Notes under the pieces: model-generated | The model's input: the letters and a program-made list of their open reading frames with translations, nothing else | The model's database searches: none | What the model was told of the DNA's origin: nothing | Position numbers and translations under genes: made by a program | Part shown: in pieces, positions 1 through 33,363 of the stretch | Layout of the letters: every line of letters begins with the position of its first letter | How positions within the stretch are numbered: the first letter of the stretch is position 1 | From: Bacteroidota bacterium | GTDB lineage: Bacteria > Bacteroidota > Bacteroidia > JABEUT01 | Length of the DNA: 33,363 nt | Assembly: GCA_013285655.1 (NCBI GenBank) | Contig: JABDHI010000026.1 | Coordinates: 4,825-38,187, forward strand | Reading direction: 5' to 3'

Positions 1-2230
1 CAGTAACCGAAGCAGAATTGGTATTGCCCGATAATCCGGTAAGAGGAGCCCAAGTATAAGTTAAGCCAGCCGGAGATACCTTACATACTTTGCCTGCTAC
101 ATTTATAGTAGTACAAGTATTAGGACATAGTTTAATAGTATCTGGTAAGCAAAGAATTGGTAATGGTGCAACTGTAACTGTGCTTGTAGCAGTTGCAGTA
201 CATGTGCCTAAGGTACCTGTAACATTGTAAGTAGAAGTACTAAGTGGAGTTACTGTGGTGCATGCTGTAGTTGCACCGGTGTTCCACACATAAGTGGTTG
301 CACCCTTTGCGCAAATACTTGCACTGTTGCCTAAGCAAATAGTATCAGATGTTGCAGTAACTGTTGGGGTAGGAGCAGTTTTAATGAATGGCTCAATTTT
401 AATTGAACAACCATATACATCACCAACGGTTAGTGTATCGTAACCTACACATAAGTTAGTAGGACTGGCAACAGTTTGTCCGCCCGGTGACCAGCTATAT
501 GTGTAAGGCGCACCATAACCACCAATAGTTACAATAGCAGACCCGGTACAGGTTCCGGCACAAGTAGGCTTGGTAAGATAAGTATAAGTAGGGCCAGGGT
601 AAATCACAACAGTAATTGTTCCGGATTTAGAGCATCCAGCTTTATTGGTTGCTGTAACCGTGTATGTAGTTGTTTTTGTAGGACACGCAGTAACCGAAGC
701 AGAATTGGTATTGCCCGATAATCCGGTAAGAGGAGCCCAAGTATAAGTTAAGCCAGCCGGAGATACCTTACATACTTTGCCTGCTACATTTATAGTAGTA
801 CAAGTATTAGGACATAATTTAATAGTATCTGGTAAGCAAAGAATTGGTAATGGTGCAACTGTAACTGTGCTTGTGGCAGTTGCAGAACATTTACCCACCG
901 TACCTGTAACCAGGTAAGTGCTTGTGCCCAGAGGGCTAACATTAATACATGCTGTAGTTAAGCCTGTATTCCATGAATAAGTAGTTGCTCCGTTAGCACA
1001 AATTTGAGCTACGCCGCCTTGGCAAATAATCTCTGATGTAACAGTAAGTGTAGGCGAAGGAAGAGTTGCTACCGTTGCTGTTTGGGTAGTTATGCAGCCG
1101 TTCCCATCGGTAACTGATAATGTATAAGTGCCCGGACATAAATTAAAAGCACTGGTTGTTGTGGCACCGCCCGGCGCCCAGCTATACTTAAGCGGACCAT
1201 TACCACCGCTAATAGTAGCCGTAAGCGAACCTGTACATGAATTGGCACAAGTAGGTTTACTGGTAATGGCAATTGTAGGATTAGGATACACATATATTAC
1301 TACCTTTTTACTGGTAGCACACCATGTAGTATTATTAGTAGCTGTTAAGGTGTATGTAGTTGTTTTGGTTGGGCATGCAGAAACCACCGATGAAAGTAAA
1401 TTGCCTGTTAAGCCGGATGTAGGAGCCCAGCTATAGGTTATGCCATTCACAGGTCCGTTGCATGTGCCACTGAGTGAGGCGCAGGTATGCGGGCATATTT
1501 TTACGGTATCAGGTAAGCAAAGAGTTGGTAATGGTTCTACAGTAACTGTGCTTGTAGCGGTTGCTGTACATGTGCCTAAGGTACCGGTAACGTTGTAAGT
1601 TGACGTTGTAAGTGGAGTTACTATTGTACATGCCGTAGTTGCACCCGTGTTCCACACATAAGTGGTTGCACCCTTGGCGCAAATGGTAGCATTGTTGCCT
1701 GCGCAAATAGTATCTGAGGTTGCTGTAACTGTAGGAGTAGGAGCCGTTTTAACATACGGCTCAATTTTAATTGTACAGCCATATACATCAGTAACGGTTA
1801 GTGTATCGTAACCTGCACATAAGTTAGTAGGACTGGCAACAGTTTGTCCGCCGGGTGACCAGCTGTATGTATAAGGTGCACCATAACCACCAATAGTTAC
1901 CGTCGCAGATCCTGTACAAGTTCCTGCGCAAGTAGGTTTGGTAAGATAGGTATAAGTAGGGCTGGGATAGATAATTACAGTAACAGTACCCGTTTTACTG
2001 CAACCCGTAACGGTATTTGTTGCAGTAACAGTATAGGTAGTGTTTTTAATAGGGCAAGCTGTTACAACATATGAGTTTATGTTGCCCGATAAGCCTGTTG
2101 CCGGAGCCCAGCTATATGTTAAACCAACCGATGATGCTTTGCATGCTTCACCTGCTGCATTTAAAGAAGCACATGTATTGGGACACAATTTAATAGTATC
2201 TGGCAAACAAATTGTTGGCGCAGGTAATAC
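1..2230 (-). repeat. Tandem ~229-aa (681-690 bp) three-domain repeat units within the giant repeat protein
   Basis: Same motif recurs at about 1, 688, 1378 and ~2059; 1-~190 is almost identical to 688-~877 (two substitutions noticed). Each unit = Ig-like + 'LCLPDTIKLCPNTC' Ig-like + SprB-like. Confidence 0.9.
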
Positions 2231-5200
2231 GGTAACCGTGCTTGTAGCGGTTGCAGTACATGTGCCTACTGTACCTGTAACCTGGTATGTAGATGTGGTG
2301 ACAGGCGTTACGTTCGTACAAGCTGTTTGTGCATTGTTGCTCCAGGCATATGTAGTTGCACCGTTGGCGCAAATGGCAGCACTTTTGCCGGCACAAATAG
2401 TATCAGATGTAGCTGTAACGGTTGGCGAAGGAATAGTTGTAATAAGAACACCCACTTCGGTTTTACATCCGTGTGTATCGGTAATGGTTAAGGTATCGGT
2501 ACCTGCACATAAGTGTGCTGTATTCGGGCTTGTGCTTGTTTGCCCGTTAGGAGCCCAACTGTAGGTAAATGGCGCTGTGTTGCCCGATACAATAAAGTTA
2601 GCGCCTCCGTTACATTCACCTGCGCAACTGCCGTGGGTTGTGTAAGTATAGGTAGGGCGATTGTATAAGCTAACGGTAGCCGTTGCAACACTCTTACAAA
2701 TTTGTGTGCTACTGGTAACTGTGTATGTAGTTGGTGTAGTAGGGCTTACTGTTATTGAAGATGTTGTATAACCGTTGCTCCAGGTATATGATGAACCGCC
2801 TGTAGCCGTTAAAGTAGCGCTTGTGCCAGGGCAAATAGTTGGAGATGTTACATTTATAACTGGCGGAGCAACAGATGTAGGGGCAGAACCCAGCATGGCT
2901 TTACATCCGTGTGCATCGGTAACAGTTACTACAACCGAACCAGGACATAATCCGGAAACATTTGAGGTTGTTGCACCGGTACTCCAGCTGTAGGTATAAG
3001 GGGCAGTGCCGCCGGTTACTGTAGCAAAAGCAGACCCGTTACAAGCATTGCTGCAAGTAGGTGCTGTGTTTAAACCAACACCCGGGTTCGGTACTACTGT
3101 AACCGTGCTTGTAGCGGTAGCGGTACAAGCACCTAATGTGGCTGTAACATTGTAAGTTGAAGTTGTAAGTGGAGTTACTGTTATACACGCAGTAGTTGCA
3201 CCCGTGTTCCACACATAGGTGGTTGCACCAGCGGCGCACATGGTGGCGCTACTGCCTGCGCAAATAGTATCTGATGCAGCGGTAACCGTAGGCGTAGCAA
3301 GCGCCGGTATAGAAAAAGGAACATCTAGTTTACAGCCATGGGTATCGGTAATAAATACGGTATCGTTACCCTTGCATAAATTGGTGCTGCTTGCCGATGT
3401 GCTTGTTTGCCCGTTTGTTGCCCAGCTATAGGTAAACGGCGAGGTGCTGCCAGATACATTAAAGGTGACAGATCCGTTGCATTCACCGGCGCAAGTACCG
3501 TGGGCCTGATAAGTATAAGTAGGGCGGTTATATAAAGTAACTGTAGCTATAGCCGTATTTGAACATAAACCACTATTGCCTGTAACTGTGTATGAAGTGG
3601 TGGTGGTTGGGCTAACTGTAACAGTTGCAGTTGAATCGCCATTGCTCCACGCATAGCTTGTTGAACCACCGCTTGCTGTAAGTGTGGCGCTTGCGCCCTG
3701 GCAAATAGTAGCAGATGTTACTGATATTTTAGGTGCAGAAATAGGGAGCACTTTAGTGTTCACTTTTACCTGGCATCCATTTGCATCGGTAACAAATACA
3801 GAATATAAGCCTGCACATAAGCCTGTAGCAGATGATGTGGTTGCTCCGCCCGTCCACAGGTATGTATAAGGAGTTGAACCACCTGTTACACTGGCAGTAA
3901 GTGAGCCAACGCAACTATTACTGCAGGTTGGTGTACCTGAAAGAGTAACTGCAGGAACATCTACGGTTATTGTAGTAATGGCTGTTGCTGTACAGCCGCC
4001 AAGTGTTTGAGTAACCGAATATGTTGTAGTTACAGTAGGATTAACTGTTATACTGCTTGTAGTTGCTCCGTTGCTCCACAAATAGGTAGCACCCGTAATA
4101 ACCGAGTCAATGCTTAATGTTGCGGCTGCACCCTTGCAAACCGTTGCAGAAGTGACGTCAATTTTAGGCGATAATGGAGAAAGTATCAATACTGTTTTGG
4201 TAATAGAACATCCATGTGCATCAGTTACCTTAACACTGTCGGTGCCGGCGCATAAGCCGGTGGCCGATGATGTTGTTTGTCCGTTATTCCACAGGTAAGT
4301 GTACGGTGCAGTTCCGCCGGTTACTGTTGCAGTTGCAGTAGCGTTGCACGAACCTGCACAGGTTGCTGTGCTTGAAAGGGCAATTACGGGTGCATCAATG
4401 GTTATGGTACCGGAAGCAGTTTGCTGGCAATTGCCAACCGTTTGTATAACGGTATAAGTAGTAGTTACTGTTGGGCTAACACTTATACTGCTTGCTGTTG
4501 AACCGTTGCTCCATAAATAAGTAGCGCCCTTAACACCCGCGCTAACCGTTAGTGTATTGGTTGCACCGGGGCACGATGTAACTGAGTTAACAGTTATAGC
4601 AGGCATTTGCGCCATGTTAAACGAAATATTGTCGAGCGAAAAATCGCGGCCACCTTCTGCCGGAGCGCCTTGTCCGAAGATCTGGATCTTAGCATGTGTA
4701 ACACCCGCTGGGGCTGTCCAGTTGTAACAAACTTGTGTCCAGCCCGGATAGTTTGGCCCGCATATATAGTCGGAGAAGAATGGTGTGTCGCCGTTTATTT
4801 GCATTGATACTACTGCTCCGCCGTAGCTATTGAATATGTCTGCATTTTCTATCCATGCACTAAATACATAGGTTGCACCCGGTAACACAGGTATGGTTTG
4901 CTGCCATGCCAGGCAGGTGTAGTTTGGTGTATTAAAAGCGGTACCCCAATAGTTAGGGCTGGTGCTGCTACATTTTAAACAATGATTTGAAGGGCAATCT
5001 ATAGCCATGAACCACGAACCGCTTTCGGCAGCATTGTTAAAGCTATAACTGCTTCCAATGCTTTGCGTGATCATGTATATATCTGTGAAATCACCATTGT
5101 TACTAACACCGGCAAGAGGTACTCCTCCAAAATTTTTCCAAAACCTCATATTAGGTGATGATAGTGCGTAGGTATTTATTGGCGCTCCCGGTGCTATGGT

Positions 5201-5782
5201 TGAAGCAACATCCGAACTATCTTGGTAGGTGCCGGCCAATGCCCATGAAGGTACCGTTTCAAAATCGCCGTTGGTAACCAGGTTAGGTCCACATGCGCTT
5301 AAGCCGCAAGTTGGTACGGTGCGGGCTCCGTAGTTTGCTTCATATAAACCAAAATGAGGGGCAGATATATCGCCCTTAGGTAAAAAGCGGACAGCCTTTA
5401 TATAGTAGGTTTGGCCGGTAGCCAGTTTCGATAGTTCAATATCGGGTAAAGTATCGGTTAAATTTATGCTGGTTTTTACTGCCGATTGTACCATGTTGAG
5501 TTTACCACATGAGCCACTATAAACTATAAGAGAGTCAATATGTACGAATGGGGTATCGGCTGCATTAATTGGGGTAGCTATCTCCACATCCATCATCGGC
5601 GAGGTTGCAACAAACGAGAACCATACCGCATTTACGTTTTGCGGGAATGAATAATCTCGGTACGAAGTTGTTTTAATAGTAACATTAGTAGCTCTTGAGC
5701 AATCAACTCCCTGGGCTTTAATTTTTGTGGTAAATAAAGCAATTAGCGATAGAGCGAATAAAGTAATTTTTGTGCCTTTCAT
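1..5782 (-). CDS. Giant secreted SprB/Ig-like (PKD-type) repeat surface protein; 3' end lies beyond the left edge
   Basis: Reverse-strand frame from ATG at 5782 (MKGTKITLFALSLIALFTTKIKAQGVDCSRATNVTIKTTSYRDYSFPQNVNAVWFSFVA...) stays open to base 1; codon phase agrees at both ends. Signal peptide, N-terminal adhesin-like region, then many SprB-like units (e.g. PTCSNACNGSAFATVTGGTAPYTYSWSTGATTSNVSGLCPGSVVVTVTDAHGC) alternating with Ig-like units (SDTICAG..ATTYVWNTGATTACITVTPLTTSTYNVT..CTATATSTVTV). Missing from the ORF track because it is open at the window edge. Confidence 0.93.
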   Translation of the reverse strand, partial: MKGTKITLFALSLIALFTTKIKAQGVDCSRATNVTIKTTSYRDYSFPQNVNAVWFSFVATSPMMDVEIATPINAADTPFVHIDSLIVYSGSCGKLNMVQSAVKTSINLTDTLPDIELSKLATGQTYYIKAVRFLPKGDISAPHFGLYEANYGARTVPTCGLSACGPNLVTNGDFETVPSWALAGTYQDSSDVASTIAPGAPINTYALSSPNMRFWKNFGGVPLAGVSNNGDFTDIYMITQSIGSSYSFNNAAESGSWFMAIDCPSNHCLKCSSTSPNYWGTAFNTPNYTCLAWQQTIPVLPGATYVFSAWIENADIFNSYGGAVVSMQINGDTPFFSDYICGPNYPGWTQVCYNWTAPAGVTHAKIQIFGQGAPAEGGRDFSLDNISFNMAQMPAITVNSVTSCPGATNTLTVSAGVKGATYLWSNGSTASSISVSPTVTTTYTVIQTVGNCQQTASGTITIDAPVIALSSTATCAGSCNATATATVTGGTAPYTYLWNNGQTTSSATGLCAGTDSVKVTDAHGCSITKTVLILSPLSPKIDVTSATVCKGAAATLSIDSVITGATYLWSNGATTSSITVNPTVTTTYSVTQTLGGCTATAITTITVDVPAVTLSGTPTCSNSCVGSLTASVTGGSTPYTYLWTGGATTSSATGLCAGLYSVFVTDANGCQVKVNTKVLPISAPKISVTSATICQGASATLTASGGSTSYAWSNGDSTATVTVSPTTTTSYTVTGNSGLCSNTAIATVTLYNRPTYTYQAHGTCAGECNGSVTFNVSGSTSPFTYSWATNGQTSTSASSTNLCKGNDTVFITDTHGCKLDVPFSIPALATPTVTAASDTICAGSSATMCAAGATTYVWNTGATTACITVTPLTTSTYNVTATLGACTATATSTVTVVPNPGVGLNTAPTCSNACNGSAFATVTGGTAPYTYSWSTGATTSNVSGLCPGSVVVTVTDAHGCKAMLGSAPTSVAPPVINVTSPTICPGTSATLTATGGSSYTWSNGYTTSSITVSPTTPTTYTVTSSTQICKSVATATVSLYNRPTYTYTTHGSCAGECNGGANFIVSGNTAPFTYSWAPNGQTSTSPNTAHLCAGTDTLTITDTHGCKTEVGVLITTIPSPTVTATSDTICAGKSAAICANGATTYAWSNNAQTACTNVTPVTTSTYQVTGTVGTCTATATSTVTVLPAPTICLPDTIKLCPNTCASLNAAGEACKASSVGLTYSWAPATGLSGNINSYVVTACPIKNTTYTVTATNTVTGCSKTGTVTVIIYPSPTYTYLTKPTCAGTCTGSATVTIGGYGAPYTYSWSPGGQTVASPTNLCAGYDTLTVTDVYGCTIKIEPYVKTAPTPTVTATSDTICAGNNATICAKGATTYVWNTGATTACTIVTPLTTSTYNVTGTLGTCTATATSTVTVEPLPTLCLPDTVKICPHTCASLSGTCNGPVNGITYSWAPTSGLTGNLLSSVVSACPTKTTTYTLTATNNTTWCATSKKVVIYVYPNPTIAITSKPTCANSCTGSLTATISGGNGPLKYSWAPGGATTTSAFNLCPGTYTLSVTDGNGCITTQTATVATLPSPTLTVTSEIICQGGVAQICANGATTYSWNTGLTTACINVSPLGTSTYLVTGTVGKCSATATSTVTVAPLPILCLPDTIKLCPNTCTTINVAGKVCKVSPAGLTYTWAPLTGLSGNTNSASVTACPTKTTTYTVTATNKAGCSKSGTITVVIYPGPTYTYLTKPTCAGTCTGSAIVTIGGYGAPYTYSWSPGGQTVASPTNLCVGYDTLTVGDVYGCSIKIEPFIKTAPTPTVTATSDTICLGNSASICAKGATTYVWNTGATTACTTVTPLSTSTYNVTGTLGTCTATATSTVTVAPLPILCLPDTIKLCPNTCTTINVAGKVCKVSPAGLTYTWAPLTGLSGNTNSASVT
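2231..4610 (-). repeat. Tandem ~145-aa (~435 bp) two-domain repeat units (Ig-like + SprB-like) within the giant repeat protein
   Basis: Recurring plus-strand marker 'catccgtgtg(t/c)atcggt' near 2465, 2905, 3335, 3775 and 4208, i.e. about 430-440 bp spacing; translations align as Ig/SprB pairs lacking the LCLPDTIKLCP domain. Confidence 0.8.
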
Positions 5783-5840
5783 GTTGATTTTTAGATGAAT
5801 TAATGCGGTGCGAAGTAACCACTGTGCTTTCAATTGAAGC

Positions 5841-5903
5841 AGCTGCAATGAGTAGTTAACAGGTTGTAATGAGTACTTAACGGGTTTGGATGAGTGGTTA
5901 ACA
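5841..5903. promoter_or_regulatory. Three 21-bp direct repeats upstream of the giant repeat protein gene (candidate activator-binding array)
   Basis: agctgcaatgagtagttaaca / ggttgtaatgagtacttaacg / ggtttggatgagtggttaaca at 5841, 5862 and 5883, exact 21-bp period, 59-121 bp upstream of the ATG at 5782. Confidence 0.7.
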
Positions 5904-6026
5904 TAAAATTTGGGACGGAAACGGGGTTGCAGGGTTTGATGCAATACCTTAATTAAATACTCGTAATGTATTGATTTACAATAAAGTTTGCGAATGTAGG
6001 CTTTTATTGGAATAGGGAGCAAGGTT

Positions 6027-6176
6027 TGTAGGATCTCTCACTTCGTTCGAGATGACAAAGGCCATTATATAATTAAAACAGAGGGAGGGGGGGGGCGGGC
6101 GAAGCCCGCACCCCCTCCCTCTCCAAAAATGGCGACACTGTCATCTCGAACCGCCGTAGCCGTGAGAGATCCTGCA
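6027..6176. repeat. Nested inverted-repeat (MITE/REP-like) intergenic element with a GC-rich core hairpin
   Basis: Outer arms tgtaggatctctcac / gtgagagatcctgca, second arms cgagatgaca / tgtcatctcg, inner stem gagggaggggggggg-cgggc-gaa-gcccg-caccccctccctc containing a G9 run. Confidence 0.85.
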
Positions 6177-6370
6177 ATGCAGACAGTGATAATGTTTTTA
6201 CGCTGCGTTTTATAGCACTTTTTTATTGGAACCGGGAGGGTGTCAGTAGGTTCTCTTTTAGGACCTTATCCACTTTAGGATAGAACAAACGACTTCATAA
6301 ACCCTTCACATTTAAGACGTAACTTTGAAGCTACCATATAACTAACTTGAATTAATCAAAAAAAACCACT

Positions 6371-7234
6371 ATGAAAATAAATTTATGTTTATTATCGATT
6401 TTGCTACTTGCAATAACTATCACTAATTTCTCTTGTAATGTTGCTAGTGCAAATGGTATTAACTCGAAAATGGCTGTGACTGATACAGCAATAATAAACT
6501 TATCAAGGCAAGCTTCTGTTAAGATTCTTGTATATGACACGAATAACAAACTAATGGAAGAAGGAACAGGTTTTTTCTTAAATGATAATATGACTATTGT
6601 TACATGTTTTCATGTGATTGGCTCATATAAAGTAACTAAAACAGCTACTGGGGTGAATGTGTCATGGGTTTCTTCTAAAAGTATAAAATGTGTAACTTAT
6701 AATAATGATACCATAGGATTAACTTGGGTACTGACCCGTAAAAACGAAAATGATGTTAATTTTCTTGAACATGATTTTGCGGTTTTAAAACTAGATAAAA
6801 AAAGTATTCATCCAATAAGATGGTTGAATTTAAGTAAGGACAGTAAAATATATGCTGGGGAAGAAATTTATTTTTCAGGATATCCGCTTAATTTACCATT
6901 GTTGAGTAATAATGGTACGGTATCGGGAATAGGCGAGGATAATATCTTTTTGCAAGCACCTTCAAACAATGGGAATTCTGGTGGAGCTTTGCTTGATTCT
7001 AAAGGAAATGTCATTGGGATTATCGATTTTAAAGCTTTGCAGCTTTCGATGGATTTTGAGAAATACATGTATGCTATTGAGCATGCAGATGGTGAGGTTG
7101 GTTTCTATCAGGGTGGGCTTGAACTATCAGGAAATCAATTTAATTATAAGCTTATAAGAACATTGAACGACAATCTTAATACTGGTATTGGGGGTGCCAA
7201 AAATGTAACTTATTTTAAAGAGTACTTACGTTAA
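6371..7234 (+). CDS. Secreted trypsin-like serine protease (S1/DegP-like fold)
   Basis: N-terminal signal; triad-like motifs TCFHVIG, HDFAVLKLD and NGNSGGALLDSKGNVIGI. Confidence 0.85.
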   Translation: MKINLCLLSILLLAITITNFSCNVASANGINSKMAVTDTAIINLSRQASVKILVYDTNNKLMEEGTGFFLNDNMTIVTCFHVIGSYKVTKTATGVNVSWVSSKSIKCVTYNNDTIGLTWVLTRKNENDVNFLEHDFAVLKLDKKSIHPIRWLNLSKDSKIYAGEEIYFSGYPLNLPLLSNNGTVSGIGEDNIFLQAPSNNGNSGGALLDSKGNVIGIIDFKALQLSMDFEKYMYAIEHADGEVGFYQGGLELSGNQFNYKLIRTLNDNLNTGIGGAKNVTYFKEYLR

Positions 7235-7236
7235 TT

Positions 7237-8577
7237 TTATTCCTTTATCCACTTTACAATCGAATTGTATCCGTTACAGGTATACTTTATAATGTAAAGT
7301 CCCTTGGGCCAGGTTTGGGTATTTAGTTTTAAAAGAGCAGAAATTGTAGTTCGTTCTTCAATCATTTTTCCATCGGCGGTATAGATCTCAATACTGCCTT
7401 TTATATTTTCCGGAAGGGTAATGTTCAGTTCATTTTTCCCCGGGTTGGGGTAAACTAAAATTGAGGGCGAGTTTAATATTGGGGAGAAACCGGTTAATGA
7501 TCCATTAATAAACCTACCGACAGAGATGGCATAAACCGCCGAGCCTAATGTATCGGTATGTATGGGGTTGTAATTGGCCTGTGCGGTATCGAATACAAAA
7601 CCAAGTGGAGCGTCATCAATAGTGTCAGTATACACCAATAAAGTACCATGGCCAATTCCGCTGGTAAGTGTCCGGCTATCCTGAAAGTGTGCCTGCTTAC
7701 CCGAACAATCGAAAACAGTTACACTATATATATGTCGTTTCTTTAATAATGCCTTGGCCGATGCTAATGATTTAGCTGGGAAGAATGCGGCGATTGTAGT
7801 ATTGGTTAATAATTGGGGAGATTTTTCAAATATCATCACATGTCCGTTAGATGATTGTGATTTTGAATAACCGAATGCCAGCACATCACCCGTTTGTGAT
7901 GAAGCAAAGCCACCCTGGCGAACACCATTATAGGTATTAATGCTGGTGCGCAAAACGTGGTTGTATTTATCTATTGAATCGGCTTCTACATTACCACAAA
8001 CATATTGCCAGCCGCTGCTAACCTTGGTTGGCAGGGTAGGGAAGCCGGCAGCAAATTCATAGGCTGTGGCTACATACCCTTTTGCCGCAAACGGAGAAGT
8101 GTTTACACCCCGAATGGTATTCATAATATTGGTATAGGCATTACCGGTGGCTGTTGTATCTCCGGTGGCGGAAAGTAAACGGGTTAAATATCCCACACAG
8201 TCAGACTGGCAATAGAACGAAGTATCGGCAGACTTAAAAAATATGTTGGGTATTTGCGTAGGCCATATTTTACTGAATACATTTATACCATATGTGCTAT
8301 ATAAGCTGCTTGCAATATAATAACCGGTAGTAGGATTCAGATAGTAATTATGTACATGGTATTTTAAACTGTAATAGGTTATGGTACTATCTTTTACTGT
8401 TGCGTTAGGGTAGTTTATGTAATGTTCATCTATTAAATAGGGCATGGCTATATCTTCTGCTGCTGAAATAACAGATGGATATATTTTGGGGTTATAACCG
8501 TGCAATAGGGTATCTGTTTGAGCCTGTGATGAGAGACCTACTAAGGCAAATAATGACAGTAAAAAACACTTTCCCAT
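7237..8577 (-). CDS. Secreted protein with T9SS type-A sorting domain; possible NlpC/P60- or CHAP-like cysteine amidase
   Basis: Signal peptide; C-terminal ILVYPNPGKNELNITLPENIKGSIEIYTADGKMIEE...GLYIIKY; SDCVGYLTRLL (candidate Cys) and NGHVMIFEKS (candidate His). Confidence 0.75.
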   Translation of the reverse strand: MGKCFLLSLFALVGLSSQAQTDTLLHGYNPKIYPSVISAAEDIAMPYLIDEHYINYPNATVKDSTITYYSLKYHVHNYYLNPTTGYYIASSLYSTYGINVFSKIWPTQIPNIFFKSADTSFYCQSDCVGYLTRLLSATGDTTATGNAYTNIMNTIRGVNTSPFAAKGYVATAYEFAAGFPTLPTKVSSGWQYVCGNVEADSIDKYNHVLRTSINTYNGVRQGGFASSQTGDVLAFGYSKSQSSNGHVMIFEKSPQLLTNTTIAAFFPAKSLASAKALLKKRHIYSVTVFDCSGKQAHFQDSRTLTSGIGHGTLLVYTDTIDDAPLGFVFDTAQANYNPIHTDTLGSAVYAISVGRFINGSLTGFSPILNSPSILVYPNPGKNELNITLPENIKGSIEIYTADGKMIEERTTISALLKLNTQTWPKGLYIIKYTCNGYNSIVKWIKE

Positions 8578-8761
8578 TCCTAAAACGATTTAAATGTCAA
8601 TGCAATTTAACAATTTTTCACATATTCAATCCCTCCCTTTATTGGTGCAATATACACGGCTATACCAACGCTGAGTACGGCTTTGGCTATGCAAAATGAA
8701 CGTATTCGCATAGTGCCTATTCGGTAAATTATAGTAACTATGCAGGTATAAATAAACAATC

Positions 8762-10405
8762 ATGAAGAAACATTTACTCGTTGGCTCACTGCTTTTAGCT
8801 TTTGGTTCAGTAACTACTAATATATCGGCTCAGGGTTTTATGGGCGCGAACCCGGCTAAGAACTGGCAAAACAAAAGCATTGAAAAGGACAGCGTTTATG
8901 GCACCGGATCGGATGCTGCGCTTGAATTTTTGAAAGAGAAAGGCCGCAAATCGATACCTGTTATAGTATGTGTTGAAGATGGTGGTGTTTATTTTAAGCA
9001 TCCTGCCCTTAACCCTGTGGTGTGGACAAACACCAGGGAGGTTGCCGGTAACAAAATGGATGATGATAAGAATGGCTATGTAGATGATGTGCATGGCTGG
9101 GATTTTATTGGCGGTAAGGATAGCGATGTAAATAAAGAGGCTTTAGAAATGACCCGCATGTACCGCGACCTGGGCAAGAAATTCAATAATGTAGATGCAG
9201 GCAAAGTAGCTCCTGCCGATACTGCTCAGTACCATGTTTACCTGCGAGTTAAAACGGCTTATGAGAAGAAATTAAAAACATCATTGGCTCAATACAATAA
9301 CCTGAAAGGAGTATTCGATACTATTGCATTGGTAAAGAAAGCAATGGGTGTTACCGATTTCAATCGTGCACTTATGGATTCTATCTACCATCCAACCGAT
9401 AGCGCTTTTATACGAGCTAAGGCAAGATTACAACGTAACTTTAAACGTTTCTCATATTTTATACCTAACGCTTCGGCCGATAGTATTATGAAATTGTTGG
9501 GTCCGGGTTTAGCACAGTTGAGTGCAGTTGTAAACTACCAACTTAACCTTAACTGGGATCCTCGCTACTTAGTTGGCGACAACTACGAAGATGCAAGTCA
9601 GCGTTACTATGGTAACAACGATGTGGCAGGCCCTGCAGCTGAGCATGGTACACACGTTAGCGGTATTATTGCTGCTGTACGCAGCGGTAAGCCAGATGCA
9701 CAGGAAGGTATTGCAGATAACGTGCAGATAATGGTAGTGCGTACTGTGCCCGATGGCGATGAGCGTGATAAGGACGTAGCTAATGGTATACGCTATGCGG
9801 TAGATAACGGCGCACGCGTAATTAATATGAGTTTTGGTAAAGGCTTTACATATAACAAGAAAGCAGTTGATGAGGCTGTAAAGTATGCCGAAGCACACGA
9901 TGTGTTATTGGTACATGCAGCAGGTAACGACCACAGCAATAATGATTCTGTAGATAATTTCCCGACCCGTATTTACCTTGGAGGAAAAGCTGAAGCAAGC
10001 AACTGGATCGAGGTAGGTGCATCTGATGTTAAAGGTAAACCGGGTTCGTTCAGTAACTATGGTAAGCACAGTGTAGACTTGTTTGCGCCGGGTGTTAAAA
10101 TTTACAGCACTATACCTGATACCGCTTATGCTTATTTTAACGGTACAAGTATGGCATCACCTTGTGTTGCCGGTGTAGCAGCTATCATTCGCGAATATTT
10201 CCCAACACTTACTGCAAAGCAAGTTAAAGAATTGTTGATGGAATCGGTTACCAAACCTACGTTTCAGGTGGCAATGCCGGGTTACGATAAGATGGTTACC
10301 TACAGCGACCTTTGCATCAGTGGTGGTATTGTAGATGCGTACGCTGCTGTTCAGTTGGCTATTAAAAAGTATGGCGACATTAAAGTAAAGCGCGCAAAAT
10401 TCTAG
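8762..10405 (+). CDS. S8 family subtilisin-like serine peptidase, secreted
   Basis: VEDGGVYFKHPAL (Asp), EHGTHVSGIIA (His), NGTSMASPCVAGVAA (Ser); N-terminal signal peptide. Confidence 0.93.
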   Translation: MKKHLLVGSLLLAFGSVTTNISAQGFMGANPAKNWQNKSIEKDSVYGTGSDAALEFLKEKGRKSIPVIVCVEDGGVYFKHPALNPVVWTNTREVAGNKMDDDKNGYVDDVHGWDFIGGKDSDVNKEALEMTRMYRDLGKKFNNVDAGKVAPADTAQYHVYLRVKTAYEKKLKTSLAQYNNLKGVFDTIALVKKAMGVTDFNRALMDSIYHPTDSAFIRAKARLQRNFKRFSYFIPNASADSIMKLLGPGLAQLSAVVNYQLNLNWDPRYLVGDNYEDASQRYYGNNDVAGPAAEHGTHVSGIIAAVRSGKPDAQEGIADNVQIMVVRTVPDGDERDKDVANGIRYAVDNGARVINMSFGKGFTYNKKAVDEAVKYAEAHDVLLVHAAGNDHSNNDSVDNFPTRIYLGGKAEASNWIEVGASDVKGKPGSFSNYGKHSVDLFAPGVKIYSTIPDTAYAYFNGTSMASPCVAGVAAIIREYFPTLTAKQVKELLMESVTKPTFQVAMPGYDKMVTYSDLCISGGIVDAYAAVQLAIKKYGDIKVKRAKF

Positions 10406-10421
10406 TATTGCCTTTCGGTTT

Positions 10422-12308
10422 ATGAGGAGATATCTTTTCGCATCATACATAGCGCTTGCTATAGGTATTGCAGTGCCTGCAATAGCATCGGCACAAAAAA
10501 CAAATGCCGATTCGGTTTGGGTAATGAACAACTATTACAAGATGGAACGCAGCATACCCATGCGTGATGGGGTGAAGCTGTTCACATCTATGTACATACC
10601 TAAAGATACGATGCACAAACATCCTATACTGATGATGCGCACACCGTATTCGTGTGAGCCTTATGGCGAAAAGAAGTTCAAGCGGTTTTGGCACATACCT
10701 TATATGCAGTATTTAAAGGAGGGGTACATAATGGTAACGCAAGATGTACGCGGTAAATACATGAGCGAAGGAACCTTTGTAGATATACGCCCTTTTATAA
10801 AAGATAAAAAGACCAATAAAGATATTGACGAAGCAAGCGATACCTATGATGCTATAGATTGGCTTATTAAGAACGTGCCGGGTAATAATGGCAAGGTGGG
10901 CATCTTCGGAATATCCTACCCTGGTTTTTATTCTACCATGGCTGCATTAAGTGGCCACCCTGCATTAAAAGCAGTAAGTCCGCAGGCACCGGTGACCGAT
11001 TGGTTTATGGGTGATGATACACACCACAAAGGCGTGTTTTTTATTATGGATGAATTTGACTTTGATATTTCGTTTGGTGCACCACGCACCGGCCTTATGG
11101 ATCATGATACCGATATTACCGAAGTACCGGGCGATGATAACTACGAGCTTTATTTAAAACTCGGAACGTACAGCGAGATAAGCAAAAAATATCATGGTGA
11201 TTCTATTGGCTTTTGGAAAGAGTTAGTGAATCACCCCGATTACGATGATTGGTGGAAAGCACGTGACCCACGAAGGGTATTAGAGAATCTAAAGCCTGCC
11301 ATTATGGTTACGGGTGGCTTGTTCGATGCGGAAGACCTGTATGGAACATTCGGAACGTATCAGGCCATAAAGAAACAATCGCCTGCTACCAGTTGCAAAC
11401 TGGTGGAGGGTCCTTGGTTCCATGGTGGATGGGCGAGAAGCAGGGGTGAGCGATTGGGTAATGTTTGGTTTGGTTCGCGTACTGCTGACTTTTACATGAA
11501 GAACATTGAATTACCTTTTTTTAATTATTACTTAAAAGGCGAAGGCGACGTATCGAAACAAGCCGATGCTACCATATTTGTTACTGGCGAAGATCAATGG
11601 AATTTATTTGCTGAATGGCCACCGAAGAATGTTGCTCCAACCAATTTGTATTTCCATGCTAACGGAAAGCTTTCATTTGATAAACCGACTACCGATGAAA
11701 GTACTGATAGCTATATAAGTGACCCAATGAAACCTGTGCCATACACACAGGATGTACACCGCGATCGCACCGTTGCTTATATGTGCGACGACCAGCGTTT
11801 TGCATCTCGCAGGACGGATGTGCTGACCTATGAAACTGATACACTGCAACAAAAAATAACCCTTACCGGTCCTATTATTGCCGACCTGCTTACTTCTATA
11901 ACTACCACCGATGCCGATTTTGTGGTAAAGGTTATTGATGTATTCCCCGATAATTTTAAATACCCCGATTCAGCTAAGGTAGATTACCCTATGGGTGGTT
12001 ACCAAATGCTGGTAAGGGCTGAAATTATGCGTGGCCGCTACCGTAATAGTTTCGAAAAGCCTGAACCATTTACACCCGGCAAAATAAGTGAGGTTAAATA
12101 CGAACTACCCGATGTGGCACATACCTTTTTACCGGGGCACCGCATTATGATACAAATACAAAGCACCTGGTTCCCATTGGCAGATAGGAACCCGCAACAA
12201 TTCATTAATCCATATACAAGCCAAACCAAGGACTTTATAAAGTCAACTATTAGTATTTATCATAACCAGGTAAACGCATCGAAGGTGGTATTGCCGGTGT
12301 TGAAATAA
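10422..12308 (+). CDS. CocE/NonD (S15) family alpha/beta hydrolase, secreted
   Basis: Signal peptide; PMRDGVKLFTSMYIP, TQDVRGKYMSEG, GISYPGFYS nucleophile elbow, EGPWFHGGW; starts 17 bp after the S8 gene. Confidence 0.9.
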   Translation: MRRYLFASYIALAIGIAVPAIASAQKTNADSVWVMNNYYKMERSIPMRDGVKLFTSMYIPKDTMHKHPILMMRTPYSCEPYGEKKFKRFWHIPYMQYLKEGYIMVTQDVRGKYMSEGTFVDIRPFIKDKKTNKDIDEASDTYDAIDWLIKNVPGNNGKVGIFGISYPGFYSTMAALSGHPALKAVSPQAPVTDWFMGDDTHHKGVFFIMDEFDFDISFGAPRTGLMDHDTDITEVPGDDNYELYLKLGTYSEISKKYHGDSIGFWKELVNHPDYDDWWKARDPRRVLENLKPAIMVTGGLFDAEDLYGTFGTYQAIKKQSPATSCKLVEGPWFHGGWARSRGERLGNVWFGSRTADFYMKNIELPFFNYYLKGEGDVSKQADATIFVTGEDQWNLFAEWPPKNVAPTNLYFHANGKLSFDKPTTDESTDSYISDPMKPVPYTQDVHRDRTVAYMCDDQRFASRRTDVLTYETDTLQQKITLTGPIIADLLTSITTTDADFVVKVIDVFPDNFKYPDSAKVDYPMGGYQMLVRAEIMRGRYRNSFEKPEPFTPGKISEVKYELPDVAHTFLPGHRIMIQIQSTWFPLADRNPQQFINPYTSQTKDFIKSTISIYHNQVNASKVVLPVLK

Positions 12309-12313
12309 GTCAG

Positions 12314-12380
12314 ACCCCAAACCCCTAAAGGGGCTTTGAAATGCACGTTTTGTTCTAAAGCCCCTTTAGGGGTTTGGGGT
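12314..12380. repeat. Perfect 24-bp inverted repeat (REP-like element)
   Basis: ACCCCAAACCCCTAAAGGGGCTTT (12314-12337) and its exact reverse complement (12357-12380), 19-nt spacer. Confidence 0.9.
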
Positions 12381-12458
12381 GAAACATGAAGAATAAAATT
12401 TACTTATACCACCTTTCATATTTTTCTTTGCTGTACTTTTGTACTTGATTAGAGGAAC

Positions 12459-13244
12459 ATGGAAATTATTAAAAGGCCTTTTGTATTATCGGGTGGTGGA
12501 TGCCGTGGTTTTGCGCACTTAGGTGTGGTAAAAGCATTGCAGGAGCATGGTATATACCCGAGTGAAATATCGGGTACCAGTGCCGGTGCTATTGCAGGTG
12601 CCTTTTTGGCACAGGGTTATACGCCAGATGAAATAAAAGATATATTCATTAAGAATATGGGTATTTCGTTATTTGCATGGAACGGATTTAACCTCGGTTT
12701 TATGTCCATGAAGCGTATACAGGTTTTTATCCGCAGCAACTTACGCCACACCACTTTCGAAGAATTGAAGATACCTTTATACGTAACGGCAAGTAATTTT
12801 GAAACGGGCAAGCAGGCTATATTCAGCACCGGCGATGTGGTAGAACCTGTTATAGCAGCTAGTTCTATACCGGCTATGTTTCCGCCAACGTTTATTAATG
12901 GTGTGCCTTATGTAGATGGCGGAGTATCGAACAACTTGCCTTTTGAGCCCTTTGCCGACAGAAGAAAAGACATGGTTTGCGTGTACCTTAACCCGGTTAA
13001 GTTGCTCGACCCGCGTAAAGAGACCATGATGGAAATTATTGACCGTGCTGTGCATCTTTCGTTCCGCAAAACGGTTGATGCCTCTGCAGAAGGTTGCCAC
13101 ATGTATATTGAACCACCAGAGTTGGCTAACTACAGTCTGTTTGATATACGCAAAGTAGCAGAGATAATGGATGTAGGCTATCGCTACACCAAAGAGTTCT
13201 TGAAAAAGAACGAAGCCAATAAAGCTGAATCAATTAAAATTTAA
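12459..13244 (+). CDS. Patatin-like phospholipase
   Basis: GGGCRGFAHLG oxyanion motif, GTSAGAIAGAF nucleophile, VDGGVSNNLP. Confidence 0.93.
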   Translation: MEIIKRPFVLSGGGCRGFAHLGVVKALQEHGIYPSEISGTSAGAIAGAFLAQGYTPDEIKDIFIKNMGISLFAWNGFNLGFMSMKRIQVFIRSNLRHTTFEELKIPLYVTASNFETGKQAIFSTGDVVEPVIAASSIPAMFPPTFINGVPYVDGGVSNNLPFEPFADRRKDMVCVYLNPVKLLDPRKETMMEIIDRAVHLSFRKTVDASAEGCHMYIEPPELANYSLFDIRKVAEIMDVGYRYTKEFLKKNEANKAESIKI

Positions 13245-13624
13245 GCAACCAATTCTTCGAACAAACGTTTTGCTGTTTGTTCCAGATCATTGCACAGGCC
13301 CGGGTGCGGGCGAGATGTTTGAATAACTGAACTTCTTACAGCAGTTAACCACCTGAAGCGCTCCGGCACATCTAGTAATGCGATAGGTCCACAATCTTTA
13401 ACGCCCATTGCTATTTTGTCGAAAGATTCTAAGTTCAATTTGATCTGATCAACATCGAGGTCTTTAGAGAAAGAGCGCAGTTTCTCTTCGTTAATGGTAA
13501 AGTGAACGCGAATGAAGTTTTCTTTTTTACAAAAAAGAATAATGCCCACGTTAATGAACTCTTCCCGTTCTACAAAAGGTAAAACGCGAATTACCGAATA
13601 CTCATATAAGTATTTCTCTTGCAT
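13241..13624 (-). CDS. DUF3037 family protein
   Basis: YEYSVIRVLPFVEREEFINVGIILFCKKENFI is typical of DUF3037; start overlaps the upstream HipA-like gene by 23 bp. Confidence 0.8.
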   Translation of the reverse strand: MQEKYLYEYSVIRVLPFVEREEFINVGIILFCKKENFIRVHFTINEEKLRSFSKDLDVDQIKLNLESFDKIAMGVKDCGPIALLDVPERFRWLTAVRSSVIQTSRPHPGLCNDLEQTAKRLFEELVA

Positions 13625-14396
13625 TTTGTGCTTCTTTTGTAAAGGTTTCAGAATAGCTTAAGCGTATAAGTAAAAACTTCAAGTACACTTCCCTGATAGC
13701 TTCAGGTGTTTCTTTCATATTGTTCCATTGCAGCCAGTCATCGGGTATCAGCGCTACAATATTGCGGAGTTTTTCTTCAGTCAACAGTTGTTTAAACTCA
13801 GTGTTGGTTTCTTCAAGCATACTTGCCTGGGGTAACAACACATGGTCTTTTATAAGTGCAAACGGGCTCTTTGCATGAGTCTCCCATGTGGTCCACGAAT
13901 GATGGAAGTATAAACAAGCACCGTGGTCTATGAGCCACAGTTCTTTGTTCCACATAAGCATATTGGTATTCTTAAAGGTGCGGTCGATGTTTATGATGAA
14001 CGCATCAAGCCAAACAATTTGCGAGGCAAGCTTTGCATCAACTTTAGTAACAACCGGGTCGAAGGTAATGGCGCCTGATAAAAAATGTAGCCCAAGGTTC
14101 AAGCCCCTGCTACCTTGCAACAGATCCTGAATTTCTTCATCGGCTTCTGTTCTGCCAAAGGCTTCATCTAAATTCGCGAAAACCAATTCAGGTATTTTAA
14201 GCCCAAGCGCACGTGCAATTTCTCCGCCAAGCAGTTCTGCAACCAATGCTTTTACGCCATGTCCTGCACCCCTGAATTTTAATACGTATTTAAGGTCATC
14301 GTCAGCTTCTGCCAATGCAGGCAACGAACCACCTTCGCGAAAAGGCTGGAGGTAGCGTGTTACATTCACAGTTCTTATAGATGGGCTCGAGTACAT
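13602..14396 (-). CDS. HipA-like (HipA_2-type) kinase family protein
   Basis: VLKFRGAGHGVKALVAELLGGEIARALGL, DAFIINIDRTFKNTNML and WLIDHGACLYFHH kinase-like motifs. Start placed at MYSSPSIRT (14396) rather than the longer ORF start at 14438. Confidence 0.75.
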   Translation of the reverse strand: MYSSPSIRTVNVTRYLQPFREGGSLPALAEADDDLKYVLKFRGAGHGVKALVAELLGGEIARALGLKIPELVFANLDEAFGRTEADEEIQDLLQGSRGLNLGLHFLSGAITFDPVVTKVDAKLASQIVWLDAFIINIDRTFKNTNMLMWNKELWLIDHGACLYFHHSWTTWETHAKSPFALIKDHVLLPQASMLEETNTEFKQLLTEEKLRNIVALIPDDWLQWNNMKETPEAIREVYLKFLLIRLSYSETFTKEAQNAREILI

Positions 14397-14462
14397 GATC
14401 AGCATTTGTTCCTCCAAAAGTAAGGAACTTTGCATCAACCCAAGAGTAATGGGCTAAAAAAT

Positions 14463-14491
14463 GAAAGCCACCTCATAGCGAAGTGGCTTTC
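14463..14491 (-). terminator. Intrinsic terminator downstream of the DUF1761 gene
   Basis: Perfect 9-bp stem gaaagccac / gtggctttc followed on the minus strand by ATTTTTT. Confidence 0.75.
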
Positions 14492-14515
14492 TATTTTAAA
14501 GAATATGAATTTGGT

Positions 14516-14941
14516 TTAGTGCCAAACTGAAAGGATGATAGATGCAATTGTTAAACCCACAACATGGTAGCCGGAATCAATAAGAGTTAGTTTGAATGAT
14601 TTGCGGGTGTACATATGGCTCATGGCAAATGCTATACCTACAAATGAACCGGCCGCTATACCCAGTTTTACTCCGCTCATCAAGCTATTGATGCCTATTA
14701 CCCCTTGCAGGCAAGCAAGAGCAACGGTACCAACAAAACAAAGTAATAGAGTAATGCCCATATATTTCGGCATTTCTTTTCTAACTTTTTTCTGAATTTC
14801 AGGGTCGGTAGGCATTGATATGCCGTAGCCTTCCATCCAGGGTTTGCCAAAGCCAATAGGTGTGAACCATACCGAGCCAACAGCAAAGTAGGCGATAGCA
14901 GCAACAATTACATGTAAGTAGTTGAGTTGTTGTAATATCAT
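14516..14941 (-). CDS. DUF1761 family membrane protein
   Basis: NYLHVIVAAIAYFAVGSVWFTPIGFGKPWMEGYG... with several hydrophobic segments. Confidence 0.8.
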   Translation of the reverse strand: MILQQLNYLHVIVAAIAYFAVGSVWFTPIGFGKPWMEGYGISMPTDPEIQKKVRKEMPKYMGITLLLCFVGTVALACLQGVIGINSLMSGVKLGIAAGSFVGIAFAMSHMYTRKSFKLTLIDSGYHVVGLTIASIILSVWH

Positions 14942-15030
14942 GTTCGTTTGGGTTTATGAGTTTATAAAACCAAATGTAATAAAATGGTGCGTGGAATGCA
15001 AAGGCTTATAATTGATAATAAGTTGAATTA

Positions 15031-17367
15031 CTACTCCACCACAATTTTATTGGTAGCCATATAACCACCATTGGTATTATACGCCTTTATAAAGTAAACA
15101 CCTGCTGCCAAATTACCTCGTTGCAATTCATATTGCTTGCCTGTGCATTGCATGCTTCTCATTTTTCTGCCTACTGCGTCATATACTTCTAAATAATGTT
15201 GCCCATCGGTATTAAATACCACGCTTGTTGATGTGGCAAACGGATTAGGGAAGCACGTTAAATGTATTGGCGGAGTAAGGGGGTGAATTCCTGCCGGGGT
15301 AGTGGTTATTATACTTGTGGCAGTATTGGTAATTACAGCTGCGTTGGCATCGAAGTAGATGCCTGCTGTATTTTGTATAGTTGCACCTGGTGCTACGTTA
15401 CTAATCGGCTTTATACTATATATAACATTACCAATACTAGCTGATTTACTGGTACCGGTATCTACTAGATTAATGTTGTTGAAAATGAATGATACAATAT
15501 TGCCTTTGCTTATTTCTACCAACATAGGGCTGCTGCTGGATATTATATCGAGAGTAGTAGGGTCGAGATTAGCGCTTAAGGTATCAACTACCACTACATT
15601 TTTAGCAGATGCTGTTCCTGTGTTTTGAAAGTGAATGGTATAAGTTAGTCGTTGTGTTGGCTGAACAATACCACTAGGCGAAACTGTTTTGCCATTCGGG
15701 TCGTACGGCAGACCAATACAGTTGCCTGGGAAAACGTGTGCCCAAATAGTTTGTATGTTATTGCTTGGTACTGAATCGCCTGCTACAGGTGTTGCTATAA
15801 ACTGAATTCTTACACTATCGTTATTGGGCAGGTTGTCAATAGTTCCATTCACCTGAATACATGAATATGTTGATTGATAAGGTCCAAGATTAGCATAATT
15901 CCACATAAGGGTATCACCATGGACAAAAGGCAGGGTATCAGCAAAAACTGCTGTATCGTTTATAGGAATATGAATAGAGGTATCAATTACCAATTTCATA
16001 GTTCCATTAACAGATATGCAACCATTGTTATATACACAAGCCCAAATAGATACTTGCCCAAAAGCAGGCGTGTCAATACAAGCACCAACTTGCCCTGTTA
16101 AATCGAATCCTGATGGGCATTTAACAGCTATGTTAGCATTGGTGGTAGGCGCAGTTAACGTGCTATATCCTACTGATGGGCATGTTATATTATATAAGAA
16201 CCCTGAATTTGTATCGAATTTAATTTTATAGGTATACCCTAGACGTAAGCCTTGTAAGGTGTAGTTACCATAAAAATCTGAAATGCATTCAGCGACAACT
16301 TTATTAAGGCTGTCAACCGCTTCTAATCCAACATAGGGTACTGATGAGTCTGTCGTATCATAGGTGCAATTTTTGTTTTGGTCTAAATATGTAACACCAC
16401 TTATTGATGTATAAACAACAGATGAGGTTGGTACAAAAGAAACCTGGGCATATATATTAATGTTTTCAATATAAGAATGAGAATCACCAGGACTAAAAAC
16501 TGTGTCGTTATTACAAGGTATATAGATATTATAGCCAGTGTTATCAGGCAGATAACCCCAAGGTTTTTTATCTGCCGAATCAGCATTACCCCAATAGACA
16601 AAACTATTAGCCGTGTATTCGCCGGTGCCACTAGACTTTTTTACAGTAGAATAATTTGTTGAATCTGCAAGTATATAAGTGCCGCCCTGACAATTTCCGG
16701 TAAAACCTCCAAATCCGTATGTAAACCAACAGCTATCTATTTTGGAACCGCTATAAGTTGCAGTAATGCAAAATTTTGATGAGTTTGTAATATGATAATT
16801 CATTGGAATAAGAACAGTTCCAATAGCGCTGTTAGTATTAGTGGTACTTATTTTTGTGCCAATAACCTTAAAATCTTTCAATAGGTTAGAGGTTGGATAC
16901 CCATTAGCATCTACCGAACAAAGTTGCACATCCAACGTGTCATTTACTCCGCTATGGTTAACATGCACAATAGGAATTATAATAGTATCAACATAAATAC
17001 TATCTGCCGTATACGTTGAAAGGTTGTTGTAAGGGTCTACCAAGGAATCAAATGCTACAGTTACATAGTTTATAATATAATAATTATTAGTTGAGGTATC
17101 AGTTGGGTAACTGTAGTGAATATTTGTAAGTTGCCCTTGATTACTATAATATACAGTACCTAAATTCTGCCAATTAATTGCGTCAGCAGAATCGTAGTTT
17201 AATATTATGCTTGTATTAGTACCCAAGCTCTTTTTAGGAAGAATTCTTTTGCCTTGTTTAAATGTTTTAAGAGCGTGGTGGGTTTTTTGCAATGGAATTT
17301 GCGCGAACCCCCCGATTGTAAATGATAAAAAAAACATTAATGTGGCTAAGTGGTTGATTTTTTTCAT
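15031..17367 (-). CDS. Secreted SdrD-B-like/DUF11-like domain protein with T9SS type-A sorting domain
   Basis: Start set at MKKINHLATLMFFLSF (17367). SdrD-like ISGVTYLDQNKNCTYDTTDS..., DPNGKTVSPSGIVQPTQRLTYTIHFQNTGTASAKNVVVVDTL, C-terminal LTCFPNPFATSTSVVF...LEVYDAVGRKM...GVYFIKAY. Confidence 0.85.
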   Translation of the reverse strand: MKKINHLATLMFFLSFTIGGFAQIPLQKTHHALKTFKQGKRILPKKSLGTNTSIILNYDSADAINWQNLGTVYYSNQGQLTNIHYSYPTDTSTNNYYIINYVTVAFDSLVDPYNNLSTYTADSIYVDTIIIPIVHVNHSGVNDTLDVQLCSVDANGYPTSNLLKDFKVIGTKISTTNTNSAIGTVLIPMNYHITNSSKFCITATYSGSKIDSCWFTYGFGGFTGNCQGGTYILADSTNYSTVKKSSGTGEYTANSFVYWGNADSADKKPWGYLPDNTGYNIYIPCNNDTVFSPGDSHSYIENINIYAQVSFVPTSSVVYTSISGVTYLDQNKNCTYDTTDSSVPYVGLEAVDSLNKVVAECISDFYGNYTLQGLRLGYTYKIKFDTNSGFLYNITCPSVGYSTLTAPTTNANIAVKCPSGFDLTGQVGACIDTPAFGQVSIWACVYNNGCISVNGTMKLVIDTSIHIPINDTAVFADTLPFVHGDTLMWNYANLGPYQSTYSCIQVNGTIDNLPNNDSVRIQFIATPVAGDSVPSNNIQTIWAHVFPGNCIGLPYDPNGKTVSPSGIVQPTQRLTYTIHFQNTGTASAKNVVVVDTLSANLDPTTLDIISSSSPMLVEISKGNIVSFIFNNINLVDTGTSKSASIGNVIYSIKPISNVAPGATIQNTAGIYFDANAAVITNTATSIITTTPAGIHPLTPPIHLTCFPNPFATSTSVVFNTDGQHYLEVYDAVGRKMRSMQCTGKQYELQRGNLAAGVYFIKAYNTNGGYMATNKIVVE

Positions 17368-17490
17368 GCTAGGTGGTTTAATAATATAAAGTAAGTAAAA
17401 TACTAATGATAAAAAAAGAGCCACTTAGTAAATAGTGGTTTTGAGTGATTGAACGGTGAAACGAAAGAAATGTTTCGCAGACCGCAAACT

Positions 17491-19425
17491 TTATTTCGCC
17501 ACAATCTTCATCTCTGTTCTACGGTTTTGTGCTCGGCCTGCTTCATTGTCGTTGCTGGCAATAGGGCGGGTTTGGCCATAACCTTTGTAGGTGAGCCTGT
17601 CGGCTGCAATGTTGTGCGCTACTAAATAATCATAAACCGATTTGGCACGGTTCTTCGATAGGATGATATTGCTTTGTGGGCTGCCTACGTTATCGGTATG
17701 TCCGCTTAGTTCAATTTTAACGGTCGGGTTAAATTGCAAAAAGGCAACTAGCTTATCTAATTCTACTTGCGATTCCGGCTTCAGGTCGAATTGGTTGGTC
17801 GGGAAAAATACGTTCTTTAATACAATGGTGGCGCCGGTATCAATAGGTTGCAATGGTATGTTAACTGTGTAAGGGTGCACGCGTGTAGCATTTGAATCTT
17901 TCAATTCGAAATTCTCTGAGTAAAACAGGTAGCCCTTTTTGGCAACATTCAGCGCATAGTTTTTATGCAGCGGTATACATACTAAAAATGTTCCATCGCT
18001 TTTCATCGATGTTGATTGCATAACGGTGGCTTTGCTGTTCAGGTCAATTAAACTAAAGCTGGCCGATAGCGGCTGATTGGTTTTTGCATCATACACTTTA
18101 CCTTTCATATAGGTAATAGGCGTAGGCCTTGCAGAATCATAGAGGTTAAACTCGTAAAGATCTAAGCCGCCATAACCACCTTTGCGGTCAGATGCAAAAT
18201 AGGCCAGCTGTCCGTTGGGGTTAACAATAATACCCGTTTCGTTGCCGGGGCTATTAATAGGGTAGCCAAGGTTCTTAGGTGTTCCCCATGTTCCGTCAGG
18301 TTTGCGGCGCGATACAAATATGTCGGTACCACCCATGCCCGGCCATCCGTCAGAACAGAAGTAGAGCGTTTGATTGTCGGCAGCAATGTATGGGCATTCT
18401 TCACGACCGGGTGTGTTAATGCTATCACTCAGTTTATGAGGAAAGCTCCATGTGCCCGAGTCAGAAAGTTCGGTAACATATATGTCCTGGTCCTTTATGC
18501 CATCACCCGCTACACGGCCACGCACAAAATAAAGCGCACGTCCATCGGCCGATAGACAGGGTTGCGATTCCCAGTAACGGGAATTTATAGGTGCACCTAA
18601 ATTACGTGCTTGCGTCCATTGATCGCCATGGCGAATAGAAAAGTACAGATCGCAACTACCATAACTATCGGGCCTGTCGCAGCCTGCAAAAATCAATAAG
18701 CGACCATTCGCCGAAAGGGTAGGAGCGCCTTCATTCAGTTCTGTATTTAGCGGACGCCCCAGGTTGTAGGCTTGTCCCCATTTGCCCATGTTATCTTTAT
18801 TGCTGATGTAAAAATCTTCATTACCATCAGGAAAGATAGAGTCTCTTAATTCTCGCGTAAACAAAAGTGTTTGTCCATCGGCAGTAATGGTTGGGAAGTA
18901 TTCATTCATTTTTGTATTAACACCGGCTCCCAAATTCTGTGGCGAAAAAGGTACAGGATGTTTTATAGCCTGAGCACCGAATATACAATCGGCAGTTAAT
19001 GTTTTGGCCGCCGATTTCATTTCAATATTACCTGCACCGGTCGATGTGAATTTTTGTAAGTATATCAATCCATCGGCATATTGGCCTTGCGTTACATCTA
19101 AATTACCAATAGTATAAAAAAGAGTTGGGAATGCTGAGGGGTTAATTGATACAGCCTTCTTAAATTCTGAAATAGCTTCGTCGTTGTGTTGTATGTCGGC
19201 ATAAATAAAACCGAGTAATGCATAAGCTTCCACAAACAAGGTATCTTGCTTAATGGCAGTCTGTGCCAGTTTTACTGCATCTTCGTATTTATGGTTTTGG
19301 TAGGCAGTGCGGCCTTCGGTAAAGCTCTTAATTGCTTTTTTGTTTTTTGTCGAGAAGGTTTCTTCTTGTGCAAATGTTGTAAAGCATAATGCCAGTAAGA
19401 AAATGGATAGAAGAAGCTTTTTCAT
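17491..19425 (-). CDS. OmpA-family protein with TPR, PD40/WD40-like propeller and CarboxypepD-regulatory-like domain (PorE-like architecture)
   Basis: Start at MKKLLLSIFLL; TPR-like N-terminus, repeated 'PTLSANGRLLIFAG / PYIAADNQTLYFCSD' blades, C-terminal VKIELSGHTDNVGSPQSNIILSKNRAKSVYDYLVAHNIAADRLTYKGYGQTRPIASNDNEAGRAQNRRTEM. Confidence 0.88.
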   Translation of the reverse strand: MKKLLLSIFLLALCFTTFAQEETFSTKNKKAIKSFTEGRTAYQNHKYEDAVKLAQTAIKQDTLFVEAYALLGFIYADIQHNDEAISEFKKAVSINPSAFPTLFYTIGNLDVTQGQYADGLIYLQKFTSTGAGNIEMKSAAKTLTADCIFGAQAIKHPVPFSPQNLGAGVNTKMNEYFPTITADGQTLLFTRELRDSIFPDGNEDFYISNKDNMGKWGQAYNLGRPLNTELNEGAPTLSANGRLLIFAGCDRPDSYGSCDLYFSIRHGDQWTQARNLGAPINSRYWESQPCLSADGRALYFVRGRVAGDGIKDQDIYVTELSDSGTWSFPHKLSDSINTPGREECPYIAADNQTLYFCSDGWPGMGGTDIFVSRRKPDGTWGTPKNLGYPINSPGNETGIIVNPNGQLAYFASDRKGGYGGLDLYEFNLYDSARPTPITYMKGKVYDAKTNQPLSASFSLIDLNSKATVMQSTSMKSDGTFLVCIPLHKNYALNVAKKGYLFYSENFELKDSNATRVHPYTVNIPLQPIDTGATIVLKNVFFPTNQFDLKPESQVELDKLVAFLQFNPTVKIELSGHTDNVGSPQSNIILSKNRAKSVYDYLVAHNIAADRLTYKGYGQTRPIASNDNEAGRAQNRRTEMKIVAK

Positions 19426-19539
19426 ATGTAGCGGCAATATTAAGCATTCTAACAAAATGAGTTGCCACAGATTCGCAGATTTAGAGCAACTGCCTTTACC
19501 TTTTTTATTTTATGGCATTATAATTGAAGTGGTCTTGCT

Positions 19540-19959
19540 CTATATCACCTCATTTATTACTTCCTTAACGCGCTCAAATGCTTTTTCGTCTTTTTGTATA
19601 TAACTGCATTTGTAGGTTGTAATTGTTTCAAGCGCTATTTTCATATCGTTTTGCGAACTTAAAATAAGGATGTTTATCTCAGGATGCTTTACACGAATTT
19701 GCTTTGCTATTTCCAAACCGTTTTCAGCATCGGTATAACGGGTATCTAAAAAATAGTCTATTATAATAAGGTCGGGATGGGTATCAAGTTCGGTAACACA
19801 GGTTTCGCCAACGGGGAACAATCGTACTTCCTTAATTTGAGGAAAGGACTGCTTTATAAAGGCAGCTAATGTTTTTGCATACATGGTATTATCTTCTACA
19901 ATAAAAATAATACCTGTTTTTATTTTTTTAGGTTCAAAAAGATGTTTTAAAAAGCTCAT
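19540..19959 (-). CDS. Stand-alone response regulator receiver domain protein
   Basis: Start at MSFLKHLFEPKKIKTG; IIFIVEDNTMYAK, PDLIIIDYFLD and NILILSSQND receiver motifs; no output domain. Confidence 0.85.
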   Translation of the reverse strand: MSFLKHLFEPKKIKTGIIFIVEDNTMYAKTLAAFIKQSFPQIKEVRLFPVGETCVTELDTHPDLIIIDYFLDTRYTDAENGLEIAKQIRVKHPEINILILSSQNDMKIALETITTYKCSYIQKDEKAFERVKEVINEVI

Positions 19960-20113
19960 AATGGGGGAATTAAGTTGCTCGGTCAACCTGTATTTTGTTT
20001 GTAAGTAAGGCAATATTACGCATTATAGCCTCGTTATCCATGCCAATGTTAGGGTTGAGTTATGTATGCTATTGGTTTACAGTAATTAATATAGAATATG
20101 GTGCATTTTGCCC

Positions 20114-20144
20114 TTTGTTTAATGGACGGTTTTAGCTACATTTG
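20114..20144 (+). promoter_or_regulatory. Bacteroidota-type promoter (-33 TTTG / -7 TAnnTTTG) upstream of dxs
   Basis: TTTG at 20114-20117 and TACATTTG at 20137-20144 with a 19-bp spacer. Confidence 0.6.
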
Positions 20145-20184
20145 CAAGCTTATTAAAGTTCCGGTAACGTACAGCTAATTTTTG

Positions 20185-22128
20185 ATGGATAAAGCGCAGA
20201 ATCTCTTAAGCACAATAAATTTTCCGGCCGACCTTAGGAAACTAAAAGAATCAGAGCTTAAACAGGTGTGTGATGAACTCAGGCAGTTCATTATTGACCT
20301 GGTATCGGAAAAGGGTGGACACTTTGGTGGCAGCCTTGGCGTGGTTGAGCTTACTGTAGCGCTTCACTATATATTTAATACCCCATACGATCAACTGGTG
20401 TGGGATACAGGGCACCAGGCTTATGGACATAAGATACTTACAGGCCGCCGCGATATTTTTCATACCAACCGTCTTTATAAAGGTATTAGCGGGTTCCCTA
20501 ACCGTAAGGAAAGTGAGTACGATACCTTTGGGGTTGGGCATACATCTACATCTATATCGGCAGCATTGGGTATGGCAACGGCATCGCACTACAAAGGCGA
20601 GAACGACCGCCAGCACATTGCAGTTATTGGCGACGGAGCCATGACCGCGGGCCTTGCTTTTGAAGGCTTGAACAATGCAGGTATATCGAAATCGAACATA
20701 TTGGTGGTGCTGAATGACAACTGCATGTCTATCGACCCTAACGTGGGTGCTTTACGGGCTTACCTTACCGATATGACCATCTCTCCGGGTTACAATAAAA
20801 TGAAGGATGAGGTTTGGAAGCTGTTAGGTAAAATAAGCAAGTTTGGCCCTAATGCACAAGATATAGCATCGAAGATTGAGAACGCGGTTAAAACGTCGTT
20901 GCTCAAGCAAAGTAACCTGTTCGAATCGTTGAACTTCCGTTACTTCGGCCCTGTTGACGGCCACGATGTTACCCGCCTTACACACGTTTTAAAAGAACTT
21001 AAAAATATACCGGGCCCTAAAATATTGCATGCCCTTACCATGAAAGGTAAAGGCTTTAAGTTTTCTGAAGAAGGGAACCAAACCTTCTGGCATGCTCCAG
21101 GTACGTTTAATAAAGATACCGGTGAGGTTATAAAGGGTGAGAACAAAGGCCCGCAGCCTCCTAAGTACCAGGATGTATTTGGACACACCTTAGTAGAGCT
21201 GGCTGAAAAGAATTCGAAGATAATGGGTATTACCCCGGCTATGCCTACGGGTTGCTCACTAAATATAATGATGAAAGCTATGCCCGACCGCGCTTTCGAC
21301 GTAGGTATTGCTGAACAGCATGCGGTTACCTTTTCGGCAGGTTTGGCAACACAGGGCTTAGTACCGTATTGCAACATCTACTCCACATTTATGCAACGCG
21401 CCTACGACCAGGTGATACATGATGTGGCCATACAGAATATTAAAGTTGTTTTCTGCCTCGATCGTGGTGGTTTTGCAGGTTCTGATGGAGCCACACACCA
21501 TGGTAATTATGATCTGGCTTTCTTCCGTTGCGTGCCTAACTTAATTGTTTCGGCACCTATGGATGAGGTAGAACTTAGGAACTTAATGTACACAGCCCAG
21601 CTAGAGACGGTTACCAGCCCTATATCAATCCGTTACCCTCGTGGTAATGGTGTTATTGTAGACTGGCAACAACCGTTCAAAGAAATTGAAATAGGTAAGG
21701 GCCGTAAAATAAAAGACGGTAAGGATGTTGCCATTTTAACCATTGGCCATCCGGGTAATTTTGCGGTTACCGCCTGCAAAGCATTGGCAGACGAAGGTAT
21801 TGATGCGGCCCATTACGATTTGCGTTTTGTTAAGCCTATTGATACACAAATGCTACACGAAGTATTTACCCGCTTTGATAAGGTAATAACCGTTGAAGAT
21901 GGTTGCCTGATGGGTGGTATGGGTAGCGCGGTGCTTGAGTTTATGGCCGATAATAACTACAACGCAAAAGTTGTAAGGCTTGGCATACCCGATAAAGTTA
22001 TTGAACATGGTACCCAAATGGAGTTGTATAAAGAATGTGGCTATAGCCCGGATGATATTGCAGAAACAGCACGTGGCTTAATGGGTAAAAAGAAAAAGAG
22101 TGTGAGCTCGTTATTCATTTCGTTATAG
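20185..22128 (+). CDS. dxs: 1-deoxy-D-xylulose-5-phosphate synthase
   Basis: VSEKGGHFGGSLGVVELTVALHYIFNTPYDQLVWDTGHQAYGHKILTGRRD, VIGDGAMTAGLAFEGLNNAG, GVTFSAGLATQGL-like region. ATG at 20185; the ORF track begins at a TTG at 20182. Confidence 0.97.
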   Translation: MDKAQNLLSTINFPADLRKLKESELKQVCDELRQFIIDLVSEKGGHFGGSLGVVELTVALHYIFNTPYDQLVWDTGHQAYGHKILTGRRDIFHTNRLYKGISGFPNRKESEYDTFGVGHTSTSISAALGMATASHYKGENDRQHIAVIGDGAMTAGLAFEGLNNAGISKSNILVVLNDNCMSIDPNVGALRAYLTDMTISPGYNKMKDEVWKLLGKISKFGPNAQDIASKIENAVKTSLLKQSNLFESLNFRYFGPVDGHDVTRLTHVLKELKNIPGPKILHALTMKGKGFKFSEEGNQTFWHAPGTFNKDTGEVIKGENKGPQPPKYQDVFGHTLVELAEKNSKIMGITPAMPTGCSLNIMMKAMPDRAFDVGIAEQHAVTFSAGLATQGLVPYCNIYSTFMQRAYDQVIHDVAIQNIKVVFCLDRGGFAGSDGATHHGNYDLAFFRCVPNLIVSAPMDEVELRNLMYTAQLETVTSPISIRYPRGNGVIVDWQQPFKEIEIGKGRKIKDGKDVAILTIGHPGNFAVTACKALADEGIDAAHYDLRFVKPIDTQMLHEVFTRFDKVITVEDGCLMGGMGSAVLEFMADNNYNAKVVRLGIPDKVIEHGTQMELYKECGYSPDDIAETARGLMGKKKKSVSSLFISL

Positions 22129-22144
22129 ATAGAACACATAAACA

Positions 22145-22224
22145 GAACGCAGATAGCGCTGATTGCTTATGATTAAATATGATTTATCTGTGTCTATCAT
22201 AAATAATCTGTGTCATCAGCGTTC
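22145..22224. repeat. Imperfect inverted-repeat intergenic element
   Basis: gaacgcagatagcgctgat ... atcagcgttc with AT-rich interior (ttatctgtgtctatcataaataatctgtgt). Confidence 0.6.
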
Positions 22225-22260
22225 CAATCATCAAAATACAAACAACAAATCAATAATTTC

Positions 22261-23469
22261 ATGAAGCAGAAAATTTGGAACAGCCTTGTAGGCCTTGCTC
22301 TTATTGCCTCTGGTGCTATTGCACAAAGTCCCGATAAGCCGGGTGCAGGTAACGTATCTACCATACCAGATATACCTACAACCAATAAAGCAGGTAGCAA
22401 ATACCAGTTTACCATTGTAAAAGATAATGGTGCTACCGATGTAAAGAACCAATTTCACTCGGGAACATGCTGGTGTTATTCTACCCAGTCGTTCTTAGAA
22501 TCTGAATTGATGCGTATGGGCAAAGGCACATACAACTTATCGCAAATGTTTGTGATACACCAAATGTATATGCTTAAGGCAGAACATTATATGCGCTACC
22601 AGGGCCACACCAACTTTGGTGATGGAGGCGAACCGCATGATGTAATTAACGCATTGCGCATGTATGGTGTAGTGCCTGCAAGTGCATATAGCGGCATGCC
22701 TGCTACTATGGAAAAGCCTGAGCTTGCCGAGCTTGATAATGTATTACACGCAATGCTTGATGCAATGCTTAAGTTACCGGAAGGCCACCTCGATCCGAAC
22801 TGGATGGCTGCATACCAGGGCGCATTAGATGGTTATATGGGCAAGGTACCTACTGAGTTTACTTACCAGGGCAAGACCTATACACCGCAATCGTTTGCTA
22901 AGTCATTAGGCCTTAATGCCGACGATTATGTTGAGATCACTTCATTTACCCACCACCCTTTTTACAGTAAGTTTATTTTAGAAGTGCCCGATAACTTTGA
23001 AAATGGCGAAGCATATAATGTGCCTATTGAAGACCTGCAAAAGATAACCGATAACGCACTTACAAATGGTTATACTATAGAGTGGGGATCGGACGTTAGT
23101 GAGTCAGGTTTCTCTGCACGTAACTACAGCCTGGCTATTGAGCCGGAAGCTGAAATGGGTAACATGACATCAGCACAAAAGGATTCAGTGTTTTTGAACC
23201 CTGTACCGCAAAAGAAAATTACACAGGAAATGCGCCAGGAAGCTTTCGATAACCTTGCTACAACCGATGACCATGGTATGCAAATTACCGGTTTGGCTAA
23301 AGATCAATTGGGCCAGGAATACTACATAGTAAAGAACAGTTGGGGAACATCAAACTATTGCAAAGGATATTTTTATGTATCGCAGGCCTTTTACTTATAC
23401 AAGACAACCAGCATTATGGTAAATAAGAATGCTATACCTGCTGACATCAGGAAGAAAATGGGAATCTAA
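22261..23469 (+). CDS. C1 family cysteine peptidase, bleomycin hydrolase/aminopeptidase C-like, with signal peptide
   Basis: KNQFHSGTCWCYSTQSFLESELMRMG (Cys), DDHGMQI (His), KNSWGTS (Asn). Start at MKQKIWNSLVGLALIASGAIAQ; ORF-track start at 22210 lies inside an intergenic repeat. Confidence 0.9.
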   Translation: MKQKIWNSLVGLALIASGAIAQSPDKPGAGNVSTIPDIPTTNKAGSKYQFTIVKDNGATDVKNQFHSGTCWCYSTQSFLESELMRMGKGTYNLSQMFVIHQMYMLKAEHYMRYQGHTNFGDGGEPHDVINALRMYGVVPASAYSGMPATMEKPELAELDNVLHAMLDAMLKLPEGHLDPNWMAAYQGALDGYMGKVPTEFTYQGKTYTPQSFAKSLGLNADDYVEITSFTHHPFYSKFILEVPDNFENGEAYNVPIEDLQKITDNALTNGYTIEWGSDVSESGFSARNYSLAIEPEAEMGNMTSAQKDSVFLNPVPQKKITQEMRQEAFDNLATTDDHGMQITGLAKDQLGQEYYIVKNSWGTSNYCKGYFYVSQAFYLYKTTSIMVNKNAIPADIRKKMGI

Positions 23470-23507
23470 TTCAATTAAGAATTAAAAATTAGGAATTACG
23501 AATTAAA

Positions 23508-23532
23508 GCCTCGCAGAAATGCGGGGCTTTTT
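23508..23532. terminator. Probably bidirectional intrinsic terminator
   Basis: gcctcgca-gaaa-tgcggggc followed by ttttttat on plus; A/T-rich flanks on both sides. Confidence 0.8.
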
Positions 23533-23535
23533 TAT

Positions 23536-23622
23536 TTATTTCTTTCTCCAAATATGTAGTCCCTTTCCTACAACCACTACCACTAAGGCAATACTCAGAA
23601 AACCCCACCACGTCCAGCTCAA
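23536..23622 (-). CDS. Candidate 28-aa single-pass membrane microprotein
   Basis: Reverse-strand TTG-initiated (M)SWTWWGFLSIALVVVVVGKGLHIWRKK*; one hydrophobic helix with cationic C-terminus; stop codon sits directly next to the terminator at 23508-23532. Below the ORF-track length cut-off. Confidence 0.3.
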   Translation of the reverse strand: MSWTWWGFLSIALVVVVVGKGLHIWRKK

Positions 23623-23668
23623 AATGTTTTGTATTAGTTATATAACAAAAGTCTTGTTTTTTGTGCGG

Positions 23669-23710
23669 GTAGTTGTTGTACTACTTGTCGTAAATGTTGT
23701 ATTATTTACG
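23669..23710. promoter_or_regulatory. Cluster of short dyads (operator-like)
   Basis: gtagt-tgttgt-actac (23669-23684), TACTACTTGTCGTA (23679-23692), CGTAAAT-gttgtatt-ATTTACG (23689-23710). Confidence 0.4.
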
Positions 23711-23728
23711 TGTGGTAAGAGGTGACTT

Positions 23729-24079
23729 TTATTGCTTCTGCTTCAATGCATTAACATGCATGATGAGCATTGTTAAGCCCATAATTACAGGCAATAAAAA
23801 AGCAATGAACACTCCGCTAAAACCAGTTGTAATAAATATATGGCCCAATGAGAGATTGAACAAGCAAACGCTTAAATAAAACAAGGAAGATCTCTTAAAG
23901 TCGAATACAATTGCTGCCAAAGCAGCAATAAAACCTGCAATGCCACCTGCCAGGTAAATAAATAAAAAGTCAAGGCCTATATCATCGTGAAATGGTTGGT
24001 TATTCCAATAGCTATAAGCGCATAGGTAAACCAGCCCAACAATTGCAATGGCCAAAATGTATTTGGTGGCTCTCCTCAT
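23729..24079 (-). CDS. Small multi-pass membrane protein (paralogue of the adjacent upstream gene)
   Basis: MRRATKYILAIAIVGLVYLCAYSYW...SSLFYLSVCLFN...MHVNALKQKQ; ATGA overlap with the upstream gene. Confidence 0.75.
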   Translation of the reverse strand: MRRATKYILAIAIVGLVYLCAYSYWNNQPFHDDIGLDFLFIYLAGGIAGFIAALAAIVFDFKRSSLFYLSVCLFNLSLGHIFITTGFSGVFIAFLLPVIMGLTMLIMHVNALKQKQ

Positions 24080-24435
24080 AGTTTTTGATTATTAATTGCA
24101 CGCAATGCCTTTATGTGAAGAAAAAGCATCAATAAGCCTAATAGAACGGAAGGCAGGAATATTAAAGCAAGAGGGCTAAAGTTTGCACCAATCAAAATGA
24201 TAATAAATAAGATATTAAAAAGGCAAATGCTCAGGTATGTTAATGATGCTTTTGTTTCATCATGTTGTATTGAAAGGCCGCCACCAATTAACCCGGCTAA
24301 TGTTCCGAACAAAAGCAAAAATAAAACGCCAATGCTCGGTTCATCTTCCGTTAAAGTGGTAAGCCAGTAATAAACAGACAGGTAAATAATACCCACAATT
24401 GCAAAGGCCGAAATGTATTTGGGCGTAGTTTTCAA
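24076..24435 (-). CDS. Small multi-pass membrane protein, probably TTG-initiated
   Basis: (M)KTTPKYISAFAIVGIIYLSVYYW...ASLTYLSICLFN...LHIKALRAINNQKL aligns end-to-end with the 23729-24079 product; TTG at 24435 overlaps the upstream TGA (TTGA). Confidence 0.65.
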   Translation of the reverse strand: MKTTPKYISAFAIVGIIYLSVYYWLTTLTEDEPSIGVLFLLLFGTLAGLIGGGLSIQHDETKASLTYLSICLFNILFIIILIGANFSPLALIFLPSVLLGLLMLFLHIKALRAINNQKL

Positions 24436-25160
24436 TCGGTTTCGTTTTGTTCCTGGGCAATAAATACAAATTGGGGGCATTTCATGCGCGTGTATCTCAC
24501 GCTGTCGGTACGTGTGGTTATTATTTTTCCGTCAGGTTGCACCATGCTTTTACTGCATATCGAATCAATATTAAATGGCCTTTGAATAGAATCGCCTACC
24601 CAATAGTACATATATAATTTATAAGAGTCTATCTCTCCATTCCTGATCTTTGAATGAAAGTAAGTAGGCATAACGTAAGTGCTGTCCGTTATTACATCAT
24701 AAGGGCCTCCGGTTAATTCAAATTTCGATACCGGAATATTGTATTTGTTCAGTACTATATATACAAGGCCATTGTAATCTTGTCCATCAATACGGACGAT
24801 GAAGGGTTGCAGGTCGCCCATCTTATCTTGCCACGAAATGAGTTTTACCTGCCCGAAAAACCAAACGGCATAATCGGGGTAAACGGGTTGAATGTATTTC
24901 ATTACCTGTGCGCTATCTAAAATAGTGTAAGGTGTTTTATTAGCAGAATCTAAATAGTCGTATGTGGCACGTGGTAGTACTTTTAACAGGTTGCTGCTTG
25001 TCATATTTTTAACCGGGAACAAAGCCGCGTTTAATGGAGGCAACCCTTTAACAGAATCATTAGGTACTGAGGTGCTTTGCTTTTTGGTATCGGCTTGTCG
25101 GGTATTGCAGGCCAGCAGTAAAGTAAAAGTAGTGAGTAAAAGGTAAGTGGTAAATTTCAT
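24432..25160 (-). CDS. Lipoprotein of unknown function
   Basis: MKFTTYLLLTTFTLLLACNTRQAD lipobox-type signal. Confidence 0.8.
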   Translation of the reverse strand: MKFTTYLLLTTFTLLLACNTRQADTKKQSTSVPNDSVKGLPPLNAALFPVKNMTSSNLLKVLPRATYDYLDSANKTPYTILDSAQVMKYIQPVYPDYAVWFFGQVKLISWQDKMGDLQPFIVRIDGQDYNGLVYIVLNKYNIPVSKFELTGGPYDVITDSTYVMPTYFHSKIRNGEIDSYKLYMYYWVGDSIQRPFNIDSICSKSMVQPDGKIITTRTDSVRYTRMKCPQFVFIAQEQNETD

Positions 25161-25374
25161 TTAATAAAGGGCTTTTGCCCTGTAAAGATACCTAAAAAAT
25201 AAGCTGCCCTTAAACGGAGCCATTGTTAAGGCGTTCAGCACAATTGGGTTAAATATTCATTACCATTTTAAGTATTTGTTAATTGAATGAGAATGTAATA
25301 TTATGTATTTGTTAAGTCAAAAAAGGGTGCATTATAAGCGATAACTTTGTGCCAGAAGAGTAAATAAACACTGG

Positions 25375-26055
25375 ATGAAGGGGACAAAAATACTGCTAGT
25401 AGACGACGAACCCGATGTACTTGACTTCCTGTCGTACAATCTAAAAAAACACGGGGCCATTGTATTCACCGCATCAGATGGTAAACAGGCTATTGATGTG
25501 GCCAAAGAGGTGTTGCCCGATTTAATTATACTGGATGTGATGATGCCTGTGATGGATGGCATTGAAGCATGCAAGGAGCTGAGGCAATTACCGGAAACAA
25601 AGGATGCTATGATCATATTTTTAACGGCACGCACCGAAGACTATTCGCAAATAGCAGGCCTTGAGGCTGGTGCTGACGATTATATATCTAAGCCGCTAAA
25701 CCTGCGTGTGCTTATAACCCGTATTGATGCCATGTTAAGGCGCGGCCGCCGTGCTGAGGTACGCCAGGGCATTGTAGATGTAGGCGGAGGAGTGAAAATA
25801 AATAACGAAAGCTTTAGTGTTACCGTAAATGGCGAGGAATATACGTTGCCCAAGAAAGAGTTTGAGCTGGTTACGTTGTTAACCTCTAAACCCGGCAAGG
25901 TTTTTACCCGCGAAGATATACTGAACAAAATATGGGGTGGCGATGTTGTAGTGGGCGACCGTACAATAGATGTGCACATTCGTAAGCTTCGCCAAAAACT
26001 GGGCGACGATAAAATAACAACCTTAAAAGGAATTGGTTACAAGTTTGAATTTTAA
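25375..26055 (+). CDS. OmpR/PhoB-family response regulator (receiver + winged helix)
   Basis: KILLVDDEPDVLDFLSYNLKKHG, DLIILDVMMPVMDGIEAC, FLTARTED, KPLNLRVLITRIDAMLRR; C-terminal GKVFTREDILNKIWGGDVVVGDRTIDVHIRKLRQKLGDDKITTLKGIGYKFE. Confidence 0.95.
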   Translation: MKGTKILLVDDEPDVLDFLSYNLKKHGAIVFTASDGKQAIDVAKEVLPDLIILDVMMPVMDGIEACKELRQLPETKDAMIIFLTARTEDYSQIAGLEAGADDYISKPLNLRVLITRIDAMLRRGRRAEVRQGIVDVGGGVKINNESFSVTVNGEEYTLPKKEFELVTLLTSKPGKVFTREDILNKIWGGDVVVGDRTIDVHIRKLRQKLGDDKITTLKGIGYKFEF

Positions 26056-26067
26056 AAAGCCATACTT

Positions 26068-26268
26068 ATGATGACTACAGAGAAAATGAAAACAAGCGAT
26101 TTTTTAGATAAGTTGTCAAAGATATCTTTAGAGATACCTAATAACCGGATGTATGTTGAACGCGGCATACAACTTATAGAATGGGAGGGTGGCATAAACT
26201 CTGCTGACCAAAAACGCCTGGATGAACTGAAAGCAGCCCTCGCGAACGCTACCTTATCGGTAAGGTAA
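26068..26268 (+). CDS. Small hypothetical protein downstream of the response regulator
   Basis: 66-aa ORF 12 bp after the response regulator stop; no family recognised. Confidence 0.55.
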   Translation: MMTTEKMKTSDFLDKLSKISLEIPNNRMYVERGIQLIEWEGGINSADQKRLDELKAALANATLSVR

Positions 26269-26335
26269 TAGCCCAGTTCACCGATAAAGCATTGTAATTT
26301 ACCTGCTTAACCCATTACTTTTACCTAATAAGGCT

Positions 26336-26365
26336 GGTATATTGTTATATACCACTTTATTTTTG
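26336..26365 (+). promoter_or_regulatory. Hairpin/dyad followed by a -7 like TATTTTTG upstream of the DUF1571-like gene
   Basis: GGTATAT-tgtt-ATATACC at 26336-26353 and TATTTTTG at 26358-26365. Confidence 0.35.
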
Positions 26366-26421
26366 CTTCAGTAAGGTAATGATATTAATCATACGTCATT
26401 ACCAAGTATAAAGCCAGGTGT

Positions 26422-27279
26422 ATGAAGAAAGGATTACAATTAATAAGTTTATCGGTGTTAGCCGCAATTGCACTTGCTGCAATGCCCGCATCGGGGCCAC
26501 GGTATATAGATCCGCAAATAGTACTCGAAGACGTGTTTAAGAGCATTGATAATGCCAAAACACTCACCTACCAAATGACCTATAGCGAAAGGTTAGCTAC
26601 CGACCAGTTACATACCGATAGCAACTTTGTAAAGATACAGCAAGCCCCACGTAAGATATATGTTAAAATGTCGGACGGTACAGAAGTGCTTTGGGTAGAT
26701 AATTTTAATAAGAACAGGGCCTACGTGCACCCAGCCCAGTTTCCGTATACCACTATGTCGCTCGACCCGGATGGGTCGCTGATGCGCAAAGACCAGCACC
26801 ACAGTGTGGCTGCTACAGGCTACAGTTATTTCGAAGATGTGCTGAAGCATACCAAGAACAGTTTCGGTAACGAATATGCATCGCACTTTTTGTTTATGGG
26901 CGAAGTGAACTTTAAAGGCATTAGCTGTTACAACCTGCAGGTTATAGTGCCCGATTTTAAATACGTACCCTATAAGGTATTGCCTAACGAAACAGTGCTT
27001 ACCATTGCCAAAAAACTTGGCCTTAGCGAATACATGATAATGGCACACAATAAAATACCGTCATTTACTTCGGTTACTCCCGGCCAAACAATTATGGTAC
27101 CCAATACCTATGCCAAGCAAATGACTTTGTATATAGATAAAACTACAACCTTGCCTGTTTTTATAAAAGTTGAAGATGAGAAGGGTTTGTTTGAAGAATA
27201 TACTTTCCGCCATATAACGGTTAACCCTGTATTAACCGACGAAGAGTTTACCCGCAAGAATAAGGAATATCACTTTTAA
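26422..27279 (+). CDS. DUF1571-like protein with an inserted LysM domain
   Basis: FKGISCYNLQVIVPD ... TLYIDKTTTLPVFIKVEDEKGLFEEYTFRHI (DUF1571-like) flanking LysM-like YKVLPNETVLTIAKKLGLSEYMIMAHNKIPSFTSVTPGQTIMVP. Confidence 0.75.
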   Translation: MKKGLQLISLSVLAAIALAAMPASGPRYIDPQIVLEDVFKSIDNAKTLTYQMTYSERLATDQLHTDSNFVKIQQAPRKIYVKMSDGTEVLWVDNFNKNRAYVHPAQFPYTTMSLDPDGSLMRKDQHHSVAATGYSYFEDVLKHTKNSFGNEYASHFLFMGEVNFKGISCYNLQVIVPDFKYVPYKVLPNETVLTIAKKLGLSEYMIMAHNKIPSFTSVTPGQTIMVPNTYAKQMTLYIDKTTTLPVFIKVEDEKGLFEEYTFRHITVNPVLTDEEFTRKNKEYHF

Positions 27280-27326
27280 TTTTTTTGTCCTTTTGAGCAG
27301 AGCGAAGAATCTATTCCTTTCTCGAC

Positions 27327-27477
27327 CTCACCCTGCCTTCTCCTTGAGTAAGGAGAGGGATTGAACAAAATTATATTAATACTCCGGAGGAGTATAATGT
27401 TAGTAGTCCCGCAGGATTGCGGGATTAAAAGAACCTCCTGCGTATTACCCTCTCTATTGTAGAGAGGGTAGGGTGAG
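27327..27477. repeat. MITE-like element with CTCACCCT termini and nested internal hairpins
   Basis: ctcaccctgccttctcctt ... gagagggtagggtgag; inside, ATACTCC-gga-GGAGTAT (27379-27395) and CCCGCA-ggat-TGCGGG (27408-27423). Confidence 0.7.
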
Positions 27478-27480
27478 TAA

Positions 27481-28839
27481 TTAAAAGCTATAGCTCATAC
27501 CTATTGAGCCGAAAAGGACAAAATATGGATCGTAAGTACCGCTGAGATTAATATTTGAAAGTAGAATAGGTTTAATCCAGTTTTCGAAACCAAAGGCTGT
27601 TGTTAAAACATAATTGTTTCCAAGCTTAAAATCCCAACCGTTTTCAATAATTCCAATTGGCTTTATCCAGCCAATATCGTACTTTGCCCAATATCCCGTC
27701 CAAGCCCAATCAAAATCATTAAGCCAATCCATATGAACTCCCGCACCAATAAAATACGACGGACCATTTTCTTTAGGGAAATAATATTTTGCAATCAAGG
27801 GTATTCCTAAACTGGTAGCTGATAATGCATAAGCACTACTGTAATTATCAATAACTACACCGGTTTCTATGGCAAATCTGTTTGTTAGGTTAAATTGAAC
27901 ACTGAAATCATAGCTGAAACTTAAACCACTTTGAATTGTTGGTTGAGTGACAACAAAAAAATTTGGTGCGAGCTTAAATCCTGCCATATGTTTTTTTGAA
28001 TCTTTTTCTTTTCCCGGTAATAAAAAAGAACCTGTATTGTCTAAGTCTATGGAATAGGTAAGTCCTAGGTTTAATGAAAGCGAAGCCGCAGTATGGTATT
28101 CAAAAGGGGCAGTATTTAATGGATTGCTAAATCTTGCGGTAGCTTCATACGAAACTGCAATTTTAGGCATTATCATATAGCTTTGGCCAAAACTTAACAT
28201 GCCGAATACGCCCAATGGCGCCCAGTTGTTATCATAAAGGCCATAGGTCCAGCCAAAGCGTGGGCGATAGGTATAAAATGTTTCGTCATCTACTATAAAC
28301 CCTTTACTGTCATCATATACTTGTATGTTGTATTTGTAGTTGTAAAAAAACTCCAGGCAAAATGATGCATAGTAAGTAAGTTTTTTGTTGGTGGAAAAAT
28401 AACCTACACCTAAAGGAACACCTATATAATTGCTACTTAATTTATAAACGTATAAATCGTTATTGTAAGTATTACTTGGTGCAGGGGAAGAGCTAACCAA
28501 CGGGTAATCATACCCGCCAAAATTACTTACCTGAGTGTTTTGTGTTTGATAAGTAAGGCCTGTATTAAAAAAAAGCTTTTGAGGTAATTTGTACTTAATA
28601 CTAAGCTGAAAGATATTACCGGTCATAGCTGAGGAGTAACTTTGTGCGGTTGAAATTCCAAGGTAATCGTTTGCCGATTTTGGGAACGTTAGGTTTTGCC
28701 CGGCATAAACACCAATAACCAACTGATCGTTGTGTGATAATAGGAAGGCTTTGGTACTGTCTTTTTGTGCTTGAGTTGTAATACTAATAGCACATAAAAA
28801 TGCAGTGGCAATAGTTAGTAGTGTGGTTTGTGGTTTCAT
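27481..28839 (-). CDS. Outer-membrane beta-barrel-like protein of unknown function
   Basis: Signal peptide MKPQTTLLTIATAFLCAISITTQAQ; many alternating amphipathic strands (GLTYSIDLDN, FSYDFSVQFNLTNRFAIETGVVIDNY, YFIGAGVHMDW) and C-terminal aromatic FGSIGMSYSF. Confidence 0.65.
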   Translation of the reverse strand: MKPQTTLLTIATAFLCAISITTQAQKDSTKAFLLSHNDQLVIGVYAGQNLTFPKSANDYLGISTAQSYSSAMTGNIFQLSIKYKLPQKLFFNTGLTYQTQNTQVSNFGGYDYPLVSSSPAPSNTYNNDLYVYKLSSNYIGVPLGVGYFSTNKKLTYYASFCLEFFYNYKYNIQVYDDSKGFIVDDETFYTYRPRFGWTYGLYDNNWAPLGVFGMLSFGQSYMIMPKIAVSYEATARFSNPLNTAPFEYHTAASLSLNLGLTYSIDLDNTGSFLLPGKEKDSKKHMAGFKLAPNFFVVTQPTIQSGLSFSYDFSVQFNLTNRFAIETGVVIDNYSSAYALSATSLGIPLIAKYYFPKENGPSYFIGAGVHMDWLNDFDWAWTGYWAKYDIGWIKPIGIIENGWDFKLGNNYVLTTAFGFENWIKPILLSNINLSGTYDPYFVLFGSIGMSYSF

Positions 28840-28986
28840 GGTGGAGTAAAGCTACGAATGAATTTGATAATAAAAGATTGGTTAATACATGATGATATAT
28901 AACGGAATGGTTAGCAGTTTGTTGTAATAAATACCGTAAATTGCGGGTAAGTTTAACCACGAACCACGTTCAATTAAAAATTAGTA

Positions 28987-30243
28987 ATGAAAAGCATTGG
29001 AATCATATTACTTCTCTGTTTTATATCGCTTGGCTCTTTTGGCCAGGCCAAAGGGCTTTGTAAGTGCGAAGGCAACAAAAAAATTAACTATAAGGATAGG
29101 CTTATTGTTTGTGGAGAGAAGGCGATACAAGATGACTATATTGTAGATACTAATGTGATTATTAACTTGGTTATAAACGACTGTAAGGGAGATAGTGCTA
29201 TTTCTTATCAATCGTTAACCGATGACGGGGATGAGTATTTAGTGAAAGACAGTGGTGATAGCCTTATAATAGAAAGGGTGGTCGAATTATATAACGATGA
29301 TATGTCGGGCTTAGATGCTTACCCTATAAGTTATATGGTTTTAAAAGTAAAGCCGAACGGAGCAATTTTCAAAAGTGATTTCAGGTATTGTTTTACCCCG
29401 CCACGGCTAAGTGTATTGCAGAATGATAGTATTAAAAAGGTTTGTAAATGGCTGAAAGATAGTATACTTAAATCCCAAAAAAAACTTGGCTATAGTGATG
29501 AACCGGGGCTGGACGTCTTGGACGTACTTTTACTTGGTGCAGTTGGCGGTAATAAGCAAGCCGCTATATTGCTCAAAGAGTTCCCCTGGTATTTTGATGC
29601 CGGCGATGGCCCATTCAGAGAAATATATTACTTGACTACTGCACCAGCTCAATATATTTTGGGCGAAAACTGGGGACATGACTCTGCCCAGTTTGTGAAA
29701 ATAGATGGTACGAATTACAATGTTCTGCCTCAACCATTTTTTAGAGATAATTGTGTTGCTAGCCTATCGAATGATACACTAACTATTGTTGCTAGTGCCG
29801 ATTATGTTTATTTCCCATTTGGTGAAATAAACAACCCTCATGAAATAAGAAGTAGTGTGCTAAGCGGGCTTAATGTTTCTTCTAAAGTAAGTGAAGGGAA
29901 TCATTATGAAATGGTATCATTAGATAGGGATAAAGTTATTTTGTGTTTCGATACCATAGAAGAAGGAGTAAAGGTTAGTTATATTGTTAAAGGTAGTATT
30001 AATGATGATGGTTTTTTATTAGCATATAATATTCAGGTGGGTATGACTAAAGAAAGATTTTTCGAAACTTTCTTTGAGGAATGTCCTTCACCATTGATTA
30101 ATAAATGCCATGTTTTTGCAATAAAATCTTGTTTTGTTGATATTACACACTACTATTCTTTTGAGTCAAATGTTTTAGGCTCTATAAAATTTGTTCCTGA
30201 CGGAGTTAGCCCTTTTAAGATTGATTATTCCGATTTTAAATAG
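28987..30243 (+). CDS. Secreted protein of unknown function
   Basis: MKSIGIILLLCFISLGSFGQAKG signal peptide; no family recognised by eye. Confidence 0.65.
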   Translation: MKSIGIILLLCFISLGSFGQAKGLCKCEGNKKINYKDRLIVCGEKAIQDDYIVDTNVIINLVINDCKGDSAISYQSLTDDGDEYLVKDSGDSLIIERVVELYNDDMSGLDAYPISYMVLKVKPNGAIFKSDFRYCFTPPRLSVLQNDSIKKVCKWLKDSILKSQKKLGYSDEPGLDVLDVLLLGAVGGNKQAAILLKEFPWYFDAGDGPFREIYYLTTAPAQYILGENWGHDSAQFVKIDGTNYNVLPQPFFRDNCVASLSNDTLTIVASADYVYFPFGEINNPHEIRSSVLSGLNVSSKVSEGNHYEMVSLDRDKVILCFDTIEEGVKVSYIVKGSINDDGFLLAYNIQVGMTKERFFETFFEECPSPLINKCHVFAIKSCFVDITHYYSFESNVLGSIKFVPDGVSPFKIDYSDFK

Positions 30244-30404
30244 CTAGTCGCATAATTGATTGGTAATCAATTAATTGCATAATTAATTGATATTCAGGTT
30301 GTTTTTCATTGTTATTAACAATAGACCTATTGTAAACAGGGGCTTTCAAAAGGTGGGTCATTGTTAATTCTATTGTTATTTTATTGTTATTTCTTAAGGC
30401 AAAA

Positions 30405-30567
30405 CCTCACCCCTTTATCCCCTCTCCTTGATCAATTAGAGGGGGCGGAATTTTCATTGTAAACACTCTGTTTGAATGTAATGTTAATAGCCCCAGGTTT
30501 AAACTCGGTGTAAAAGAGCGCCCATGTATTTACCCTCTCCTTTTTGCAAGGAGAGGGCAGGGTGAGG
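30405..30567. repeat. Second MITE-like element with CCTCACCC/GGGTGAGG termini
   Basis: cctcacccctttatcccctctcctt ... taccctctcctttttgcaaggagagggcagggtgagg; same termini as 27327-27477. Confidence 0.7.
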
Positions 30568-30753
30568 TCTTAGTGAATCCCGGTGTGTCTTTTCTTTGTG
30601 TGCTTAGTGGTGAAAAATCCTCCACTGCCCCCCTTCAGCGGAGATAAATTTGCGTCTTTGCGCCTCTGCGGTAAAACAGGTTTCTTAGTGGTTGAAAAGC
30701 ATTCACCATTCGCCACTCACTATTCACAATTATCTCGTATTTTTACATTCCAT

Positions 30754-32208
30754 ATGGATAAAGCAATTATAGATAAGTATGAGCCTATTATAGGGCTCGA
30801 GGTGCACATACAGCTGCTTACCAAAAGCAAGGCCTATTGTGCCGATTCAACCGAATATGGCGGATTGCCTAATACACAGGTAAGCCCCATAAGCCTTGGG
30901 CACCCCGGCACATTGCCTATGGTGAACAAAAAGGTTATTGAGTTTGCCATTAAGCTGGGCATTGCCTGCAAGTGCAACATTACCCGCGAAAACCAATATG
31001 CCCGTAAAAATTATTTCTACGCCGATTTGCCTAAGGGCTATCAAATAACACAGCATTTAACACCTATTTGCACCGGTGGCTACATTACCATAAACACCCC
31101 TAACGGTAAAAAGAAGGTTGAGCTTACCCGCATACACATGGAGGAAGATACCGGTAAGAGCATACACGACCAGGATGCTTACGATACCCTTATCGACCTT
31201 AACCGTGCCGGCGTACCCTTATTAGAAATTGTTACCGAACCTGTTATTGCCAATGCCGACGAGGCTTACCAATACCTTACCGAATTACGCCGCTTGGTTC
31301 GTTACCTCGAAATTTGCGATGGGAATATGGAAGAGGGTAGTCTCCGTTGTGATGCTAACGTATCGGTCCGCTTAAAAGGCGCTGAGAAGTTTGGCACCAA
31401 AATAGAGGTGAAGAACATGAACTCGATACGTAATGTGCAGTCAGCTATTGGCCATGAAATAGAACGCCAGATAGAACAAGTAGAAAAGGGAGTGGTATTA
31501 ACCCAGCAAACCCGCAGCTTTGATGCTGCCAAGGGTACCACCTTTTTAATGCGTACTAAAGAATCAGCTGATGATTACCGCTATTTCCCGGAGCCAGATC
31601 TTCCGCCTGTAATAGTTACTCCTAGAGATATTGAAGAGGTAAGGCAAACATTACCACCATTGCCTGAAGAACTGTTAGAGAAATATACAGGCACATTTAA
31701 CCTGAGCAATTACGATGCTGCGGTTATTGTAGATAATAAAGAGTTTGCATTATACTTTGAGCAACTCACCCAACAGACTACCAATTATAAAGCCGCTGCT
31801 AACTGGATGATGGGCGATATTAAATCGTACCTGAACGAGAATGCGGTTACTATAAAAGAGTTTCCGTTACCGGCCTTTAAAATTGCCGAGATCATTGCAT
31901 TGATAGAACAGGGCAAGGTAAGCTATACCATGGCATCGCAGCGTATTTTCCCCGAAATGGTGAAGAACCAAAGTAAGACTGCCCAACAAATAGCTGAAGA
32001 ACATAACCTGATACAAGAGAGTGATAGCAGCGTGTTAGAGCAGTTTGTTGCCGAAGCCATTGCCAAATACCCTGAAAAGGTTATTGAGTATAAGGGTGGT
32101 AAGGCTAGTCTGCTGGGTTTATTTATGGGCGAGGTTATGAAGTTATCGAAGGGTAAGGCTGATCCTAAGCTCGCCAGTAAGCTTGTTAAAGACGCGTTGG
32201 ATAAGTAG
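30754..32208 (+). CDS. gatB: Aspartyl/glutamyl-tRNA(Asn/Gln) amidotransferase subunit B
   Basis: YEPIIGLEVHIQLLTKSKAYCADS, GHPGTLPMVNKKVIEFAIKLG, RENQYARKNYFYADLPKGYQI, LRCDANVSVR. Start placed at MDKAIIDKYEP (30754); the ORF-track start at 30583 lies in intergenic repeat-like sequence. Confidence 0.96.
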   Translation: MDKAIIDKYEPIIGLEVHIQLLTKSKAYCADSTEYGGLPNTQVSPISLGHPGTLPMVNKKVIEFAIKLGIACKCNITRENQYARKNYFYADLPKGYQITQHLTPICTGGYITINTPNGKKKVELTRIHMEEDTGKSIHDQDAYDTLIDLNRAGVPLLEIVTEPVIANADEAYQYLTELRRLVRYLEICDGNMEEGSLRCDANVSVRLKGAEKFGTKIEVKNMNSIRNVQSAIGHEIERQIEQVEKGVVLTQQTRSFDAAKGTTFLMRTKESADDYRYFPEPDLPPVIVTPRDIEEVRQTLPPLPEELLEKYTGTFNLSNYDAAVIVDNKEFALYFEQLTQQTTNYKAAANWMMGDIKSYLNENAVTIKEFPLPAFKIAEIIALIEQGKVSYTMASQRIFPEMVKNQSKTAQQIAEEHNLIQESDSSVLEQFVAEAIAKYPEKVIEYKGGKASLLGLFMGEVMKLSKGKADPKLASKLVKDALDK

Positions 32209-32213
32209 AGTTC

Positions 32214-32272
32214 GTCATTGCGAGGTACGAAGCAATCTCAATTTTTTGTCATTCTGAGGAACGAAGAATCTC
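32214..32272. repeat. Two tandem copies of a ~26-bp dispersed repeat
   Basis: cgtcattgcgaggtacgaagcaatctc and tgtcattctgaggaacgaagaatctc, 33 bp apart. Confidence 0.7.
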
Positions 32273-32543
32273 TTCCATTTAATTTTGGCGTTCCCCTAGT
32301 GCCTCGGGTCGGGCTATACGTTACAAGTCCTCGCTGCGCTGTGGGCTTTTCACTGCTATCCCTAACGCGAACTACCATTGCACAAAAGCCATGGCACGTG
32401 AGGTGAAGAGAGATGATGACAGGACTTGACACATAGATGTAAAGGATTGTGCCTAATCACGCAACAAAAAATATGTAAATTGCGGTTTGAAATTAAATCT
32501 GAAAACGAGAGTATTTCGTAGATAAACAACATAAAAGGACACA

Positions 32544-33363
32544 ATGAAACTAAAGCAACTGGCAGTATTAACATCAATAGTAGGATTATCGGCCTGCAAA
32601 ATGGGCGGCTCATCAGCTGGCTTCGAACTAAGCGGAACCCTAACCGGTGGTGGCGAGGGCATAAGCATTTACCTTGACAGGCTTAGCACACAAGGTACCT
32701 TCCATGTCGATTCGACCAAGATAGAGAAAGGTGGCAAGTATACGTTCCATACTAAGGGTATTATGAAGGGTTTTTATAACCTGCGTATCACCGAATCTGA
32801 CTATGCTACATTGATACTTGATTCTGCTGAGCATGTAACCGTTGACGGTAACTCTCAGTTTTTAGGTAACACCTATACCGTAACCGGATCGGAAGACTCA
32901 AAGCTTTTCCTTGATGTGAATACCGTAATGAAAAGGACGGAGATAAAAATGGATTCGTTGAAGAAGCTATACCAAGCCCTTGTAAATACCATGGGTGGCG
33001 ATACCGTTAAGATGGACTCGTTAAGCAAAGCGTTCGAAAAGCCATACGACGCTATGCTTACCAACCAAAAGAACTATGTAACTGATTTTGTTAAGCAACA
33101 CCCAACATCGTTTGCTTGTTTGGCGTATATACAAATGTTGCCTTTTGATGATAACTCTGCTACTTACTTTGCATTGGATGATGCCTTGAATAAGGCGTAT
33201 CCAAAGTCGCCTTACGTAGCTATGTTCCATAGCGATGTGGCTAACCTAAAGCGTGTAATGGTAGGTTCTGCTGCACCTGATTTTACTATGAATGACCCTG
33301 AAGGAAAGAGCGTATCGCTATCGAGCTTTAAAGGCAAAGTGGTGCTTATAGATTTCTGGGCAT
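32544..33363 (+). CDS. TlpA/ResA-like thioredoxin-fold lipoprotein with DUF4369-like N-terminal domain; truncated at right edge
   Basis: MKLKQLAVLTSIVGLSACKMGGSSAG lipobox; SGTLTGGGEGISIYLDRLS..., then GSAAPDFTMNDPEGKSVSLSSFKGKVVLIDFWA at the window end. Missing from the ORF track because it is open at the edge. Confidence 0.9.
   Translation, partial: MKLKQLAVLTSIVGLSACKMGGSSAGFELSGTLTGGGEGISIYLDRLSTQGTFHVDSTKIEKGGKYTFHTKGIMKGFYNLRITESDYATLILDSAEHVTVDGNSQFLGNTYTVTGSEDSKLFLDVNTVMKRTEIKMDSLKKLYQALVNTMGGDTVKMDSLSKAFEKPYDAMLTNQKNYVTDFVKQHPTSFACLAYIQMLPFDDNSATYFALDDALNKAYPKSPYVAMFHSDVANLKRVMVGSAAPDFTMNDPEGKSVSLSSFKGKVVLIDFWA

Follow-up and report, generated by a model that had tools for sequence, protein, structure and literature searches.

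A giant adhesin gene on the minus strand of a Bacteroidota contig is preceded by three short, evenly spaced direct repeats, which raises the question of what might read them and with what effect on the gene. The window, that is, the whole stretch of 33,363 nucleotides that was analysed, holds the first part of a gene whose product combines SprB repeats (84 bits over 10 stretches) with a C-terminal T9SS sorting domain (Por_Secre_tail, 47.6 bits; TIGR04183, 52.7 bits) and so belongs to the SprB-like T9SS adhesins. Upstream of this gene, the minus strand carries three copies of GTTAAsnACTCAT with a period of exactly 21 bp, the stretch 5902-5848 reading GTTAACCACTCAT-N8-GTTAAGTACTCAT-N8-GTTAACTACTCAT (Table 1). 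Re-reading the sequence bore out the earlier note, which had described a triple direct repeat of exact 21-bp period (spacing 21 + 21 bp) lying 59-121 bp upstream of the adhesin ATG at 5782. The two-unit pattern occurs twice in the window, as overlapping pairs, and in none of 100 dinucleotide shuffles of it; the array upstream of the adhesin gene is not a product of chance.

Table 1. Positions of the adhesin gene, the repeat units and the predicted promoter features in the window.
Feature	Position	Strand	Remarks
SprB-repeat giant adhesin	2..5782	-	N-terminal 1,927 aa lie in the window; full length 3,400 aa, contig C26
Array unit 1 (distal)	5890..5902	-	GTTAACCACTCAT
Array unit 2	5869..5881	-	GTTAAGTACTCAT; 21 bp from unit 1
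Array unit 3 (promoter-proximal)	5848..5860	-	GTTAACTACTCAT; 21 bp from unit 2
Predicted -7 element	5811..5818	-	TTACTTCG; its start is exactly 42 bp from that of unit 3
Expected transcription start	5804..5806	-	inferred from a -7 box at -12 to -5

Across 14 units in six arrays from four species, the near-invariant unit is GTTAAnnACTCATT, while the remainder of the 21 bp is almost free. In almost all LytTR operators, two repeats of 9-11 bp are separated by 11-13 bp (PMC4847170); some have three repeats (PMC11347149), and the usual position is just upstream of the -35 element (PMC6193735). The window array, with more than the two direct repeats typical of the class and a period of 21 bp, fits this published geometry, although its conserved unit is longer (about 14 bp, against the 9-bp sites of the earlier note and the classical 9-11 bp). 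The operators of AgrA, HdrR/BrsR and similar LytTR regulators of Firmicutes likewise have repeats with a period of about 21 bp that closely precede the promoter: gaps in LytTR systems are mostly 12 bp, the sites often stand 10 bp upstream of -35 (PMC6193735), and those of AgrA precede P2 and P3, at around -60 (PMC4227749). The window differs from these systems in its three units, its longer conserved unit and its Bacteroidota-type -7-box promoter. Three direct repeats close to this period are found with CoxC (18-21 bp) and RcoM (12-13-bp gaps) (PMC11347149); both are single-protein gas sensors with the repeat TTNNNGCN or TTCNNGCA, unlike the system considered here, and CoxC represses.

The position of the strict arrays relative to the predicted promoter proved to be fixed. 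The Bacteroidota -7 consensus is TAnnTTTG, with the box at -12 to -5 (PMC9723704), and TTYG corresponds to its end. Counted from the start of the last unit, TTYG lies at exactly +46 bp in each of the six strict arrays (four species) and also at C64, an array found by its repeat alone, which has TATTTTTG at this offset; in the six strict arrays the last unit thus begins 42 bp before a -7-like element, the transcription starts themselves being predicted. In a shuffle test that admitted any conserved 4-base window at any offset, such agreement arose in 0 of 5000 trials for the six promoters and in 1 of 5000 for a subset of four. The six promoters are not fully independent, since two pairs among them are homologous. 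Given a -7 box at -12 to -5, the last unit would occupy about -54 to -42, and no -33 TTTG was seen between it and the -7 box when the sequences were read by eye.

The array is not peculiar to the adhesin locus. The window's own genome (G000; 2.69 Mb, 69% complete) has the strict pattern at the window locus on C26, at C37:5224 and at C52:134, and the reversed control gave no hit; all three arrays lie 65-78 bp before the ATG of a gene with a T9SS tail. Two degenerate arrays bring the number beyond the window to four, of which three precede T9SS-tail genes and one a small-membrane-protein/Nramp gene pair. The looser array C37:11241, before another T9SS-tail protein, has three units at 20 and 21 bp, where the spacing in the other, strict arrays is 21 bp, and it is only a probable array because TTYG is absent at +46. 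The other looser array, C64:9501, precedes a 65-aa membrane-protein-like ORF and an Nramp-family transporter gene (locus 2097-3608), the only one of this genome's targets outside the T9SS proteins. At C52 the array stands before two T9SS-tail genes in a row that look alike (237-4068) and may form one operon. T9SS tails were matched 113 times in this genome, roughly 5% of its genes by our own estimate of gene number, and their presence in four of the five array-led units is therefore far from chance. Single units were matched no more often in this genome than in the reversed control. The earlier note had proposed to test the motif for enrichment upstream of SprB/T9SS genes, and in the genome scan the array did recur before genes that are mostly adhesin-like with T9SS tails. 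Its further proposal of a dedicated adhesin switch held insofar as the adhesin is among the array-led genes, but was too narrow, in that the arrays mark a small regulon and the C64 target is non-secreted.

Eleven members of the genus were compared (those other than G000 being labelled G003-G007, G010 and so on), and four of them carried the pattern at up to two mismatches; relatives of the adhesin are present in G003 and G010, where the array was not found. At up to one mismatch the pattern was absent from all 378 other genomes of the class, so that no strict array was seen in other genera. The genus was the sole representative of its order among the genomes compared, and the T9SS and SprB genes of the class are in keeping with Bacteroidia. 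Hits at C3, C50 and C68 of G006 and at C16 of G007 were rejected as arrays, as they look like short repetitive ACTCAATACTC-type sequence. Were the arrays leftovers of duplicated adhesin promoters or of tandem-repeat slippage, with no regulatory function, one could account for a unit number that ranges from two to three and for the N-terminal paralogy (45% identity) of two of the target adhesins. Yet beyond the array, identity between most pairs of promoters is down to 13-27 of 62 positions (39 in one orthologous pair), and through this divergence the units and the +46 TTYG stay fixed, whereas the spacers between units are not conserved; with unrelated genes among the targets as well, we regard a functionless origin as very improbable.

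A candidate regulator emerged from the neighbourhood of the arrays. In G007 the array is flanked on one side by the stop codon of a response-regulator gene, termed RR-A (Response_reg and LytTR domains), and on the other by a T9SS gene; next to RR-A, and divergent from it, is the gene of a sensor kinase with Reg_prop, Y_Y_Y and His_kinase domains. The same divergent pair is present in G006, where the array is not beside RR-A. In G000, the start of contig C52 encodes the final 34 residues of RR-A (79% identity), immediately followed by the C52 array, and contig C32 starts with the kinase, so that an assembly gap seems to have separated the two genes; G004, too, has its kinase starting at the edge of a contig. 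Two species thus have an array immediately after a LytTR response-regulator gene (G007 with the full gene, G000 with the fragment), which answers the earlier note's call to look for LytTR proteins; owing to contig edges, RR-A was recovered only as its tail in G000 and not in G004.

The kinase itself follows the arrays. Homologues with 51-63% identity to the G007 kinase were found in each of the four genomes with strict arrays and not in the other seven of the genus, a match expected once in 330 if the genomes were independent; gene absences are provisional, as the genomes are 52-99% complete. Identity drops to 36% for the next full-length relative and stands at 54% (within G007) and 46% (in G010) for partial matches. 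As far as they can be placed, the array genomes group together in the regulator tree, and from these sequences the four look like one clade; since they cluster, the co-occurrence of kinase and array may be a single event in one common ancestor.

A different direct-repeat regulator acting two helical turns apart, such as one of the AraC/XylS family, could also be the reader, with the neighbouring LytTR gene coincidental or regulating other things. AraC half-sites can also stand 21 bp apart, the genus has many LytTR paralogues, so that adjacency in two species could be luck, and G004 has an array where RR-A was not found. No other DNA-binding regulator, and no AraC-family gene in particular, was recognised beside the arrays when the neighbouring ORFs were read and some of them searched against family profiles; together with the adjacency of RR-A in two species and the co-occurrence of the kinase in four, this makes an AraC/XylS-type reader unlikely. 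The earlier note's LytTR reading is well supported by the period, the position, the GTTAA core, the -7 phasing, the adjacency of RR-A and the co-occurrence of its kinase.

Even as a LytTR operator, the array might serve repression, or a LytTR paralogue other than RR-A. CoxC is a LytTR repressor whose three repeats overlap -35 (PMC11347149), and G005, which has no RR-A-type kinase, carries a diverged array (TAATAACTCA) that a paralogue may read. The array, however, ends upstream of the -33 position at a promoter with no evident -33 element, an arrangement that suits activation, and searches next to the remaining LytTR paralogues of the genus, with the motif or with generic 21-bp repeats, gave no array, the other hits of the generic search looking like coding or AT-rich sequence. 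We therefore hold repression, or another LytTR reader, to be quite unlikely.

The reading that we consider probable, judging from sequence, is that the array is a LytTR-type operator read by RR-A, which activates the adhesin gene. Phosphorylated RR-A molecules would occupy all three units, in phase along the same face of the DNA, and the gene-proximal unit, at about -54 to -42, would serve to activate RNA polymerase and so turn on the adhesin gene from a promoter that appears to have a -7 element and no evident -33 element. RR-A, encoded beside a divergent sensor kinase with a Reg_prop beta-propeller, Y_Y_Y and a LytS-type His_kinase, would control a small regulon consisting mostly of T9SS surface proteins. 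Comparison with other propeller sensors suggests a glycan as a possible signal. As a LytTR operator, the array is a genus-restricted addition to the known class of direct-repeat operators.

The E. coli systems YpdB and BtsR offer the closest comparison, each pairing a LytTR response regulator with a LytS-type kinase, and the GGCATTTCAT repeats bound by YpdB have a spacing of 21 bp (PMC4847170). Among NCBIfam models RR-A matches BtsR best, at 122.5 bits; this falls short of the cut-off of 246 for the BtsR equivalog (NF008677), and RR-A was rejected as a member. The BtsR motif, which we take to be ACC[GA]CT[CT]A, resembles ACCACTCA in array unit 1, and FIRVHSA of RR-A stands at the LytTR family motif FhRhHRS. 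In contrast to YpdB and BtsR, the kinase here has a beta-propeller sensor, the unit is GTTAAnnACTCATT, and surface proteins take the place of pyruvate-type transporters as targets. In Flavobacterium psychrophilum a SprB adhesin operon is likewise controlled at the promoter level, through sigma-54 and SM5 promoters tested by mutagenesis, in a paper that makes no mention of LytTR (PMC9723704); given those promoters, control through the array would be a different route. Among the titles and abstracts searched, all open access, no LytTR system controlling T9SS adhesins appeared.

How Bacteroidota select which T9SS surface proteins to make is poorly known. With four array-led units containing such proteins against 113 tail matches, the array marks a specific subset, one that comes with a named candidate regulator, sensor and operator. 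We lean, with moderate confidence, towards the broader proposal that a clade-specific beta-propeller (Reg_prop/Y_Y_Y) kinase and its LytTR regulator form a switch for a few T9SS surface proteins, among them giant adhesins, and that this switch works through in-phase 21-bp arrays placed exactly 42 bp ahead of the -7 box. The search pattern, an array with TTYG at +46, predicts further targets.

Several features at or near arrays were also observed. The diverged arrays of G005, on C43 and C42, consist of TTTAATAACTCAA-like units at a 21-bp period before two secreted-protein genes, and by hand count their TTTG seems 6 bp closer than in other species. A one-mismatch array at G004:C11:17996 has TTCG at the right offset, and within roughly 60-90 bp after it comes a strong intrinsic terminator, with no clear ORF; the stretch (locus 1501-1660) had no Rfam match, and a small RNA controlled by the array is possible. 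In the window, upstream of the array, positions 6030-6175 hold a G+C-rich palindromic stretch (GGGCGGGCGAAGCCCGC and flanks) bordered by two oppositely oriented TCTCGAACnnnGTnnnnGAGAGATCCT-like copies, which resembles an intergenic repeat element.
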